A stretch of 64,000 nucleotides of DNA from contig CP059069.1 of the NCBI GenBank assembly GCA_017798145.1, positions 3,333,226-3,397,225 on the forward strand, read 5' to 3'. The DNA comes from Akkermansiaceae bacterium (lineage in GTDB: Bacteria; Verrucomicrobiota; Verrucomicrobiia; Verrucomicrobiales; Akkermansiaceae). The notes under the pieces are model-generated. The model ran no database searches, had not been told where the DNA came from, and saw nothing but the letters and a program-made list of their open reading frames with translations. Shown here in pieces: positions 1 to 64,000 of this stretch; within the stretch, counting starts at the first letter, position 1, and each line of letters opens with the position of its first letter. A program made the translations under genes and the position numbers.

Positions 1-1169
1 CCTACCCTTGCCCCACCGTCACCGTATAGTTTCTCCGAAAACCCATCGATGGCCGCAAGCCCTGCGGTGTAGCGGGCGTTGATGGGGTCCGCCCCGAGTT
101 TCTCTAACAGCTTGGCGACGGGTGCGGCATTCGCCCCGGCGATCTGGTATTCCTCGGTGAGAAACGTGCACCAGTAATGGGCCCGGTATGGCTCTTTCTC
201 GCTTAGCCCTCTCGCCCAGGTGATGAGGGATGCCTCGAAATCGAGGCGCTCGGCATCGAACTCGGACTCCTTTTTCCTGTCGCCCAGGTATCGCCCGTTG
301 AGCCACAGGATGCCCTCCACGCCGATCCACGCGGGGCCGCCGTCGTGGCCTCCCGGGTGGAGGCGGTGGAAGCCGCGGTCCTTGAATTCAACGATCGCCC
401 CGGCCGTCGCGTAGCGGTTGTAATCCCTCGTCCCGCCGATCCCGTAGCAATATTGTCCCTTTTCGAAAGTCCCGTCATGGGAATATCCGATGAGCGGCAT
501 GTTGCCGGCGGACTTGATCCGCAGGGCGTTGTAGAAGGACATCGCGCCGCCGCCGGAGCCGCCGGTGAAATAGACGCGGTTTTCGTCGATGGGCAGGTTT
601 GCGATGAGGTGTTCCACGCAGCGCTTAGCGTGGTCATGGTTCGCCTCGAAGCTTTGCCCGTTCTTCGATTCCACGCATGAGGCAAGGATCCATCCGGCCA
701 GCTCGGCGGCTTCGGCATACATCTTCGCGGAGTTCGCGTTCCCGCCGCCCGCGCCGGTGTGGAGCATCAGCGGAGTCTTGCGCCCCTGGCGCAGCGTTTT
801 TGGGAGGTAAACGTGATAGTGGGAGCCGCCGCCCGCATCGATGGGGCCGGAGACCTCCCCCACAGGATGCGGCAAACCGTCTGTCAGGGGTGCCGCCCCG
901 CTGTCCGTCGGCTGCCCCGGTTCCGGCTCCTTGATGGCGAAGTGCGCCTTGAGGAACTCCCTGTCCTGTTCCGAAAGCTTGTCCATCGGCACGACAAGCG
1001 CCCGCCCGTCCGCCGCCTTCATGGAAACCTGCCCGTTCACCACCTTCTCCGCAGTGGCCTCGATGGTTGTTCCGGCCGTGGATTTCCAGGCACGCATCCC
1101 GGTCGGCTCCGCCATTGCGAAGGCAGTGAGCAGGGAAAGCGGGAGAATGAGCTTTGCGATACTTGTCAT
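1..1169 (-). CDS. Secreted SHD1-domain alpha/beta hydrolase, 3' end cut by window edge
   Basis: The frame is open from an ATG at 1169 down to base 1, giving 389 codons without a stop, so the C-terminus lies outside the window. Residues 1-20 form a signal peptide ending FAMA. Residues about 26-77 resemble the SLA1 homology domain SHD1, which is common at the N-terminus of secreted Verrucomicrobiota and Planctomycetota proteins (RAWKSTAG start, VPMDKLSEQD end). From about residue 110 the chain looks like an alpha/beta hydrolase of the esterase or PHB-depolymerase type, with the nucleophile elbow GGSGGG (Ser about 205) and a later HPGGHDGG that may hold the catalytic His. It probably acts on an ester outside the cytoplasm. 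The substrate is unknown. Confidence 0.8.
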   Translation of the reverse strand, partial: MTSIAKLILPLSLLTAFAMAEPTGMRAWKSTAGTTIEATAEKVVNGQVSMKAADGRALVVPMDKLSEQDREFLKAHFAIKEPEPGQPTDSGAAPLTDGLPHPVGEVSGPIDAGGGSHYHVYLPKTLRQGRKTPLMLHTGAGGGNANSAKMYAEAAELAGWILASCVESKNGQSFEANHDHAKRCVEHLIANLPIDENRVYFTGGSGGGAMSFYNALRIKSAGNMPLIGYSHDGTFEKGQYCYGIGGTRDYNRYATAGAIVEFKDRGFHRLHPGGHDGGPAWIGVEGILWLNGRYLGDRKKESEFDAERLDFEASLITWARGLSEKEPYRAHYWCTFLTEEYQIAGANAAPVAKLLEKLGADPINARYTAGLAAIDGFSEKLYGDGGARV

Positions 1170-1436
1170 GCGATAGGAACAAATCTAGCAGGACGGGGTA
1201 TTGGTGACAAGAAGGATGGTGCCCCATATCCGGGGCGTGCTTGGGTGTTTCCCGAGTCGTCGCAACGGTGACATGACACCGGGGGAGTAGGAAATCCGCT
1301 TGCGGCCCTCCGGTGTTCTGGCAATCCTAACCAACAATATCCGTGGGGTTTGACATATCGAACAAAGGATATCCAGCAAAGCGAATGGCCAAGATGAAGA
1401 TCCGATTTTCGCCAGGGGAACCACCGTCCATACGCC

Positions 1437-1982
1437 ATGAAAACATATCAATCCATATTTGCAGCGCAGGTCCTGATGGTCTCGGCCTGCACGACAGCCG
1501 TTGATAATCGGCATGTGTCGGCTTCGGGAAAGTATGAGATCAGGTTCTTTGAAGCCAAGGGTGAATCGGATTCCCGCTACCAGATCAGAAACCGGGGGCG
1601 TCCCAACCTTCATTATCCGTCGCCAGGTGGTGCGACGCCGCTTGCCAGCGAGTACATTTCCTGGAGTCCGACAGAGAAGACGTGTGCGATCATTGAGAGA
1701 CGCCCCGGATCGATAGGGCTGCCAAACGGCACAGGTTTGATCCGGATTCTCTACATCGTGAGCATTGCCGAAAATTCGGGATATCATCAGATCTACATGC
1801 GCCCCTTTGAGGTGCTGCATTTCAATGATGAGAAGGTTAGGGTGCTATCGGTTTCCGATGAGGTTTTGAGGTTTCGATCTGCAAGCGGGCGGATCACAAA
1901 AGAGTTCGGCATTGATGCCATGGTTGAAGAGAGCCACAGGCAATATGCACTGAACCTCAAGGATGATGAGATTCTGGACTAG
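1437..1982 (+). CDS. Hypothetical lipoprotein
   Basis: This 181-residue protein has a short hydrophobic N-terminus ending in a lipobox-like VSAC at residues 15-18, so it is probably lipid-anchored. The rest has no motif I recognise. It contains beta-rich segments such as YEIRFFEAKG, ISWSPTEKT and VRVLSVSDEVLRF. It lies alone between the divergently read hydrolase at 1-1169 and the convergent sulfatase ending at 2055. Its codon use is slightly less GC-biased than its neighbours. The start is the first ATG, with a weak AGGGGAA about 15 bases upstream. Confidence 0.6.
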   Translation: MKTYQSIFAAQVLMVSACTTAVDNRHVSASGKYEIRFFEAKGESDSRYQIRNRGRPNLHYPSPGGATPLASEYISWSPTEKTCAIIERRPGSIGLPNGTGLIRILYIVSIAENSGYHQIYMRPFEVLHFNDEKVRVLSVSDEVLRFRSASGRITKEFGIDAMVEESHRQYALNLKDDEILD

Positions 1983-2054
1983 ATTCCCAGCGTCGCATCG
2001 CACAGCAACCCTGTCCTTTCTGTGAAAGGCGAGGGGGATTGGCGGAAGGCTGCC

Positions 2055-3518
2055 TCAGCGCTTCTTGCGGTTTGGCTTGGGCTTGGAGGCGTATTCCTTG
2101 CTGACCCTCAGTGTAGTTTCCGCAGCGACGGATGGGTCGTCGCGTTTCTCAAAGGCATCCGCAAAGGGGTCGCCGCTTGATTTCAGCAGGGCGAGCAGCT
2201 CGCCGCGCATCGATTCGATCTCCGCCTTGTGGGCGGGGTCGGCGATGAGGTTCCTGCGCTCGCAGCGGTCTTCGGTGAGGTCGTAGAATTCCTCGGGCGT
2301 GCGGTGGAGGTAGAAGTCGGTGCGCGCGGCGAGGGCGGGATCGGTTTTCCCGGCTTCCTGCATCGCCTTCCAGGTGAGGCCGGCCATGTTCTCGGTGTGA
2401 TATTTTTTCTTCCCGTCGCTCCATGCGTTCCAGATGTAGGCCCTGTCCTTGGTGCGGATGCAGCGCATCGGCAGCCAGTTGTTCCCGAAGGCGGCGTTGT
2501 AGAAGGTGAAGACCACATCCCAGCCGGGGAGTTTTCCGCCGCGCAGGACGGGCAGGAACGAGCGGCCGTCTATGCCGGGGATGGCGGGCAGGCCGACCGA
2601 TTCCAGCAGGGTTGGCGCGAGGTCGATGGTGGAGACGAGGTGATCGGAATCGACTGTCCCGGCCTTCACCCTGCCCGGCCAGCGGATGATGAGGGAACCG
2701 CGGGAGCTGTTCTCGTAGTTGTTGGATTTTGCGAAGGGGAAGGACATGCCGTGATCGCCGCCGTAGAAGACGACCAAGGTGTTTTGGGCGAATCCCTCCT
2801 CTTCGAGCACCTTGAGCACCGATCCCAACGCATCGTCGAGGCGGCGCACGTTGGTGTAGTAGCCAGCCAGCTCGCGGCGCACCTCCGGGAGGTTTTCGAG
2901 GAAATCCGGCACGTCGGTGATTTCCTCCGGCTTGATCCAGCGGCTCGGGGCCTCGCCTTGGGCGAGATCGTCGGGGCCGCGCATCCCGATGAAAGGGCGG
3001 TGCGGGTCGTAGCAGTTCACGTTGTGGAAAAACGGTTTCCCCTGTGCGCGGGCCATACGCAGGAATTTCCGGGTCGCCTCGGCGAGTTTCTGCGGGTGGC
3101 GGCTGATCGAATCGTCCGCCACATCGACGCGGAATTTCCCGGTCGGCTGGTGGTGCCTTCCTTTTCCGAACATGGATATGAGGTAGCCTGCGTCATGCAG
3201 CTGTTCGTTGAGGGTGCGCACCTCTGGCTTGATCGGGAAGAAGCCCATGGAGCCGTTGCGGTGCGGATAACACCCGGTCTGGATGATCTGCCGCACCGGC
3301 TGGCAGACGGCGACGGTGGAGTAGGCATACTCGAACCTCATGCCCTGGGCGGCGAGCTTGTCCACATTCGGCGTGAGGTCTCGGATCGGCCCACCGCAGA
3401 CAGCGGTCGAGTCGAAGTTCATGTCATCCGAGGTGAAGAAGAGGATGTTGAGCTTTGGCTCGGCGGCCTGGAGGCAAGTGAGCGTCAGCAGGGCGGAGGC
3501 GAGGGCGATGAGCTTCAT
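2055..3518 (-). CDS. Secreted sulfatase
   Basis: This 487-residue arylsulfatase-family enzyme hydrolyses sulfate esters, probably on algal or host polysaccharides. The start chosen is the ATG at 3518, because it opens directly into a signal peptide (MKLIALASALLTLTCLQAA); an upstream in-frame ATG at 3617 would add 33 residues of non-signal sequence. The Asp pair at residues 31-32 (TSDDMN) should bind the metal. CQPVR at 72-76 is the sulfatase CxPxR motif, whose Cys is converted to formylglycine in this family. GGDHG further on is another typical active-site segment. No anaerobic or FGE-type maturase is seen in this window. Confidence 0.92.
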   Translation of the reverse strand: MKLIALASALLTLTCLQAAEPKLNILFFTSDDMNFDSTAVCGGPIRDLTPNVDKLAAQGMRFEYAYSTVAVCQPVRQIIQTGCYPHRNGSMGFFPIKPEVRTLNEQLHDAGYLISMFGKGRHHQPTGKFRVDVADDSISRHPQKLAEATRKFLRMARAQGKPFFHNVNCYDPHRPFIGMRGPDDLAQGEAPSRWIKPEEITDVPDFLENLPEVRRELAGYYTNVRRLDDALGSVLKVLEEEGFAQNTLVVFYGGDHGMSFPFAKSNNYENSSRGSLIIRWPGRVKAGTVDSDHLVSTIDLAPTLLESVGLPAIPGIDGRSFLPVLRGGKLPGWDVVFTFYNAAFGNNWLPMRCIRTKDRAYIWNAWSDGKKKYHTENMAGLTWKAMQEAGKTDPALAARTDFYLHRTPEEFYDLTEDRCERRNLIADPAHKAEIESMRGELLALLKSSGDPFADAFEKRDDPSVAAETTLRVSKEYASKPKPNRKKR

Positions 3519-3742
3519 TGCGGCATGGGCGGGAAAATCGGATTCGCATTTTCCACCGGGCGAGCATGGCCGGGATTCCTGCCGATACAACCAAACAACT
3601 CTGCGGCTTGTCCTCACCCATGCTTGACCTGAGGGCGTGGCTGTGAAGCTTGCGTAAGCATGAGGACCCTTCTTTTTCTCGTTTCGACCGTTCCCTTCCC
3701 GGTGCGGGCTCTGGCGATCTTTCCGAGGAGGAAGGAGTGCCG

Positions 3743-3916
3743 ATGGCCATCTCCGATGCCGGCGGGTATCTCGACAAGCCTTACAACATCATCCCCGCCC
3801 ATCCCGCCGATCCGAATGCGGACAATGGCCTCTCGCTCGATCTCAAGCATTTCGAGCAGGGCGGGAGTGTCTCACATGCGACGGAACGAATCGGTTTCAT
3901 CGGCGCAGCGGATTGA
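3743..3916 (+). CDS. Possible small protein, 57 residues
   Basis: A 57-codon frame starts at an ATG at 3743 preceded by an excellent Shine-Dalgarno AAGGAG (3732-3737) at 5-base spacing. Its third codon positions are strongly G/C, like real genes nearby. The peptide (begins MAISDAGGYLDKPYNI, ends ERIGFIGAAD) has no transmembrane segment and no domain I know. It stands between the divergent sulfatase and the convergent TIGR03943-type gene. It could be a genuine small protein or the surviving end of a larger decayed gene: the frame stays open upstream to 3650, and a neighbouring frame at 3660 starts with a signal-peptide-like stretch. Confidence 0.45.
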   Translation: MAISDAGGYLDKPYNIIPAHPADPNADNGLSLDLKHFEQGGSVSHATERIGFIGAAD

Positions 3917-3930
3917 CGGCGGGCATGCCC

Positions 3931-4737
3931 CTATTGCCGCAGGAATTTCTCCTCCTCCGGCACCTCGGCGGCGGTGGCTCGATCCACCACCAGGACGGCG
4001 CGCAGGGTGCCTTCCTCTTCGGGGAAGGTCATGGTGCCGGCGACTTTCACCCAGCCGTTTTCCGGGAGCATGGGAGGTTTTTTGCCGAACTCCAGGATGA
4101 TGGGGATGGCGCGGGAATCCGCCACGCAGCAGGTCATGAACATGCGGTAGAGCCTCATGCGGGTGCCATCCGGGTTGTTGACCTTTTCCTCGATGATGCG
4201 GCCTTCGGACTCGACCTTCAGGCCGCCCATAATCGCCTGCAGCTCCCTGTCGCCGGTGGCGAAGTAGAGCTCCATGAGGTTGAACTCAAGGTAACCGTCG
4301 GCGGTTTTCCGGTGGCTTTTCTCGATCTCCTCCAGGGTCAGCGGTGGCAGGGAGGAAGCGAGGAACGAAGGCTGCACATCCTCGTAGAGGCCTTTGCGGG
4401 CGAGGGTGGCCTCGGAGAACTGGTCTTTCGTCCATACGCTGGAGAGGCCGACGGGCAGCACCATGAGCAGTAGCGCGGCGAGGGGATTCATGTCACCGCC
4501 CTCGTGGTCATGCTCCTCCCCGTGGGCATGGTCGTGGCCGCAATCGGCCTCGCGGCTTGCGGTGAGGAGATTGAAAAGCCCCATGACCGCCAGACCCAGG
4601 CCGCCGGCGAGGGCAATTGGGCGGAAGTCCGGCGCGAGGTATTTCACGATGCGGCCGGACTGGTAGAAGTAGAGGATGCAAGCGGCCCATAGCAGGACGG
4701 CGAGGGAGAAGAGTGTGCGGCGTGCGACCGGGGTCAT
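3931..4737 (-). CDS. TIGR03943/DUF1980-type membrane protein, partner of UPF0718 permease
   Basis: This 268-residue protein has two N-terminal membrane segments (about 8-26 and 38-58), a His/Asp-rich stretch (CGHDHAHGEEHDHEGGD, about 66-82), a third hydrophobic segment (84-100) and a soluble C-terminal domain containing MTCCVADSRA. That plan is typical of TIGR03943 (DUF1980) proteins, which are encoded next to UPF0718 permeases. The start ATG at 4737 overlaps the permease stop as ATGA, so the two are translationally coupled. The longer upstream frame reads antisense-like sequence and was rejected. The His-rich loop suggests transition-metal handling; transport itself is not proven. Confidence 0.82.
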   Translation of the reverse strand: MTPVARRTLFSLAVLLWAACILYFYQSGRIVKYLAPDFRPIALAGGLGLAVMGLFNLLTASREADCGHDHAHGEEHDHEGGDMNPLAALLLMVLPVGLSSVWTKDQFSEATLARKGLYEDVQPSFLASSLPPLTLEEIEKSHRKTADGYLEFNLMELYFATGDRELQAIMGGLKVESEGRIIEEKVNNPDGTRMRLYRMFMTCCVADSRAIPIILEFGKKPPMLPENGWVKVAGTMTFPEEEGTLRAVLVVDRATAAEVPEEEKFLRQ

Positions 4738-5732
4738 GGCATGCCCCCTTTCGCGATGAACATTTCCCATGCCACGGCCACCAGCCAGATCACCGTGAAG
4801 AGGGAGGCGGAGAGGGCGAGGATGAATTTCTTGCGGAGCACCGTCTGATAGAGGAAGACGAGCTTCACATCGAGCATGGGGCCGAGGACGAGGAAGGCGA
4901 GCTTGGCGGACCATGTGAACTTGGCCAGCGTGGCGGCGATGAAGGCATCCGAGGTGCTGCACAGGCTGAGGATGAAGGCGAGCGCCATGAGCGCAGCGGG
5001 GGCCGCGAACATGTTCCCCGCAAGGCCGTCCAGCCACACGGCGCCGGGAGCGATGCCGGTGTTGAACAGCGCGGTGATCGCCACGCCTATGGTGAAATAC
5101 ACGCCGACATCGACGAAATCCTTCTGTGCGGAGCGCATCGCGGCAATGAGCCGGGAGTCGTCCGCCGCGGGCTGATGGTGGTGGTGCGAATGATCGTGGT
5201 GGTCGTGGTGATCGTGGCCGCAGCAGGGGTGGGAGTCGTGAGCTTCTTGCTGTGCCTCGTCTTTCTCGATGGAGTCCACGATGCTTTTGCGCAGCACCTT
5301 CCTAACAGAAATCCTTGCCACCACGAGACCCACGCCCACCGCCACCAGGTAGCCCAGCAGCATCCGCCCGCCTGTCATCATCCAAGGGGCCTGGCCCTGG
5401 AAGGCCTTCCATGTGCTCAGTGCGGTGATCGGGTTCACGATGGGTGCGGCGAGCATGTAGGTCAGGGCGCAGCTCATCGGCAGGCCTTTGCCGACGAGCC
5501 GCCGTATCACCGGGACGACGGCGCACTCGCAAACGGGGAACACCGCGCCGAGCAGGCCGGCGCTCATCACGGCCAGGGTTTTGTTTTTCGGGAGGAAGCG
5601 ATCCATCGCGCCCTTGGGCAGGTAGATGTCGATGAAGCCGCTGATCACAGTCCCCAGAAGGATGAACGGAGCGCCCTCAAAAAGGATGCTCAGGAACGCC
5701 AATGCGAAATCCTGCCGTGCGTCGCCGTTCAT
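4734..5732 (-). CDS. UPF0718 (DUF318/ArsP-like) permease with His-rich loop
   Basis: This 332-residue polytopic protein carries the FPVCECAVVPV motif (about 65-75) and the CSTSDAFIAA segment typical of the UPF0718 permease family, which includes the organoarsenical exporter ArsP. Between the two membrane halves lies an exceptionally His-rich cytoplasmic or periplasmic loop (about 168-187, CCGHDHHDHHDHSHHHH). The start at 5732 (MNGDARQDF) is preferred over the in-frame ATGs upstream because the family begins close to the first membrane helix. It heads a two-gene operon with the TIGR03943-type gene. The likely role is metal ion or metalloid transport, with the loop as a zinc- or nickel-binding sensor; the substrate is inferred, not shown. 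Confidence 0.85.
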   Translation of the reverse strand: MNGDARQDFALAFLSILFEGAPFILLGTVISGFIDIYLPKGAMDRFLPKNKTLAVMSAGLLGAVFPVCECAVVPVIRRLVGKGLPMSCALTYMLAAPIVNPITALSTWKAFQGQAPWMMTGGRMLLGYLVAVGVGLVVARISVRKVLRKSIVDSIEKDEAQQEAHDSHPCCGHDHHDHHDHSHHHHQPAADDSRLIAAMRSAQKDFVDVGVYFTIGVAITALFNTGIAPGAVWLDGLAGNMFAAPAALMALAFILSLCSTSDAFIAATLAKFTWSAKLAFLVLGPMLDVKLVFLYQTVLRKKFILALSASLFTVIWLVAVAWEMFIAKGGMP

Positions 5733-5881
5733 ATGCCGGGAAGGAAAGCCCCGACCATGCCGCTGCGTCAAACACGATCCATGCGGCGGCGCATCTTCCC
5801 CCGCCATCATTTGCGTTCCTTTTCGGTTGCCCGGAGGCGCTGGTTTGCTAGCTTCCGGATGTTTGCTGGGAAAGTAAGGAT

Positions 5882-6493
5882 ATGAGTGCAGCCCTTGAAA
5901 TGCCCGTGCTTGTTCTCAACCGCTATTGGCAGCCGGTGCACACCTGCTCCGCCAGGAGGGCGGTTCACCTGCTCTGCCTGGGGCATGCCCAGGTTGTGCA
6001 GGTGGAGGGCGAGGAAAAGTTCAGCACCCACGATCTCTGCTCCTGGGCGGGCTATTCAAAGGATATGCCGGGCGGGGAGATGATACACAGCGTGCGCCTC
6101 GCGCTCGGGGTGCCGAAGATCATCGTGCTGGCGATCTACGACCGCCTGCCCCGCCTCGAGGTGAAGTTCACCCGCCGCAACGTTTTCCTGCGCGATGGTT
6201 TCACCTGCCAGTATTGCACCAACGTGCTCCCGGAGACGAAGCTCAACCTCGACCACGTGATCCCGCGGGACAAGGGCGGGAAAACGACATGGGAGAACAT
6301 CGTGACCTCCTGCGTGAAGTGCAACACGCGCAAGTCCAACAAGCTACCGCACGAGGCGAACATGCACCCGGCGGGCAAGCCGTATGCACCGCGCTGGAGG
6401 CCGCTCTACGGCTTGCGGGAAAACGGCCTCGGGGATGAGAGCTGGGAGCATTTCCTGCATCACGAGAAAAAGGCCGCCCTGAAATCCGCGTGA
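5882..6493 (+). CDS. HNH endonuclease family protein
   Basis: This 203-residue protein has a complete HNH nuclease core: zinc ligands C109/C112 (TCQYC) and C144/C147 (CVKC) around LDHVIPRDKGG (Asp124-His125) and the Asn of WENIV. The first 95 residues are the conserved N-terminal region seen in stand-alone chromosomal HNH proteins of many bacteria (MPVLVLNRYWQPV). These are usually single housekeeping-like genes of unknown biological role, not restriction enzymes. The gene diverges from the permease operon across a 149-base gap. The ATG at 5882 follows GGAAAGTAAGGAT, a good ribosome site. Confidence 0.9.
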   Translation: MSAALEMPVLVLNRYWQPVHTCSARRAVHLLCLGHAQVVQVEGEEKFSTHDLCSWAGYSKDMPGGEMIHSVRLALGVPKIIVLAIYDRLPRLEVKFTRRNVFLRDGFTCQYCTNVLPETKLNLDHVIPRDKGGKTTWENIVTSCVKCNTRKSNKLPHEANMHPAGKPYAPRWRPLYGLRENGLGDESWEHFLHHEKKAALKSA

Positions 6494-6506
6494 CCCTTGC
6501 CGGGGT

Positions 6507-7514
6507 TCAGTTCCGGCACATAGCGAGCAGGCTTTCGAGGAAGCGGGTGATCTGGATGAGCGCATCCTTGTATTCCGAGGCAGCCAGGACATCGAGATCC
6601 GAGCGGCAACCATCAAGGAGCCCAAGGGCGGTGCCAACGGCTTTTCCCAGTGCGGAATCGTAGGCTTCCGCACTGGTGATCGCGGCGAGATTCACTTCCT
6701 CATGCGAGAGGATGCGGCGGCTGATTTCCTCGCGCTGCGATTTGGGCGCGGCTTCCAGGAGGTTCAGGATGGGCAGGGTGAGCTTGCCCTTTTCAAGGTC
6801 GGTGCCGAGGGTTTTCCCGACCTCCTCCTCGGAGCCGACGAGATCCAGGCAGTCGTCGTAGATCTGGTAGGCGGTGCCGAGCTTCATCCCATATGCGGCC
6901 AAGGATTCCTCATCCCTTGCCGATAGGCCTGAGACTGCTGCGGAAAGCCCGGTGGCTGCGGCGAAGAGCGCCCCGGTTTTCATCTCGATCACGCGGAAAT
7001 AATCCTCCTTGGAAAGCGTCAGGTCAAAGCGCCGCTGCGTTTGGAGGATTTCCCCCTGGCAGACTTCCTTGGCCGCGTTGCCGACCTTGCGGCAGATCTC
7101 GATGGAATTGAAATCGGTGGCCAGGGTGAGTGCATGGGAGAAGAGCGCATCGCCCAGCAGGACGGCCAGGGAGTTCCCCCATTTCGCATTCGTCGTCGGC
7201 ATGGAGCGGCGGGCGGTGGCACCGTCGATGATGTCGTCATGCACGAGGGTGGCCATGTGGATGAGCTCCAGGATCACGCCGATCTTGCGGTGCTCCGCGG
7301 CGACGCCGCCCGTCGCCCCGCCTACCAGGATGGCGAGCGCGGGCCGTATCCTTTTTCCGGAGGTATTGCAGATGTAGGCGATGTATGGCTCCACCGCGGA
7401 ATCGAAATCCCGCACCTGCTCGCGGATCGCGATCTCGACTTTCTCCAGATCCGGGCGGACTAGCTCGAAGGGGAATTGGCTGTTGCTCGGCGATGTGGCG
7501 GTGAAGGTGGCCAT
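6507..7514 (-). CDS. Trans-isoprenyl diphosphate synthase (polyprenyl synthetase)
   Basis: This 335-residue enzyme condenses isopentenyl diphosphate onto an allylic diphosphate to make a long-chain polyprenyl diphosphate, probably for the quinone tail. The first Asp-rich motif is DDIID at 93-97, preceded by LVH. The second is YDDCLD with downstream lysines (KGKLTLPILN). GKRIRP near residue 53 is the usual IPP-binding stretch. The start at 7514 (MATFTATSPS) was chosen over the ATGs at 7529 and 7616 because family homology begins about 15 residues in. It is convergent with the HNH gene, with a 13-base gap. Length fits octaprenyl or heptaprenyl synthases; chain length cannot be read from sequence alone. 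Confidence 0.9.
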   Translation of the reverse strand: MATFTATSPSNSQFPFELVRPDLEKVEIAIREQVRDFDSAVEPYIAYICNTSGKRIRPALAILVGGATGGVAAEHRKIGVILELIHMATLVHDDIIDGATARRSMPTTNAKWGNSLAVLLGDALFSHALTLATDFNSIEICRKVGNAAKEVCQGEILQTQRRFDLTLSKEDYFRVIEMKTGALFAAATGLSAAVSGLSARDEESLAAYGMKLGTAYQIYDDCLDLVGSEEEVGKTLGTDLEKGKLTLPILNLLEAAPKSQREEISRRILSHEEVNLAAITSAEAYDSALGKAVGTALGLLDGCRSDLDVLAASEYKDALIQITRFLESLLAMCRN

Positions 7515-7659
7515 GGTTCGGCCAGACATTCCCACGGATCTGGCGGCGCGGCAACCTGCTTTCGCAGTGGATCGGATTTCCCCCCCTTCGGCCTCCTTTC
7601 CCTGCCCGGTTTTCATCGACAGCCACAGTGCATCCGTCTATGGGAGGGATCACATTCTC

Positions 7660-8475
7660 ATGATGAAAAGAAGATTGCTCGCCATCGCCCTCCTTGTCAC
7701 CGCCCCCGTTGCGCTCGCCGACGAGGATCCCGGCTCGAAAAAAGGGATCTGCCTCTCAAAGAACTGGGGCGACACGCGCAAGGTCGAGGCGATGATCGGA
7801 TCCCTCGATGTCGGCTGGCATTACAACTGGACAGGGAAATGGCAGGGAAAGGACATCAAGGGCGTTCCTTTCGTCCCGATGATCTGGGGCAAGACCCCTT
7901 GGGCGCTCGCGGCGATCAAGGAGGTGAGGGTTGCGAAATCGCGCGGGGACTCCAGCCCGCTGCTCGGCTTCAACGAACCCGACGGGAAATCGCAGGCGAA
8001 CATGAGCGTGGAAGAATCGCTCGATCTCTGGCCGCAGTTGGAAAAGACCAACCGCCGCCTTGGCAGCCCGGTGACCGTACATGCGGACAACGAGTGGATG
8101 CAGGCCTTCATGAAAGGTGCCGACGAGCGCGGCTACCGGGTGGACTTCGTTTGCGTGCATTGGTATGGCGGCACCGATGCCGACAAGCTTGTGAACTTGC
8201 TGGAGCGCATCCACAAGCTCTATGGAAAGCCGATCTGGCTCACCGAATTCGCCCCTGCCGATTGGAAGGCCAAGACGCGGAAAGACAATGAGATCAAGCC
8301 CGCCGAAGTCCTCGATTTCATGGAGGAAGCGCTGCCGAAGCTCGACAAGCTCGAATTCCTGGAGCGATACGCATGGTTCAGCAGCTTGCCCGATCATCCG
8401 AAACTCGGGCCTTCCGCGCTTTTCAATGCGGATGGATCGCTGACACCGCTGGGAGAGGCGTACGCGGCGCACTGA
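7660..8475 (+). CDS. Secreted GH128/Asl1-like glycoside hydrolase
   Basis: This 271-residue protein has a signal peptide (1-20, ending PVALA) followed by a small TIM-barrel glycosidase of the Asl1-like type (PF11790, CAZy GH128, endo-beta-1,3-glucanases in characterised members). The acid/base Glu is E106 in LLGFNEPDG. The nucleophile Glu is in IWLTEFAP, about 100 residues later. VGWHYNW and VCVHWYGG are typical barrel-strand motifs. Two consecutive ATGs at 7660 and 7663 follow a GGGAGGGA ribosome site. The next genes are also secreted sugar enzymes, so a glucan or mixed polysaccharide substrate is plausible. Confidence 0.85.
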   Translation: MMKRRLLAIALLVTAPVALADEDPGSKKGICLSKNWGDTRKVEAMIGSLDVGWHYNWTGKWQGKDIKGVPFVPMIWGKTPWALAAIKEVRVAKSRGDSSPLLGFNEPDGKSQANMSVEESLDLWPQLEKTNRRLGSPVTVHADNEWMQAFMKGADERGYRVDFVCVHWYGGTDADKLVNLLERIHKLYGKPIWLTEFAPADWKAKTRKDNEIKPAEVLDFMEEALPKLDKLEFLERYAWFSSLPDHPKLGPSALFNADGSLTPLGEAYAAH

Positions 8476-8553
8476 GCCGGCGCAAGCAACCCCAGGCCAG
8501 GGGGGCGATTTCCCTTGAAAGGTGGCGGTGGCGGTGACGGTTATTATCCCGAC

Positions 8554-9342
8554 ATGAAAAAACAGACATTGGCCGTTTTGGGCGGCGCATTCATCACCGC
8601 AGGCGGGCTCCACGCACAGGGTCTCGGATACCAGGATACCCCGATCATCCCAGGGACGAAATATCATGTGCACGACGGCGAGAGGCCGCAGCCAAGGATC
8701 ATCGACACGGCTGGTGCGGTGGTGGTCAAGCCGCCTTCCGATGCGAAGGTGCTCTTCGATGGCAGCAACCTGGACGCCTGGGCGTCCCGCAAGGGCGAGC
8801 CCACCTGGGAGATCAGGGACGGCGCCATGGTGGCCAAAGGCTCCGACATTTTCACCAAGGAGGAGTTCGGAGCGGTGCAGCTCCACTTCGAGTGGAAAAT
8901 CCCTGCCGGGCGCAAGGTGAGCGGCCAGGGCGGCGGCAACAGCGGTTGTTTCCTGATGGGCAAATACGAAGTCCAGATCCTCCAGAGCCATGGCAACAAG
9001 ACCTACCCGGACGGCCAGGCCGCAGCGCTCTACGGAATCCAGCCGCCCATCGTCAACGCCACCTCGCCTCAGGGTGAGTGGAACAGCTATGACATCACCT
9101 TCGAGCCGCCCGTGTATGAGGACGGCAAGCTCAAGACACCCGCCATGGTGACGGTCATTCATAACGGCATCATGGTGCAGCATCGCGAGGCATACAGCGG
9201 CCCATCGGGCCACAAGACGCTTGCCAGCTACCCTGCGGAGCATCCCGCCACCGGGCCGATCCGGCTCCAGTTCCACGGCGATCCGGTGGAATTCCGGAAT
9301 TTCTGGGTGCGCCCGCTCGGCGTGCGCGACCAGGAAGAATAA
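8554..9342 (+). CDS. Secreted DUF1080 (3-keto-disaccharide hydrolase-like) protein
   Basis: This 262-residue protein has a signal peptide ending HAQG and a DUF1080 concanavalin-like fold. Visible family marks are VLFDGSNLDAW, WEIRDGAMVAKG, FEWKIPAG, GNSGCFLMGKYEVQILQS and a C-terminal RNFWVRPL. DUF1080 is greatly expanded in Verrucomicrobiota and Planctomycetota. Some members hydrolyse 3-keto-glycosides made by GMC or GFO/IDH oxidoreductases. The start at 8554 gives a clean signal peptide; the ATG-like start 39 bases upstream adds a Gly run only. No oxidoreductase partner is encoded next to it. Confidence 0.88.
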   Translation: MKKQTLAVLGGAFITAGGLHAQGLGYQDTPIIPGTKYHVHDGERPQPRIIDTAGAVVVKPPSDAKVLFDGSNLDAWASRKGEPTWEIRDGAMVAKGSDIFTKEEFGAVQLHFEWKIPAGRKVSGQGGGNSGCFLMGKYEVQILQSHGNKTYPDGQAAALYGIQPPIVNATSPQGEWNSYDITFEPPVYEDGKLKTPAMVTVIHNGIMVQHREAYSGPSGHKTLASYPAEHPATGPIRLQFHGDPVEFRNFWVRPLGVRDQEE

Positions 9343-9435
9343 GGCCCGCGCCGGGTGTTTGCATCAGGTGTGCCTTTTCCGCATGCATGGCGTGAGGGAA
9401 TCGTGCAGCCTTGCGGCACCTTGATCCAGTTTCCC

Positions 9436-11493
9436 ATGAAATCATTCTCGACGTTTCTTCTCGCCGCTCTCCTCCTGCCGGTCCAGTCCTTCGCGGAGCG
9501 AGTGGAACACGCGGGCTGCTATGCGGAGTGGGGCGATGCGGAACTGACGGTTGGGAACGCGCTGGTTGAGCGGAAATGGACCATCAAGGACGGCCTGCTG
9601 ACCGCTGTGTCGTTCAAGGACAAGGCCAGCGATACGGAATGGCTGCGTGCGCCGGGGCGGCAGGCGGCACCCCATCCGGGCGGCAATCCCCCTGCGGAAA
9701 CCCGCGCGCTCACCTTCGCTTCCCGGACTGGGAAGCTCCTTGCCGTGGAGGAGGAATCGCTGGTGGTGGATCTTACGGCGAGGGGAGGGCAGGCCTCGTT
9801 CATCTATCAGTTCCGGATTTTTCCCAGCTCGGCGGGAGTGACCGTGAGGTTCACCGACACCGTCCCGGCTGTCCCGGGCGCCGGGGATTTGGAAGAGGGC
9901 GAAAAACCCGGCCCGGACGGGCTGGAGGTGGCGGCTCCGTCCGCAAGGCCGGAGCGCGGGCAGGCGATGGCCGCACTGGAGGATTTCATGCTCTCGCCGC
10001 TGCATCTCCGCTACACCCAGGTGGAGCTGATGGATCAGACGGATCACCATGATGAACTGGTCTTCGAGCGCGAGTGGCTGCCGCTCCAGGACAATTTCGA
10101 GGTCTCTTGCAACGTCTTTCACCTTGAGGATGCCCTGACCGGAAATGGGCTGGCCTTCCTCAAGCTCGCCCCGCTGCCCCACGCCCGTCCCGTGAAATCG
10201 CCGTGGGATGCGAAAGTGGCCGGCGCGGCGCGGCGGGTCACCTTCGGCGGCCATGGTTATGCTTGGACGGTGCTGGCCTATTCCGGCGGAAAGGCGGGTC
10301 GCATCGCCGCGATGCAGGACTACCAGCGTTGCCTGCGGAAATACGTCCCGACCCGCGACGGGATGTTCCTGAGCAACACCTGGGGCGACCGCTCGCGCGA
10401 CTCGCGGGTGAATGTGGATTTCCTGCTCAAGGAGGTGGAGGCGGGCGCGCGGCTCGGTGTGGACGTGGTGCAGGTGGATGACGGCTGGCAGGCGGGTAAG
10501 ACCGGCAATTCCGCCTTCGGCAAGGGCGCGTGGGGTAATTTCCGATCGGCGAACCCGGATTTCTGGAAACCGCATCCCGAGCGTTTCCCCAATGGCCTCA
10601 AGCCGCTCGTGGAGGCAGCCCGGGACAAGGGCATGAAGTTCGGGCTGTGGTTCGGCCCCGATGCGGAGAACGACATGGAGAACTGGGAGAAGGACGCAGA
10701 GGTGCTGCTGGGCGCCTTCGAGAAGGAGGGCGTCGACTACGTCAAGATCGATGCGGTGGAGATGAAAAGCTCTGCGGCGGAGGCGAACCTCCACAGGTTT
10801 TACGAAAAGGTGCTCAAGGAATCGGATGGCCGCGTGGTCTTCGATGCGGATGCCACGGCGGGCCTGCGGCCGGGCTACTACGGCACGAACAATGTCGGGA
10901 CGATTTTCCTGGAGAACCGCTACACGGATTGGAAGAACTACTATCCTCACCATACGTTGAGGAATCTCTGGACGCTTGCGCCGCACGTCGATCCGGTGCG
11001 GCTGCGGCTGGAATTCCTGAACAACAGCCGCAACGCGGACAAGTATGCGGGCGATCCGCTGGCCCCTTCCGCGTATCCGCCGGACACGCTGTTCGCGACC
11101 GTGATGTTCGCCAGCCCGCTGGGATGGTTCGAGACATCCAACCTGCCGGAGTCTTACCATGAAAAGCTTCCGCCGCTGGTGGAGGCATGGAAAAAGGAGC
11201 GGGAGGCGATTTTCTCCGGCCACATCATCCCGATCGGCGAGGCGCCGGACGGCAATGCCTGGACCGGCTTCTGCTCCACGGCAAAAGACCGCAAGAGCGC
11301 GCGGATGGTTGTTTTCCGCGAACTGAATGCGGAAAAAACCTGGTCTTCCGCGATTCCGCTCCTCCCTGCGCGGAATGCCAAGGTCACGGTGCTCGGCGGC
11401 AAGGGTTCGGCTACCTTTGAAAATGGCATCCTTGGCACCATGATCCCCGATACCCTGCAATACCTCTTTCTGCGGATTGACGCAGACCAATAG
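9436..11493 (+). CDS. Secreted alpha-galactosidase-like glycoside hydrolase (clan GH-D)
   Basis: This 685-residue enzyme has a signal peptide (1-20) and an N-terminal beta-sandwich of about 300 residues. A GH27/GH36-type barrel follows: FLSNTWGDR, then VDVVQVDDGWQ near 340, FGLWFGPDAEND near 400, and YVKIDAVEM near 435, whose Asp is the expected nucleophile. The expected acid/base Asp lies in VVFDADATAG near 468. Together these indicate hydrolysis of alpha-galactosides or a related alpha-glycoside outside the cytoplasm. The start at 9436 opens the signal peptide. The long antisense frame over the same bases is a codon-bias shadow. Confidence 0.85.
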   Translation: MKSFSTFLLAALLLPVQSFAERVEHAGCYAEWGDAELTVGNALVERKWTIKDGLLTAVSFKDKASDTEWLRAPGRQAAPHPGGNPPAETRALTFASRTGKLLAVEEESLVVDLTARGGQASFIYQFRIFPSSAGVTVRFTDTVPAVPGAGDLEEGEKPGPDGLEVAAPSARPERGQAMAALEDFMLSPLHLRYTQVELMDQTDHHDELVFEREWLPLQDNFEVSCNVFHLEDALTGNGLAFLKLAPLPHARPVKSPWDAKVAGAARRVTFGGHGYAWTVLAYSGGKAGRIAAMQDYQRCLRKYVPTRDGMFLSNTWGDRSRDSRVNVDFLLKEVEAGARLGVDVVQVDDGWQAGKTGNSAFGKGAWGNFRSANPDFWKPHPERFPNGLKPLVEAARDKGMKFGLWFGPDAENDMENWEKDAEVLLGAFEKEGVDYVKIDAVEMKSSAAEANLHRFYEKVLKESDGRVVFDADATAGLRPGYYGTNNVGTIFLENRYTDWKNYYPHHTLRNLWTLAPHVDPVRLRLEFLNNSRNADKYAGDPLAPSAYPPDTLFATVMFASPLGWFETSNLPESYHEKLPPLVEAWKKEREAIFSGHIIPIGEAPDGNAWTGFCSTAKDRKSARMVVFRELNAEKTWSSAIPLLPARNAKVTVLGGKGSATFENGILGTMIPDTLQYLFLRIDADQ

Positions 11494-11541
11494 GTTTGGG
11501 CTTTCATCCCTTAGCCGTTAGGTGTTTCCTAGCCAAGTGAC

Positions 11542-12306
11542 ATGACCACCGAGAAAAAGCCCGACCAAGAGCATCCGCTTGCGAACATCCTCATCAACGT
11601 CCTCATTCCCGTTCTTGCGCTCAGCTACCTGAGCAAGGATCCGGGCTTGGCCGACGCGAAGCTCTGGCACATTGGGCCCCTCAAGGCACTGATCGTGGCA
11701 CTGGCCTTCCCGATCTGTTACGGGATCTGGTTTTTCGCGAAGACCCGCAAAATGAATTTCTTCTCCGGGCTCGGGCTCTTCTCCGTGCTGCTCACCGGCG
11801 GGCTGACGCTTTTCCTATGGAACAAGGACGGCACGGTGAAGGAGCACGCCGCCGTGCTCTTCGGGCTCAAGGAGGCGTCCATCCCCTTCGTGCTCGGGAT
11901 CGTCATTGTCGTCTCGCACTGGTCAAAAACCCCGCTGCTGCGGACTTTCCTTTACAGCGATTCGATCTTCGATGTGAAACGGATCGAGGGCAAGGTCGCG
12001 GAGCTGGGCAAGGAAGCGGAGTATGGGAAGGTGCTCTTCAGCGCGACCCTGCTGTTCTCGCTGTCGTTTTTCATCAGCACTCTGATGAACTTCGGGCTGG
12101 CGATGTATTTCCTCGGCGACCTGGATCATGCCGCGCAAGACGCGATGACGGTTTACAACGAGAGGGTGGCGAAGATCACCGGCTGGGGCTTCGCGGTGAT
12201 CGGCGTGCCAATCATGGCCTTCCTCTTCTTCACCCTAAAGAAACTCCTTGGCGGGCTGCGCGGGATCACCGGGCTGAGCGATGAGGAGCTGATGATGCCG
12301 CGATAG
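11542..12306 (+). CDS. VC0807-like integral membrane protein
   Basis: This 254-residue protein has about six hydrophobic segments and matches the pattern of the VC0807 family: LANILINVLIPVLALSYLS, PICYGIWFF, FFSGLGLFSVLLTGG, then LLRTFLYS and a second membrane half. The family is widespread in proteobacteria and Verrucomicrobiota and has no established function. It follows the alpha-galactosidase by 48 bases on the same strand and may be cotranscribed, but nothing in the sequence ties it to sugar use. Confidence 0.75.
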   Translation: MTTEKKPDQEHPLANILINVLIPVLALSYLSKDPGLADAKLWHIGPLKALIVALAFPICYGIWFFAKTRKMNFFSGLGLFSVLLTGGLTLFLWNKDGTVKEHAAVLFGLKEASIPFVLGIVIVVSHWSKTPLLRTFLYSDSIFDVKRIEGKVAELGKEAEYGKVLFSATLLFSLSFFISTLMNFGLAMYFLGDLDHAAQDAMTVYNERVAKITGWGFAVIGVPIMAFLFFTLKKLLGGLRGITGLSDEELMMPR

Positions 12307-12386
12307 GAGCCTCCGACATCCAATCCCAAAGCAAAAGGAAGCCCCGGCTCATGGCAGCCGCATGGAAGGGCGGCTCACCGCAGGCC

Positions 12387-12671
12387 TCAATCGACGAGGT
12401 TGTCGATGCGCTGTGCCAGCTGGATGTCGAGGTCGGTGACGCCGCCGACATCGTGGGTGGTCAGCTTGAGCGTCACCTTGGTGTGCTTGATGGTGATGTC
12501 CGGGTGGTGTTGCGCCTCCTCGGCGATCTCGCCGACATCGTTGACGAAATCGATCCCTTCCATGAATTCCTCGAACTCGATGGTGCGGGTGATGTACTTC
12601 TTCTCCGGCTCCCACTCGGGGCATTTCTTGAGGGCGGCGGCGAGTTCTTCTTCTTCTAACAGATCGGACAT
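12387..12671 (-). CDS. 4a-hydroxytetrahydrobiopterin dehydratase (PCD)
   Basis: This 94-residue protein matches pterin-4a-carbinolamine dehydratase, which regenerates the pterin cofactor of aromatic amino acid hydroxylases. It shows the conserved helix and catalytic His cluster in EEAQHHPDITI, followed by VTLKLTTHDVGGVTDLD, the usual C-terminal strand. The start at 12671 (MSDLLEEEEL) gives the normal family length. The 143-codon frame beginning at 12818 adds unrelated residues. No hydroxylase gene is present in the window, so its substrate pathway is not visible; PCDs without hydroxylases are common. Confidence 0.9.
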   Translation of the reverse strand: MSDLLEEEELAAALKKCPEWEPEKKYITRTIEFEEFMEGIDFVNDVGEIAEEAQHHPDITIKHTKVTLKLTTHDVGGVTDLDIQLAQRIDNLVD

Positions 12672-12827
12672 GAATGGGATGGTTCGGTGATTGGGGTCGG
12701 GAAAGATTTGGGGATAGTTCTCCGGGTTGGCAAGCCCGTGTTTGAAGTTTCTTGGCGGGTGTGGGCGATACCCTCCGCGGCCATCTTGGAGTTTGCAAAA
12801 GCCCGGCCCGCGTGCCAACCTGGAAAT

Positions 12828-13268
12828 ATGAAAAAAACCTCACAACTGCTCGCGGCCGCTTTCGTCACCCTGCTTGCGGTATCCTGTGCGCCGCAGACAC
12901 CCGATTACCGGATCTCGATGCGCCCCGCCGCCTTCGAGCGGTTGAGTGAGAAAAACAGGGAACTCGTCAGAAAAGGCGAGATCGCCAAGGGCATGGACAG
13001 GGAGGCGGTGGAACTTGCATGGGGCAGCCCGTCGGGCAGGGTGGAAGGCCTGCGCGACGGCAAGCCGATGGAGCGCTGGGACTACCAGGGCACCAAGCCG
13101 GTGGTGACCAACAATTTCTTCGGCGGCTACGGCTACGGGGCATACGGGCCATACCGTTATTCCGGGCTGGGCGGAGGCTTTGGGCCGCAGGTTTCCTACC
13201 TGCCCTACCGCAAGTCCTCCGTGTGGTTCATCGGCGGGCGCGTCGATGCTTGGGAGCGCACACGCTGA
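12828..13268 (+). CDS. BamE/SmpA-like small lipoprotein
   Basis: This 146-residue protein has a lipobox (AVSC at 17-20), then the segment ELVRKGEIAKGMDREAVELAWGSP, which resembles the BamE/OmlA-like domain start where a G-M-x3-V motif precedes a G-x-P turn. Residues about 93-125 are very rich in Gly and Tyr. It probably sits in the outer membrane inner leaflet. It is not necessarily part of the BAM complex, because this fold is widespread. The start at 12828 is the only ATG directly before the signal peptide. Confidence 0.65.
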   Translation: MKKTSQLLAAAFVTLLAVSCAPQTPDYRISMRPAAFERLSEKNRELVRKGEIAKGMDREAVELAWGSPSGRVEGLRDGKPMERWDYQGTKPVVTNNFFGGYGYGAYGPYRYSGLGGGFGPQVSYLPYRKSSVWFIGGRVDAWERTR

Positions 13269-13332
13269 GGGTGACGCAAGTGTGGCCTGGCTTTTCCGGG
13301 CTTCCAGCGGGCATCCGCGCCACGGACAGATC

Positions 13333-13944
13333 ATGAACATGCACAAAACCCTCATTTTTGCCGCCGTCGTGCTGGGTACTTCGGGATTTTCCTCCTGCTC
13401 GATGAACAAGCCTGGCGGCGGGATCCTCTCCTACCATGCCTACGACAGGCCGGCCAAGCTTCCGCAAGACCCCGCTGCCGTGACCGTGAAGGTATCCCTC
13501 AGCAAGCAGCGCGCCTACCTGATGGAGGGCCGGGAAATGCTGATGGTCATGCCGGTTTCCATAGGGGCTCCCGAAACGCCGACCCCGGTGGGGGATTTCC
13601 GGATCACCGACAAGGAGCGGAAGCGCCGGGAGGGTGGTTCGGCCAACGGATCGCCACTGCCGTACTGGTGCGGATTCAAGCCCGGCCTGGGCTTCCACAC
13701 AGGCTGGCTGAAGCACCATCCCTGTACGAACGGCTGCATCCGCATGCACGAGAATCTCGCCCCAAAATTCTACCGCCTGGTATCCATCGGCACGCCGGTG
13801 AACATTTCTTACGCCCAGCCGCAGGATGCGCAGTGGGCGCACATGAAACTCCCTCCGGACGCCGGCCCCTTGCCGGACTACGATAGCGCCATGTATCTTG
13901 GCGACGGATATTTCCACCGGCACAAGGAACCGGAGTTCGAGTGA
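13333..13944 (+). CDS. L,D-transpeptidase (YkuD) lipoprotein
   Basis: This 203-residue protein has a signal sequence with a lipobox-like FSSC, then a YkuD catalytic domain. The signature spans GFHTGWLKHHPCTNGCIRMH, where the His near residue 121, the second His pair and the Cys in NGCIRM form the active site. ETPTPVGDFRI is the usual substrate-side strand. The enzyme forms 3-3 peptidoglycan crosslinks or anchors lipoproteins to peptidoglycan. It follows the BamE-like gene by 64 bases on the same strand, which fits a small envelope operon. Confidence 0.88.
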   Translation: MNMHKTLIFAAVVLGTSGFSSCSMNKPGGGILSYHAYDRPAKLPQDPAAVTVKVSLSKQRAYLMEGREMLMVMPVSIGAPETPTPVGDFRITDKERKRREGGSANGSPLPYWCGFKPGLGFHTGWLKHHPCTNGCIRMHENLAPKFYRLVSIGTPVNISYAQPQDAQWAHMKLPPDAGPLPDYDSAMYLGDGYFHRHKEPEFE

Positions 13945-14008
13945 GGTCACGGCCCGGTTTTTTGCGGAATCCCCTTGCATCTTTCCGGGATCGCCCGCTC
14001 GTTAGCGC

Positions 14009-14887
14009 ATGAGAAAATTTACTGGGATACTGACCCATCCGGGCAGTGCGCATAAGGACGAGTTCCTTGCGTGCTCCCTCCTTGTCGCCGCCTGCGAGGC
14101 TCCCGTCTCGCGGCGGGAGCCTTCGCAGCGGGATCTGGACGATGCGGACATGGCCGTGGTCGATGTCGGCGGCGAGCACGATCCTGAACGCGGGAATTTC
14201 GATCACCACCAGTTCCCCAAAGAGCATCCGCCCACCTGCTCGCTCAGCCTCGTGCTCATGGACATGGGGCTCTACGAGGATGCCCGGCAATACTGCGATT
14301 GGCTGGAGGTGGCCGAGTGGTTCGACACCCGCGGGCCGGTGGAGACGGCGGCGTGGCTCGGCGTGGAGCGCGAGCTGCTGGCCAAGCTGAACTCGACCTG
14401 CGACCTCACCCTGTTGCGCCGCTTCGCCGGCATGTCCCAGATCCGCCCCGGCGAGCCGATGTGGGAGGTGATGAAGTGGATAGGCGGAGACCTGATCGGC
14501 TACCTGCGGTCTTTGCGCGAAAAGCTCAACGAGATCTCCCGCAGCTGCGAGATCTGGGAGTTCGACCATCCCGGGGAAAGCTTCCGGGTGCTGTTCCTGC
14601 CGCGGAGCGAGAACATTTCCGAGGATGCCTCGGCGGGGCTCGCCAGATACGCGGCGGGTCTGCCGGAGCATCAGCGCGTGACCGGCTTGGTCTATCCGGA
14701 TAGGCGCGGGGCGGGCTTCGCGCTCTCGCGTTTCAACGACCATCTCGGCTTCGATTTCACCCGCGTGGAGGGCGAGCCGGATGTGCATTTCGCCCATGCG
14801 CGGGGCTTTGTGGCGAAGTCCTCTGCAACCGATCCGGCGAGGATCAGGGAGTTGCTGGAAAAAAGTTGGAAGCCAATCGGTTCGTGA
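14009..14887 (+). CDS. MYG1 family (UPF0160) metal-dependent hydrolase
   Basis: This 292-residue protein carries the MYG1 signature: THPGSAHKDEFLA at the N-terminus, DVGGEHDPERGNFDHHQ with a DHH-like metal-binding set near residue 65, and GLVYPDRRGAGFAL toward the end. Eukaryotic MYG1 is a 3'-5' RNA exonuclease. Bacterial members are presumed manganese-dependent phosphoesterases related to DHH proteins. The next gene, 31 bases downstream, is a YhaM-like 3'-5' exoribonuclease, so the pair may serve RNA or nanoRNA turnover. Confidence 0.85.
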   Translation: MRKFTGILTHPGSAHKDEFLACSLLVAACEAPVSRREPSQRDLDDADMAVVDVGGEHDPERGNFDHHQFPKEHPPTCSLSLVLMDMGLYEDARQYCDWLEVAEWFDTRGPVETAAWLGVERELLAKLNSTCDLTLLRRFAGMSQIRPGEPMWEVMKWIGGDLIGYLRSLREKLNEISRSCEIWEFDHPGESFRVLFLPRSENISEDASAGLARYAAGLPEHQRVTGLVYPDRRGAGFALSRFNDHLGFDFTRVEGEPDVHFAHARGFVAKSSATDPARIRELLEKSWKPIGS

Positions 14888-14918
14888 CAGGGCGGGGCGA
14901 TCCGCGCAGCTTTTGGAA

Positions 14919-15986
14919 ATGAGCGTGATCTCGATTTCTAGCCTGAAGGAGCAAGCGGGGGAGGTGCCCCTGATCGCATCCGTGAACGCGCAGCTGCAAT
15001 CGCGCACGGTGAAATCCACCAAGGGCGGCAAGCCTTATTTCGACCTGGTTTTCGCGGACGCGACCGGCTCGCTGGGCCTGAAGGTCTGGTCCGATACGCC
15101 GCTGCATTCGGAGGCGGGCGAGTTGCCGCTCAACGCCATCGTGCGGCTGGAGGGCGAGTGGACTCAGAACCAGTACGGGGTCAACGGCAGCGGCGTGAGC
15201 TGGGCGCGGCTCGATGATGCGGCCATCGCGGATTTCCTCGCAGGCGATCCCATGGTGAGGAGCAAGCAGGAAAAGGATTTCGCGGACATCATGACCTTCT
15301 GTGAAGACATGGCCGATCCGCGCCTGAAAAAACTCAGCGCGCATTTTTTCGGGACGATGGGAGACAGATTCCGCCGCACGGCCGCCGCGCGGAAAAACCA
15401 TCACGCACGCCGAGGCGGTTTGGTGGAGCACGTCGCGCAGATGATGCGCTCTGCCGTGGCGATCTCCGGGCTTTATCCGGAGCTGAACCGCGATTTGATG
15501 ATCGCCGGGGTGCTTTTCCATGATTGCGGGAAGCTCTGGGAAAACAGCTATCCGGAGGACGGCTTCGGCCAGATCCACTCGCGATACGGCGAAATGCTCG
15601 GCCACATCCCGCTAGGCATCGAGCTGGTGAACAAGCTTTGGCACGATCTGATGGGTGCCTCGGAATTCGATGCGTTTTCCGCCTGCAAGCCTTCCACCGA
15701 GGATGTGCGCCTGCACCTGCTCCACCTGATCGCCAGCCACCACGGCCAGCTTGAGTTCGGCTCCCCAGTCTTGCCGAAAACCCCCGAGGCTTACGCCCTG
15801 CATTACATCGACAATCTCGATGCGAAGATGGAGATGCTGCGCGATGCCTATCCGCAGGCGAACGAGGTCGCGCCGGGGATCTACGACAGGGTTTTTCCGC
15901 TCGCGGCGAATCTCATCAGGCCGCTGGGGGAGTTTGAGATGGTGGAGAAAGTGGAGGAAGAAATGGAACGTGCGACTCCAGAGTAA
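14919..15986 (+). CDS. YhaM-like 3'-5' exoribonuclease (OB fold plus HD domain)
   Basis: This 355-residue protein begins with an OB-fold nucleic acid-binding region (about 1-105, including KGGKPYFDLVFADATGSLGLKVW) and continues as an HD phosphohydrolase. The metal ligands are His in KNHHARRGGLVEHV, the HD pair in FHDCGKLW, and the later His in ASHHGQLEFG. This is the plan of Bacillus YhaM/CbfA exoribonuclease. The ATG at 14919 directly precedes the OB fold; the longer frame overlapping MYG1 was rejected. Confidence 0.85.
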   Translation: MSVISISSLKEQAGEVPLIASVNAQLQSRTVKSTKGGKPYFDLVFADATGSLGLKVWSDTPLHSEAGELPLNAIVRLEGEWTQNQYGVNGSGVSWARLDDAAIADFLAGDPMVRSKQEKDFADIMTFCEDMADPRLKKLSAHFFGTMGDRFRRTAAARKNHHARRGGLVEHVAQMMRSAVAISGLYPELNRDLMIAGVLFHDCGKLWENSYPEDGFGQIHSRYGEMLGHIPLGIELVNKLWHDLMGASEFDAFSACKPSTEDVRLHLLHLIASHHGQLEFGSPVLPKTPEAYALHYIDNLDAKMEMLRDAYPQANEVAPGIYDRVFPLAANLIRPLGEFEMVEKVEEEMERATPE

Positions 15987-16015
15987 CGAGACAAGCTACT
16001 GGAGCGGCGCTTTCC

Positions 16016-16654
16016 TCACTTCAGGAATTTATGCGAGCCATCGCACTGCGGCATCCGCTTTGAGAGGCCGCAGGTGCAGTCGTTCAAGCCCTTGCCACAT
16101 AGGATGAGCGGAGTGCATTTCTCGATCCGGGCTGTGCGTGTGGCGGATTGCTTTGCGGCGCTAAAATGGACAACATAGGCGCGCTGGCGGCCGGGGGTGA
16201 GTGCGTGGAATGCGGATTTGAGGGCGGGGTTGGCATCAAGTTTTTCCTTCAGCTCATCGGGGAAAACGAGATCCGGTTTTTCATCGGGTATTGCTTTCAA
16301 TCCAGCTTCCTCAGCCGCAATCGCCTCTTCGATGAAGGCTTCCAGGGCGGGCTTCATTTTCGCGATTTCCGCAACACTGGTGAAACGGATCACCCGCGCC
16401 GCCTGGGTGTTCTCGCCGGGTTTTGAGAGGATTCCGTTAGGATCGGTGAGGAGCGCACCCTTGAAAAATGAGAGGACGCAGCAATCCTTCAAAATCCCGA
16501 TGATGGCGATGTTCTTGGCGCGCGAGGTGTAGCAGGGGGAACCCCACTTGAGTTCTTCCTTCAGTCCGCAATCGAGGGCGATCTCGCGCAGAGCGTTCAA
16601 TTCGTCGCTCCAGTTCTTGGCTTGATCGAAATATGAATCGGCCGGGGTGATCAT
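16016..16654 (-). CDS. YdeI/DUF1801 protein fused to a C-terminal CDGSH iron-sulfur motif
   Basis: This 212-residue protein has an N-terminal DUF1801-type domain (about 1-110, ELKWGSPCYTSRAKNIA) and a YdeI-type helical C-terminal region (about 120-175, DELKEKLDANPALKSAF, LTPGRQRAYV). The last 20 residues carry a complete CDGSH iron-sulfur motif: C193-x-C195-x2-S-x3-P-x-C204-D-G-S-H208. CDGSH motifs bind a redox-active 2Fe-2S cluster with three Cys and one His. Its ATG overlaps the stop of the WG-repeat gene (ATGA), so it is translated with it. The function is unknown. Confidence 0.82.
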   Translation of the reverse strand: MITPADSYFDQAKNWSDELNALREIALDCGLKEELKWGSPCYTSRAKNIAIIGILKDCCVLSFFKGALLTDPNGILSKPGENTQAARVIRFTSVAEIAKMKPALEAFIEEAIAAEEAGLKAIPDEKPDLVFPDELKEKLDANPALKSAFHALTPGRQRAYVVHFSAAKQSATRTARIEKCTPLILCGKGLNDCTCGLSKRMPQCDGSHKFLK

Positions 16655-18249
16655 TTTTTCTCAACGGGGTTCGCTGGTTGTTCGTTTTCAATCAGTTCGA
16701 TGGGCAGATCGATGGACTCCGAGAAGTGCTTCCCCGAATTTCTATAGTAGCCCTCAAGCCGTAATGTCACAGACCCTCGTGCTCTTCCGGCATCCAGCGC
16801 GTCGTCATCAAGCTTTCCATTGATTCGTGTGATGCAGCAGCCGCATGTGAATTTCTTCCCTTTGCCGTAGCTCGTAGCGTGCATCCTTTTGTAGAGGTTT
16901 GCGTTATCCGGGAAAATGATGCGGCTGCCGCCTCCGCCGGAGAAACCTCCGCTCCAATGCTTCAGCGAATAGCTGAGCGACTGGACTTCCGGCACTTCGA
17001 GGAAAATCTCCTCTTCTAGCAGATTGACCACCGAGATCGGGATCTCTCCAGCGCCTTTGCCTTGGAAGGGTATTTTCGGAGGGCAGGTCACGAGCAGGCC
17101 TTTTTCGTCGCCACTGATTTTTGTGAGGATGCGGATCGTGGGGATGCGGCTTTTTTCCTCCTGCAGTGCCGCCAGATTCGCTTTGTCCTTCTCCCTGAAG
17201 TCCTTGGGACGCCAGACGAACTCTCCTTGCTTGTCAATGTAGCCGCTCCAGCTGGTCTTCTCGTCATATCCGCCGACCCTCACATAGGCGAGGCCATTGT
17301 GGAACGGATCAACGGTGGTGAATTTGCAGGTAACTGCAAGCTTGCCAGCCCTATCCACAAACCCGTTGCCATCCTCGTTCACCACCTTGGCCATGCCTTC
17401 CTCAAACGACCACACGGTCTCATATTCGGCGGGCACGATAAGCTTCCCGTTGCGGTCGATTGCTCCCCATCTGCGCAGCGGCCAGCCGGACGCGTCCTCT
17501 TCTATCAAACATACGGCCGCCCGGCCCTCGGTAAAGCCCCTGACTTCGCAGAAGCGGGGAGGGATCACGAAATTGCCGGTCTTGTCGATGTAGCCATATG
17601 CGCCCTGCTTCTCGTCGAACACCGCAGCCAGCCCTTCTGAAAACCCCATGTGGTGGGGATGGGCATTTTCCAACCGAATCACCCATTCGCCCTTCGTGTT
17701 GATGAATCCCGCCGTGCCGTCTTCTGCGATGACACCGGCCAAGCCGTCGGAAAAGTTGTTGGTATCATCGAATTTTGGCGGGATCGCCCATGCGCCCTTG
17801 GTATCGAGGTATCCCCATTTCTCGCCTTTTTTCTCATACATCAAACCGTCGTCAAAACCAGAGTAAGACAGCTCTTCCTCCGATTCGAAAACATACTTAC
17901 CCGTCTTGTCGATGTAGACCCACCGGCCTTTGCCCACCTCGCTGCTGCCCTCACGCACGGCGGCGATTCCGTTCTCGAAATTCTGTGCACCCGTAAATTT
18001 GGCGGGGATCACCATGCGGTTGGATGGGTCGATGTAACCCCATTTCGCCCCGATCCGTACAGCGGCCAATCCCTCGCTAAACGGGTAATAGCTATCATCG
18101 TACTGGGGCTTGATGACGAATTTCCCATGCTGGTCGATGAAGCCCCACTTGCCACCTTCTTCTGCGCGAAAAAGAGGGCTATCCTCTGGAGGTGCTGCGA
18201 AAGCTAGGGAGACGCTTAGCAGGAGGGAAATAATGGTTCTGAGCTTCAT
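16651..18249 (-). CDS. Secreted WG-repeat protein
   Basis: This 532-residue protein has a signal peptide (1-18) and about eight to nine WG repeats between residues 28 and 350. Each carries a unit like KWGFIDQHGKFVIKPQYD followed by FSEGLAAV. Several units end in a Pro-x-[YF] turn. The last 180 residues are a non-repeat domain with Cys in FTCGCCITRING. WG repeats form beta-propeller-like or extended surfaces for protein or ligand binding, and no enzymatic role is established. The stop overlaps the YdeI-CDGSH start and the start follows the symporter stop by 11 bases. Confidence 0.88.
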   Translation of the reverse strand: MKLRTIISLLLSVSLAFAAPPEDSPLFRAEEGGKWGFIDQHGKFVIKPQYDDSYYPFSEGLAAVRIGAKWGYIDPSNRMVIPAKFTGAQNFENGIAAVREGSSEVGKGRWVYIDKTGKYVFESEEELSYSGFDDGLMYEKKGEKWGYLDTKGAWAIPPKFDDTNNFSDGLAGVIAEDGTAGFINTKGEWVIRLENAHPHHMGFSEGLAAVFDEKQGAYGYIDKTGNFVIPPRFCEVRGFTEGRAAVCLIEEDASGWPLRRWGAIDRNGKLIVPAEYETVWSFEEGMAKVVNEDGNGFVDRAGKLAVTCKFTTVDPFHNGLAYVRVGGYDEKTSWSGYIDKQGEFVWRPKDFREKDKANLAALQEEKSRIPTIRILTKISGDEKGLLVTCPPKIPFQGKGAGEIPISVVNLLEEEIFLEVPEVQSLSYSLKHWSGGFSGGGGSRIIFPDNANLYKRMHATSYGKGKKFTCGCCITRINGKLDDDALDAGRARGSVTLRLEGYYRNSGKHFSESIDLPIELIENEQPANPVEKK

Positions 18250-18260
18250 GGCTTAAGGGA

Positions 18261-19613
18261 TTAGAATAGCAGCAGCGACATCGCCGTGATTAGGATGATG
18301 AAAAGTAAGTTCAGCACGAAGCCCGTCCGGAGCATGACGGGTTGTGGGATTTTTCCGGTGGCGTAGGCGATCGCGTTGGGCGGGGTGCCGACGGGGAGCA
18401 TGAAGGCGCAGGAGGCGGCGAGGGCTAGGGGCAGGATGAGCTGGGCGGTGGGGAGGTCAAATTCCTTTGCCAGGGTGTAGAAGATGGGGACGAGGAGGGC
18501 TGCGCTGGCGGTGTTGCTGGAGAGTTCTGTTAGGAAAATCACGAAGGTGACGACGGCAGCGATGATAGCCCAGAGCGGCCAGGTTTCTATTGCGATGCCT
18601 AGCAGGCGAGCCATGAAGAGGCTGGTGCCGGAGCTGCCGAGTATGCCGCTGAGGGCAAGACCGCCGCCGAAGAGGAGCAGCACACCCCAATCGGTGCCAC
18701 GGCTGATTTCCTCCCAGGATACCACGCGACTGGCGGCAAGGAGGGCTACGGCTGTGAGGGCGATCCACGTGTCCGTATCTGTGATACCTGTTAGGGCGGC
18801 GACGCGGGAGCTGAAAATCCATGACAGGGCGGTGAGGGCGAAGATGGCGAGGGTGATTTTCCGTGGGCGAGTGAATGCGAAATTCTCCTCATCCTGGGTG
18901 ATGGCATTCGCATCCGATGGTTTCAGGAGAATGTAGAGAATGAAAATCATGGCCGGTAGCAGGATGATGACGGCGGGTATGCCGAAGGACATCCACTCGG
19001 CGAAGGTGATACCGAGCTGCTTGGCGGCAATCCCGTTCGGCGGGCTGCCGACGATGGTGCCGAGGCCGCCTATGCTGGCCGAGTAGGCGAGGCCGAGGAG
19101 CAGGAAATGGATGTTGGCGGGCTTCTCGGCAGCGGTCTTGAAGCGGACGAGGATGCCGAGCGCAAGGGGGATCATCATCGCGGTGGTGGCGGTGTTGCTC
19201 ATCCACATGGAGAGCAGGGCGGTGGCGATGAAAAGCGAGATGGAAACACGGACGAACCTGCCTTTCCCGAGGCGGGCCAGTTTTTCCGCAAGCCACCTGT
19301 CCAGCCCCTGGGCGGAGAGCGCGGAGGCGAGCGCGAAGCCGCCGAAGAAAAGAAAGATGGGCGGGGCTGCGAAGGAGGCGAGCGATTCCTTGACTCCGCC
19401 AAGCCCCAACGCGGCAGCGAGCACGGGGACGAGCAGGGCGGTGATGGGGAGCGGCAGGGCTTCCGTCATCCAGAGGAATGCGATGCATACGAAAAACGCG
19501 AGACCTAGGCGGACTTTCCCCGGATCAAGTCCTGCAAGTGCGTCGGAATCCGGCGACATGGGAAGCAGGAACGCGATGGCGAGTAGCAGCACGGCAGCGG
19601 CGGCGATCTTCAT
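18261..19613 (-). CDS. SLC13/DASS-family sodium-coupled anion symporter
   Basis: This 450-residue protein has about eleven hydrophobic segments and the two repeat signatures of the DASS family: SNTATTAMMIP near residue 140 and SSNTASAALLVP near 375, the Ser-Asn-Thr sodium sites. GSPPNG and LPVGTPPNAIAYA are the paired hairpin loops. It imports dicarboxylates, or possibly sulfate, with sodium. Nine bases separate it from the ABC exporter stop upstream, so the four minus-strand genes from 21377 to 16016 probably form one operon. The substrate cannot be fixed from sequence. Confidence 0.9.
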   Translation of the reverse strand: MKIAAAAVLLLAIAFLLPMSPDSDALAGLDPGKVRLGLAFFVCIAFLWMTEALPLPITALLVPVLAAALGLGGVKESLASFAAPPIFLFFGGFALASALSAQGLDRWLAEKLARLGKGRFVRVSISLFIATALLSMWMSNTATTAMMIPLALGILVRFKTAAEKPANIHFLLLGLAYSASIGGLGTIVGSPPNGIAAKQLGITFAEWMSFGIPAVIILLPAMIFILYILLKPSDANAITQDEENFAFTRPRKITLAIFALTALSWIFSSRVAALTGITDTDTWIALTAVALLAASRVVSWEEISRGTDWGVLLLFGGGLALSGILGSSGTSLFMARLLGIAIETWPLWAIIAAVVTFVIFLTELSSNTASAALLVPIFYTLAKEFDLPTAQLILPLALAASCAFMLPVGTPPNAIAYATGKIPQPVMLRTGFVLNLLFIILITAMSLLLF

Positions 19614-19622
19614 TTGAATGAT

Positions 19623-21377
19623 TCAAGCTTGGATCCGGGGTGCAGGGGAAGGGTGGTTTTCGCTAGCCCATCCCTTGCCGCTGTGGAGGGTGGCGTAGCG
19701 CCCGCCATTTTCCAGAAGCTCCTCATGAGTCCCGCGCTCGACGATCTCGCCATCATGGAGGACGCAGATGAGATCCGCGTTGCGGATGGTGGAGAGGCGG
19801 TGGGCGATGACGAAGGAGGTGCGCTCGGCACGGAGGTTTTCCAAGGCTTGCTGGACGAGCTGCTCGGTGCGGTTGTCCAGCGCGGAGGTGGCCTCATCAA
19901 GCAAAAGCAGGGGTGGGTTTTTCAGAAGGGCGCGGGCGATGGAGAGGCGTTGTTTTTCGCCGCCGGAGAAACGGACGCCGCGCTCGCCGGCGAGGGTCTC
20001 CAGCCCCTCGGGAAGCTCGCGGACGAAGTCGGCGGCATTGGCTGCCTCCAGGACTTCCCACAGCTCCGCATCGTCCGCGCCGTGCTTGGCCAGGGTGAGG
20101 TTTTCCCGGAGGGTGGTATTGAAAAGGAAGGCTTCCTGAGTGACGAAACCGGTGTTATCCCGCAGCCATTCCTTGGAGATTTCCGAGATGGGTTTTCCGT
20201 CCAAAAGGATTTCCCCGGAGCGCGGCTCGTAGAAGCGGGCGAGAAGATTGAGCAATGTGGATTTCCCGGAGCCAGTCGCGCCGACGAGGGCGATGGTCTG
20301 GCCGGGCAGGGCGGTGAGGCTGATATTGCGCAGGGAGGTGCTTTCCGCATCGTAGGAAAAGCAAAGATCGCGGATCTCGATTTTCCCGGAGAAGGAAGCT
20401 GGCCTGTCGCCTGCGGTGAGGTTTGGCTCGTCCGGGGTGTCGATGATTGCGAAGACGCGCTGGGCAGATACCAGACCTTTCGTAAATGTCTGGGAGAGGG
20501 GATTGATCTTGGAAATCGGCTCGAAGAGGAAGCCCCAAGCCACGAGGAAGGCGATGACCGTGCCGCCGCTGGCCGGAAGCGTGCCGCCCAGCGTCCACCA
20601 CGCACCGAAGGCGACCATGAGGATGATGCCGCTTTCCGCGATGAAGGATACGGCGGGCCAGACGATGGACTGGCCTTTCATGACGGCCATGTGCTTGTCC
20701 CCGACTTTTTGCGAAGCCTCATCGAAATCGGAGAGCGCCTGCGGCTCCACGGTGTATGCCTTGATCTGGCGGATGCCGGCGAGGTTGTCGTGGAGGATGG
20801 CGTTGAGCGCGGAGGAGGCCTCCGAGGATTCGCGCCATTTCGGCTCCGCCTTGCGCGACCACCAGACAGTGAGCATACCGATGAAGGGCAGCGGGGCGAG
20901 GACGATCAGGGTCAGCTGCCAGGAGTGGTAGAGCATGTAGCTAAGGACGATGAGGAACTGGAGGATGGCGGCGATGGCCTGGTCCAGCCCCTCGATGATG
21001 ACGCGGTTTGTCGCCGGGACATCGCTGGAGACGCGGGACATGATTTCCCCGGAGGATGTCTTGTCGAACCATGGGATGGGCAGGCGCTGGAGCTTGTCGT
21101 AAAGCTCCACGCGGATGACGTGGGTGAGCTTGAGTTCCAGGTGGTTGTTCAGGTAGGATCGGGCGGTGAAAAGGATCTGCCGCAGCAGGATGACGCCCAT
21201 GCCGGTGAGGGCGGTGGAAACGATGAGATCCGGGCGGTTTTGGCCGATGATGACATCGATGAAACGCATGGTGATGGCCGGTAGCACGAGGACGAGGGCG
21301 GCGCACAGCACCGCCATGAGCAGGGAGACGGCGCTAAGGAAGGGGAAGCGCAGGGTGTGGCGGATGATGCGGAGCAT
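19623..21377 (-). CDS. ABC exporter half-transporter (MsbA/ABCB type)
   Basis: This 584-residue protein joins an N-terminal six-helix membrane domain (about 1-310) to an ATPase domain. The ATPase has Walker A GATGSGKST near 366, Q-loop TQEAF, signature FSGGEKQRLS near 475, and Walker B LLLLDEATSALD near 497 with the switch His in IAHRLST. It acts as a homodimer exporting lipid, peptide or drug; a MsbA-like lipid A flippase role is possible. The start at 21377 (MLRIIRHTL) gives the family length. The upstream in-frame extension to 21653 reads through the divergent gene and was rejected. Confidence 0.92.
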   Translation of the reverse strand: MLRIIRHTLRFPFLSAVSLLMAVLCAALVLVLPAITMRFIDVIIGQNRPDLIVSTALTGMGVILLRQILFTARSYLNNHLELKLTHVIRVELYDKLQRLPIPWFDKTSSGEIMSRVSSDVPATNRVIIEGLDQAIAAILQFLIVLSYMLYHSWQLTLIVLAPLPFIGMLTVWWSRKAEPKWRESSEASSALNAILHDNLAGIRQIKAYTVEPQALSDFDEASQKVGDKHMAVMKGQSIVWPAVSFIAESGIILMVAFGAWWTLGGTLPASGGTVIAFLVAWGFLFEPISKINPLSQTFTKGLVSAQRVFAIIDTPDEPNLTAGDRPASFSGKIEIRDLCFSYDAESTSLRNISLTALPGQTIALVGATGSGKSTLLNLLARFYEPRSGEILLDGKPISEISKEWLRDNTGFVTQEAFLFNTTLRENLTLAKHGADDAELWEVLEAANAADFVRELPEGLETLAGERGVRFSGGEKQRLSIARALLKNPPLLLLDEATSALDNRTEQLVQQALENLRAERTSFVIAHRLSTIRNADLICVLHDGEIVERGTHEELLENGGRYATLHSGKGWASENHPSPAPRIQA

Positions 21378-21472
21378 TGGCGTGCCAGTATTGGCAAGTG
21401 CGTGCGAATGACAAACCACTTGTGCGGCGCATCCGCCTTGCATTGGGGCGGGGAACCGATTTAGGGAACGGG

Positions 21473-22111
21473 GTGCCGAATGCCTCCAGCCCAAGCCGCC
21501 GGGAGTCCTCCTGGAAGAAAACCCTGCTCCGGGGACTGCTGGTCTGCGCCGGATCGGTGACGATCCTGCTGCCCGCGTGGCTGCCGAACAGGCCGGGCGC
21601 GCCCTTGGAGCGCGGGACGGTGGAGCTTCTGCAGGCGGCGTTGCTGGCGGCATCGGCGGCGGTGATGATCGGGGCCTTGGCCCATGCGGGGCGGAGGCGT
21701 CCGGTGTGCCGGGTGCTGGCCTTCGGACTGGCGGCGGCGTTGGTGGGGGAGCTGGAGGATTTCATCTCCGGCATCATGAAATGGCGTTTTCCCGATGCGT
21801 GGGTGATCGGCCTGCTGCTGGCCGCAGCCCTCATCACGGCGCTCCGGCACCGGCGGGTGATGCTGCGGTTTTTCGAGACCATGGGGCACCATGCCGGGGC
21901 AGGCTTCATCGCCGCGGCGCTGCTCATCATCTACGTGTTCAACCGGGTGATCGGAGCCCCGCAGTTCTGGCAGGTCTCGCTGGGGGATGCGTTTTCCCCG
22001 GAAATCCCAAGGATCTGCAAGAGCTACCTGGAGCTGCTTGCGTGCTACCTGATTTTCGTGGGATCCCTGGGTCTTGCAATCACCCTCGGCAGGCGGGAGG
22101 AACCCACCTAG
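21473..22111 (+). CDS. Hypothetical membrane protein with several helices
   Basis: This protein of about 212 residues has five to six hydrophobic segments, including LLRGLLVCAGSVTILLPAWL, LLAASAAVMIGALA and a C-terminal LLACYLIFVGSLGLAITLG. No family was recognised. The start is uncertain: a GTG at 21473 preceded by AGGGAACGGG is proposed, because the first ATG at 21377 would begin on the exact base where the divergent ABC exporter starts. It ends one base before the ATG of the acyltransferase, so the two are cotranscribed and a lipid or envelope role is plausible. Confidence 0.6.
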   Translation: MPNASSPSRRESSWKKTLLRGLLVCAGSVTILLPAWLPNRPGAPLERGTVELLQAALLAASAAVMIGALAHAGRRRPVCRVLAFGLAAALVGELEDFISGIMKWRFPDAWVIGLLLAAALITALRHRRVMLRFFETMGHHAGAGFIAAALLIIYVFNRVIGAPQFWQVSLGDAFSPEIPRICKSYLELLACYLIFVGSLGLAITLGRREEPT

Positions 22112-23284
22112 ATGGCCGCCGGGTTTTCCAAACGCCTGAAATGGCGGGCTGAGGCGGCGCTGCATTCCGGGCTGGCGGCAGTCCTGCGGCAGCTCCCGGT
22201 GGAGAGCGTTTTCACCTTCGGCGAGTTTCTCGGGAAAATGATCTGGCCGCTGATGAAGGGGCGCCAGAAAACCATAGGCAGGAATCTCAGGATCGCCCTG
22301 GATGGAGTGCATGCGGAAGATGAGATCGGGGAGATGGCAAGGGCATCCTTCATCCGCACGGTCGCGAACCTGCTCTGCTCCTCGGTATCCGCAAAGGCCG
22401 AGGGCGAGGATCTCGGCGATCTGATGGAGGTGGAGAATCCGGAGGTGCTCGACGAGGCGCTGGCGAAAGGAAAGGGAGTGGTGCTGCTGCTCAGCCACAT
22501 GGGGAACTGGGAGCTGCTCACGCGCCTGAAAAGTTTCCTACCGCAGATCGAGCATCTGGGCGGCTTCTACCGCCCGCTGAACAATCCCATCCTCAACGAG
22601 CGGGTGCTTCGCGAAAGGCAGGCGGACGGCTCGCGGCTGTTCTCCAAAAGGGACAGCCTGCACCATGTCAGCGGGTTCCTGAAGGGGAACGGGGTGGTGG
22701 GCATCCTCGCGGACCAGCGCGTCGGCAGGCAGGGCGAGCTGGTGGAGTTTTTCGGGAGGCTCACCCGCGCCAGCCCGCTGCCAAGCCTGCTGGCAAGGCG
22801 CTGCAAGAGCGAGGTGGTGGCGCTTTCGCTGCGGACGGTGGCTCCCGGGAAATGGAGTGCGCGCTGCCATCGCGTCGGGCAACCCTACAGCTCGCGCAAC
22901 TGCATGGCCGCCCTGGAGGAGGCGATGAAAGTCGCGGTGGAAGATGTGTTCTGGCTCCAGGAACGGTGGAAGGTTTACATCAACAAGAGCATGACGCCAC
23001 AGCAGTGGCTCGGCGATTCGGATGCTCGCGGCAGCAAGCCCCACCGCGCCTTGGTCTGGGCCAAGGATTCCGAAAAGGACAAGCCGCTCCCCGCATCCTG
23101 CCTGCACGGCGACATCCGCTACGAATGGGCTCTCGGCAAGGAACCCTGCGATCTGGATGCCATCGATGCCGCGGCGGACTTGCCCATCGACTTCATCCTG
23201 GTGCTCTCGAAAAGCCCCGGCTTGCGCGAGCGGGCCAAGGCGCTGGGCATCCCGGTTTTCCCGGTTTCCTATTTCTCAGAATAG
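22112..23284 (+). CDS. LpxL/HtrB-like lysophospholipid acyltransferase with C-terminal extension
   Basis: Residues 1-300 match the lauroyl/myristoyl acyltransferase family that completes lipid A. The catalytic H-x4-E/D motif is SHMGNWEL near residue 129, followed by GGFYRPLNNP, GVVGILADQR and VFWLQERWK near the end of the domain. About 90 residues follow that are not part of the usual fold (from KPHRALVW to PVSYFSE). The protein is 390 residues against about 300 for LpxL. The stop lies inside the convergent RNase HIII gene, a 9-base tail overlap. The upstream membrane protein abuts it. Confidence 0.82.
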   Translation: MAAGFSKRLKWRAEAALHSGLAAVLRQLPVESVFTFGEFLGKMIWPLMKGRQKTIGRNLRIALDGVHAEDEIGEMARASFIRTVANLLCSSVSAKAEGEDLGDLMEVENPEVLDEALAKGKGVVLLLSHMGNWELLTRLKSFLPQIEHLGGFYRPLNNPILNERVLRERQADGSRLFSKRDSLHHVSGFLKGNGVVGILADQRVGRQGELVEFFGRLTRASPLPSLLARRCKSEVVALSLRTVAPGKWSARCHRVGQPYSSRNCMAALEEAMKVAVEDVFWLQERWKVYINKSMTPQQWLGDSDARGSKPHRALVWAKDSEKDKPLPASCLHGDIRYEWALGKEPCDLDAIDAAADLPIDFILVLSKSPGLRERAKALGIPVFPVSYFSE

Positions 23285-24193
23285 CTCACCGCAGACCTGC
23301 TGGGTGGTCTTGAAATGGAGCTTGGCGAATTTCCCGAGGATCTCCGGCCCGTGGGCTTTCACGAGAGCTTTTCCGGCATCCACCACCTGTGCGGATGCGC
23401 CGAGCGGGATCTTCATCCCGGCCTTTGCCGCGGCAGCGTCCATCCAGTCGATGAAGCGCTCGCGGGCGAGGATGGATGCGGCGGCAACGGCGGTGTCCGA
23501 TTCGCCCTTGGTGCGCTGGTCGAGCTTGAGGGTGATGCCTTTCTTCTTCAGCGCGGACTGAAGGACATCCGCGCGGGCGAACTGGTCGGAAAGCGCGCGG
23601 GGGCAGCCTGGCACCTTTTTCGCCATCTCCTCGATGACGGTGGCATGACCCCAGGCGAGCATGCGGTTGAGGTTTTTGAACGAGGCGTAGAGTTCGTTGT
23701 ATTTCTCGGGGCGCAGGGCGATGACATCGAAGGCGATCCCGGGCGTGGCCTTGATGATGGCGGCGAGCTTGCGGATCGCGGCGGGGCTTGTGATTTTCTT
23801 GGAGTCCATGATCCCAGCCTTTATCAGGTGGCGGGTGATTGCCGCATCCGTGTAAACCCCTGCAATGACCAGCGGCCCGAAGAAATCGCCCTTGCCGCTC
23901 TCGTCGATGCCGAAGTGCGGGAGGTACTGGCCGGTGTCATCCGTCTCCTCCTCGTAGCCGAGCTTCGCCACGCCCGTGACCAGCGGCTCCAGCGTGAAGC
24001 GGATGAAGTCCTCCGTATCCTTCCCCTGGATCAGCGCCTTGGGCCCCTTTTCATAGACGCTGACGTTCAGGTTGCCCTTTTTCGCGGCGAAGACCGTGTA
24101 TTCCTTTGCGACGAACTCGAAGCCCCGCTCTAGCAGAACTGATTTCAGCGTCGCCACCTGGGCGGCGGTGAGCGGTGCGGTGTGGGATGTCAT
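23276..24193 (-). CDS. rnhC: Ribonuclease HIII
   Basis: This 305-residue enzyme removes RNA from RNA:DNA hybrids. The N-terminal 90 residues form the TBP-like substrate-binding domain that separates RNase HIII from HII. The catalytic domain shows GIDESGKGDFFGPLV (first Asp and Glu), IMDSKKI, LDQRTKGESDTAVAAASILAR (later Asp) and a C-terminal AKLHFKTTQQ. Many bacteria rely on HII instead; no HII gene is seen here. It is convergent with the acyltransferase and follows the CPBP gene by 23 bases. Confidence 0.9.
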   Translation of the reverse strand: MTSHTAPLTAAQVATLKSVLLERGFEFVAKEYTVFAAKKGNLNVSVYEKGPKALIQGKDTEDFIRFTLEPLVTGVAKLGYEEETDDTGQYLPHFGIDESGKGDFFGPLVIAGVYTDAAITRHLIKAGIMDSKKITSPAAIRKLAAIIKATPGIAFDVIALRPEKYNELYASFKNLNRMLAWGHATVIEEMAKKVPGCPRALSDQFARADVLQSALKKKGITLKLDQRTKGESDTAVAAASILARERFIDWMDAAAAKAGMKIPLGASAQVVDAGKALVKAHGPEILGKFAKLHFKTTQQVCGELF

Positions 24194-24216
24194 TGCGGGA
24201 GGGTATGGGGAAATTT

Positions 24217-25509
24217 TCAGAGCGGCAACTGGTAGAACAGATAGACGTCGAGCGAGATGAGAAGATTCCCGATGGCATGGAAAACGATGGCGGTTTTCAG
24301 TGAGCCGGTGCGGTGGGTGAGGTAACAGGCGGCGAAGCCCATCATGCCGACGGAGATCCAGCCCCAGATATCATACTGGGTGTGGACGACGGCGAAGAGA
24401 ACGGTCGAGGCCAGCGCCGCGCCCGCGACGCCGGTCTTCGATTTCAGCCCCTGGAAAAGGAAGCCGCGGAAGATGATCTCCTCGAAAATGGGAGCGACGA
24501 TGACGCTGCTGAAAAGGAGCTTTGCGAAGAATTCGAGATCGTCGGAAGCCGTTTCCATGAAGTCGGTGGGATCGGCATCTGTGCCAGGGGCGATGAGGAA
24601 GAAGATCCAGTGTGCCGCGCTGATGATGGCGAGGGCGGCGATGAGCAGCGGCCAGTGGATCCGTCTCCCAAGACCGAAGACCCTCCAGGTCCGGTGCGGA
24701 TACCTGAGGAAGAAGATGGCGGAAAACACTGCGGGAAAGGCTCTCCAAAGCGCATCGTAGGGAGTGTAGATGTCCGCCAGGCCGCCCAGCGCGTAGTAGG
24801 CGCCATATCCGAGATCGAGCAGCCAAAGCCACGGCCTGGTGAGGATTTCTCCGAGGAAAAACACCCCCATCACCGTCGTGGCAGCCCATGAATCCGGAAT
24901 GCGCGGGCCGCGCAGCGGTGGGTGGCGATGGAGCATGAGATATCCCGCCAAGCAGAGGCCGGCCACAAGGATGGCGTTTTCCAGGTTGCCCGTCCACATC
25001 GCGCGTGAAAGCAGGCGGTCGTTCTCGCGGTGGTAGCGGGCGAGGATTTCGGGGTCGTTTTCCGTGTGGAGGAACAGCTCGTAATCCCACGCCTGGCCGT
25101 GCCCGGCGAGCAGGTAGTCCCTCATTTCGCGGCGGTAGACGGGGTCGTCGCTGCCCTCCGCCGGTGTCAGGGGCTCGCCGAGGCGCAGCGCGACGGCATC
25201 GAGCGCGTCTTGGCCCGGTTCACCGAGGTCGGCGAGGTAGAGGTTGCGTATCGTTTCGCGGGATTCCTCCAGCCATTGCTCTTCCAGGTCCGCTCCGCCC
25301 ATCCATCGCTCGTAGGCGTTGCCCCGTTTCGCCGCTTCGGTCACCCGCAGCCCCCTGTCGTAGTAGCGTAGCACCACTTCGGTATCGGTTTCCCCCGGCT
25401 GAATGGCCTGGCGGTTGAAGTCCGACCAAGTGACCCATGCCCAGCCAAGCCCGAGGGCGATCACCCATGGTATGGGAATCCCCGCGCGTATCCGTTCACT
25501 GAGTGTCAT
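24217..25509 (-). CDS. CPBP family intramembrane metalloprotease (Rce1/Abi-like)
   Basis: This 430-residue membrane protein carries the three CPBP motifs in its C-terminal third: FEEIIFRGF near residue 343, FAVVHTQYD, and FHAIGNLL. These supply the Glu and His residues of a Rce1-type membrane glutamic/metal protease. The N-terminal 190 residues hold one membrane anchor and a soluble Glu-rich stretch that is longer than usual. The start at 25509 (MTLSERIRAG) fits the first membrane segment; the ATG at 25554 adds 15 residues of poor fit. Substrates of bacterial CPBP proteases are mostly unknown. Confidence 0.85.
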   Translation of the reverse strand: MTLSERIRAGIPIPWVIALGLGWAWVTWSDFNRQAIQPGETDTEVVLRYYDRGLRVTEAAKRGNAYERWMGGADLEEQWLEESRETIRNLYLADLGEPGQDALDAVALRLGEPLTPAEGSDDPVYRREMRDYLLAGHGQAWDYELFLHTENDPEILARYHRENDRLLSRAMWTGNLENAILVAGLCLAGYLMLHRHPPLRGPRIPDSWAATTVMGVFFLGEILTRPWLWLLDLGYGAYYALGGLADIYTPYDALWRAFPAVFSAIFFLRYPHRTWRVFGLGRRIHWPLLIAALAIISAAHWIFFLIAPGTDADPTDFMETASDDLEFFAKLLFSSVIVAPIFEEIIFRGFLFQGLKSKTGVAGAALASTVLFAVVHTQYDIWGWISVGMMGFAACYLTHRTGSLKTAIVFHAIGNLLISLDVYLFYQLPL

Positions 25510-25606
25510 TCCCGCCGCTTTCCTAGGCCATGGGATCCGGTTTGGCTTGCCCAAAAGTCAGGGAAAGTGCGATTGCGCTGAACCTGCCGCCACGCATACT
25601 CCATGC

Positions 25607-26359
25607 ATGAAAACATCATGGCTCCCTCTTGCGCCTGCCTTCCTCTCCCTCCTTTGTTGCGGCGGGCCGATCGTGGGCGGGCCGCCGCTGCTGCCTCCGC
25701 CGGGAGCTCCTCCGCAGATTTTCGACAGCTATCTGGCAGACCGCGATGCGAACATGGCGGACGGCTGGACGCGCGGGATGGACATGTCCGGCGTTTCCTT
25801 CAACGACAGCCGCACGGTCACGCTCATCACCGCGCGCCACGTCGTGATGGCCAAACATTATGTCCGCCCGGCGGGTGCGCCCGTCGTTTTCCATGATCGC
25901 GGCGGCAAGCGCATTCAGCGCAAGCTCATCGGCTTCGCACCCGCCGCAGGCGATGTGATGGTCGGCCTGCTGGACGAGCCGGTGCCGTCGAATTACCGCC
26001 CCTATCCCTTGCCCTCCACCTCCACCGCTCCCGCCAGCCTCATCGGCCGCCATGTCATCGTAAGCGATCAGAAACGCTCTCTTTTCATCCACCTCATCGC
26101 CGGGATCAACGGTGGCATCATCGCCTTCAAGCAGGACACCAGCGAAGCCCACGGCTGGGGCAAGAATCTGGTCAAAGGCGATAGTGGGAACCCTTCCTTC
26201 GTCATTTCCGGCGGTGAGCTCGTCCTGGTGGAAACCCACACCAGCGGCGGCGCGGGAGCCGGGCCTTATTACGGAGATCCGGGCGTCCAGGCATCTGTTA
26301 GGGCGGCTGTTGCGAAACTGGATCCGGCCTACCGGATACGGACGGTGGCGGTCAGGTGA
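25607..26359 (+). CDS. Trypsin-like serine protease-fold lipoprotein
   Basis: This 250-residue protein has a signal peptide with a Cys pair (LLCCGG near 18) that may be a lipobox, then a Pro-rich linker and a chymotrypsin-fold domain. VTLITARHVVM near residue 77 supplies the His, AGDVMVGLLDEPV a possible Asp, and KGDSGNPSFV near 191 the Ser with its oxyanion-hole Gly. It probably cleaves proteins in the envelope. The start at 25607 gives the signal peptide directly. It is convergent with the second sulfatase across four bases. Confidence 0.75.
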   Translation: MKTSWLPLAPAFLSLLCCGGPIVGGPPLLPPPGAPPQIFDSYLADRDANMADGWTRGMDMSGVSFNDSRTVTLITARHVVMAKHYVRPAGAPVVFHDRGGKRIQRKLIGFAPAAGDVMVGLLDEPVPSNYRPYPLPSTSTAPASLIGRHVIVSDQKRSLFIHLIAGINGGIIAFKQDTSEAHGWGKNLVKGDSGNPSFVISGGELVLVETHTSGGAGAGPYYGDPGVQASVRAAVAKLDPAYRIRTVAVR

Positions 26360-26362
26360 GCC

Positions 26363-27832
26363 TTAGAGCTCGGGCACAGGATCGCCGGACTTGATGGGCT
26401 TGCCTTCCCAGTGCGGCACGCCTTCGATGAGGGTGGAGAGGCGCACATCGGCACCGGGGAGCGGGGCTTTCGGCTCCCCTATCGTAGCGATGAGGGTTTC
26501 CCGGAGCCTGCCCTTCGTCTCGGCGAAGGCCGGATCGTTTGCAAGGTTCTTGTGCTCATGGGGATCGGTGGTGTGGTCGTAGAGCTCCTCCGATCCGTCC
26601 ATGTAAAGGATGTAGCGTTTGTCCAAGGTGCGGATGGTCTGGTTGTATGGCCCTTGGCAGGTGATGGCGGTGCGCTCCGGGTCAATGGTTGCATCGAGTG
26701 GCAGGACCAGGCCGTCGAGCTTGACCTTATCATCCCCAAACACGCCAGCCAGCCATGCAAGCGTGGGGTAAACATCCAGCAGCTCGACGGCGGAGGCGTT
26801 TTTCACACCTCCGGAGATACCCGCGCCGGTGAGGATGAGCGGGACCCGGGTGCTGGTGTCCCAGAGGGAGTTCTTTCCGGAAATCTCCTTTTCGCCGAGG
26901 TGGTAGCCGTGGTCGGAAAGGAGGCAGATGATGGTGTTGTCGGCGTTGGGGGATTTTTCAATGGCATCGATCACGCTGCCGATCTGGGCGTCCACGAAGC
27001 TGACGCTGGCCAGGTAGGCATGGACCTTCGATGCCCAGGTATCGCTCTCGCGGAGGAATTTCAGGCGCGGCTCGGGCAGCTTCCAGGTGAGATACCAGGC
27101 GGCGTGGGGGCAGTCGTCGCGGTCGTTTTCCCGGAATGCCGGAAGGGTGCCGGGGACGGCGTAGTCTTCCGGTTGGTAGAGATCGAACCACTTCTGCGGG
27201 ACATTGAGCGGCACGTGCGGGCGGGAGAATCCGATGCTCAGAAAGAGCGGTGCGGTACGGGCTTGCTTGATCTGCCTGATGGCGGCCTGCGCCACTTCCC
27301 AGTCGGGCATTTCTTCATCGGTGATGTCAAGCGGCCCCCAATCGAGCGCGGGGTGGCTCGAAGGGGTGTTGACGAGTTTTTTCTTCCTCAACGGCCCCAT
27401 GTTCCCGGCTGGGCCGAAGGTGGCGGCTTCCTTGTCCTGCTTGTCGGTGAGCATGTGGTAGATTTTCCCGGTGCTGTAGGTGGTGTATCCGGCACGCTTG
27501 AATGCCTGGTGGATGGTGGGGTGGTTTTTCAGATCCGGGTTCTTGCGGAATGCGGCGTCGAGCGAATACACGCCGCTGGTGGTGGGGCGCAGGCCGGTGA
27601 GGAAGCTGGTGCGGGAGGGGTTGCAGACGGGTGCCTGGCAGTGGGCGTTCGTGTAGAGGATGCCGCGCGCGGCGAGGCGATCCATGTGCGGGGTTTTCAC
27701 ATTCGGCTGCCCGCCCATGCAGCCGATCCAATTGTTCAGGTCGTCGACTGTGATCAGGATCACATCCGGCTTCTGGGCGGCGGGGGAAAATGCGGCAAGC
27801 CCCAGGGAAACGGCGAACAGGAGTTTTTTCAT
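26363..27832 (-). CDS. Secreted sulfatase, iduronate-2-sulfatase-like
   Basis: This 489-residue sulfatase has a signal peptide (1-19), metal-binding DD in TVDDLNNW, and CNPSR at 70-74 as the CxPxR motif modified to formylglycine. IICLLSDHGYHLGEK is the later active-site segment typical of the iduronate-2-sulfatase subgroup (SulfAtlas S1_7-like by pattern; no search was run). The start at 27832 opens the signal peptide; an in-frame ATG at 27952 adds 40 non-signal residues. It is only distantly similar to the sulfatase at 2055-3518, so the two probably act on different sulfated sugars. Confidence 0.92.
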   Translation of the reverse strand: MKKLLFAVSLGLAAFSPAAQKPDVILITVDDLNNWIGCMGGQPNVKTPHMDRLAARGILYTNAHCQAPVCNPSRTSFLTGLRPTTSGVYSLDAAFRKNPDLKNHPTIHQAFKRAGYTTYSTGKIYHMLTDKQDKEAATFGPAGNMGPLRKKKLVNTPSSHPALDWGPLDITDEEMPDWEVAQAAIRQIKQARTAPLFLSIGFSRPHVPLNVPQKWFDLYQPEDYAVPGTLPAFRENDRDDCPHAAWYLTWKLPEPRLKFLRESDTWASKVHAYLASVSFVDAQIGSVIDAIEKSPNADNTIICLLSDHGYHLGEKEISGKNSLWDTSTRVPLILTGAGISGGVKNASAVELLDVYPTLAWLAGVFGDDKVKLDGLVLPLDATIDPERTAITCQGPYNQTIRTLDKRYILYMDGSEELYDHTTDPHEHKNLANDPAFAETKGRLRETLIATIGEPKAPLPGADVRLSTLIEGVPHWEGKPIKSGDPVPEL

Positions 27833-28175
27833 AAGCGTCCTTACGCTGATGCGAAGTGCCGGGAATGGGAAGCCCGGAAAGATTTTGGAAAGCCCCCAAT
27901 GATATCTGGCAGAAAACATGGGTCGTTTCGTGGGTTCCATTTTCCATTGCAAGTTCCCATTGCGAATTCCCGGGAAAATAGAAAAAAGCCTTGATGGGGA
28001 AAGGGATTTACAGGAGTCATGGGGTCATTTCCGTGGCAAAAGGAGGAAGCCGCCGCACCGTTGTCCCGCCTGGCACCATAAGGGGGCGGGATGTGAGGAA
28101 GGGCTTGGGAAACCGATTGGGCGCGCTGAGACCCTTTCCCTCATTTGTACGTTTCCGAGGGCGGGAACCAGGAGT
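27833..28175. other. Intergenic region upstream of the sulfatase, with a tandem 12-base repeat
   Basis: No gene is supported in these 343 bases. About 110-135 bases upstream of the sulfatase start lie two tandem copies of a TTCC[C]ATTGCRA unit (27942-27953 and 27954-27966), which could be an operator. Nearby frames have no ribosome site or family similarity. Confidence 0.3.
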
Positions 28176-29072
28176 TCATTGCGACGGTTCCTTCTCTAGC
28201 GCCTCCACGATGGCCCCCACATTCGCGCGCATCATTTCCTCGTAGCTGGTGACCCCGCGGCCGTCCGCGATCAGTTCCCCGCCCAGCCTGATGCCGGTGT
28301 CGCGGGTGAGGCTTTGCAGCATCTTGGGATTGGATTCCTTTTCGGGGAAAATGGCGGCCACGTTTTCCTCCCTGAGGGTTGTGATGAGCTTGGCGAGTGT
28401 GGCGGCATCCGGCATCTGCTCCCGGTTCATTCCCTGCACTGAAAATGCCTCAAAGCCGTATCCCTCGCAGAAATATTGGAAAGCGGCATGGGCGGTGGCG
28501 AGCTTGCGCCTGTCCCTGGGGATGCGGATGACCTCGCGCTTCACCCATTTCTCCAGATCATCGAGCTTCAGGCGGTATGCAGATGCGTTGTTCTGGAAAA
28601 TCCGCGCCTGCTCCGGGCGCTGCTCCGAGAGTTTATCCGCCACGATCCCCGCCGCCCTGCGGAAATGATCCACGGAGTGCCACCAATGCGGATCGACCTC
28701 ATGCGAATGGTCGTGGTGATGTCCCTCGTGGTCGCAGGCGCCGTGGAGGGCGGGAAGGGTCGCGCCGACCTCGACGATGCGCGCCTTGCCACCTAGCACG
28801 GCCTTGAGCTCCGTGAGATAATTTTCCAAGCCCATGCCGGAAACGAAGTAGATCTCCGCGCCCTTGGCCGCGAGCAGATCCTCCGCCTGCGGCGCGAAGC
28901 TGTGGGGATCCCCCTTTGTGCCGATGAGATCGACCACCTCGATGGCATCCCCGCCCACCTGCCGCAGGAGATCGCCGACCAACGGATGCAGCGAAGCGAC
29001 CTTGAGCTGCTCGGCATGGGTGGCGCCGGACATTGCAAACAGGAAGACCAGGTTGAGGCGGAATTTCTTCAT
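28176..29072 (-). CDS. Zinc/manganese ABC transporter substrate-binding protein (ZnuA-like)
   Basis: This 298-residue cluster A-I binding protein has a signal peptide (1-20), the first ligand His in GDPHSF (57), and a metal-capturing His/Asp-rich loop at about 114-131 (DHEGHHHDHSHEVDPHWWH) characteristic of zinc-type proteins. The third His is in TAHAAFQYFCEGYG, and the C-terminal lobe has FPEKESNPKML. It delivers zinc, or manganese, to a membrane permease. No ATPase or permease gene is adjacent, which is unusual. The upstream gene ends 45 bases away and is a different operon. Confidence 0.9.
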   Translation of the reverse strand: MKKFRLNLVFLFAMSGATHAEQLKVASLHPLVGDLLRQVGGDAIEVVDLIGTKGDPHSFAPQAEDLLAAKGAEIYFVSGMGLENYLTELKAVLGGKARIVEVGATLPALHGACDHEGHHHDHSHEVDPHWWHSVDHFRRAAGIVADKLSEQRPEQARIFQNNASAYRLKLDDLEKWVKREVIRIPRDRRKLATAHAAFQYFCEGYGFEAFSVQGMNREQMPDAATLAKLITTLREENVAAIFPEKESNPKMLQSLTRDTGIRLGGELIADGRGVTSYEEMMRANVGAIVEALEKEPSQ

Positions 29073-29117
29073 GCCGCCATTTTCGCGGTGAAATCCCCTT
29101 AACGCAAGTTTTTTGCA

Positions 29118-29894
29118 CTAACAGGATGCCGCCGCGAGGAACGGGTTCGAGGAAAGCTCTTCCGCGACGGTGGTGGCGGGACCGTGGCCGGGGAGGATCA
29201 CGCAGTCAGGCCCGGCCTCGCGGAGGGCTGGGAGCAGGGTGGCGAATGCCGTGCGGTAGGCTTCGGTGCTGCGGCAGCGCCCCATGGAGCCGGCGAAGAT
29301 CGCATCGCCGGGGACGAGCAGGAGCTTCCCCAGCCCCTCGATGAGATAGCCTGCCGTGGGGCTCATGTGCCCGGAAAGGTCGATGGCACGGATCCTTAGC
29401 GGACCATGGACGAATCCCTTTTCCGCCAGTGCTTCCGTTTCCGAAATCACCCGGATCCCCTCATCCTCCATCGCGGCGACGCCGCCGACATGGTCCTCGT
29501 GGGCGTGGGTGATGAAAACCGCATCCGGGCGAATGCCACCGAGCGCCCGTGAAATGTCCTCGCGGGTGCACCCGGTGTCGAAGAGCAGGCGCACACCGCC
29601 CGCCTCGACGAGCCATGCGTTGACCGTCCATTGCCGGAAGGGGAGCTCGATCCTGCGCACGCCGGGGATTTCCCGTTCCGCAGGAAGATAGCCGGGTAGG
29701 GCGGCGAGGGCGGCAGGGGACAGGCCGAGGCTTGCGGCGGCCGTTCGCAAAGCCTGGCCGTCATCGTCACCATCGAGGAGCGCGGCGATCCGCTCCTGTG
29801 GCAGCCCGGACATTTCCGCTAATGCCACCGCATCGATGCCGAGGCCTAGCATCGCCTTTGCGATGACATCGGATGTGCCGTCCTCCAGGCTCAT
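29118..29894 (-). CDS. MBL-fold metallo-hydrolase with N-terminal helical (HTH-like) extension
   Basis: This 258-residue protein has an N-terminal helical segment (about 8-65, AKAMLGLGIDAVALAEMSGL) that resembles an XRE-type helix-turn-helix. A metallo-beta-lactamase domain follows with HAHEDH at 130-135, then SGHMSPTAGYL, GDAIF and a final PGHGP. The family hydrolyses thioesters such as glyoxalase II substrates, or other small molecules. The ATG at 29894 overlaps the stop of the ClpP-like gene (ATGA); the longer frame to 30092 lies inside that gene. The extension and the operon with a secreted protease are odd for this family. Confidence 0.82.
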   Translation of the reverse strand: MSLEDGTSDVIAKAMLGLGIDAVALAEMSGLPQERIAALLDGDDDGQALRTAAASLGLSPAALAALPGYLPAEREIPGVRRIELPFRQWTVNAWLVEAGGVRLLFDTGCTREDISRALGGIRPDAVFITHAHEDHVGGVAAMEDEGIRVISETEALAEKGFVHGPLRIRAIDLSGHMSPTAGYLIEGLGKLLLVPGDAIFAGSMGRCRSTEAYRTAFATLLPALREAGPDCVILPGHGPATTVAEELSSNPFLAAASC

Positions 29895-31081
29895 CGCATG
29901 CGGTAGTAGCCGTCCGGATTGTAGAGGAAATACACATCCTTCGGGGTCAGGCGCGGGAGGTAGGAGAACACCTTCCCGTCCGCATCCACCTGCTCGGAGA
30001 GCGCCTCCTTCGCGGCGGCGGGTTTCTTCTCCGCGTCCGGGTTGACGTTGATCGAGCTTTCCACGATGCCCTCGACGATGTTGTTGACCCACTTGAGCTT
30101 CTTCGCCTCATCGCCGAATTCGCTCCAGTCGCCGCTGGTTGAGCGGGCGTACATTTGCTCGATGAACTCGTCGGTGCTTAGGCCCATCTTCTTTGCGACG
30201 GGTGCGGCGAGCCTATCCCACCAGCGCTCGCTCTCCTGGTAGAATTCCTTCTGCTGGGTGAGGTTCAGGCGGGCGAAGGCGATCTGCGAGCTGATCTGGT
30301 GATGCAGGATGATCGCGTTCGGGTAGGCGTAGCTTTCCTCGGCGAGGGTGGTGATGCACGCGGCCATGGAGGCGGCGAAGCTTTTCACCACCACGTGCAC
30401 CGGCGCGGCGCTGGCCTCCATGGCCTTGAGGATGCGGTAGCCCGCCATCACCGAGCCGCCCGGGCAGGCGTCGATCACGATGAAGATGGGCAGTTCCTTG
30501 TCGCGGTTGTTCCAGAAGTCGATGCGGCTGGTGACGTAGTCAGCCGTGGATTCACCGATCATGCCGTTGAGGGGGATGCGGCGGTCGGAAATGACCAGCA
30601 CCCCGTCCTCGCGGAGGGGGTTCTTGAGATAGACGGGCTTCGAGTCCGCATAGGTTTCGCGCTTGTCCTGGGTCTCGATGGTGCTGATTTCGTTCTGGAG
30701 CTTCGTGAGTTCCAGGGCGGCCTCGCTCTGCACGGCCTTGAGATCCGCCGCGAGCTTTTCCGAGCGGATCTTGGAAATCTCGAACTCGCGGTTGAGTTCC
30801 GCGACTTCCATCTCCGATTTCGCGACGGCATCCTTGATCGCTTCCTTCCGCTTCGCAGCCTCCAGGGCGAGTTTCTCGGTGATCAGCTCGCGCTCAAGCT
30901 TGAGCTTCGCGATCTCCGCCTGGAGCTTGGCGTTCTCCGCATCCTTGTCAGGGGCTTTTTCCGCAGCCTCCGGCTTGGCTTCGGGCGCATTGCCTACGGC
31001 GGCATCGGGGCTTGCTTCCTTTGCCTGCACCGGAGCCACCGCCGCAAGTGCGGCCAATATCATCGCTATGTGTCTTGTCAT
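29891..31081 (-). CDS. Exported ClpP/SppA-like serine protease with coiled-coil region
   Basis: This 396-residue protein starts with a signal peptide (1-20, ending PVQA). A Lys/Glu-rich coiled coil follows at about 45-140, then a ClpP-crotonase-fold domain. DACPGGSV (205-211) is the oxyanion turn. VVKSFAASMAACITT places the nucleophile Ser at 238. NAIILHHQ places the catalytic His at 260-261. Cytoplasmic ClpP has neither signal nor coiled coil, so this is an envelope form resembling proteins annotated as ATP-dependent Clp protease-like in Verrucomicrobiota. No AAA+ partner is possible in the periplasm. Stop overlaps the metallo-hydrolase start; start overlaps the gene upstream. Confidence 0.82.
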   Translation of the reverse strand: MTRHIAMILAALAAVAPVQAKEASPDAAVGNAPEAKPEAAEKAPDKDAENAKLQAEIAKLKLERELITEKLALEAAKRKEAIKDAVAKSEMEVAELNREFEISKIRSEKLAADLKAVQSEAALELTKLQNEISTIETQDKRETYADSKPVYLKNPLREDGVLVISDRRIPLNGMIGESTADYVTSRIDFWNNRDKELPIFIVIDACPGGSVMAGYRILKAMEASAAPVHVVVKSFAASMAACITTLAEESYAYPNAIILHHQISSQIAFARLNLTQQKEFYQESERWWDRLAAPVAKKMGLSTDEFIEQMYARSTSGDWSEFGDEAKKLKWVNNIVEGIVESSINVNPDAEKKPAAAKEALSEQVDADGKVFSYLPRLTPKDVYFLYNPDGYYRMR

Positions 31082-31938
31082 CCCCCGGATACTGCCGCAT
31101 CCCGTCTTTTTTTCAAGCGGAGGCCGGCAAAAATCACGACGGCGGCAAAAAACAGGAAAAGCGAGGCCGCGATTCCGAGAAAGGTGAACAGCCGCCTGCT
31201 GGCCTGGTCAACTTCCTCGTCCGTAACCGTGTCCGTGGCGATCTCGCCGGCCTTTTTCTCAAATACGATCGCACCATCCCTGAGCGAGACCGATGTGAGC
31301 TGCGGCATCACCGCGCCCATCCTGTCATCTCCCACATACCTTTCCGCGATGCGGTAGGGCGACATCTGGGCGATGAATTCCTCGGCCACTTCAGCGCCCT
31401 CCACCTCGATGTCGCTGATCCGGAGGACGACCTCGTTTTTCAGCAAGCCCGGCTCCGCGACCAGGATCCCGTTGAGGTAACGTGGATCCGATGTGACCCA
31501 GCCGCCCTCGCCTTCCTTCGCTAGCCGCGGCTTGCCGTTGAGGCGGAAGGAAATGTCGATGCGCATCCGCTCGGCGCTGATCTCCGCCACTTTCATCGTC
31601 CCGCGCAGATCCTTGAAATCCGCGTAGGCGGCGATCGCAAGGTTGATCTCCTCCGCGCTCAGCGCCAGCTCTGCGGATCCCTCGCCGCCTGCGGCCAGCC
31701 GGAACGCCCCGATCTTCTCAGCCAGGCGGTTCAGGTCCGCCTCGCGGCCTTCGATCACCGCGATCTCCACGGGCGCCGGTTCCTCGCCGGTGAATTTCGC
31801 GATGGCGTTGAACTGCCTGAAGAGCACGGAAACGGAAAACCCGATCAGGAAAACCATCACCAGCAACGCCGCGACCAATATCGCACAGCCTGCGAAGGGC
31901 GATTTCTCGCTCACCGATTTCGGTTCCATCTCACTCAT
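31078..31938 (-). CDS. Hypothetical protein with two membrane segments
   Basis: This protein of about 286 residues has one membrane segment near the N-terminus (AILVAALLVMVFLIGFSVSVL) and another near the C-terminus (FLGIAASLFLFFAAVVIFAG). A soluble domain of about 200 residues lies between, probably in the periplasm. No known domain was recognised. It lies between tatC and the ClpP-like gene, overlapping both by 4-8 bases, so it belongs to the same operon. ATGs at 31950, 31938 and 31929 are possible starts; 31938 is preferred because an AAAGGCG lies before it and it overlaps the tatC stop closely. Confidence 0.65.
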   Translation of the reverse strand: MSEMEPKSVSEKSPFAGCAILVAALLVMVFLIGFSVSVLFRQFNAIAKFTGEEPAPVEIAVIEGREADLNRLAEKIGAFRLAAGGEGSAELALSAEEINLAIAAYADFKDLRGTMKVAEISAERMRIDISFRLNGKPRLAKEGEGGWVTSDPRYLNGILVAEPGLLKNEVVLRISDIEVEGAEVAEEFIAQMSPYRIAERYVGDDRMGAVMPQLTSVSLRDGAIVFEKKAGEIATDTVTDEEVDQASRRLFTFLGIAASLFLFFAAVVIFAGLRLKKRRDAAVSGG

Positions 31939-33334
31939 CGCCTTTGGCATCGTTCATTCGTTTCTTTTCCTCCTCCGGGATGTCATCGCCGGTCACCGCG
32001 TCATCCGGCTCGGTCCATTCCTCGTCGCCGGGCAGGCCGTGATGCCTGTCATGGTATTCATCGTGCCAGTGGTGGTCCTCATCGTGGTGATACCCGTCAT
32101 GCCAGCCATGATCGCCCGCCTCGGTGGCATCGCCCTCGTGGTCCGGGTGGCCGTGGCCGGCCGCCTCCGCGCGCTCATTGTCCTGGATCATCCACTGCCG
32201 CCGCCGCTCCCTCAGCTCCGCCTCTTCCTCAGCCTCCTTCTGGCGCGCCTTTTTCCTGTCGAACCACGCCAGCCAGATGCACATTTCGTAAAGCAGCAGC
32301 ATGGGCAGCGCCATGAGGTTGAGCGTCATGATGTCCGGCGTCGGAGTGATGACGGCGGCGGCGATGTAGATCGCCAGGATCGCATAGCTGCGGGTGCGCG
32401 ACATCGTCTCATAGCTCAGCAGCCCCAGCTTCACCATGACCATGACCACCACGGGAAGCTCGAAGGAAAGGCCGAAGAGCAGGGTGAACTGGGTGGCGAA
32501 GGTGATGTATTCGCCGATGCGCCAGTCGTTGGAGACGCCCAGCTTCGCGCCCCAGTCGAAGAAAAAAAGCAGGGCGCGCGGCAGGACGAAGAAGTATGCG
32601 AAAAGAACCCCGGAAAGGAACAGCCCGAAGCCGATCCCCATCGCCGGCCAGAGGATTTTCCGCTCATTCTCGTGCAGGCCTGGCAGGACGAACTGGAGGA
32701 CGAACATCAGCAGCAGGGGAAACGCCAGGACGATGCCCGCGAAAAATGCCAGCTTCATGGAGAGCATGAACGGCTCCGTCGGCTTGAGCGCCGACATCAT
32801 CTTGATGTTCGAGCCCGCACTGGCATCCACATCCGGATCCGAGTCTATCAGCGCAAGCAGCTGGGCAACCATTTTCCCATCCACCCCGAGATTTCTCACA
32901 AAACCCTCCCGCTTCTCCTCCGGCAAGGCCTTCGCGGCCCGCAACAGCGCGACGCTGCGCGCATGGAACTCCATGTCGGGCTTCCCCAGCTCCCTGTAGA
33001 ACGCGGCGCGCTGCCCTTCGTCCAGCCCGGCCGCGATCCGCTCGATTGCCTTCGCCTCGTCCCATGTTTCCACCGTCGGCACGGTGATGCCCGGATGCGC
33101 CTTGGCATCCGGCATGGTCTCCTGCTGCTTGTCGAAGATCACCTTTTCCGCAGGCGCGCGCAGCACATGCATGAGCTGCTCCTGGAACGTGAAGCAGACG
33201 ATCATGGAGACCAGGAGCGTGACCACCACCCGCGTGATCATCACACGCAGATCCTCGAGATGCTCCAGGAAGGGCTTCTCGTGGTCGGAATGGGCTTTCT
33301 CCCTGAGTTCGAAGACTTTCTTGAGCAGATACAT
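31931..33334 (-). CDS. tatC: Twin-arginine translocase subunit TatC with large insertion and His-rich tail
   Basis: This protein has the TatC fold: FLEHLEDLRVMITR at the N-terminus with the conserved Glu, six membrane helices, FVLPRALLFFFDWG, and PTPDIMTLNLMALPMLLLYE near the C-terminus. It recognises RR signal peptides. It is 467 residues long against about 250 for the usual protein. The excess is an insertion of about 110 residues in the first periplasmic loop (about 65-180) and a tail of about 90 residues (about 375-467) rich in His, Asp and Glu. No tatA/B gene is adjacent. The PhoX-like protein at 50486 carries an RR signal and would be a client. Confidence 0.9.
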   Translation of the reverse strand: MYLLKKVFELREKAHSDHEKPFLEHLEDLRVMITRVVVTLLVSMIVCFTFQEQLMHVLRAPAEKVIFDKQQETMPDAKAHPGITVPTVETWDEAKAIERIAAGLDEGQRAAFYRELGKPDMEFHARSVALLRAAKALPEEKREGFVRNLGVDGKMVAQLLALIDSDPDVDASAGSNIKMMSALKPTEPFMLSMKLAFFAGIVLAFPLLLMFVLQFVLPGLHENERKILWPAMGIGFGLFLSGVLFAYFFVLPRALLFFFDWGAKLGVSNDWRIGEYITFATQFTLLFGLSFELPVVVMVMVKLGLLSYETMSRTRSYAILAIYIAAAVITPTPDIMTLNLMALPMLLLYEMCIWLAWFDRKKARQKEAEEEAELRERRRQWMIQDNERAEAAGHGHPDHEGDATEAGDHGWHDGYHHDEDHHWHDEYHDRHHGLPGDEEWTEPDDAVTGDDIPEEEKKRMNDAKGDE

Positions 33335-33728
33335 TCGGTGCGGGGGGATTGAAATGCCACCAACCCCTCACCGCAAGGGAAGATTGGCATCGTTTCGGCA
33401 GCCGAGGTGCAGGATTGCCGGGGTTCCCACACGGGCGATGTGCCCACCCAAAACCCTGCCAGCAAAAGGTTTTTGAACCGCGAAGACGCGGAGGCGCATG
33501 ATTTTCCAGCGGTCATCGGGTTCAGCCGGTGAGTTCAAACCGGGAGTCTTTGCGCCTTCGCGGTTCAATGTTTTCCGTCGCTTGCGCGGCTCTGGCGATT
33601 TCTCGCCAATCGAGGAAACCTGGCAGGATTGCTCCCAATGTGTTCTTGCACCGAGAATGGGCGGGTGTAGGCTGTGGTTGGAATGCGACATGCTCTGTCC
33701 CTTTCCAAGCAACAACAATCCCACCATC
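33335..33728. other. Intergenic region between tatC and the DUF883 gene, containing an inverted repeat
   Basis: No gene is supported in these 394 bases, though the DUF883 frame is open upstream to 33498 without a convincing start. The main feature is an inverted repeat at 33473-33568, listed separately. The region must hold divergent promoters for tatC and the DUF883 operon, but no clear boxes were identified. Confidence 0.35.
33473..33568. repeat. Imperfect inverted repeat with TTGAACCGCGAAG arms
   Basis: The left arm at 33473-33497 begins TTGAACCGCGAAG and ends GGCGC. The right arm at 33552-33568 is its reverse complement except for an internal 8-base gap. The arms are about 55 bases apart. 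Related units with CGCGAAG or CACGAAG are recurrent intergenic elements in some Verrucomicrobiota and Planctomycetota genomes (general recollection, not searched). Confidence 0.5.
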
Positions 33729-34142
33729 ATGACAGACAATCCATTTTCAACAACACAGCCTGCGGGCTCCGCCCCGTCCGTTTCCAGCGCCGCCTCCGAC
33801 CTCCGCGCCGCAGCCGGCGATTTCGCGAACACTGCCGGTGCCGAGGCGTCGAAGCTGAAAGACCGCGCCGTCGAGGCCGCGCAGGCACTCAAGGCGAACG
33901 CCACCGAGAAGGCCGAGCACTACAAGGCGGTCGCCACCGAAAAAGCCGAGCACTACAAGTCCGTCGCGACCGAGAAAGCCCAGCAAGCCCGCGAGACCGC
34001 CCAGCACCAGTGGGAGGAAACCCGCGTCAAGGCGAAGGAAATCCACGTGACCGCAGAGGATTACATCCGCCAGAACCCCACCAAGGCCGTGCTCGGTGCC
34101 CTCGGTGTCGGATTCCTCATCGGCCTCATCGCGCGCAACTGA
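33729..34142 (+). CDS. DUF883 (ElaB/YqjD-like) membrane-anchored protein
   Basis: This 137-residue protein has an Ala/Lys/Glu-rich helical region with three near-identical ATEKAEHYK units (about 56-90) and a C-terminal membrane anchor (KAVLGALGVGFLIGLIARN). It matches the DUF883 family, whose E. coli members YqjD and ElaB are C-tail-anchored ribosome-associated stress proteins. The start at 33729 follows the ACCATC leader and gives the family length. It is first in a three-gene set with YqjE-like and YqjK-like proteins, as in E. coli yqjDEK. Confidence 0.85.
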   Translation: MTDNPFSTTQPAGSAPSVSSAASDLRAAAGDFANTAGAEASKLKDRAVEAAQALKANATEKAEHYKAVATEKAEHYKSVATEKAQQARETAQHQWEETRVKAKEIHVTAEDYIRQNPTKAVLGALGVGFLIGLIARN

Positions 34143-34251
34143 ATTTTTACGGAACCAGATGTTTCCCCGCAGGGGCGGCGGCCGCAAGGCGGTCGCCCCG
34201 CGCCATCCGCCCACCGCGGATGCGCCGCAAGGGGAGGACGTATCGCTGCAT

Positions 34252-34683
34252 ATGAGCGCTGAAATGGGAGAATCGCCTGCCGGGCGGGAAGGGGACATCG
34301 CTCACTCAGCCCCCCATGGCACCGATGCGCCGAAGGACTGGAAGGCCGCGATCGCCACCTTGGTCTCCGCTAGGCTGGAAATCATGCGCATCGAGGCCAA
34401 GGCCGCCTCTTCCGCCTTCGCCGCAAACATCGCACTTCTCGTCGCAGGGCTGTTCGCGCTCCTTTCCGCATGGGTGCTCGCCATCGCCGCCACCATAGGC
34501 GCCATCGCCGCCGCCACTTCCTGGGAGTGGTACCACGTAGCCTTCGCATCCGCCGCTGCGCACCTCCTTATCGGGGCGCTGCTCCTGATCATCCTGAAAT
34601 CCGCCAAAAAAACCGGATTTCCCGTCACACGTGCAGAATTTGAGAAAGACCGCGAATGGCTGGAAGGACTGAAAAAACAATGA
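34252..34683 (+). CDS. YqjE/DUF1469-like membrane protein (phage-holin-like superfamily)
   Basis: This protein of about 143 residues has two membrane helices separated by a short loop: IALLVAGLFALLSAWVLAIA, and VAFASAAAHLLIGALLLIIL. That is the plan of YqjE (DUF1469). The ATG at 34252 is preferred, with GGAGG at 34233-34237; the spacing of 14 bases is long, so the true start could be the in-frame ATG at 34159. Its stop overlaps the next gene's ATG. It probably stabilises the inner membrane under stress together with DUF883. Confidence 0.7.
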   Translation: MSAEMGESPAGREGDIAHSAPHGTDAPKDWKAAIATLVSARLEIMRIEAKAASSAFAANIALLVAGLFALLSAWVLAIAATIGAIAAATSWEWYHVAFASAAAHLLIGALLLIILKSAKKTGFPVTRAEFEKDREWLEGLKKQ

Positions 34684-35060
34684 CACTCGAGCAGCTCGTC
34701 CGCACCAGCGAGGCCTCCCGCACTCGCATCGCGGAATCGCACGCACACATGCGTCATGCCCTCGATTTCCCTGCGCGCATCAAGGGCTCGCTCATGGAAA
34801 AACCTGGCAAATGGCTCGGCGCATCCCTCGCGGCAGGCTTCGTCGGCAGCTTTCTGTTCCGGAAAAAAAAATCGCCCCCAAAGGCCAGGGAACTCAAGCG
34901 CCGGCGCGGATTCCTGCTCGGCACGCTCTCCCTTGCCTTCACCTTGGGCAAGCCCCTTGCCAAGGCCTACGCCGCAAAGGCAGCCAAGGATTACCTCGCC
35001 GCGCGCCTGGCTTCCGGCATCCCGCAGCGACATGCCCTCGGCCGGAGGCCTCCATATTGA
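34680..35060 (+). CDS. Hypothetical basic protein, YqjK-like position
   Basis: This 126-residue basic protein overlaps the YqjE-like stop by four bases (ATGA). It has a weak hydrophobic stretch (WLGASLAAGFVGSFLF) followed by a run of Lys/Arg (RKKKSPPKARELKRRR). A second hydrophobic segment is GFLLGTLSLAFTLGKPLAKAY. No family was recognised, but its place after DUF883 and YqjE corresponds to yqjK. It may be a third component of the same membrane-stress operon. Confidence 0.65.
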   Translation: MTLEQLVRTSEASRTRIAESHAHMRHALDFPARIKGSLMEKPGKWLGASLAAGFVGSFLFRKKKSPPKARELKRRRGFLLGTLSLAFTLGKPLAKAYAAKAAKDYLAARLASGIPQRHALGRRPPY

Positions 35061-35158
35061 CACCCGCCCGCTTTCCTGTCTTAACCTGTCACACCGCAGC
35101 ATGAACGGCTGCCTCCCCGCTTCCCCAAAAAAACGCATCCCCACAAAACCTTCACAAA

Positions 35159-36241
35159 ATGTCCGAACACACAGTCCTCGATCACGTTGACGAATACCTC
35201 AAGCTCGGTCGGGAATACGAGTGCTCGGATCTTCACATCGCCACCGCATTCCCCCCCGCATGGCGCCGCTACGGCCAGCTCTCCCCCATCTGGCCGGACC
35301 ATCCCCCGCTATCCCCCGCAGATACCGAAAGGCTCGCCAGATCCTTCCTCGGCGAGGAGGAATGGGCGCGTCTCGAGGAAAGGGGCGACATCGACTTCGC
35401 ATACATCGGCTCCGACGGCCGCTACCGCGCCTCCGTCGTCAAGCAGCGCCTCGGCTATGACATGGCCTTCCGCGTCATCAACGGCAAGATCCGCTCCATG
35501 GAAAGCATCGGCCTGCCCATCGAGCACATCGTCCCCCTAACCCGCTACCAGAACGGCCTCATCCTCATCACCGGCTCCGTCGGCTCCGGGAAATCCACAA
35601 CCCTAGCCTCCATCGTCGACTTCATCAACGAAGACCGCGACGACCACATCCTCACCCTCGAGGATCCCATCGAATACGTCTTCGAATCCAAGGGCTGCCA
35701 CGTCAACCAGCGCGAAGTCCACAAGCACACCGAATCCTTCGCCCGCGCACTCCGCGGCGCACTCCGGGAAGACCCCGATGTCATCATGGTCGGTGAAATG
35801 CGCGATCTCGAGACCATCCAGCTCGCCCTCACCGCCGCGGAAACCGGTCACCTTGTCCTCGGCACCCTACACACCGGCAACGCACCCCGCACCCTCGACC
35901 GCGTGCTCGACGTCTTCCCCACCGACCAACGCGACCAGATCCGCATCATGGTCTCCGAGTCCTTGCGCGGCATCCTTTCACAGCAGCTCGTTCCCACCGT
36001 CAACGGCGATAGCCGCGTGCTCGCCACCGAGCTCCTCGTCAACACTCCCGCCGTCGCGAACTGCATCCGCGAAGGCAAGACCTACATGCTCCCCGGCGTC
36101 ATGCAGACCGGCAAGCACGTCGGCATGGTCACCATGGACGAGTCCCTCCGCAAACTCTACATCAAGGGGCTCATCAGCGCCGATGAACTCCTCTTCCGCT
36201 CCGACGACAAGGCGCAGATGCGCCAGTTCCTCAATTCATAA
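35159..36241 (+). CDS. PilT-type twitching motility ATPase, copy 1
   Basis: This 360-residue GSPII_E family ATPase retracts type IV pili. It has Walker A GSVGSGKST near 139-147, an Asp box LTLEDPIEYV, Walker B VGEMRDLETIQ and the His-box GTLHTGN. The N-terminal PAS-like region contains SDLHIATA, the usual start of PilT-type N domains. It is followed 36 bases later by a second PilT. No pilin or pilus assembly gene is in the window. Spacing suggests cotranscription. Confidence 0.88.
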   Translation: MSEHTVLDHVDEYLKLGREYECSDLHIATAFPPAWRRYGQLSPIWPDHPPLSPADTERLARSFLGEEEWARLEERGDIDFAYIGSDGRYRASVVKQRLGYDMAFRVINGKIRSMESIGLPIEHIVPLTRYQNGLILITGSVGSGKSTTLASIVDFINEDRDDHILTLEDPIEYVFESKGCHVNQREVHKHTESFARALRGALREDPDVIMVGEMRDLETIQLALTAAETGHLVLGTLHTGNAPRTLDRVLDVFPTDQRDQIRIMVSESLRGILSQQLVPTVNGDSRVLATELLVNTPAVANCIREGKTYMLPGVMQTGKHVGMVTMDESLRKLYIKGLISADELLFRSDDKAQMRQFLNS

Positions 36242-36277
36242 GTTCCGGATTTCCCCCGAGAAAAACCTTCCCATCCC

Positions 36278-37387
36278 ATGGCCAGAATCGACGCACTTTT
36301 CAAGACCCTCATCGCCAGCAAAGGCTCAGACCTTCATCTCTCCGAGGGGCAGCCCCCCAAGATCCGCGTCCACGGCGCCGTCACCGCCATCGAGGGCGAG
36401 GGTGTCCTCGAAGGCGAGGATTTCAAGGAACTCCTCGGCGAGATCTGCGATCCCAAGGCCTTCCAGAAATATCTCAAGGAAGGCGATCTCGACTTCGCTT
36501 ACGAAATGGACGAGGATTCCCGCTTCCGCTGCAACTACCTCCAGCAGCAGAACGGGCTCGCCGCCGTCTTCCGGCTCATCCCCACCGAGATCATGGCCCT
36601 CGAGGCGCTCGGAGTGCCCGAGATCGTCAAGGAATTCGGACACATGCGCTCCGGTCTCGTCCTTGTCACCGGCCCCACCGGCTCCGGGAAATCGACAACA
36701 CTCGCCGCCCTCCTCGATTACATCAACACGAACTTCGCACGCCACATCATCACCGTTGAGGAACCCATCGAATTCGTCCACAGAAACAAGAAATCCATCC
36801 TCACCCAGCGCGAGGTGCCCATCCAGACACCCTCCTTCGCCGATGGCCTCCGCGCCGCCCTCCGCGAGGATGCCGACATCGTCCTCGTCGGCGAGATGCG
36901 GGACCTGGAAACCATCTCCCTCGCCCTCACCGCCGCAGAGACCGGGCTCCTCGTTTTCGGAACCCTGCACACCAACAACGCCCGCAAGACCGTTGACCGC
37001 ATCATCGACGTCTTCCCCGCCAACCAGCAATCGCAGGTACGCACCATGCTCGCCGCATCCCTGCGCGGCGTCGTCGCACAGCTCCTCTGCAAGCGCGTGG
37101 ACAAGCCCGGCCGCGTCGCCGTCCACGAGATCATGTTCGGCACCCCCGCCGTCGCCGCCATCATCCGCGAAGGCGCCACCCAGAAGCTCTACGACGTCAT
37201 CACCGGCGGCAAGGGCGAGGGCATGCAGTTCATGGACGAATCCATCTGGTCCAAGCTCCGCGAAGGCATGATCTCCCCTGCGGAAGCCTACATGAAGGCC
37301 ATCGACAAGACCCGCTTCAAGAAATTCCTACCCCAGGAACAAGCCCACCTCGGCGACGCCTCCGGAGAGAACCCGCTCGCCCACTGA
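36278..37387 (+). CDS. PilT-type twitching motility ATPase, copy 2
   Basis: This 369-residue paralogue of the previous gene shows SDLHLSEGQPPKIRVHG at the N-terminus, Walker A GPTGSGKST near 131-139, ITVEEPIEFVH, Walker B VGEMRDLETIS and GTLHTNNA. It is closer to canonical PilT in the N-terminal PAS-like region than copy 1. Tandem PilT/PilU-like pairs often divide retraction work: PilU-like proteins need PilT. Which copy takes which role cannot be decided here. It ends about 355 bases before the convergent integrase. Confidence 0.9.
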   Translation: MARIDALFKTLIASKGSDLHLSEGQPPKIRVHGAVTAIEGEGVLEGEDFKELLGEICDPKAFQKYLKEGDLDFAYEMDEDSRFRCNYLQQQNGLAAVFRLIPTEIMALEALGVPEIVKEFGHMRSGLVLVTGPTGSGKSTTLAALLDYINTNFARHIITVEEPIEFVHRNKKSILTQREVPIQTPSFADGLRAALREDADIVLVGEMRDLETISLALTAAETGLLVFGTLHTNNARKTVDRIIDVFPANQQSQVRTMLAASLRGVVAQLLCKRVDKPGRVAVHEIMFGTPAVAAIIREGATQKLYDVITGGKGEGMQFMDESIWSKLREGMISPAEAYMKAIDKTRFKKFLPQEQAHLGDASGENPLAH

Positions 37388-37742
37388 GCCGCAAAAAAGC
37401 CATCCGCCCCCAAGCCGAAAAGCCCGCAAAGGGATGCGGGGCATCTTCCTGCGCCAAGCGAGAAACCGGGCGGCAAGGTCAGCGGACTCTCGGCCCACCC
37501 GAGAGATGGAACGCCCCGAGTGCGGCTCATCGCAAGGATCTCTCGGCGACCGTCGCCCTCCCCCTGCCCGAGGCCACCCCCCTTCTCACTTCCCACTCCA
37601 CCTCTCCCAGCTCCTCGAACCTGTCCCCCTTGCATTGCGCTCCCTCCCCGAGCCGCCCAACGGCCTGCCGGGTGAGGAGGCTGTCAGGGCGAGGCGCCGC
37701 CGGATCCAATCCGGCACGCCTCTGCGCCTTCCTCGGAATATC
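37388..37742. other. Intergenic region between pilT copy 2 and the integrase
   Basis: No gene is supported. There is a short hairpin CTCTCGG/CCGAGAG at 37487-37505 and a CCCGCA/TGCGGG hairpin near 37424-37441 just after the pilT stop, neither followed by a T-run. This is the left outer edge of the integron. Confidence 0.4.
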
Positions 37743-39034
37743 CTAAATGCGGTTGCCCTGCGCGCCCAACGCATCCAGCGGGCTCCGCACACCTTTCCCG
37801 TTCACATCCTCCGCCACGTGCGTGTAGATCTCCGTCGTCTTCACATCCGCGTGTCCGAGCAGTTCCTGCAGAGTCCGGATATCCGTCCCGCCCTCCAGCA
37901 GATGGGTCGCGAAACAATGCCGAAGCACATGACTCGTCACCCTTTTTTCCACCCCTGCCTTTCTGGCAGCCCTCGTGATCGCCTCGCCGTAAACCTTGGC
38001 ATGCACATGGTGCCGTCGCTCGATGCCCGTTTCCGGATCGCGCGACAAGTGGTCGGCAGGAAAGATCCAGAACCATTCCCATCTCTCCCCCGCCTTCGAC
38101 ATTTTCCTGGCAAGCGCCGTCGGCAATGCGACACCCGGCACCCCTTCCGCGCGGTCTTTTCCGTGAACGGCGCGCAGATCTCCCAGATCGCATCCAGGCT
38201 TTCCTTGACCCGTTTGGGCAGGACCGTCACGCGATCCTTGCCGCCCTTGCCGCCCCGCACCACCACCTGCCCGCGCGCCCTGTCAACATCCTGCACCCGC
38301 AGCGAGACGAGCTCCCTGAGCCGCAGCCCGGCCCCATACTGCATCTCCGCCATCAGGCGGTGGCGCGGTTCCAGCTTGTCGAGCAGCGCCACCACTTCCT
38401 TCGCGCTCATGACCACCGGTGTCCGCCTTTCCGTCCGCCGCAGCCTCACATCGAACAACACCTCCTCCTTGCGGCACACGTCCCTGAAGAAAAACGCCAG
38501 CGCATTGAGCGCCTGTTTCTGCGTTGCGAAGCTCACCTTTCCCTTGTCCACCAGCTCTGCCAGCCACGCGCCGCCGCGTTCCGTATCCATGGCCTCTTCC
38601 GCACCGGCCACCCACTCGCCGTAGCGCGCCATCCAGCCCGCGTAGGTCTGCCGGGTGCGCAGGGCGAGCCCGCGCCGCGCCCCCGCCAGCATCACCGCAC
38701 GGTGCAGCCTTTCTCCCAGTGAGCGCGGCTCGCGCCCGTTCTGAGCACATAGCTCCAGCCACCGCCTGTGCCAGCGCATCGCCACCGCCCAGCGCTCCAG
38801 CTGCCAATCCTTGCGCGGCTTGGTGATCACCTGCTCATTCCAGAATCTCACCGCCGATGCCCTGACCGGCTCCAAACCCTGCCCCAGCCTCCAGTGCTCA
38901 TACCACGCCAGCAAAAACACGTGGTTTTGCTTTTCCTGATCCGTGAGATCCCGGGAAGCCTCGAGATCCGATCTCCAGTCGGCATGCGAACCTATCATCG
39001 GAACACTGTTCGTTTGAAAGGTGTTTGCAATCAA
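37743..39034 (-). pseudogene. intI: Integron integrase (IntI) with a single frameshift
   Basis: Two overlapping minus-strand frames together encode one tyrosine recombinase. The N-terminal frame runs from ATG 39034 through the core-binding domain to the first catalytic Arg (GAGLRLRELVSL). The C-terminal frame carries the IntI-specific segment [28 protein letters not shown] and ERRHHV, then H-x2-R in [12 protein letters not shown], and [16 protein letters not shown] with the last His and the Tyr nucleophile. The segment with RRHH around it is the alpha-I2 patch that separates integron integrases from XerC/D. Frames meet at the T-run 38157-38160 (AAAA on the coding strand). One extra A restores a continuous protein of about 430 residues. 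The shift is either real inactivation or a homopolymer error. Confidence 0.88.
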
Positions 39035-39254
39035 GGTTTTTCATCACGCTTCGTAAATTCTGGTATTCAACCATCTATGACCATCACAGATGCCTGACGG
39101 AACGAACGCCTTCACCGCAACCCCGCGCAAAACCGCCACCCTCCGCCGCCCGATATGGACACGCCCCCGCGCGAAAAGCCTTGATCTTCCAACGATTTCC
39201 CGCTCCCATACTGGAAGACTATCCCGCCCGATATCACAAGCTGGGCGGAACTAA

Positions 39255-39268
39255 TACATCTGTTCTGC
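39255..39268 (+). other. attI-like recombination point before cassette 1
   Basis: GTTCTGC at 39262-39268 is the first core-like site after the divergent integrase and is identical to the core of the attC at 45726. The first cassette gene starts 21 bases later and the base composition drops abruptly here, as expected at the attI/cassette joint. The exact attI extent and its accessory sites were not resolved; the 220 bases back to the integrase start should contain attI and the cassette promoter. Confidence 0.55.
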
Positions 39269-39288
39269 AAAATAATTCCGATACCACA

Positions 39289-40023
39289 ATGCCAATCGAA
39301 GACGTACACTATGCTCTGCCATTCGAGATGATGAAAGCGGGATATGAAGCCCACGGGAGCCGATTCTTCGCTATTGGATATACCGAATTTTTGCAAGGAG
39401 TCGATACGAATAGCATTCCTCAGACAAAAATGAGTCATCAAATGATGAGTCGTTTTTCCGAGATCACTGAACTATTACTGGCAAGATCAGAAAGATCAGA
39501 GTCGGACGTTGCATTCATTAAGTGGATATCCAATATTGCTCTAGATTTTTCTCACAATAGAGCATCTTGTTACTATAGCGATATTGCCCACGGAGAAGAT
39601 TCTGTTGGCCCCTACTCCGTTTACTCAGATGAGAGTGTTTCGAAAGAATATGAACACCTATACCGAGTCAGAAGTCGAGATATTGCACTCATTTATGCTG
39701 AGCACATAACGGCAAAATTTCCGCCTAATCGAGATAGGTCTAGGAAAAATTACCAACGCAATATTGAACACTATGAACGATCAATCCAGATGATCGATAA
39801 CGGAGAGATTGGAGAAGTTTATTTCATGCCGAAGGACATGTATCTTAGTTCTATTAGAGATGCTAAACGGTTTATAAATTGGCATCTGAGATCGGATTCC
39901 GCCCTAGTAGACTTTGAGTTCGATAACTATTTTCACCGTGTCTATAATGAAATCGGCGACGTTAAACGTCTTTGGCAGAAAGCCTACGAAGGCAAACATG
40001 GAATTCTTATCACACAAGGTTAA
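39289..40023 (+). CDS. Cassette 1 gene, hypothetical protein
   Basis: This 244-residue soluble protein is encoded by the first gene cassette, so it would have the strongest expression from a cassette promoter. It is AT-rich compared with the flanking chromosome. It has no signal peptide, no membrane helix, and no domain I recognise. It is rich in Tyr, Asp, Ser and Arg, with helical stretches such as HQMMSRFSEITELLLARSERSESDVAF. The ATG at 39289 is 21 bases from the attI core; the frame upstream to 39025 reads across the joint and was rejected. Confidence 0.8.
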   Translation: MPIEDVHYALPFEMMKAGYEAHGSRFFAIGYTEFLQGVDTNSIPQTKMSHQMMSRFSEITELLLARSERSESDVAFIKWISNIALDFSHNRASCYYSDIAHGEDSVGPYSVYSDESVSKEYEHLYRVRSRDIALIYAEHITAKFPPNRDRSRKNYQRNIEHYERSIQMIDNGEIGEVYFMPKDMYLSSIRDAKRFINWHLRSDSALVDFEFDNYFHRVYNEIGDVKRLWQKAYEGKHGILITQG

Positions 40024-40050
40024 GAATTTCTTAGCGAACTAATACAGTAA

Positions 40051-40175
40051 GCAGAACAAGACGTCACTCTCAACACCTGCCCCGCCTCGAGTTCAAGTCG
40101 CTATGACCATTCAACCTCTAACCCACAGTCGAAGCCTCGCCCTCGGGCAGGTGTGAGAGGACTTTGACGTTAGCC
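40051..40175 (+). other. attC site of cassette 1
   Basis: The outer cores GCAGAAC (40051-40057) and GTTAGCC (40169-40175) flank imperfect complementary arms. CACCTGCCC on the left pairs with GGGCAGGTG on the right, and CTC runs also match. Length 125 bases, in the range for attC. It closely resembles the sites at 43618 and 46529. Confidence 0.85.
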
Positions 40176-40184
40176 CAGAAAATT

Positions 40185-41009
40185 ATGTCCGACGAAAGCT
40201 CCAAAACAAAAGATATAGTCGAGGCCGTGACGGAACTCACTAAACAAGTGCCTATCTACCAGGATGCTATACAGCCCGCAGCCAAAGAGTTGGGCAAGGG
40301 ACTTGAGGTGGTTGCTAAGGCAGTGAATGCCGCGCTTGTGCCAATCGAAGGTCTAGTTTGGGGTATCGAGAAGATTCGTGAATTTGTTCATTCCCGCGTA
40401 TCGGAGAAACTCAAAGATGTCCCTCCGGATCGAATCCAAGCACCCGACCCGCACGTCGCGGGGCCAACTCTCGAAGCTCTTCGATATAGTGGCCATCACG
40501 ATGAGCTTAGTGAGATGTTTGCGAATCTATTGGCCACCTCGATGGATCGCGAGACAGCCATCAACGCGCATCCGTCTTTTGTCGATATCATCAAGGAACT
40601 GACGCCTGACGAAGCGAAGATACTGACCATTTTAGCTACTCGGGATTCCGTTCCAGCTGTGAACATCAAGATGACGCTGGCCAAAGCGGGAGGCTACATC
40701 CTCACGCACCGCAATATTACAACTCTAGGAGTCGAGGCTAGCTGCCAGCACCCACAGCTGACATCCAATTACCTCGGAAACCTAGATCGCCTCGGTCTCA
40801 TCGATATTCCCTTTGGAGTGAGGATCAAGGACGACAAAGCATACGAAACTCTACTTGAGCACCCTCAAATCAAAGAGATTATTAAGAGTCAGACTCACGA
40901 AGGTTCGACTACCTGCGAGGCCGAGAAGCGTAAGGTGGAAGTAACCGATTACGGGAAGCAGTTCATTCGTGCTTGCGTCATCGGCAAAGGCATTCAAACC
41001 AAAGGCTAA
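40185..41009 (+). CDS. Cassette 2 gene, Abi-alpha (DUF4393) protein
   Basis: This 274-residue protein matches the DUF4393/Abi-alpha family (PF14337). The diagnostic core is ELSEMFANLLATSMD, HPSFVDIIKELTPDEAKIL, and YLGNLDRLGLI with a basic C-terminal segment. An N-terminal amphipathic region (GKGLEVVAKAVNAAL, PIEGLVWGIEKI) precedes it. Family members have been linked to abortive phage infection; function in this organism is inferred. The ATG at 40185 is 16 bases after the core GTTAGCC. The alternative TTG at 40164 spans the recombination point. The stop codon lies inside the next attC core GGCTAAC. Confidence 0.85.
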   Translation: MSDESSKTKDIVEAVTELTKQVPIYQDAIQPAAKELGKGLEVVAKAVNAALVPIEGLVWGIEKIREFVHSRVSEKLKDVPPDRIQAPDPHVAGPTLEALRYSGHHDELSEMFANLLATSMDRETAINAHPSFVDIIKELTPDEAKILTILATRDSVPAVNIKMTLAKAGGYILTHRNITTLGVEASCQHPQLTSNYLGNLDRLGLIDIPFGVRIKDDKAYETLLEHPQIKEIIKSQTHEGSTTCEAEKRKVEVTDYGKQFIRACVIGKGIQTKG

Positions 41010-41132
41010 CAAGTCGAGACACAGCAACCCCTATCAGCCGCCCGGTTTACATGCCTTCACCTTATTCCACCCTCAACCCCGTGATCGACGCTCGCCCCCG
41101 CTGATAGGGGTGCGTGCTCTTTGACGTTGCTA
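41004..41132 (+). other. attC site of cassette 2, its core carrying an IS insertion
   Basis: Left core GGCTAAC (41004-41010, containing the stop of the Abi-alpha gene) and right core GTTGCTA (41126-41132). The arms pair through CCCCTATCAGC on the left and GCTGATAGGGG on the right, an 11-base perfect match. Length 129 bases. An IS110-family element begins within the right core. Confidence 0.85.
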
Positions 41133-41145
41133 TGGCTGCCTGTTT

Positions 41146-41579
41146 GTCAATGGGCAAAAGTTTCTCTATGTCATCTATGGTGTTTGATGAGTTTTCTTCC
41201 GGTTTCCCTGTGCTGTAGGCCGGGATGGGAATGGCGTTGTTTGATCCAGTTGTGATCAGCAGGTTCGCCTAGTGCTTGGTATGCTGCTATTCGTGGGCTG
41301 CCCGGTTTCCCGAGCCTTTCCAACAGTTTCTTTATTCACGTTTGTGGCCCTTGTTTCAGTCTCTGCACGGGTGCTCGTCCGGCAATGCCGGACTAACCCA
41401 GAACGTCTATCGAGGATTGGGCCGGCTGGCGCTTCCCATCCCGGTCTGCAACGCAGATGACCGGGCTATGTCTCTTTCTTTTGTGGTTTCTTATGTCCCT
41501 GGTAACGGAAGCTTTCATTTTTCAAATCCCCCCCAAGGGACGCCGGGGGATTTGAAAAAGGGAAGGTGGAGTGGTGCGG
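41146..41579 (-). ncRNA. Candidate bridge RNA region of the IS1111-like element
   Basis: These 434 bases between the transposase stop and the left end of the element hold no convincing gene. In IS110-family elements a structured bridge RNA is made from the non-coding end; in the IS1111 subgroup it lies downstream of the transposase, which is where this segment is. It contains GCCGGACG-type hairpins and a perfect 15-base stem listed separately. Exact RNA ends and guide loops were not determined. Confidence 0.35.
41518..41559. repeat. Perfect 15-base hairpin downstream of the IS transposase
   Basis: TTTTTCAAATCCCCC at 41518-41532 is exactly complementary to 41545-41559 with a 12-base loop. It lies 21 bases beyond the transposase stop at 41580. 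Neither strand has a T-run after the stem, so it is not a standard terminator. It may block read-through or be part of the element's structured RNA. Confidence 0.7.
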
Positions 41580-42770
41580 TTATCGGTTCTTGCGGCGGGC
41601 GGGCATGGCGGAGGTTTTGGACGTTTTCCCGATGGGGGTTTTGGATTCGATCCTGGTGCCAAGCTCCCAGATGAAGGCGCAGAGCTCGCGGGCGACCGAT
41701 ACCTTGATCTTGTTGTGGTGCAGCCTGCGCTTGGCCAGCGACATGAAGCGGGTGCTGAGCCGCAGCTGGGTGCTCCATGAAAGCTCGAGGATCCAGCGGG
41801 ACTGCCCGGTCTGGCGGCGCGAGAGCTGTTCGCTGACTTTGGGCGGGTAGCGGTAGTGGGTGGCCTGCTCGATCAGGAGCCAGCGGGCGTGGGGGTTGCC
41901 GCATTTGGTGATGCCTCCCTGCCTCTGTTTCCCTCCGCTGGAGTTTTCCGAAGGGACGAGGCCGAGGAATGCCATGAGCTTCTTGGGGTGTTCGAAACGG
42001 CTGAACGTGCCGATCTCCGAGACGGTGACCATGGCGGCGACGAGCTTGAAGCCCTTGAAGGCCATGAGTGCGTCGACGAGGGGTTTGCGCTGCCAGCCGC
42101 CGAGGAGGTTGAGCATTTCCGCCTCGATGCGTTCGACCCGTTTCTCATGGAAGTCGATGAGGGTGAGGTTGTCCTCGAGGACGATGTGGTGGGCGCTGTC
42201 GGGCATCTTGAGGCCGCGAAGGTAGTTCATGTGCGCCTGGCTCCAGTGGGACTTGCCGTCGTATTTGTAGCCGAGGCGGCGGAGCAGGGCGAGGAGCCTG
42301 GCCCTGGCGCGGCGGAGGTCGTCGACCGCATCGGTGCGGCCGCGGCAGAGGTCGCGGACGGCCTCGTCGACGCTGTCGGGGATGTTGACCGGGACGAGGT
42401 CGTTGTAGCGGAGGTTTTTGGCGAGCTTCATGGCGTCGCGCTTGTCGGTCTTGACGCGGTCGCCGGACTTGGTGGGGATGAGGGAGGGGGCGATGACCTC
42501 GCAGCGGACGCCCATCTGCAAAAGCCGCCGCGCGATCCAGAACCCGCATCCGCTCGCCTCGTAGCAGACGTGGAGGTCGGAGAGTTTGCGCCCGTTGCTT
42601 TTGGCGATCCTGCGTATGGCACGTTCGAGGGCGTGCTGGGTGGTGTTGATCTCGCCGTAGGGGCGTGGCTCGGCATCGCGCTCCGCTTCGAGGATGGCGA
42701 CGGATGTTTTTTCTTTATGGACGTCGAGTCCGATGTAGAGTGCGCGTGGCGTGTCCGGGTTCGTTTTCAT
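41580..42770 (-). CDS. IS110-family DEDD transposase (IS1111-like)
   Basis: This 396-residue transposase has the N-terminal RuvC-like DEDD domain: YIGLDVHKEKTSVAIL (first Asp), CYEASGCGFWI (Glu), and KTDKRDAMKLA with the paired Asp. The C-terminal Transposase_20 domain is seen as LMAFKGFKLVAAMVTVSEIG and FLGLVPSENSSGG, with the expected Ser and QGGITKCGN. ATGs at 42770 and 42782 are both possible. The gene appears intact. In this family the protein acts with an RNA guide to integrate at a chosen target, here an attC core. Confidence 0.9.
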   Translation of the reverse strand: MKTNPDTPRALYIGLDVHKEKTSVAILEAERDAEPRPYGEINTTQHALERAIRRIAKSNGRKLSDLHVCYEASGCGFWIARRLLQMGVRCEVIAPSLIPTKSGDRVKTDKRDAMKLAKNLRYNDLVPVNIPDSVDEAVRDLCRGRTDAVDDLRRARARLLALLRRLGYKYDGKSHWSQAHMNYLRGLKMPDSAHHIVLEDNLTLIDFHEKRVERIEAEMLNLLGGWQRKPLVDALMAFKGFKLVAAMVTVSEIGTFSRFEHPKKLMAFLGLVPSENSSGGKQRQGGITKCGNPHARWLLIEQATHYRYPPKVSEQLSRRQTGQSRWILELSWSTQLRLSTRFMSLAKRRLHHNKIKVSVARELCAFIWELGTRIESKTPIGKTSKTSAMPARRKNR

Positions 42771-42924
42771 TTGTTTGTTCATATGAATGTTGGATAGGTC
42801 CCGTTCATTCGGGATAGCCCACGGATTGAACCGGACACGCCACCTTTCAAACCAATAAAGAATGGATCTGAAATGCTGCGCCGTGCTCAACGGGCAGCCA
42901 TATGGTCTCGAAGAAAACCACCCG

Positions 42925-43640
42925 ATGAATCCTCCCAAGCAATTGCTACTAGCCTGCGCACTTGTCGCTTTCTTCAGTTACCTGGCACCGTGTCGCGGAG
43001 CAGTGGTCTTCTCACAGCTCTATGCGGATAGCACTTACGAACCTAGTTCCTCATTTGCCATCACCGGCAGTAGCGCATCGATAAACAGTTCCTTCGTTGG
43101 ATACTATAGCCATGCAGCTCCATTTGTTCTCGAATCTGACACGCTGTTGTCATCAGTTGATCTGGCCTTATCCTTTTATTCTCATTCGTCTTCACCAGAA
43201 GTTAAGCTCTCTATTCGTCTGAGTTCTTCGCTTTCAGATCTCCCTGCAGGTGCACCGATCACTTCAGGATTTGTCATGGCTATACCGAATGACTCGAGCT
43301 CTTCATTACTGACCTCATTTGTTCCTGAAGGCCTCCAATATTGCTTGCCGCCGGGCAGACATACTGGATCACCGCAGAGCCCACAGACTCGCTCACGTTC
43401 AATGGCTGGAATCAGATTAAGAATAATTTGAACGAGATCTCTCCGTTACCCTACCCAGACAGATTTCGGCTAGCTGTATCCACTGATGGAATTGATTTCT
43501 TAGAGCTACAGAGTGGATCGTTGCCAGCCTTTCAGGTGGTCGGCACCTCAATTCCTGAACCGTCATCAGCGTGGCTTGCCTGCCTTTCAAAGATTTACCT
43601 GATGCGAAGAAGAAGAATTCGAACAAGGCGTCCCTCCTAA
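42925..43640 (+). pseudogene. Cassette 3 gene, PEP-CTERM protein with frameshift
   Basis: The first frame gives a signal peptide (MNPPKQLLLACALVAFFSYL) and a Ser-rich beta domain up to VPEGLQ. The reading then continues in another frame as LLAAGQTYWITAEPTDSLTF, and ends with a PEP-CTERM tail: PEPSSAWLACLSKIY then RRRRIRTRR. A one-base deletion near 43336-43341 separates them. The intact product would be a secreted protein anchored and processed by an exosortase. The stop lies inside the left arm of the next attC. Expression is unlikely unless the shift is a sequencing error. Confidence 0.8.
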
Positions 43641-43741
43641 CGCCTGACCCGCCTCCAGTTCCAGCCGTCATGACAATAACAACCTCAACCCCGAGTTCAA
43701 CCCTCGCCTCCGGTCAGGCGTAGGAGGACTCGACGTTCGCT
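43618..43741 (+). other. attC site of cassette 3
   Basis: Left core TTCGAAC (43618-43624) and right core GTTCGCT (43735-43741). The arms pair through CTCCTAACGCCTGACC on the left and GGTCAGGCGTAGGAG on the right. Length 124 bases. The left core overlaps the last codons of the PEP-CTERM gene. Confidence 0.87.
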
Positions 43742-43757
43742 AAGAGAAAGAGACGAT

Positions 43758-44231
43758 ATGTCAGCGCCCAAAGCCAAGTCAAAGTTCGCACGAATCCTGA
43801 TTCGCATCTTATTTACCTTCGCGATACTCGTCGTTGTTGTTTTGCTCTTAGTAGTGCGATCGAGATTCTACCCGCCGGGCAGGACTCAAGTGGTCGGATC
43901 ATCTGGATCCTCAAATCGAGCGTTCATTGAGAATCGTAGTTTCGGAGATCTTTCCTTTGTTTTGTGCGCTTCGGATTGGCCGCATACGTTCACTAAACCA
44001 GTTTCTCTCGAGTCGGTTCTATTCTCAGAGGGGTCTGACTCTCGCGTATTCTGGAGTTCGGATGGAAGTGTAGTGGTCGTGAAGGATGATACCTCATTTA
44101 CATCTGCCTACGACTACAAGTTGCATGAGACCTTACGCTACGACTCAGCGAAGATTAGCAAGTTGATCAAATCGCGTGGAGGTCTTGGAGCCGAACAATC
44201 GAGATATCCAGACGGCAAAGGTGACTACTAA
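43758..44231 (+). CDS. Cassette 4 gene, hypothetical single-pass membrane protein
   Basis: This 157-residue protein has one N-terminal membrane segment (IRILFTFAILVVVVLLLVV, about 15-34) after a Lys-rich start, so the remaining 120 residues probably face the periplasm. No family is recognised. It starts 17 bases after the core GTTCGCT, normal for a cassette gene, and lacks a promoter of its own that I can see. Confidence 0.75.
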   Translation: MSAPKAKSKFARILIRILFTFAILVVVVLLLVVRSRFYPPGRTQVVGSSGSSNRAFIENRSFGDLSFVLCASDWPHTFTKPVSLESVLFSEGSDSRVFWSSDGSVVVVKDDTSFTSAYDYKLHETLRYDSAKISKLIKSRGGLGAEQSRYPDGKGDY

Positions 44232-44247
44232 CCAACCAAATAACAAA

Positions 44248-44337
44248 AGCGAACAAGGCGGAGATGGCGACGCCGAGGCAGCTATACTGATCATTTTGGA
44301 AGTTGACCCCGGCGCCGCCATTCCTTAGACGTTAGTC
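44248..44337 (+). other. attC site of cassette 4
   Basis: Left core AGCGAAC (44248-44254) and right core GTTAGTC (44331-44337), with arms pairing around AGATGGCGACGCC and GGCGCCGCCATT. Length 90 bases, shorter than the other type of site here. Confidence 0.8.
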
Positions 44338-44344
44338 CAAGAAT

Positions 44345-44995
44345 ATGGGATTTTCCGACACAGCCACCTACCTGCGAGCCGATGCATCCTCCAGCATTGA
44401 GACAGCACTCTCACCTCTGCTGGAGCAACTCGGATTCTTCGCGAGTCCAGAGACTTCTGCGGACGACTTCATTGCTTCGTATGACGAGCCTCAGAAGCTG
44501 AATCGATTGGTAATCTGGGCGAAGAAGGCCGCGCCGAACTGGTGGCGGCTTTACTCCAATGCACCTGGGCTATTCACCTGGCACAATGGCGATGACATTC
44601 CATTTCTACAGCGCCTCGCGAAGAATGGATCCACAATGGGGTTTGAGATCTGCGTCAACGATGGAGACTCGATCTGCGTGATGGAGACGACGGGAGACGG
44701 ATATCGTCTGACCGGGGCGCATTCTTATGTGTTGGACGACCTTTACGAACAGGATGAGACGATGAGCTTCACGCCCGGCAGTGTATTTCCGCTTAAGGGA
44801 GTTCGCCTTGCTTATACCTCTTTAGAGGTCGACGCCACGCTGATCGACGAGTTGATCGGCTATGATTTTGGATTTGATATGCAGGAAGCGATTGCTGAAT
44901 TTGAGGCAGCACGCTTCGGCACCACGTTGGAATCCTATTACGATGCTTCGCGAGACGATTTCGATGCCCGCTGGTTCTACAAAAGAAGGGACTAA
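44345..44995 (+). CDS. Cassette 5 gene, hypothetical protein
   Basis: This 216-residue soluble acidic protein has no signal peptide or membrane helix. It has Trp-rich patches (VIWAKKAAPNWWRLYS) and acidic segments (DDFIASYDEP). It looks like an intact cytoplasmic protein with an alpha/beta mix, and no family was recognised. The ATG lies 14 bases after the core GTTAGTC, and the TAA stop is within the next attC core, the typical tight packing of a cassette. Confidence 0.75.
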   Translation: MGFSDTATYLRADASSSIETALSPLLEQLGFFASPETSADDFIASYDEPQKLNRLVIWAKKAAPNWWRLYSNAPGLFTWHNGDDIPFLQRLAKNGSTMGFEICVNDGDSICVMETTGDGYRLTGAHSYVLDDLYEQDETMSFTPGSVFPLKGVRLAYTSLEVDATLIDELIGYDFGFDMQEAIAEFEAARFGTTLESYYDASRDDFDARWFYKRRD

Positions 44996-45117
44996 CAAGC
45001 CGCGCCGTGACAACCACTACCAGCCGTTCAGTTTCGATGATTTACCGTATTTCAACCCTTAACCCCGTGATCGACGCGCGCCCTCGCTGGTAGTGGTGCA
45101 CGCGCTCATCGTTAGGC
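44990..45117 (+). other. attC site of cassette 5
   Basis: Left core GACTAAC (44990-44996, holding the stop codon) and right core GTTAGGC (45111-45117). The arms pair through CCACTACCAGC and GCTGGTAGTGG, 11 bases perfect. Length 128 bases. It is of the same type as the site at 41004. Confidence 0.88.
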
Positions 45118-45127
45118 AAAAGAATTG

Positions 45128-45587
45128 ATGTCACTCCGCACCATTATGACGAACAACTTGGTTTGCACACTCTATGTTTGTGCGGTTCATCTGGTTGCGG
45201 GACTGACATCAGTGGCTGATATGGTGCGACCAGAGAACTTCATCAAGCTCACGGCATTTAATCAGAAAGTGGTGCTAATCGAAATTAGGAAAGTGGATCT
45301 TAAATCTCTAGAGATCGACAAGGGAATAGAGACGCGTGAAGTAACCATTACCTCAAAAAATAGTTGAGACGATCCGCGGCGATGACAGTGAACAAGATTT
45401 TACCTTTTCTGACAATGAGTATAGAATCGTTGATAGGGACAAAGCCAAGGCAGAGAACCCTTCTGATTTATTTGATATTCTAAAAAATCCAAATCCCCAT
45501 CAGGCATCGTCTTGCTTAGTTGGTCATTGGTATTTGGTGATTTACATGGAACATCTGACCTTCTTCTACGAAGTTTCAAAAACATGA
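45128..45587 (+). pseudogene. Cassette 6 gene, secreted or membrane-anchored protein, frameshifted
   Basis: The first frame starts with a signal-like segment (MTNNLVCTLYVCAVHLVAGL) and stops at 45367. A neighbouring frame continues without a break from the A-run at 45355-45360 to a TGA at 45585, reading IVETIRGDDSEQDFTF and ending FFYEVSKT. Removing one A from the run of six gives one protein of about 152 residues. No family is recognised. The shift may be real decay or a homopolymer error. Confidence 0.65.
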
Positions 45588-45644
45588 CGATGGTTGGAGG
45601 AGTCAGATTTTGGAATATCGGGAACCCTAGAACCTAATCAAAAA

Positions 45645-45732
45645 GCCTAACAAGGCGTAGGAGCCGACGCCGAACCCGCCGTCTGATTAAATTGGGGGTT
45701 TCCACCGCCGCTGCTCTACTATAACGTTCTGC
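45645..45732 (+). other. attC site of cassette 6
   Basis: Left core GCCTAAC (45645-45651) and right core GTTCTGC (45726-45732). The arms pair weakly around AGGAGCCGACGCC and GCCGCTGCTCT. Length 88 bases, similar in type to the site at 44248. Confidence 0.75.
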
Positions 45733-45738
45733 AAGAAA

Positions 45739-45942
45739 ATGAAATCATCCCAGTGGATCCTCCTCTTCTTCTCGGCGTCATCGTTGGTCTCAGTCTTCAT
45801 AACCATGAAGGACGGGGCAATGCCCGTGGTGTTCCTCCTCGTAGCGCTGATCGCCTCCACGTGTGCTCAATCCTTGCATGAGATCCATAAGCGAATTGAT
45901 CGAATTGAACGGAAGGACGACAAAGATCCAGAGTGCAGATGA
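45739..45942 (+). CDS. Cassette 7 gene, small membrane protein
   Basis: This 67-residue protein has two hydrophobic segments (WILLFFSASSLVSVFI and AMPVVFLLVALIASTCA) and a charged C-terminus (HKRIDRIERKDDKDPE). It starts 13 bases after the core GTTCTGC. Small two-helix proteins of unknown role are frequent in integron cassettes. Confidence 0.65.
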   Translation: MKSSQWILLFFSASSLVSVFITMKDGAMPVVFLLVALIASTCAQSLHEIHKRIDRIERKDDKDPECR

Positions 45943-45984
45943 GATTGGGAATTGTCGGTCGAGTCGAAATGACACTCTTGACTA

Positions 45985-46047
45985 CAACCCTTAACCCTGT
46001 TGCGTAGTGGCGCACCCGGTAGCCGGTGCCAGACCTCGACGTTCGGC
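45985..46047 (+). other. Degenerate attC (right half only) after cassette 7
   Basis: The right half is recognisable: AACCCTTAACCC followed by a GGTAGCCGGTGCCA arm and the core GTTCGGC (46041-46047), similar to the right halves of the sites at 44990 and 47306. No complementary left arm or RYYYAAC core is found between the cassette 7 stop and here. Confidence 0.6.
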
Positions 46048-46091
46048 CACAAAAACACCGCTCCCAAAAAACCGCACTGGATTGAAACAAA

Positions 46092-46511
46092 ATGAAAACA
46101 AGCAACCAGAACACGCCGGAGGAGCTGCCTGCAACACCTCCGACCCAACAGGTGGGCATGTTTAGCGAGGGAAGTTACGCAGCATTCATGGTCGGTCTCT
46201 TTCTCCTCGGCGGCTTTGCGGCCCTACCCTTTGTTTACGGTAGGATGGTCGGTCACCATTATGGATCATGACTTCCTTGGGCGCTTGGATTATGTGTGTT
46301 ATTCTTGATTGGCTTACGCCACAACGGCACGATTTCTTGGCTGAGAGCCGCACCTGCCTTGTTCACGCTAATGGTAGCCGCATATGCCTGCCATAGGTTC
46401 ACTGGCAAACAACCGTTCGGTTCCGGCGGCTTTCTCGGTTTACTTATCGCCATCGCTTGCGGCTATGTCGGCATCGGCGTCGCCAAGCTCACAAGCAGAG
46501 GCAGAGCATAG
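46092..46511 (+). pseudogene. Cassette 8 gene, membrane protein interrupted by in-frame TGA
   Basis: The frame opens at ATG 46092, encodes 59 residues with one membrane helix (FMVGLFLLGGFAALPFVYG), and meets TGA at 46269-46271. The same frame then stays open to 46511, adding three hydrophobic segments (LGLCVLFLIGL, APALFTLMVAAYAC and FLGLLIAIACGYVGIGVAKL). Reading TGA as a former Trp codon (HHYGS-W-LPWALG) restores one four-helix protein of about 139 residues. An internal GTG at 46296 could start the second half alone. No selenocysteine element was evident. Confidence 0.6.
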
Positions 46512-46528
46512 ATGACAGGTTGCTTCCA

Positions 46529-46653
46529 GCCGAAGAAGGCGTCCCTCCTAATACCTGCCCCGCCGCGAGTTCAATCCGCCACGACCATTCGACCTTCAGA
46601 TCACAGTCGAAGCCTCGCCCTCGGGCAGGTGTAGGAGGACTTGGACGTTGTGC
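46529..46653 (+). other. attC site of cassette 8 with altered left core
   Basis: The arms pair well through CCTCCTAATACCTGCCC and GGGCAGGTGTAGGAGG. The right core is GTTGTGC (46647-46653). The left core reads GCCGAAG (46529-46535), where AAC has become AAG. AAC/GTT is the most conserved part of attC. Length 125 bases. Confidence 0.8.
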
Positions 46654-46748
46654 CAAATTACCCCAGCCAACGAGAGCCGATCGAATAGCTGACCGCACTT
46701 CCAAACGATGCTGTCGTTATGCCATGGTTACCGAGCGGCGCGGAGGGA

Positions 46749-47159
46749 TTAGTTGCGCAGTTGGCGTTTTAGTTTCTCAAGTTCTTGTTCCTGTTTCTCG
46801 CGTTCGGGTTCGAGGGCAGCGCCGGCACCGGGCATGTTTTCCCAGACGAGTTTGTCCCCGTCCCAGACAGCGGCGTATTCGGTGCTCTTTTGATCTCCGT
46901 TTTCGCTGCTACTCATTGCTTTGGAGAAGGCCTTTAGGTCTTTCTTAACGGGGCCTAGCCAGACCTTTTTTCCATTGTAGGTGATGGTGCCTTTTCCGTT
47001 GATGACGGAGGTGGACAGTTTGGCCTCGGCGGCGTTCTGGTTGGCCTTTGCCTTGGCCTGGTCGATGAGGTCAGCGAGGTCGGGGTTTGCGAAGGCGTAG
47101 TTGGTGATGACGAGGGTTGAGGTCAGGGCGACGGCTTTCAGGGCGCAGGTGTATTCCAT
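46749..47159 (-). CDS. Cassette 9 gene (reversed), hypothetical exported protein
   Basis: This 136-residue protein has a signal peptide (about 1-25, ending NYAFA) and a small periplasmic domain with a helical region (DLADLIDQAKAKANQNAAEA), a beta segment (GKGTITYNGKKVWLGP) and a charged coiled C-terminus (EREKQEQELEKLKRQLRN). It is the only cassette gene read opposite to the array, so it must have its own promoter, presumably in the 146 bases upstream of 47159. The longer frame to 47453 covers the attC and was rejected. Confidence 0.7.
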   Translation of the reverse strand: MEYTCALKAVALTSTLVITNYAFANPDLADLIDQAKAKANQNAAEAKLSTSVINGKGTITYNGKKVWLGPVKKDLKAFSKAMSSSENGDQKSTEYAAVWDGDKLVWENMPGAGAALEPEREKQEQELEKLKRQLRN

Positions 47160-47305
47160 AACGAGATGAGTACTAAGCGGAGTCGGAGGTGGGGCTTGTC
47201 TGATGATTTTTTTGGGGGGGAGGGGTATTGGGCGATGACTCGCGCTCGCCAAGGATCGAATCACGCGGATTGGCGAATCCGAAGCCGTGCTCAGAAAACA
47301 AAAAG

Positions 47306-47433
47306 GCACAACAAGGCGTGGATGGACAACCCGCTGCACCGCCACGAGTCGGAGATTGAACCCTGATGAGAACCCTTTACCCTGGATCGGACGGGCGCTC
47401 CAGGTAGCGGGTGCCACCACTTTGGCATTAAAC
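47306..47433 (+). other. attC site of cassette 9 with altered right core
   Basis: Left core GCACAAC (47306-47312). The arms pair through GGACAACCCGCTGC-type and GGTAGCGGGTGCC-type segments. The right core reads ATTAAAC (47427-47433) where GTTAAAC is expected, so the G of the cleavage triplet is lost. Length 128 bases. Confidence 0.7.
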
Positions 47434-47451
47434 CTGAAACAAGAATAGAAC

Positions 47452-48195
47452 ATGAAAATAAATCACAGGAAAAGAATCATGGGTCTCTTGATGCCTCTGA
47501 CGACAGCCTTAGTCTTCCTTTGCGTTAGCGGCGGCAATGCCGCGACTCCTTACGACGAGGCCAAGGAAAAGCTCATTGAGCAATGCATCCGTCAAATGAC
47601 CGGGACTGGTGGTGATGGCGCGGGCAGGGGGATGTCCTTCCAAACGCTCCAGAAACTCGGGCCGGAAGCGAAGAGCGCCGTTCCAGCCCTGACCAAGGCA
47701 CTTGAGCACGAGGACAGTTACATTCGCAATCAGGCTGCCTATACACTCTGGAAAGTCGACCGGCAAACCAAGGCCATCATCTCCCTCGGCAAAACAATGG
47801 AGAACGATGATAATCCGGCAGACCGCGAGGCAGCGGCGGAGCTCCTCAAAAAGATTGATCAGCAGTTGGCAGAGGAGGCAGATGCCAAAATCGGCGCGGA
47901 GAAAAAAGCCACGGCGGAGGCTGAGGCGGTTGCCAAGGCATTCATCACGGCACTCGTGAACAAGAATGTGGACGAAGCTGCCAAATTCGTCATCCCAGCG
48001 GAGCGCGAAGAGCTCAAGAAAGAGATGGAAAAGGGAATGCCACCGCTACCGAGAGATCCCCAAATCCAAATCAGGATCAAGGACGACGGCATTCAAGCAG
48101 ACGTTTCGCTTCTCAATGGTCAGAAACCTGCGTCAGGGCCTCCATTTGGACTCGATATGAGATTTAGCGAGGGAAAGTGGTGGATCGTAAAATAG
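47452..48195 (+). CDS. Cassette 10 gene, exported HEAT-repeat-like protein
   Basis: This 247-residue protein has a signal peptide (about 1-30, ending GNAA) and a HEAT/PBS-like helical repeat segment (SFQTLQKLGPEAKSAVPALTKAL, then SYIRNQAAYTLWKV). A long Ala/Glu/Lys coiled stretch (about 125-165) and a C-terminal domain resembling a small NTF2/DUF4878-like fold follow (AKAFITALVNKNVDEAAKFV, FSEGKWWIVK). It probably binds protein partners in the periplasm. The gene is intact and starts 19 bases after the altered core ATTAAAC. Confidence 0.72.
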   Translation: MKINHRKRIMGLLMPLTTALVFLCVSGGNAATPYDEAKEKLIEQCIRQMTGTGGDGAGRGMSFQTLQKLGPEAKSAVPALTKALEHEDSYIRNQAAYTLWKVDRQTKAIISLGKTMENDDNPADREAAAELLKKIDQQLAEEADAKIGAEKKATAEAEAVAKAFITALVNKNVDEAAKFVIPAEREELKKEMEKGMPPLPRDPQIQIRIKDDGIQADVSLLNGQKPASGPPFGLDMRFSEGKWWIVK

Positions 48196-48227
48196 ATGGC
48201 TGGAAAGGAATCCGAAGAATGCACATT

Positions 48228-48341
48228 GCCGAACAAGGCGCGGCACCCAATCCCTGGCCGCGCTGTGTTATCGGATCGAATTTATGATTACAGCCCTCAA
48301 CCTGCCATCTACGTGCGCCTCCCGGCCAGGACTTGGTGCGC
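48228..48341 (+). other. attC site of cassette 10, truncated at its right core
   Basis: Left core GCCGAAC (48228-48234). The arms pair through CAATCCCTGGCC and GGCCAGGACTTGG. The right core and the GAC before it are missing: after TGGTGCGCT the sequence passes directly into IS110 transposase remnant. It is the last recognisable attC of the array. Confidence 0.7.
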
Positions 48342-48790
48342 TATGACTATGACCTGTTTGGGTTTCTTTCCGGCGGCGATGAGCCTGTCGGCGAAGGTTT
48401 TTTTGGGCAGCGGGTTGGACACGCGCGCGGCCATCGCGGCCATGCAGAGGTCGCACCTCAGGTGGATGGATCGATCTTGGTGATCGGGGTTCTGGTGCGT
48501 CCCAAGGTTCCGCCCTTGAGGTGAGAGGACGTGAGGCCGACCCAGCCGGCGAGCTGGCGCGCATCGCTGAACCCGCGCAGGTCGGGGAGCTCGCCAAGGA
48601 CGATCTGGACGATGGTCTTGCCAAGGCCGGGGATGCCCCGGAGGAGTTCGCATTTCGCTCCGAGCGAGGGATGCGATCTGAGCAGTTTCCCGATCAGCAG
48701 GCGGATTGCAGCGATCTCCTTTTCCTGGGCTTTGATGCGCCTTTTGAGCGAGGCGGTGACGTCATCCCCGTAGTGGCCGGTTCATTGTCA
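48342..48790 (-). pseudogene. IS110-family transposase remnant
   Basis: Only the C-terminal Transposase_20 part survives: DDVTASLKRRIKAQEKEIAA, then LLRGIPGLGKTIVQIVLGEL, FSDARQLAGWVGLT and LKGGTLGRTRTPITKI. The frame then shifts near 48467 and continues as IHLRCDLCMAAMAARVSNPL, ending AAGKKPKQVIVIAH. The N-terminal DEDD domain is gone. It is clearly different from the intact element at 41131. It joins the truncated attC on one side and the zincin gene on the other, so it marks the right end of the integron. Confidence 0.85.
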
Positions 48791-48795
48791 TAGGC

Positions 48796-49152
48796 TCACT
48801 CCAGCCCTCGTTCCGCCACCTCATCCTCATCCCAGCCGAGGTAGTGGCCGAGCTCGTGGAGGTAGGTGGTGCCGACCTCGTCGCGGAAGTCCTGTTCGTC
48901 GCGCTCTGTGTAGTCCCAGAGGTTGCCCACGAAGATGCGGATCAGCGGCAGAGCGTCAGGGCCGGGTTCCTCGATGAGCGATGCCCCTTCGAAGAGACCT
49001 AGCAGGTCTTCCCCGAGTGGGTCTCCGGGCTGCGGCTTGTCCTCGTAGGAGACGGGGCACTGCTCCGCCTTTTCCTTCACTTCCTCAGGCAGGACATGGA
49101 CAATCATCGCCACTTCCTCCTCGGCCATGGCGCACAGTTCGGCGATGTCCAT
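48796..49152 (-). CDS. Small zinc metallopeptidase-like protein (PF06262 zincin)
   Basis: This 118-residue protein has HELGHYLGWDEDEV near the C-terminus: HExxH with a third acidic ligand downstream, the mark of the PF06262 family of small predicted metallopeptidases. LPLIRIFVGNLWDYTER is the preceding conserved strand. It is probably cytoplasmic and its substrate is unknown. It stands at the chromosomal edge of the integron, six bases from the IS110 remnant, and shares direction with the lipoprotein gene upstream (20-base gap). Confidence 0.88.
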   Translation of the reverse strand: MDIAELCAMAEEEVAMIVHVLPEEVKEKAEQCPVSYEDKPQPGDPLGEDLLGLFEGASLIEEPGPDALPLIRIFVGNLWDYTERDEQDFRDEVGTTYLHELGHYLGWDEDEVAERGLE

Positions 49153-49171
49153 AATTGTGCCCGGTCAAATC

Positions 49172-49831
49172 TCAGTCGGCGGCTTTGCCCGCATCCCCCT
49201 CCGCAGGCTTCACCCCTTCGGGTTTTGTTTCCTCGGGCTTTACTTCCTCGGGTTTCACTTCCGGCTCGGTGGGCTTGAGGTCTGGCACGGGGTCGATCTT
49301 GATCGGGGTTCCGGGATCGGGAACCGGTGCGTCGGGATCGATGATGGTCGGGATGGCTCCCTCGGGGGGGAGGCCGTTCGGATCGATGATGGGGAGAGGC
49401 TCGATGGATGTTCCGCCGGGCAGGGGGGGATAGACCTGGTAGGTGCCGTCGATGGGGTAGTTATCCGCGCCGGGGTTGGCGGAAGCGACCATCACGGATG
49501 GCACCCAGCCGACCTCGCCGCTGTCCAGCTCCACCTTGAGGTAATTGGAATCGTTCGAGACGATCTTCATGTTGGTTCCCATGCTCAGGAGTTTGTCTGC
49601 ATCCTCCGTGCCCTTGGGCTTGTTCTTGTAGAAGGCGGTGTTGGGGATGTTCGCCGTGACGAAAGTCCCAGGCGAAAGATCCGGGCCGTAGCTGGTGGGT
49701 GCGCCCTGCATCCCGCTCCCCGGCGGCCTGAGGGGGTCGAAGCTGCCGCTGCCGTCCAGGGGTGCATTCATCATTCCGCAGGATGAAAGCGCAAGCGCTG
49801 CGGGAACCATGCCAAGGGAGAGGAATTTCAT
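49172..49831 (-). CDS. Lipoprotein with SH3-like region and Pro/Glu/Lys-rich tail
   Basis: This 219-residue protein has a lipobox (LSSC at 15-18) and an SH3b-like region (about 55-115: GTFVTANIPNTAFY, NYLKVELDSGEVGWVPSVM). A Pro-rich tail follows with PEVKPEEVKPEETKPEG-type repeats (about 185-210). Such tails span peptidoglycan. A role in cell-wall binding is plausible, but no enzymatic domain is present. Confidence 0.75.
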   Translation of the reverse strand: MKFLSLGMVPAALALSSCGMMNAPLDGSGSFDPLRPPGSGMQGAPTSYGPDLSPGTFVTANIPNTAFYKNKPKGTEDADKLLSMGTNMKIVSNDSNYLKVELDSGEVGWVPSVMVASANPGADNYPIDGTYQVYPPLPGGTSIEPLPIIDPNGLPPEGAIPTIIDPDAPVPDPGTPIKIDPVPDLKPTEPEVKPEEVKPEETKPEGVKPAEGDAGKAAD

Positions 49832-49939
49832 AACAGGGGGAAAGTGTCATCTGCCGGGGCATGGGTCAACGCGAATGAAAGGCCTTTCGCGCTGGCGTGT
49901 GGAGGCTGCCGTGCCTATGTTCCGCGAGCCTGTCCGCAC

Positions 49940-50425
49940 ATGAAAAAATTCCTGATTGCCGCCGTCGTTGCTGTGCTGATGCTCATCCCGCTGGGGATGT
50001 GGTGGTTCTCGCCGGAGCAGGTGATCATGCGGCGGACGAGCCACCTGATGGAAGTGATCTCGATGAGCGATGGGTCCGGCGGCCCGATGCGGCAGGCGAA
50101 GGTGTTTTCCATGAATGCGATGCTTGCGCCCGAGGTGGAGCTGGAGATCCCAGACATCCCGGATGCCAACGGCAGCTTCGACAAGGAGGAGATGGAGTCC
50201 GCGTTCTCGTGGATCTGCCAGAACGCGAAGCGCTCGGATTTCCGGGTCACGGCATTCCGGGAAGTGATCGTCGATGGCGGGGCGGCGCGCGTCGCCTTTG
50301 ATGCGGAGGGCTTCCTTGAGCTGGGCTCCGGGCGTCCGGCGGATGGGAGCTTCGATGTTACGATCCATTGGGTGAAGGGTGGCGATGGCTGGCGTTTCCA
50401 CAAACTGAGATGGGAAAACCGGTAG
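49940..50425 (+). CDS. Hypothetical membrane-anchored protein
   Basis: This 161-residue protein has one N-terminal membrane helix (FLIAAVVAVLMLIPLGMWW) followed by a soluble periplasmic domain ending WVKGGDGWRFHKLRW, the kind of terminal strand seen in NTF2-like folds. No family assignment is certain. It ends about 60 bases before the PhoX-like gene on the same strand. The GTG at 49844 was rejected in favour of the ATG before the helix. Confidence 0.65.
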   Translation: MKKFLIAAVVAVLMLIPLGMWWFSPEQVIMRRTSHLMEVISMSDGSGGPMRQAKVFSMNAMLAPEVELEIPDIPDANGSFDKEEMESAFSWICQNAKRSDFRVTAFREVIVDGGAARVAFDAEGFLELGSGRPADGSFDVTIHWVKGGDGWRFHKLRWENR

Positions 50426-50485
50426 AGGAGGCCTTGGCGGAATGTTTGCGCAAGAATGCTGGAAAAATCCGGGAACCGGTGGATC

Positions 50486-51853
50486 ATGCGGCACATGACA
50501 ACACGCCGCCAGTTCATCGGAGTCACCGCCCTTGCATTCATGGGTCTCCGCCAATACGCGGGTGCCGCCCCGGCCACCCGGACCATCCAGCCCTTCGGGC
50601 CGCTCCGCAAAGACCCGCAGCGCATCCTTGATCTGCCGGAAGGATTTTCCTACCGCGTGCTTTCCAAGGCCGGGGAGACAATGGCGGATGGCTTCAGGCT
50701 CCCTGGCAAGCCCGATGGCATGGCGGCTTTCCCGGCAGCGGACGGAAAAGTTGTGCTGGTGCGCAACCACGAGCTCTCCCTGGCGATGACAGGAGCCGGC
50801 CCCTTCCCGAACAATCACCGCTACCCGGAAAACCTCGACCCATCGCTCAGCCATGATGCGGGGGAAAACGGCAAGAGGCCGCATCTCGGCGGGACGACGA
50901 ACCTTGTCTTTGATCCGGCCACCGGCGAGACCGTTTCGCAGTTTCTCTCCCTTACCGGCACGGATCGGAACTGCGCGGGCGGCCCTACCCCATGGGGGAC
51001 ATGGATCACCTGCGAGGAGCCGGAGGATTTGACCAGCGAGCGGGGGCGCAACCACGGCTGGTGCTTCGAGGTCAAGGCCACCGCCACGCCCGGGCTCCAG
51101 AAGGCGGTAGCGCTCAAGGGGCTGGGTCGTTTCCGGCATGAGGCGGTCGCCATCGACCCCGCCACCGGCATCATCTACATCACCGAGGACAGGACGGACG
51201 GGTTGCTCTACCGCTTCGTGCCATCGCAAAAAAACAGCCTGACGGACGGCAAGCTCCAGGCGCTGGCCATCGTCGGCAAGCCCAAGGCGGATCTGCGCAA
51301 CTATGATCCGGATTCGAAGTGGCCGGTGGAGCGCGGGGAGATGATGGCGGAATGGATCGACCTGACGGAAACCGATGCTGAGAAAGACGATCTGCGCATC
51401 CGCGGCCATGAGGCGGGGGCGGCGTGTTTTGCGCGCGGCGAGGGGATCCATCACACTCCGGACGGGGTTTTCATCTGCTGCACGGATGGGGGGCCGGCAC
51501 GGCACGGGCAGCTCTTCCGCCTGCGCCCTTCCGGGGATGCGGGAAGGCCGGATATGCTCGAGCTGTTCCTGGAATCCGCCGAGGACGATATCCTGACAAA
51601 CGGCGACAACCTCTGCCCCGCCCCTTGGGGCGGCCTGGTGATCTGCGAGGATCTCATCGATGATTCCTTCGCGGAGCAATCCCATGTCCAGTGCGTCACC
51701 CCGGAGGGGAAAATTTTCACCATCGCGACCAACGCAAAGGACAAGTCCGAGTTCGCAGGCTGCTGTTTCTCGCCGGACGGGAAATGGCTGTTCGTGAACC
51801 TCCAGGGCCACGGCCTGACCCTTGCCATCACCGGGCCATGGGAGAAGGCATGA
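50486..51853 (+). CDS. PhoX-like (DUF839) phosphatase family protein with Tat signal
   Basis: This 455-residue protein starts with a twin-arginine signal (TTRRQFIGVTALAF) and continues as a PhoX/DUF839 beta-propeller. VLVRNHELS, GGTTNLVFD, WGTWITCEE, RHEAVAIDPATGIIYITED and DGVFICCTD are typical repeated motifs. Members are calcium/iron-dependent alkaline phosphatases, though many DUF839 proteins are untested. ATGs at 50486 and 50495 both give a Tat signal. The TatC at 31931 would be its exporter. Its stop overlaps the next gene's ATG. Confidence 0.85.
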   Translation: MRHMTTRRQFIGVTALAFMGLRQYAGAAPATRTIQPFGPLRKDPQRILDLPEGFSYRVLSKAGETMADGFRLPGKPDGMAAFPAADGKVVLVRNHELSLAMTGAGPFPNNHRYPENLDPSLSHDAGENGKRPHLGGTTNLVFDPATGETVSQFLSLTGTDRNCAGGPTPWGTWITCEEPEDLTSERGRNHGWCFEVKATATPGLQKAVALKGLGRFRHEAVAIDPATGIIYITEDRTDGLLYRFVPSQKNSLTDGKLQALAIVGKPKADLRNYDPDSKWPVERGEMMAEWIDLTETDAEKDDLRIRGHEAGAACFARGEGIHHTPDGVFICCTDGGPARHGQLFRLRPSGDAGRPDMLELFLESAEDDILTNGDNLCPAPWGGLVICEDLIDDSFAEQSHVQCVTPEGKIFTIATNAKDKSEFAGCCFSPDGKWLFVNLQGHGLTLAITGPWEKA

Positions 51854-53442
51854 AGGCTGCCGCGATGTTTCTTGCCGCCGCCGCCATGGCTTCGGCCGGG
51901 CCTGCGGTGCTCACAACCGATGCGCTGCGGGCATATGCGGAAAATTTCAACCGCACGGATGCAAGCCACGGCGGTCAGCACATCCCGAACGCGGAGGCGG
52001 CGGACTGGATGGCTGCAAACGTGCCGCCCTTCGACTGCCCGGACAAGGAGATCACGGAAATCTACCACTTCCGCTGGTGGACGTTCCGCAAGCATATCAA
52101 GCAGACCCCGGACGGCTTTGTCATCACCGAGTTCCTCCCGCAGGTGAGCTGGAGCGGGAAACACAACACGATCAGCTGCCCGGCGGGCCACCACTTCCGC
52201 GAAGGGCGCTGGATCCGGGACGGGAAATTCCTGGACGACTACTCGCTCTTCTGGTTCCGCAAGGGCGGCCAACCCCGGAGATACAGTTTCTGGGCTGCGG
52301 ATTCCATCCTGCAGAGGGCGCTGGTGTCCGGCGATTTCACCCAGGCCATGGACCTGCTGCCGGATCTCATCGCGAATTACTCGGAATGGGAAAAAAGCCG
52401 CCTCGATGACGACGGCCTGTTCTGGCAGATCGACGACCGCGATGGGATGGAGGTTTCCATCGGCGGCGCAGGCTCGGCCGGAAAGGGCAAGCGGGCGACG
52501 ATCAACTCCTACATGTTCGGCGATGCGCTTGCGATTTCGGAAATCGCCCGGCGTGCCGGGAATGTGGAGATCGCCGAAACCTACGCGGGAAAAGCCAGGC
52601 GGCTGAGGAGCCTGGTGCAGGCCAAGCTCTGGGACGATGATGCGAAATTCTTCAAGGTGCAGCCGCTCGGTGGCGATGGCGGGTTGGTCGATGTCCGCGA
52701 GCTCCATGGCTTCACCCCATGGTATTTCGGCCTGCCGGAGAAGGGCAGGGGGTATGAGATCGCCTGGAGGCAGCTCACCGATCCCAAGGGTTTCAAGGCA
52801 CCCTTCGGCCCGACGGTTGCGGAGCAGCGGCATCCGCGGTTTTCCGTCTCCTACACCGGCCACGAATGCCAGTGGAACGGGCCGAGCTGGCCCTTTTCGA
52901 CCTCGGTCACGCTCACTGCGATGGCCAGGGTGCTGCATGAATATCCGCAGGATTTCGTGACGGCGGCTGACTACCTCGGTACGCTCAAGACCTACACGGC
53001 TTCCCATCGGCTGAAGCGCGAGGACGGGACCGTCGTGCCGTGGATCGATGAGAACCTGAACCCCTTCACCGGGGACTGGATCGCGCGGACGAGGCTGAAG
53101 GCATGGAAGGACGGCACCTGGGATCCGGGCAAGGGCGGGGAGGAGCGCGGCAAGGATTACAACCATTCCACCTATTGCGATCTCATCATATCCGGGCTCA
53201 TCGGCCTGCGTCCCCGTGCGGACGACAAGGTGGAGGTGCATCCGCTTGTTCCCGCCGGCTCGTGGGATTGGTTCTGCCTCGATGCGGTGCCGTACCATGG
53301 CCGGCTGCTGACGGTCCTATATGACAGTGACGGCACGCGATACGGCAGGGGGCGGGGCTTCCGCATCCTGGCTGATGGCAAGGAAATCGCTGCCTCGGAA
53401 ACTCCGCGCCGCCTTGTTGCCGGACTCCCAGCCAGTCGGTGA
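51850..53442 (+). CDS. Secreted MGH1-like glycoside hydrolase (GH63/GH15-type barrel)
   Basis: This 530-residue protein has a signal peptide (1-18) and an (alpha/alpha)6-barrel glycosidase of the mannosylglycerate hydrolase MGH1-like group (PF22422-like by pattern). Marks are EIYHFRWWTFRKH, LFWQIDDRDGMEVSIGG with candidate acid Asp, ATINSYMFGDALAI, and GHECQWNGPSWPF with a second acidic residue, then YNHSTYCDLIISGL. It probably hydrolyses an alpha-linked glucoside or mannoside. The ATG at 51850 overlaps the PhoX-like stop (ATGA), so the two are translated together. Confidence 0.8.
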   Translation: MKAAAMFLAAAAMASAGPAVLTTDALRAYAENFNRTDASHGGQHIPNAEAADWMAANVPPFDCPDKEITEIYHFRWWTFRKHIKQTPDGFVITEFLPQVSWSGKHNTISCPAGHHFREGRWIRDGKFLDDYSLFWFRKGGQPRRYSFWAADSILQRALVSGDFTQAMDLLPDLIANYSEWEKSRLDDDGLFWQIDDRDGMEVSIGGAGSAGKGKRATINSYMFGDALAISEIARRAGNVEIAETYAGKARRLRSLVQAKLWDDDAKFFKVQPLGGDGGLVDVRELHGFTPWYFGLPEKGRGYEIAWRQLTDPKGFKAPFGPTVAEQRHPRFSVSYTGHECQWNGPSWPFSTSVTLTAMARVLHEYPQDFVTAADYLGTLKTYTASHRLKREDGTVVPWIDENLNPFTGDWIARTRLKAWKDGTWDPGKGGEERGKDYNHSTYCDLIISGLIGLRPRADDKVEVHPLVPAGSWDWFCLDAVPYHGRLLTVLYDSDGTRYGRGRGFRILADGKEIAASETPRRLVAGLPASR

Positions 53443-53489
53443 GAGCGGATAAAGCTTTCATTTGGCATCGTATCCAATAGACATCCGGG

Positions 53490-54668
53490 ATGATCCGCAT
53501 CATCAAACCCATGAGCCTGTCGGTCGCGATCCTTTCCATGCTATCCTGCAATACCAACAACCATGAAACCGCAGCCGACGGCGTGCCGGAGGCGGTATCC
53601 TTCGGCAAGCTGCCCGATGGCGGCGAGGCGCTTCTCTACACCCTTTCCAACGGCCGCGGCATGGTAGCGAAGGTTTCCGATTTCGGCGCGACGCTTGTCT
53701 CGCTGGAAGTGCCCGACAAGTACGGCAAAGCAGCCGATGTGACCCACGGCTACGATTCCGTCGCAGGCTATGCCGGAACGAAGAACCCTTATTTCGGGGC
53801 GTCGGTGGGCCGTTTCGGGAACCGAATCGCCCATGGGAAATTCAGCCTGGACGGCAAGGAGCACTCGCTCGCCACGAACAATTCGCCGGGCGGCATCCCG
53901 TGCCACCTGCACGGCGGGGACAAGGGCTTCAACAAGCGGATGTGGGAAGTGGTCAAGCGCCCCTCGCCCGAGAGCATCACCTTCGGATACGTATCCCCGG
54001 ACGGCGAGGAGGGTTACCCCGGCACGGTCACTGCGGCGATCACCTACACCTTGACCAAGGACAACGAACTCATCTGGGAGGCCACCGCCACCACCACGGC
54101 CGCCACCGTCATCAACCTCGTCCACCACACCTACTGGAACCTTTCCGGCGATCCTTCATCCACGGTCAACGGCCATGAGCTGACCCTTTTCGCGGACCGC
54201 TACCTGCCCACCGATGCCGGGCTGATCCCGACCGGAGAGCTGGCTCCCGTGGCCGGGACTCCCATGGATTTCACCGCTCCCCATCTCATCGGCGAGAGGG
54301 TGGGGGAGCCGTTCCCGGCACTGCAGCTGGCCGGCGGATACGACCATTGCTGGGTGCTCACCGAGCCGAAGCCGGATGGCCTCGCCCTTGCGGCAAGGCT
54401 TCGCGATCCCCTCAGCGGCCGCATCATGGAGGTCTCGACCAACCAGCCGGCGATCCAGTTCTATGGCGGGAATTTCCTCAATCCCGGGGATTTCGCAGGT
54501 GATTTCCAGCCCGGGAAAATGGGCGCGAAATATCCCCATCGCTCCGCACTCTGCCTGGAGACTGAGAATTTCCCGGATGCGCCCAACCAGGCGTCATTCC
54601 CCGGTGCGGTGCTCAGGCCGGGCGAAACCTACCGGCATGTCATGGTCCACGCCTTCACCAATGATTAG
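53490..54668 (+). CDS. galM: Aldose 1-epimerase (mutarotase) lipoprotein
   Basis: This 392-residue enzyme interconverts alpha and beta anomers of aldoses. The N-terminus ends in a lipobox (MLSC), so it works outside the cytoplasm. Active-site marks are GASVGRFGNRIAHG, the His in CHLHGGDKGF, NLVHHTYWNL, and the catalytic Glu in CLETENFPDAPN. It follows the MGH1-like glycosidase by 47 bases and would process the sugars it releases. ATGs at 53490 and 53511 are both possible. Confidence 0.9.
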   Translation: MIRIIKPMSLSVAILSMLSCNTNNHETAADGVPEAVSFGKLPDGGEALLYTLSNGRGMVAKVSDFGATLVSLEVPDKYGKAADVTHGYDSVAGYAGTKNPYFGASVGRFGNRIAHGKFSLDGKEHSLATNNSPGGIPCHLHGGDKGFNKRMWEVVKRPSPESITFGYVSPDGEEGYPGTVTAAITYTLTKDNELIWEATATTTAATVINLVHHTYWNLSGDPSSTVNGHELTLFADRYLPTDAGLIPTGELAPVAGTPMDFTAPHLIGERVGEPFPALQLAGGYDHCWVLTEPKPDGLALAARLRDPLSGRIMEVSTNQPAIQFYGGNFLNPGDFAGDFQPGKMGAKYPHRSALCLETENFPDAPNQASFPGAVLRPGETYRHVMVHAFTND

Positions 54669-54694
54669 GCGGCCCGGCGCCGCTTCGTCCACGT

Positions 54695-56581
54695 TCACCC
54701 CGGGCCGTCCGTCCGCTTGCCGGCATCGTAGAAGATCCGGACATCGGCTTCCTTGGTGCCCAGCAGCTGCTGGGCGCGGAGCAGGGCGCCGCGGGTGGAG
54801 ATGTTCGGGTTCGAGGGCATCGTCAGGAAGATGTTGCTCTCGCCCTGGGTGCGGTCGGTTCCTTCCTGCAAGGTTTCCAGGATGCCGGAGCGCTTGAGCA
54901 CTTTGTAAACCTGCTTCGTCGCCCCGGATACGAGCAGGTGCAGCTCCCTGCGGCGCATGAAATGAACCAGGTCTTCGAGCGCCATGACGCTTGTGGCATC
55001 GAGGTGGCGGGCGTTCTTCAGGCGCAGGATGATGACCTTGATCGCCGGATCCGCCACGGTGCGCTGGATCTGTGTGCGGAACAGCTCCGCCGCGCCGAAG
55101 AAAAGATCCCCCTCCACGTGGACGATGGAAATGGCGGGAATGGGCCGCGCATTGCTCCCCTCCTTTTCACGCAGCTCGCCGGTCTCGTTGAACTCGTATT
55201 CCGTGAGGTAGGGCTTGCTCGCTTTCCGCAGGAACAGGGTGATGGAGATGGCCACGCCGATGAAGATGGCGACATGCAGCGGTGCCAGCAGGGTTGCCAC
55301 GAAGGTCAGGCCGATGACGACCGCATCGTCGCTTGTGGAGCGCAGGCAGATACGGATCTGGTGGGCGTTGAACAGCGAGAGGGAGATGGCGATGACAAGG
55401 ACGGCGAGGGCGGACTTCGGGATGTAGTCGATGAGGTTCAGGCCGGCCTCGCCGGACCATGCGATGAGGATCACGAACACCAGGGTGAATATGCCCGAGA
55501 AAACGGCGGCCGCCTTGGTGGCTGCACCGGATTGGAAATTCAGGGAGGAGCGGGTCAGCGAGCCGGAGGCGGGCATCCCGCCGGCGATGGCCGAGCCGAG
55601 GTTGGCGAAGCCCACGGAAAGCATGTCCTGGTTCACATCCACCCTGTCGCCGGTCTGGGAGGAGATCGACTTCGCCATCAGGGTGTTCTCCAGGGAGGCA
55701 AGGAAGGAAATGGCGAGAGCCAGGCCGAGCAGGGCGGAGATGTCGTTGAAAATCCCCGGCCTGAAGAGATGCGGCAGTGTGGGCATCAGCTGCTCGAAGC
55801 CGAAGGTGCTGAAGGTCGCCTGCCCCGCGAAGGGGCCTATGCCGGCATGGATGAGCGGGCCGAAGATCGCGGACCCGAGGACCAGGGAGATGGAGAATGC
55901 GGGCCACGCCTTTTTCCATTTCCTGCAGGCGAGGTAGATCAGGAGGGTGCTTGCGCCGATGAGCAGCGGCACCCACTGGGTGTGGGGGAGGGATTTCAAA
56001 AGCTCCCAAACGAGGCCGAAGAAGGTCGCCGTCTTGCTTGAATCGATGAATCCGTCCAGCCCCAGGAGCGGCTTGAGCTGGTTTGCAATGATGAGCACGG
56101 CCGCGCCCGCCATGTAGCCCACCAGCACGCTGCGGGAAACGTATTGGAGCAGGTCGGCGACCTTGAGGACGGCGCCGAGCATGGAGCAGAGCGCGATGAG
56201 CAGCACCAGCAGCGGCAGCAGCTCCGGGATGCGGCCCTGCATGGCCGGATGCACGGAGAAGAAGCTGAAGAGCATGAACGCCGTCGCGTTCGTCGGGCCG
56301 AGGACATTGAAGCGCGAGCTGGCGAACAGGGGGGCCACGATGGCGGCAGCCGCGGAGCAGACCACGCCGTAGATGACATCCAGCCCGGCGATGGCGGCGT
56401 AGGCGATGGCCTGCGGCAGGGCCAGCAGGGTCACGTTGAGCGCCGCCCGCGCATCCGCCCCGAGCTTGTCCCGCGAATACCCGCGCATCGGGCCGATGCG
56501 CGGGAGGAAGCCGATCTTTTCCGTGGCGAAGTAGTCCCTGACATTCCGGGAGGACTTCCTGATGAATTTTCCGAAGCTCAT
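54695..56581 (-). CDS. SulP-family anion transporter with STAS domain
   Basis: This 628-residue protein begins with the SulP core: GLDVIYGVVCSAAAAIVAPL and LGPTNATAFML, then about twelve membrane helices. It ends in a STAS domain (about 455-560, VEGDLFFGAAELFRTQ and LRLKNARHLDATSVMALEDL). The core NATAF and GSLTRSSLNFQSGA are family marks. It transports sulfate, bicarbonate or another anion. It lies 15 bases downstream of the LptF/G gene on the same strand. Confidence 0.9.
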   Translation of the reverse strand: MSFGKFIRKSSRNVRDYFATEKIGFLPRIGPMRGYSRDKLGADARAALNVTLLALPQAIAYAAIAGLDVIYGVVCSAAAAIVAPLFASSRFNVLGPTNATAFMLFSFFSVHPAMQGRIPELLPLLVLLIALCSMLGAVLKVADLLQYVSRSVLVGYMAGAAVLIIANQLKPLLGLDGFIDSSKTATFFGLVWELLKSLPHTQWVPLLIGASTLLIYLACRKWKKAWPAFSISLVLGSAIFGPLIHAGIGPFAGQATFSTFGFEQLMPTLPHLFRPGIFNDISALLGLALAISFLASLENTLMAKSISSQTGDRVDVNQDMLSVGFANLGSAIAGGMPASGSLTRSSLNFQSGAATKAAAVFSGIFTLVFVILIAWSGEAGLNLIDYIPKSALAVLVIAISLSLFNAHQIRICLRSTSDDAVVIGLTFVATLLAPLHVAIFIGVAISITLFLRKASKPYLTEYEFNETGELREKEGSNARPIPAISIVHVEGDLFFGAAELFRTQIQRTVADPAIKVIILRLKNARHLDATSVMALEDLVHFMRRRELHLLVSGATKQVYKVLKRSGILETLQEGTDRTQGESNIFLTMPSNPNISTRGALLRAQQLLGTKEADVRIFYDAGKRTDGPG

Positions 56582-56596
56582 GCGTGTCCCGCCCTC

Positions 56597-57697
56597 TTAC
56601 CTGAATCTCGCCCGCCTGAACAGATGGAAGCCTAGCAGGCCGCAAAGCAGGTTTGGCGCCCAGAGCACGGCGGTGGCGGCGGCGTCCGTCTTGAAATCCT
56701 CGGCCAGGACGGTGATGAGGAAGTAGCACATGCCGATGATGATGCTGAGTATGAGGCCGCCGGAGGTGTCCTTGCGCCGGGACTTCATGCCGAGGGGCAC
56801 GGCCACGCAGGCGAAGGCGATGCAGGCCAGGGAAAAGGTGTAGCGCTTGGTGATCTCCGCGCGGAATTCGATCCGTTTTTCCTGCGGCAGATCCGGATTG
56901 TCCCGCAGGTAGCTGCGGATCTCGGTGTTCGTCATCGCCCCGGAGCGGATCTTCCGGTTGCGCGTGGATCCGAAATCGAAGAGCCACGGCTCCGCCTCCC
57001 GGGCGAATGCGAACTCGGACGTGCCGTCCGGCTCCTTGGTCTCGATGAATGCGTCGATGAGCTTGAGCCGCAGCTGCTTGTTTTCCTCATCCACCACCAG
57101 CGAGACCTTCCCGGCATGGACGTAGGCCTCGGCACGGTTTGTTTCCGGGGTGTCGCCGCCGGAAACCTGATAGAGGTGGAAGCCGTAGAGCGAGTCGCCC
57201 TTTTTCTCCTCCACGAAGACCTTCTGGTTCTCGAAGCGCGACTGCACGATGCCGGGATCCAGCAGGGAGCGGGGATCGCGTTTCACCTGCTCATAGACGA
57301 GATCGGCCAGCGAGGCGGTGGCGAGCGGCACCACGTTGACATTGATCCAGAGGCACAGTGCGGAAAGCGCCGCCGCGACCGCAAAAACGGGCAGGGAGAG
57401 CCGCGCGAGGCTGATGCCTGCGACCCGGAATGCGGTTGTCTCGTGCTCCCCCGACATACGCCCGAAGACAAGCAGCACGGCGGAGAGGAAGCCCCATGGG
57501 ATGGTGAACATGAGCGAATAGGGCACGACGTTCACCACAAAGCGCAGCACCAGGCCGATGGGCGCGCCCTGCTCCACGAGCAGCGGGCGGAGCTGCTTGA
57601 AGAGGTTCCCCATCACCAGCACCACGCTCAGCACCACGATCGCATACAGCGTCACGACAATCACCTGCCGGGCGATGTAACGGTCTGAAATGCGCAT
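56597..57697 (-). CDS. LptF/LptG-family lipopolysaccharide export permease
   Basis: This 366-residue protein has six membrane helices and a central periplasmic beta-jellyroll, the YjgP/YjgQ plan. The N-terminus RISDRYIARQVIVVT is the conserved interface helix, SGEHETTAFRVAGIS the cytoplasmic coupling segment, and FACVAVPLGMKSRRKDTSGG the C-terminal one. It moves LPS from the inner membrane together with LptB and LptC. No second permease is in the window. It heads a unit with SulP. Confidence 0.88.
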   Translation of the reverse strand: MRISDRYIARQVIVVTLYAIVVLSVVLVMGNLFKQLRPLLVEQGAPIGLVLRFVVNVVPYSLMFTIPWGFLSAVLLVFGRMSGEHETTAFRVAGISLARLSLPVFAVAAALSALCLWINVNVVPLATASLADLVYEQVKRDPRSLLDPGIVQSRFENQKVFVEEKKGDSLYGFHLYQVSGGDTPETNRAEAYVHAGKVSLVVDEENKQLRLKLIDAFIETKEPDGTSEFAFAREAEPWLFDFGSTRNRKIRSGAMTNTEIRSYLRDNPDLPQEKRIEFRAEITKRYTFSLACIAFACVAVPLGMKSRRKDTSGGLILSIIIGMCYFLITVLAEDFKTDAAATAVLWAPNLLCGLLGFHLFRRARFR

Positions 57698-57748
57698 GGC
57701 GGATGCTCACGAACGCACGGCCCTCTGGCAAGTTGCAAGATGCGCCAT

Positions 57749-57786
57749 AAAAAAGACCCCGCCGCCCCGGAAAAGGGACGGCGGGG
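57749..57786 (-). terminator. Rho-independent terminator of the PEP-CTERM gene
   Basis: On the minus strand CCCCGCCG and CGGCGGGG form a GC-rich stem with a CCC/GGG extension, followed by TC and a run of six T. It lies about 20 bases after the PEP-CTERM stop at 57806. Confidence 0.85.
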
Positions 57787-57805
57787 AAGGAAGGGCGTGC
57801 CGGTT

Positions 57806-58492
57806 CTAACGGCGGCGGGGCAGCAGCGCTAGCAACCCGAGGGCACCGAGCAGCGCGGCGCTCGGCTCGGGGACGGCGGTGCCGTTGAGGGCGAGATTGT
57901 CGATTACGGTATCCGTCGAGAACGTGGTCCGATTGGTGGAGTAGTAGAGCCTGAACTCGATCGATTCCGAGGCGGCCAGCGTGCCCAGCGACGAGACGTT
58001 GAAGGTATTTGCATAGGCGTTGGCCCTTGTGTCGTGGGCGTTGAATCCAACGCCCGGCGTGGCACCCTCGCCGAACTCCCTGCCGGCAATTGCATTCCCG
58101 TCGGCGAAGGCAAGCCGGCTTGACAGCAGGTCGATCCGGTAAAACTGGGTGCCGCTGGCGTTGGGGCTGTTGAACCACCAGTCAAAGGTCAGGGTATCGA
58201 GGGTGGCAGGCTGTCCGGTGTTGTTCGTGACCGTGAAGCCAACATAATCGTTGGCGGTGATCGAGGCCGCCAGGCTGCCGGCGGTGTTGCCATGGGGAAA
58301 CTCCACAGAACCGTCCCCGGGAGTGGGAAATCTTGCGCCCCCTGAGAGCACGGCGTTGCCACCGCCCAGAAGCCCGTCGGTTTGGGCCAGGTTGTCGCCA
58401 TTGAAGTTGTATCCGGCGAGGACGGCGGAAGAAGCCGGGATGGAAAAGGCACCCAGAAGGCAGGCTGGAAAGATGGATTTTGGTGGTATCAT
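57806..58492 (-). CDS. PEP-CTERM sorting-domain protein
   Basis: This 228-residue protein has a signal peptide (ending ASSAV), a beta-sandwich middle region (GYNFNGDNLAQTD, LDTLTFDWWFN, SIEFRLYYSTNRTTF) and a classic PEP-CTERM tail: VPEPSAALLGALGLLALLPRRR. An exosortase recognises this tail and anchors the protein to the outer surface or exopolysaccharide. No exosortase gene is in the window. A strong terminator follows. Confidence 0.92.
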   Translation of the reverse strand: MIPPKSIFPACLLGAFSIPASSAVLAGYNFNGDNLAQTDGLLGGGNAVLSGGARFPTPGDGSVEFPHGNTAGSLAASITANDYVGFTVTNNTGQPATLDTLTFDWWFNSPNASGTQFYRIDLLSSRLAFADGNAIAGREFGEGATPGVGFNAHDTRANAYANTFNVSSLGTLAASESIEFRLYYSTNRTTFSTDTVIDNLALNGTAVPEPSAALLGALGLLALLPRRR

Positions 58493-58694
58493 GGGTTTGG
58501 TGTCGATTTGGGTTTTTGCTGGAATTCGATGGCCTCACCACAAGGGGCGAGAATGAGGCCTTCCAAGGTATGGCCTTGAAATCACGCCACAAGAATATTC
58601 TCATGAAAACTTCCATCCTGAAATGGAATCGCCAATTTTCAGTTGGTTGAATTTGGGATTTCGAAACCGGGGAATCCCCGCCTAAGCTGCTGGC

Positions 58695-59348
58695 GTGAGT
58701 GCCATCCTGATCCTCGAAACCTCCACCGACGCAGCTTCCATCGCACTCGCTGTGGATGGTGGGATCGTTGCGGAAAGGGGTTTCGTCAGCGACCGCAGGC
58801 ACAACGCCCTCCTGTTCAGCCCGCTTTCTGAGATCCTGGGAATCCACGGCAGGAGGCCTTTCGATGGCGTCCTTGTCGGCAGCGGGCCGGGAAGCTACAG
58901 CGGCACGCGGGTGGGGATCGCAGCCGCGCAGGGCGCGGCGCTCGCGGCAGGCTGCAAGGCGGTTGCGGTGCCATCCCTGCTGGCGACGCCGCAAGCGCTT
59001 TCCGGGAAACCCTGCCTCGCTGTCGGCGATGCCCGCCGTGGTTCCTTCTGGCTGGCGAGGATGGAGGGAGGCGAGTTGCTCAACGGGCCGGAACTGACCG
59101 ACAGGATCGGCTTCGAGTCCGCCTTGGCGAGGGCGAGGGAGGATGGCAGCGTTGTTTTCTGCATGGACAGGATAAGCGGGGTGGAGATTCCGCAGACACG
59201 CCCCACTGCCGCTGGCCTCTGGCAGGTATGGCAGGCGGCACCACCCCAGACCCGCGCGATCTGGGCGGGGAAAACGCCGCAGCCGATCTATCTTGCTCCG
59301 CCGCACATCACGCCCTCGAAGAAGGCTGTCTTCGGATCAGGCGTCTAA
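58695..59348 (+). CDS. tsaB: tRNA threonylcarbamoyladenosine biosynthesis protein TsaB
   Basis: This 217-residue ASKHA-fold protein starts at a GTG (58695) with AILILETSTDAASIAL, the conserved N-terminal strand. The glycine-rich segment GSGPGSYSGTRVGIAAAQG near residue 60 is diagnostic. TsaB is the scaffold paired with TsaD and TsaE in making t6A at position 37 of ANN-decoding tRNAs. No start ATG lies near; the GTG has no strong ribosome site. Its stop overlaps the convergent channel gene by 12 bases. Confidence 0.9.
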   Translation: MSAILILETSTDAASIALAVDGGIVAERGFVSDRRHNALLFSPLSEILGIHGRRPFDGVLVGSGPGSYSGTRVGIAAAQGAALAAGCKAVAVPSLLATPQALSGKPCLAVGDARRGSFWLARMEGGELLNGPELTDRIGFESALARAREDGSVVFCMDRISGVEIPQTRPTAAGLWQVWQAAPPQTRAIWAGKTPQPIYLAPPHITPSKKAVFGSGV

Positions 59349-60848
59349 GTGCCCGAAGAAATGGCGGATGCGGCGCACCAGCGATGATGGATCCGCCTTC
59401 TTCCGACCGCTTTCCTTGGTGTCTGCCGCTCCTGCACCAGTCAGGCTTTCCTCACGGTGAAGCCTGCGTTTTTCAAGGATTCTCCCCATGCTTTCCGCCA
59501 GTTCCGGGCGCTCCGCCATCAGTGGTGAAAGCTGCGCCTTGGAGATTTCCAGTACCAGCACATCCCCGGCGGCGCGAACCGTGGCGTTGCGCGGCTCGCC
59601 GGTGACGAGAGACATTTCCCCAAAGCAATCGCCTGAGGAAAGTGTTGCCAGGACAACCCGTGGCCCATCGGATGCCTTTGCGATGACCTCCACGCTACCC
59701 TCCAGGATGAGGAACATGGATTCGCCCGGCTCGCCGCGGGTGACAAGCGCCTCCCTTGGCCCGAAGACGAGGAAACGCCCGCTGGAAATGAGCTTTTCCG
59801 CCTCTTCCTGCGCCAGGCTGTTGAACATGCCGCTGCCGCGTAGGATGCGGGTGGCGTTTTTTCTGGCGGTCACGAAGCCCTGCGGGACGTTTGGGGTGCG
59901 GGTCTCAAGGCTGCGGATGGGGAAGGGGATGCGCATGTCGCGGCGGCCCAGCTCATACCAGAGGGCGGTGCGGATTTCATCGCAGGTGACGTTGTAGAGC
60001 CGGGCGTGGCGCATCCAGAAGCGCAGCTCGTAGGTGATGGATGAGTCGCCAAAATCTATTAGGAAAACGACAGGTTCCGGACTTTCCAGGACTCCTTGGG
60101 CGGTTTTCGCGCATTTGATGAGCACCTCCTTTGCGAGGGCGGGAGGGGTATCGTAATCCAGCCCCAAGCGCAGCCGCACACCGTGCTCCGCACCGGGGTG
60201 GTTGAGGTTCACGATGCGGTTCTTGACCATCTCGCTGTTTGGGATCTCATGGGACACGCGGTCGTTGTCGATGAGGCGCGTGGAGCGCCAGTTGATCTCC
60301 GCCACCTCCGCGCGCTTGCCGCTCTCCCCCAGCAGCAGCCAGTCCCCGACCTTGTAGGCGCTGGTCATGTGGATGCTGAAACCGGCGATCACGTTGCCCA
60401 GCAAATCCTGCATCGCGAACCCCAGGATCACCGCCGCAACGCCTGAGGTCGCCACCAGCCCGGTCAGCTCCAGCCCGTATCCCCATTTCAGGATGGCCGC
60501 CCCCGCCCCCAGCACCACGATGGCTCCCGCCAGCTGCCGCAGGATGATGGGCATGGCCACCTTGCGGCGCTTCTCCAGCCAGCCAACCGTCACACCCCGG
60601 TCGAACATGACCCATGCAAACAGCGTGCCGCAGAAAACCAGCACAGCACCGAGATGCCCCATCCAGGCCTCCTGCGGATAGAACGCCCTCCCGGACACCC
60701 AGAGACCCAGCGCGAGGGCGAAAACCTGCAGCGAGATCCCCGGCGGCTTGTCAGCCTTTTTCCACCCGAAACGGAAGGCCAGCCAGACGCAGAGATAAAT
60801 CCCCGCCGCCAACCCAACCGCCTCCGCAAGCCTTGCATCAAACGCCAT
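59337..60848 (-). CDS. MscS-like mechanosensitive channel fused to a cyclic nucleotide-binding domain
   Basis: This protein of about 503 residues has four hydrophobic segments, then the MscS pore region VAAVILGFAMQDLLGNVIAGF and the beta domain (about 185-300, VAEINWRSTRLIDND, NSEMVKNRIVN). A cNMP-binding domain follows (about 340-460), with GESMFLILEGSVEVI, SSGDCFGEMSLVTGEPRNATVRA containing the GEMSL phosphate-binding cassette. The channel may be gated by cAMP or a related nucleotide as well as tension. ATGs at 60857 and 60848 are both possible. Confidence 0.9.
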   Translation of the reverse strand: MAFDARLAEAVGLAAGIYLCVWLAFRFGWKKADKPPGISLQVFALALGLWVSGRAFYPQEAWMGHLGAVLVFCGTLFAWVMFDRGVTVGWLEKRRKVAMPIILRQLAGAIVVLGAGAAILKWGYGLELTGLVATSGVAAVILGFAMQDLLGNVIAGFSIHMTSAYKVGDWLLLGESGKRAEVAEINWRSTRLIDNDRVSHEIPNSEMVKNRIVNLNHPGAEHGVRLRLGLDYDTPPALAKEVLIKCAKTAQGVLESPEPVVFLIDFGDSSITYELRFWMRHARLYNVTCDEIRTALWYELGRRDMRIPFPIRSLETRTPNVPQGFVTARKNATRILRGSGMFNSLAQEEAEKLISSGRFLVFGPREALVTRGEPGESMFLILEGSVEVIAKASDGPRVVLATLSSGDCFGEMSLVTGEPRNATVRAAGDVLVLEISKAQLSPLMAERPELAESMGRILEKRRLHREESLTGAGAADTKESGRKKADPSSLVRRIRHFFGHLDA

Positions 60849-61243
60849 TGCCACCATCGGATAGCGGAAATCGCCCGCCTTGTCACGCCAAGAGCCATCC
60901 CCGAAAACGGCAGGGTCGCCCCGGCCTAGTTCGGCTCCTGATCCAGATCACAATGCCCGCCACCGCCAAAGCCTCCATCCCATCCCCCTTGCACCTCCGC
61001 AATACATCCCAATCCTTACCGAGCCTGCCCTCTTCCCGCCGATTCCGAAGCATCCGGCTTGGCGAATCACCCAGAAAAAATTTCCGATCTGCCGAAGTTT
61101 CTCCTTGTCACCCCACCCTTCCCGCTGTTTTCTTGTGTCGTTGATTCATTCAACTTCAGCGTTCCACCAGTGACAAACCTGTCACGCGTATCGAAACGAA
61201 ATTTCTAGACCCCAATCATCTAAACCCCTAAACATTGGTTGCC
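60849..61243. other. Intergenic promoter region with GTGACA-N4-TGTCAC palindrome
   Basis: No gene is supported. The palindrome at 61170-61185 (GTGACA, four bases, TGTCAC) lies about 60 bases upstream of the TIGR02597-like start and is a good operator candidate. The region also contains the divergent promoter for the channel gene. Confidence 0.45.
61170..61185 (+). promoter_or_regulatory. Palindromic operator candidate
   Basis: GTGACA and TGTCAC are exact inverted copies six bases long with a four-base spacer. The pattern resembles half-sites used by Crp/Fnr-type regulators in a loose sense, but no regulator is assigned. Confidence 0.4.
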
Positions 61244-62209
61244 ATGAAACATCTCATCCCTCTCACCGCCCTCGCCGCGCTCGCCGCGTCGGGATTCTCC
61301 TCCGCCCAGACCCCAGCCTACTCGAAGCCGAGCGGATATGTGACGCAAAGCATCGTTCAAGGGTTTAACCCGATCGGCTTTACCCTTCAATTGGCTCCAA
61401 CCACCAGCGGATCATTCACGGGTGTTGCTGCATCCACTGTATCCGACTCGACGAAAGATTTTTCCGCGCTTCTTGTCCCTGGGGCGATTTATACGTTGGA
61501 AGTAACGAATGGAAATGCAGTTTCTCAGGTTGTTGAGGTCGGCTCGGGTAGCGGAGCGAATCTGAACACCGCAGGTGATCTTCTCGCTGCGGGTGCGGTG
61601 ATTGGAAATTCGTATGTGCTGAGGAAAGCGGCCACCCTCGAAGAGATTTTCGGAACCACCGGCTCTGTGCTCGCGAAAAACAATGCGGTGAACAACGCAG
61701 ATGTGGTTTGGGTGCCCGATGGTGCAGGCAATTACACTCGTTACTTCCAGAACGCGGCGGGTGCTTGGCGCAATGCCACCACCCCTGGTTTGGCTCCTAA
61801 CACTCCGGTCGTTTACCTGGATGCCGTCTTCATACAGCGCAAGTCGGCTACGCCAGTGAATCTCGTCCTCACTGGTCAGGTGAAGACGACACCCACCAAA
61901 TCTGCGATCATTGAAGGTTTTAACTTCATTTCGACAGTTTACCCTGCTGGGTCCACCCTCCAAAACATCGGCCTTGACACTTCCCTTACCAAGAACAACT
62001 CCGTCAACAATGCAGACGTGGTCTGGATTCCAAATGGCTTGGGTGGTTATACTCGCTACTTCATGAACGCCGCAGGCACTTGGAGAAATGCCACCACTCC
62101 TGGCTTGGCCCCTGACAATCTTCCTATCACAACGGCTATCTTCATCCAGCGCAAAACAGCTAGCACGTCCATTACCCTCACACCTCCAAGCACCTATTCT
62201 AATCTCTAA
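61244..62209 (+). CDS. TIGR02597-like secreted protein with two repeated halves
   Basis: This 321-residue protein has a signal peptide (1-21, ending FSSAQ) and no further membrane segment. It resembles the TIGR02597 family found mainly in Verrucomicrobiota (KPSGYVTQSI near the mature N-terminus, IGNSYVLRKAATLEEIFG). Two segments of about 40 residues are nearly identical: NNADVVWVPDGAGNYTRYF with WRNATTPGLAP near 157-196, and the matching block near 250-290. Function is unknown; secretion and Asn/Thr-rich repeats suggest a surface or matrix protein. Confidence 0.78.
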   Translation: MKHLIPLTALAALAASGFSSAQTPAYSKPSGYVTQSIVQGFNPIGFTLQLAPTTSGSFTGVAASTVSDSTKDFSALLVPGAIYTLEVTNGNAVSQVVEVGSGSGANLNTAGDLLAAGAVIGNSYVLRKAATLEEIFGTTGSVLAKNNAVNNADVVWVPDGAGNYTRYFQNAAGAWRNATTPGLAPNTPVVYLDAVFIQRKSATPVNLVLTGQVKTTPTKSAIIEGFNFISTVYPAGSTLQNIGLDTSLTKNNSVNNADVVWIPNGLGGYTRYFMNAAGTWRNATTPGLAPDNLPITTAIFIQRKTASTSITLTPPSTYSNL

Positions 62210-62246
62210 TAGATTATTAAGTAACAATCGCCACCTGTTAAAAATT

Positions 62247-62909
62247 ATGAAAACACTGTTCAAGTCCATCCTGGTATGCGTGTCAATCGCCCAAACTAGC
62301 CAAGCTGCCATCATAAATGCCTCCTCACATCCAAACCTCTCAGGTCTTGCTGGCGACATTTTTGTCATAAACGCAGTGGGTGACCGTCTCGCCACAGGCT
62401 TCGCGGGACTTGGCGGCTTCGGTATTACAGATGCAGCAGTTGATAATTTCGTGACAACTAGCGATTTCACTTCGCTGGTTGCCAATTTCACGTCATTCAT
62501 CGGATCAGATAACTTTGTCACTGGCACCACAAATGCGTTTGCCACCGTTGCGGGTGCATTCACGATATCTGTGGATCCCTTCGACCCTTCCGCTAATATC
62601 GGCCAGACCCTTTATTCGTTCATTGGTAACGGGACATCTCTTTCAGATAGCACTGAGTTTGCGCTTTTCAGGCACACTCAAAAGCTTGCTGCTGATCCCG
62701 CTGCCCCTGCTCTTCCGACTGAATACCAATTGGACTTGGTCAACGGATCCTTACTGATTGGATCACCTACCACGATTGTGACATCTGATGCCAACCTCGG
62801 TATCACTGACGCAACTGTCGATGCCATCCAACTTACTGCAGTGCCAGAGCCATCTGCGCTACTTCTCTCTGCACTGGGAGCACTCGCACTCCTTCGCCGC
62901 AAGCGCTAG
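62247..62909 (+). CDS. PEP-CTERM sorting-domain protein
   Basis: This 220-residue protein has a signal peptide (ending SQAA), a Phe/Thr/Asn-rich beta domain, and a PEP-CTERM tail VPEPSALLLSALGALALLRRKR. The start at 62247 (MKTLFKSIL) follows the TIGR02597-like stop by 37 bases, so the two secreted proteins are probably coexpressed. A rho-independent terminator ends the unit. Confidence 0.92.
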   Translation: MKTLFKSILVCVSIAQTSQAAIINASSHPNLSGLAGDIFVINAVGDRLATGFAGLGGFGITDAAVDNFVTTSDFTSLVANFTSFIGSDNFVTGTTNAFATVAGAFTISVDPFDPSANIGQTLYSFIGNGTSLSDSTEFALFRHTQKLAADPAAPALPTEYQLDLVNGSLLIGSPTTIVTSDANLGITDATVDAIQLTAVPEPSALLLSALGALALLRRKR

Positions 62910-62933
62910 CATTCGCGGAAGTGGTGATTTCCC

Positions 62934-62963
62934 AAAGGACGGGCATCAGCCCGTCCTTTTTTT
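62934..62963 (+). terminator. Rho-independent terminator
   Basis: AAGGACGGGC, a short loop and GCCCGTCCTT form a 10-base stem followed by a T-run at 62957-62963. It lies 25-50 bases after the PEP-CTERM stop. Confidence 0.9.
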
Positions 62964-63081
62964 GTGCGGCGCACACTGCGCCAAGGAACCCAGTTTCATA
63001 TCCTATCCCACAAAGCTCTGGCGGATCCGGCCTGGACGGGACTGATTTTGGATCTGGCAGCAGCCTCCGGCGGATACGGGT

Positions 63082-63273
63082 GTGAAGCCTCAAACCAAGC
63101 CCTCTTTTCAGGAGCCAGCCTTCCGCCCGGTTTCACGGGGGGGCTGGCGGAAACCTGCCGAGCCGATTCCAATCACGGACGAGGCCGTATTGTCCCTGCC
63201 ACGATGGTTTGAACCTTACCAACAGGCACAATCCCGCAAACCATTCCTCGACAGGCTGGAAGGGCGCTCCTAG
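63082..63273 (+). CDS. Possible small protein, 63 residues
   Basis: This frame starts at GTG 63082 and encodes a basic, Pro-rich soluble peptide (FQEPAFRPVSRGGWRKPAEP, VLSLPRWFEPYQQAQ, ending FLDRLEGRS). It lies between a terminator and the FKBP gene, ending 23 bases before that gene. The ribosome site is weak and no family was recognised. It may be real, but the evidence is limited to an open frame with sensible codon use. Confidence 0.35.
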   Translation: MKPQTKPSFQEPAFRPVSRGGWRKPAEPIPITDEAVLSLPRWFEPYQQAQSRKPFLDRLEGRS

Positions 63274-63296
63274 GCTGCGCGGACATCAATCGAACC

Positions 63297-64000
63297 ATGA
63301 GCACCATTTCACCCAACAGCGCCGCCCGCCTGGGCATGATCGCCCTTGCCAGCATCACCTTGGCCATGGCGCAGGACACCCCACCGCCCGCAGCGGAAGC
63401 CGCGCCGGCCCCTGTCAGCCCGGAGCAGGCGAAGTCCGATTCCTCCTATGCCTTGGGCTACCGCACGGGTGGTGGCTTTGCGGAGGAATTCGGCCGCTAC
63501 GGGGTGAAACTGGATGACCTGGAGATGGAAAATTTCATCAAGGGCTTCCAAGCGGCGGCGAAGGGCGAGAAGCCGGAGGTCGATGAAGCCCGCCTCCAGG
63601 CGGCGATGGCCGCGCTCGGCGAGATGCTTGAGCAGCGAGAGAAGGATGCCGCCCAGGCGAACCTGGATGCAGGAAAGAAATTCCTTGAGGAGAACGGCAA
63701 GCGCGAGGGAGTCACCACCACCAAGAGCGGGCTCCAGTATGAGGTTCTCGCGAAGGGCGGCGACTCGAAATACGTCGCGCCCAAGGAAGGCTCCCCGGAA
63801 AAGCAGTTCATGGTGAATTATAGGGGCACGCTCATCGACGGCACGGAATTCGACGCATCGCCGGAAGGCTCGCCGGTGCCGATGACGCTGCAGGTGATCG
63901 ACGGTTTCCGGGAGGCGCTGACGACCATGCCGATCGGCGCGAAGTGGAAGCTTTTCATCCCAAGCGATCTGGCCTACGGGGCGGAGCGCCGCAGTGCGGA
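63297..64000 (+). CDS. FKBP-type peptidyl-prolyl isomerase, 3' end cut by window edge
   Basis: The visible 234 residues include a signal peptide (ending LAMAQ), an N-terminal FKBP dimerisation domain (about 40-130, SSYALGYRTGGGFAEEFGRYG, ending KFLEENGKREGV), and the start of the FKBP catalytic domain. TTTKSGLQYEVL, MVNYRGTLIDGTEFDAS, and KWKLFIPSDLAYGAERRS match FkpA/Mip. It catalyses proline isomerisation of periplasmic or surface proteins. The ATG at 63297 opens the signal peptide. The frame is open at base 64000. Confidence 0.92.
   Translation, partial: MSTISPNSAARLGMIALASITLAMAQDTPPPAAEAAPAPVSPEQAKSDSSYALGYRTGGGFAEEFGRYGVKLDDLEMENFIKGFQAAAKGEKPEVDEARLQAAMAALGEMLEQREKDAAQANLDAGKKFLEENGKREGVTTTKSGLQYEVLAKGGDSKYVAPKEGSPEKQFMVNYRGTLIDGTEFDASPEGSPVPMTLQVIDGFREALTTMPIGAKWKLFIPSDLAYGAERRSA

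Follow-up and report, generated by a model that had tools for sequence, protein, structure and literature searches.

The window, a 64,000-nucleotide stretch from an Akkermansiaceae bacterium, carries on its minus strand a compact run of four genes coding for TatC, a membrane protein (P2), a ClpP-like serine protease (P3) and a hydrolase of the metallo-beta-lactamase fold (Table 1). The preliminary description of this DNA had proposed an overlapping run of just these four genes, which our analysis confirms, successive genes sharing 8, 4 and 4 bases. The first figure takes the ATG at 31938 as the start of P2, with an alternative in-frame ATG at 31950 giving 20 bases of overlap with tatC; the other two are those of P3 with P2 and of the hydrolase (ATG at 29894, end at 29118) with P3. 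The four genes are real, since orthologs of all of them keep the same order in close relatives. A gene for a znuA-type metal-binding protein starts 45 bases past the hydrolase stop, and a similar one also lies behind the hydrolase in the loci L136, L139, L142 and L143; hence, the transcription unit may be longer than four genes and reach the znuA-type gene. A promoter and terminator scan of the run was uninformative: it detected no sigma-70-type promoter, and sites resembling terminators stood at chance level.

Table 1. Genes and protein features of the run, in coordinates of the window
Feature	Position	Strand	Description	Basis
tatC	31931..33334	(-)	467 aa, first in run	PF00902 212 bits; sole TatC match in genome
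P2	31078..31938	(-)	286 aa, two-helix membrane protein	family profile matches 155/189 order genomes
P2 membrane helix 1	31798..31899	(-)	residues 14-47; invariant Gly17-Cys18 near start	AlphaFold; alignments A2, A4
P2 inter-helix domain	31249..31743	(-)	residues 66-230, weakly TULIP-like	AlphaFold and structure comparison
P2 C-terminal helix including membrane helix 2	31087..31221	(-)	residues 240-284	absent in Verrucomicrobiaceae-type orthologs
P3	29891..31081	(-)	396 aa, ClpP-like serine protease, signal-peptide-like start	PF00574 56.2 bits; ClpP fold Z 22.5
P3 signal-peptide-like N-terminus	31022..31081	(-)	about residues 1-20, no twin arginine	sequence reading and simple rule
P3 continuous helix, predicted	30650..30946	(-)	residues 46-144, ahead of ClpP domain	structure model
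P3 ClpP domain	30059..30601	(-)	residues 161-341	structure model and fold comparison
P3 Ser238	30368..30370	(-)	nucleophile by alignment	39/39 in A3
P3 His261	30299..30301	(-)	catalytic His by alignment	38/39 in A3; Pro in L164
P3 Asp318	30128..30130	(-)	catalytic Asp by alignment	39/39 in A3
P3 conserved C-terminal tail	29894..29959	(-)	residues 375-396, LPRLxPKDxYxLYNPDGYYR type	alignment; low model confidence
Hydrolase	29118..29894	(-)	258 aa, metallo-beta-lactamase fold	Lactamase_B 57.4 bits; HxHxDH at residue 130
znuA-type metal-binding protein gene	28176..29072	(-)	possible fifth gene of run	PF01297 215.8 bits

In textbooks, ClpP stands for ATP-dependent proteolysis in the cytoplasm. P3 scores above the PF00574 cut-off of 20.2 bits, and its predicted model superimposes on the ClpP fold at 2.3 A over 172 residues. 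Its Ser238, His261 and Asp318 fall on the triad positions of 10 ordinary ClpPs; since the latter were selected through their Ser and His motifs, the independent check is confined to the Asp. Two P3 rows depart from this alignment: L181, which is mis-trimmed, and L164, the genuine exception at His261; Gly208-Gly209 of the oxyanion loop is kept in all 39 rows of A3. P3 thus shares with ClpP proper (MEROPS S14, PF00574) the fold, the Pro-Gly-Gly oxyanion loop and the Ser-His-Asp triad, but is distinguished by a signal-like start, a 99-residue helix in front of the domain and a conserved C-terminal tail. It falls far below the cut-offs of the canonical ClpP NCBIfam models (34.2 vs 308.6 bits for TIGR00493, and likewise for the other ClpP models shown).

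Under a strict signal rule applied at the first codon, 31 of the 39 P3 rows qualify, as against 1/10 ordinary ClpPs and 149/479 other long ORFs. A lax rule accepts 38/39 P3 rows, yet it is unspecific, also accepting 5/10 ordinary ClpPs and 211/479 other long ORFs. By these simple sequence rules, P3 looks like an exported protein. The long helix directly precedes the part of P3 that aligns to the N-terminal region of ordinary ClpPs. A coiled coil was considered for it and rejected: its hydrophobic periodicity, with alanine counted, does not exceed that of shuffled sequences at 3.5 and 3.6, and when only I, L, M, V and F are counted over part of the segment, a peak appears at 3.3, which falls outside the usual range, beside a small one at 3.55. 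Salt bridges at i+4 are not enriched either (3.4 vs 3.8 in shuffled sequences). With neither clear periodicity nor salt-bridge enrichment, we therefore term this element a helix and not a coiled coil.

Several ClpP-superfamily proteases, of the TepA, SppA and SDH types, are associated with the envelope or with export, and the ClpP fold and probable envelope location of P3 would suit a signal-peptide peptidase of the SppA or TepA kind that acts independently of P2. We nevertheless consider such an identity improbable: P3 remains far below the SppA domain model (TIGR00706, SppA_dom; 20.4 vs a cut-off of 155.45 bits), and neither SppA nor TepA is known to possess a long helix and a tail such as those of P3. 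The models of the SDH-type ClpP-like proteinase likewise score below their cut-offs (NF047768, 26.2 vs 250 bits; PF01972, 21.6 vs 31.3 bits). In NfeD1b/stomatin operons, a protease with a ClpP-like domain is encoded beside a membrane protein. P3, too, is ClpP-like with an adjoining membrane protein gene, and shows a weak match to PF25145 (16 bits vs 40), but P2 has no stomatin-type match among the Pfam families shown and P3 no NfeD region above cut-off. Further, PMC12419801 mentions a secreted protease whose ClpP-like serine protease domain is fused to a PDZ-like domain, in another operon; it resembles P3 in being a secreted ClpP-like protein, but P3 lacks a Pfam PDZ match, and the two are of different kinds.

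The window's P2 matches no Pfam or NCBIfam model below 0.1. Its AlphaFold model is confident (pLDDT 90.3) and shows a membrane helix followed by an alpha/beta domain, to which the window's lineage adds a second helix. The label "two-helix protein" from the preliminary description therefore suits this lineage but does not extend to the family, as the Verrucomicrobiaceae-type orthologs lack the second helix. The C-terminal tail bears a mean net charge of +2.9 across 42 members, which fits a cytoplasmic C-terminus, and the N-terminal flank is near neutral; an orientation with the domain in the periplasm and the C-terminus in the cytoplasm fits simple sequence rules.

The highest structural matches among those covering the whole P2 domain are TULIPs, namely YceB (Z 5.3, rmsd 6.0 over 136), CETP (Z 5.2, rmsd 5.7 over 148) and BPI (Z 4.8, rmsd 5.7 over 141), followed by P47 (Z 3.8), LBP (3.5) and Mdm12 (3.2), all in the range below Z 8 where, as the comparison tool cautions, a match may reflect merely a common arrangement. 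The domain also matches thioesterases, whose fold is different, at Z 3.2 to 3.8, and a single long-helix row scores higher than any TULIP. Foldseek returned nothing at or below 0.001, nor did a viral structure library at the same threshold, and the P2 profile found among the sequences of solved structures a best E of 0.61. A relationship to YceB by sequence was rejected at an hhalign profile comparison probability of 2.6%. LmeA is matched in Pfam by 2 of the 42 members (best 0.0018), fewer than other weak Pfam matches reach; one of these, DUF4446, appears in 10/42 (best 6.1e-06) and in none of three members rescanned. PMC6791001 gives DUF2140 and DUF2993 as proposed TULIPs. The bacterial TULIPs (YceB/DUF1439, DUF2140, DUF2993/LmeA) provide the best domain-wide structural likeness, but the Z values are low (3 to 5), sequence comparison lends no support to YceB, and P2 of the window's lineage has two membrane helices.

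Across 189 genomes of the order, P3 occurs in 55 and P2 in 155 (profile A4, 1e-5), and every one of the 55 P3-bearing genomes also has P2. The two genes adjoin in 24 of these and are separated by one gene in 9, so that 33/55 are clustered; in the remaining 22 they lie far apart on one contig (3) or on different contigs (19), some of them short. These distances run between matches and not gene ends, and some of the pairs on different contigs may be contig breaks. Among the named loci, which are the best 80 of 387 and hence favor near relatives (several also coming from genomes of the genome set), P2 lies upstream of 52/63 P3 copies, counting L160 with its over-long open frame. In a phylum sample of 194 genomes, P0002 alone matched 11 and profile A4 matched 14. 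One of the 11 P0002 matches, at 1.0e-3, falls in a genome of the genus g2, inside another frame of 560 aa.

At the threshold used, P2 is present in 100 order genomes lacking P3 and must therefore have work of its own. This excess of P2 is among the facts that speak for a quite possible, if somewhat doubtful, alternative, in which P2 serves the envelope as a general lipid-binding protein and P3 is a stand-alone periplasmic peptidase, their adjacency being an ancient arrangement that has persisted by chance or because it serves co-expression. In 11/32 loci, whether or not P3 is there, a divergent mnmA-type gene neighbors P2 directly or at a short distance (the L117 gene being the one for which tRNA_Me_trans domains were confirmed). 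P3 copies that have no P2 beside them are common, as in the stretches examined of Thiotrichaceae-type loci, Rubritalea and Persicirhabdus, some with short upstream sequence. Moreover, other genes intervene in some families: among the loci listed, a GDSL-type hydrolase in L075, L122 and L131 and an FGE-sulfatase protein in L107. Against such independence, the 33 clustered pairs, spread over several families, far exceed, by our estimate of a few kb in several Mb, what random placement would give; the P2 and P3 genes overlap in the window; and no P3-bearing genome of the order sample is devoid of P2.

The TatC of the window is a full, single-copy family member, with PF00902 (cut-off 25.1 bits) matching positions 1-208. 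Alignment places about 110 extra residues in its first periplasmic loop, the second stretch of TIGR00945 beginning at residue 178, and its C-terminal tail is rich in His/Asp. Relative to the TatC family at large, this insert is distinctive, but it is common to most TatCs listed for the window's family and, therefore, not special to this operon. The TatA match lies 467 kb from tatC.

The preliminary description had joined the Tat translocase to the envelope protease as a quality-control or processing unit for exported proteins. Read as a Tat-coupled unit in which P2 and P3 would process Tat substrates, this appears quite unlikely to us. The genes of the run do overlap, and TatC adjoins P2 in all 8 sampled genomes of the window's genus, including G321, with P3 on another contig, and G346, with no detected P3 (outside the genus, TatC and P2 were compared by visual inspection of the rows listed and not by script). 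In Luteolibacter pohnpeiensis (L172), TatC, P2, P3 and the hydrolase follow one another directly; the Haloferula loci L179 and L181 have P2 and P3 but no TatC within 15 kb. Further, TatC lies upstream of 25/63 named P3 copies that have at least 2.6 kb of upstream sequence. All TatC-bearing rows of the P3 tree fall within one clade of 34 rows (91/88). Against the Tat reading, no TatC adjacency was seen outside this clade; the tree comprises the window, 80 of the 81 named P3 copies (L173 was left out by the motif filter) and 34 of the 63 genome-set copies, chosen for spread. In the 189 order genomes, tatC adjoins P3 in 6 of the 55 with P3, all 6 of the window's genus, where it does so in 6/7 P3-bearing members. 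Two of the other 49 lack a TatC match, and in 47 the listed place is on another contig or at least about 49 kb off, second matches being incompletely covered (G196, G233, G240 and G337 each have more than one). The flanks of P3 that were examined contain no further TatC beside it. Moreover, no twin arginine occurs in the signal-like stretch of P3 (0/38) or, by reading, in P2. In g2, a genus of the same family, TatC is matched in 26/26 genomes and P2 and P3, at the thresholds used, in none; we infer g2 to be Akkermansia and its family, f1, to be Akkermansiaceae.

A Tat operon kept across the order is thereby rejected, the tatC order not persisting beyond the nearest relatives. The same holds, as far as tested, for the hydrolase, which stands beside 3/59 P3 copies of the genome set with enough downstream sequence. 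This protein exceeds the Lactamase_B cut-off of 22.7 bits (as scanned with one extra residue), carries its motif as HAHEDH, and scores 32.4 bits with the glyoxalase II (GloB) model TIGR03413, below the cut-off of 200.8. What survives of the earlier proposal is the coupling of a protease having a signal-like start with the P2 protein, a pair recurring across the families of the order, and not its tie to Tat. The distribution is best explained if tatC and the hydrolase are neighbors gained in one clade, with P2 and P3 forming the meaningful unit.

We tentatively propose, with less than even confidence, that P3 is exported and acts in the periplasm as a ClpP-like peptidase independent of ATP, that it is often paired with P2 as a partner anchored in the membrane, and that the pair clears peptides at the inner membrane. 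P3 would leave the cytoplasm by the general (Sec) route and act as a ClpP-fold serine peptidase in the periplasm, where no ATP is expected and a ClpX/ClpA-type unfoldase would therefore be unusable. If P3 assembles into a ring, its long N-terminal helix probably gates or tethers it. P2, whose domain would face the periplasm from an anchor in the inner membrane, would most likely dock P3 at the membrane or pass it hydrophobic ligands, candidates for which are lipid-linked peptides and signal-peptide remnants. Together, they would rid the inner-membrane surface of peptides that are small or unfolded. We give little credence to a more elaborate version, in which seven helices forming a barrel about 15 nm in length would serve as the axial gate of a periplasmic P3 ring in place of an ATP-driven unfoldase, the ring being held at the inner membrane by lipid-binding P2 and fed by Tat in the Luteolibacter-type clade.

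Searches of an open-access library retrieved no paper using the phrase periplasmic ClpP, secreted ClpP or three variants, none joining ClpP, Verrucomicrobi* and TatC, and none joining the TULIP domain with Clp protease; those on Luteolibacter and ClpP were, by title and abstract start, not on this subject. A conserved ClpP family that combines an intact triad with a signal-like start, a long helix and a tail raises the question of how a protease ring might be gated without ATP. P2, for its part, represents an order-wide family of verrucomicrobial membrane proteins, for which genomic neighbors and a hint of the fold are now at hand.

The four overlapping minus-strand genes named in the preliminary description are confirmed (see table), and since they occur in identical order in near relatives, they are real genes. 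The hydrolase retains a complete HxHxDH motif, and a znuA-type gene lies 45 bases downstream of its gene.

Genes of the overlapping run, in window positions
Gene	Position	Strand	Remarks
tatC	33334..31931	minus	PF00902 (Pfam) above cut-off
P2	31938..31078	minus	membrane protein; overlaps tatC by 8 bases
P3	31081..29891	minus	Pfam ClpP above cut-off; overlaps P2 by 4 bases
metallo-beta-lactamase-fold hydrolase	29894..29118	minus	Pfam Lactamase_B above cut-off; overlaps P3 by 4 bases

To place this run in the order Verrucomicrobiales, 189 genomes were searched for the ClpP-like protease P3 (E <=1e-20), for TatC and with a profile of the membrane protein P2 (E <=1e-5), which detected them in 55, 176 and 155 genomes, respectively, P2 being present in 41 of 43 genera. 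P3 has TatC as its neighbor in just 6 of the 55 P3-bearing genomes (G000, G249, G266, G275, G309 and G332), every one from the window's genus, and the fetched flanks likewise revealed no TatC next to P3 outside this genus. Hence, the idea that the operon is a Tat-coupled quality-control or processing unit for exported proteins is unsupported beyond one genus. TatC adjoins P2 in all eight sampled members of the genus, including G321, with P3 on a separate contig, and G346, in which P3 was not found at E <=1e-20. Elsewhere among the P3-bearing genomes, the TatC listed occupies a different contig or lies at least ~49 kb away (closest in G355); G218 and G235 gave no TatC match in this survey. In another genus of the window's family (g2), all 26 genomes have TatC without P2 and P3 at the thresholds used. 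Among 80 named loci, the best 80 of 387 and hence weighted towards near relatives, 25 of the 63 P3 copies with at least 2.6 kb of upstream sequence have TatC upstream; of the 73 with 900 bases or more on the other side, 24 have the hydrolase downstream. A tree of 115 P3 domains places all 26 TatC-labelled rows within one 34-row clade (support 91/88), whose eight other rows lack the label in some cases owing to a cut contig, and which is nested in a better supported 46-row clade (99/98). The Tat link is therefore an arrangement at the level of a clade.

The window's TatC itself has ~110 extra residues, by alignment in the first periplasmic loop, and a His- and Asp-rich tail. In most listed TatCs of its family, those of g2 among them, the same 208 model positions take up 930-970 bases (696 in the exception, G051), as against ~657-710 bases in most genomes of family f2.

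The association of P3 with P2 is broader. P2 is present in all 55 P3-bearing genomes of the order; the two matches are less than 600 bases apart in 24 and 900-1800 bases, about one gene, in nine, while they are far apart on a single contig in three and on different contigs in 19. The intervening gene codes for a GDSL-type hydrolase in the Verrucomicrobiaceae-type loci L075, L122 and L131 and for an FGE-sulfatase protein in L107. P2 also keeps other company: in 11 of 32 loci a divergent mnmA-type gene (family confirmed for L117) is adjacent or close by, whether or not P3 is present. Of the two, P2 is thus the more widespread family, with P3 as a frequent neighbor. The mnmA-type loci (L110, L117, L129, L250-L252, L254, L256, L260, L263 and L264) come from several families, and the spot next to this gene is perhaps the ancestral location of P2. 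Of 194 genomes from across the phylum Verrucomicrobiota, 14 match the P2 profile and nine have strong P3 orthologs (best E <1e-60); the next-best P3 matches, at 1.7e-10 or weaker, are at the level expected from ordinary ClpP. At the recurrent core stands a ClpP-like protease, probably exported, which frequently has a membrane protein of perhaps TULIP-like type as its partner.

P3 begins with what resembles a Sec-type signal peptide. Applied at the first codon, a simple signal rule is satisfied by 31 of 39 P3 rows, some of which begin too early as extracted. It also accepts 1 of 10 ordinary ClpPs and, among 479 other long ORFs, 149; a laxer rule accepts 38 of 39 P3 rows but is unspecific. A twin arginine was found in none of 38 P3 N-termini. 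The AlphaFold model (mean pLDDT 76) comprises a single helix (46-144), a ClpP domain (~161-341) and a low-confidence tail. This predicted domain matches ClpP both structurally (Z 22.5) and by sequence profile; P3 scores far under the cut-offs of the NCBIfam ClpP, SDH and SppA models. All 39 rows have Ser238 and Asp318, and 38 of them have His261 (L164 has Pro); these residues coincide with the triad in an alignment with 10 ordinary ClpPs chosen by their Ser and His motifs. The tail motif LPRLxPKDxYxLYNPDGYYR is conserved and the linker preceding it is not. Tandem P3 copies occur in three genomes of family f9 and in G281; those in L076, L077, L078, L100 and L179 (the last two, with contigs of equal length, apparently one genome) have diverged and perhaps form mixed rings.

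For the window's P2, neither Pfam nor NCBIfam gave a match below 0.1. Its AlphaFold model (pLDDT 90.3) has a membrane helix (14-47), a helix (66-84), strands with short helices and a C-terminal helix (240-284), the last being absent from Verrucomicrobiaceae-type members. With a mean of +2.9 over 42 members, the C-tail charge fits a cytoplasmic C-terminus, which makes a periplasmic domain probable; the flank at the N-terminus, being near neutral, is uninformative on orientation. Foldseek gave no match at or below 0.001. The top structural rows spanning the domain are TULIP proteins, namely YceB (Z 5.3), CETP (5.2) and BPI (4.8), followed by rows at 3.8 to 3.2, with thioesterases also at 3.2 to 3.8, and values this low may, as the comparison tool itself warns, reflect a mere common arrangement. 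The bacterial TULIPs named in PMC6791001 include P47, OrfX2, YceB, DUF4403, DUF2140 and DUF2993; P2 would add a Verrucomicrobial candidate, as yet unproven, to this group. Alignments of 30 and 42 members show an invariant Gly17-Cys18 close to the beginning of membrane helix 1 (window 31798-31899); a lipobox is ruled out, as the pair precedes the hydrophobic stretch.

ATP is not expected in the periplasm, and a ClpP unfoldase therefore cannot act there. The P3 helix precedes the region aligned to the ClpP N-terminal region (the P3 model from ~128 corresponds to ClpP residues 2 onwards). If P3 makes a ring, the axial pore would be surrounded by the long helices, which might gate it. P2 could dock P3 or supply it with hydrophobic peptides.

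P3 orthologs were also recovered from six loci whose titles name Thiotrichaceae, Cocleimonas, Leucothrix or Aquificaceae (L195, L198, L200, L209, L214 and L182). Sequences from Persicirhabdus and Rubritalea group with them in a single branch (98/89) of the P3 domain tree, the placement of L198 being weak. The neighbors of P3 in the six loci, among them LpxB in L198 and BacA/UppP in L209, suggest that it was likely gained there by lateral transfer, although contamination of metagenome-assembled genomes may also account for it. In the Rubritalea-type loci L201 and L212, the product of the gene after P3 resembles, by reading, a membrane-fusion (HlyD-like) protein.
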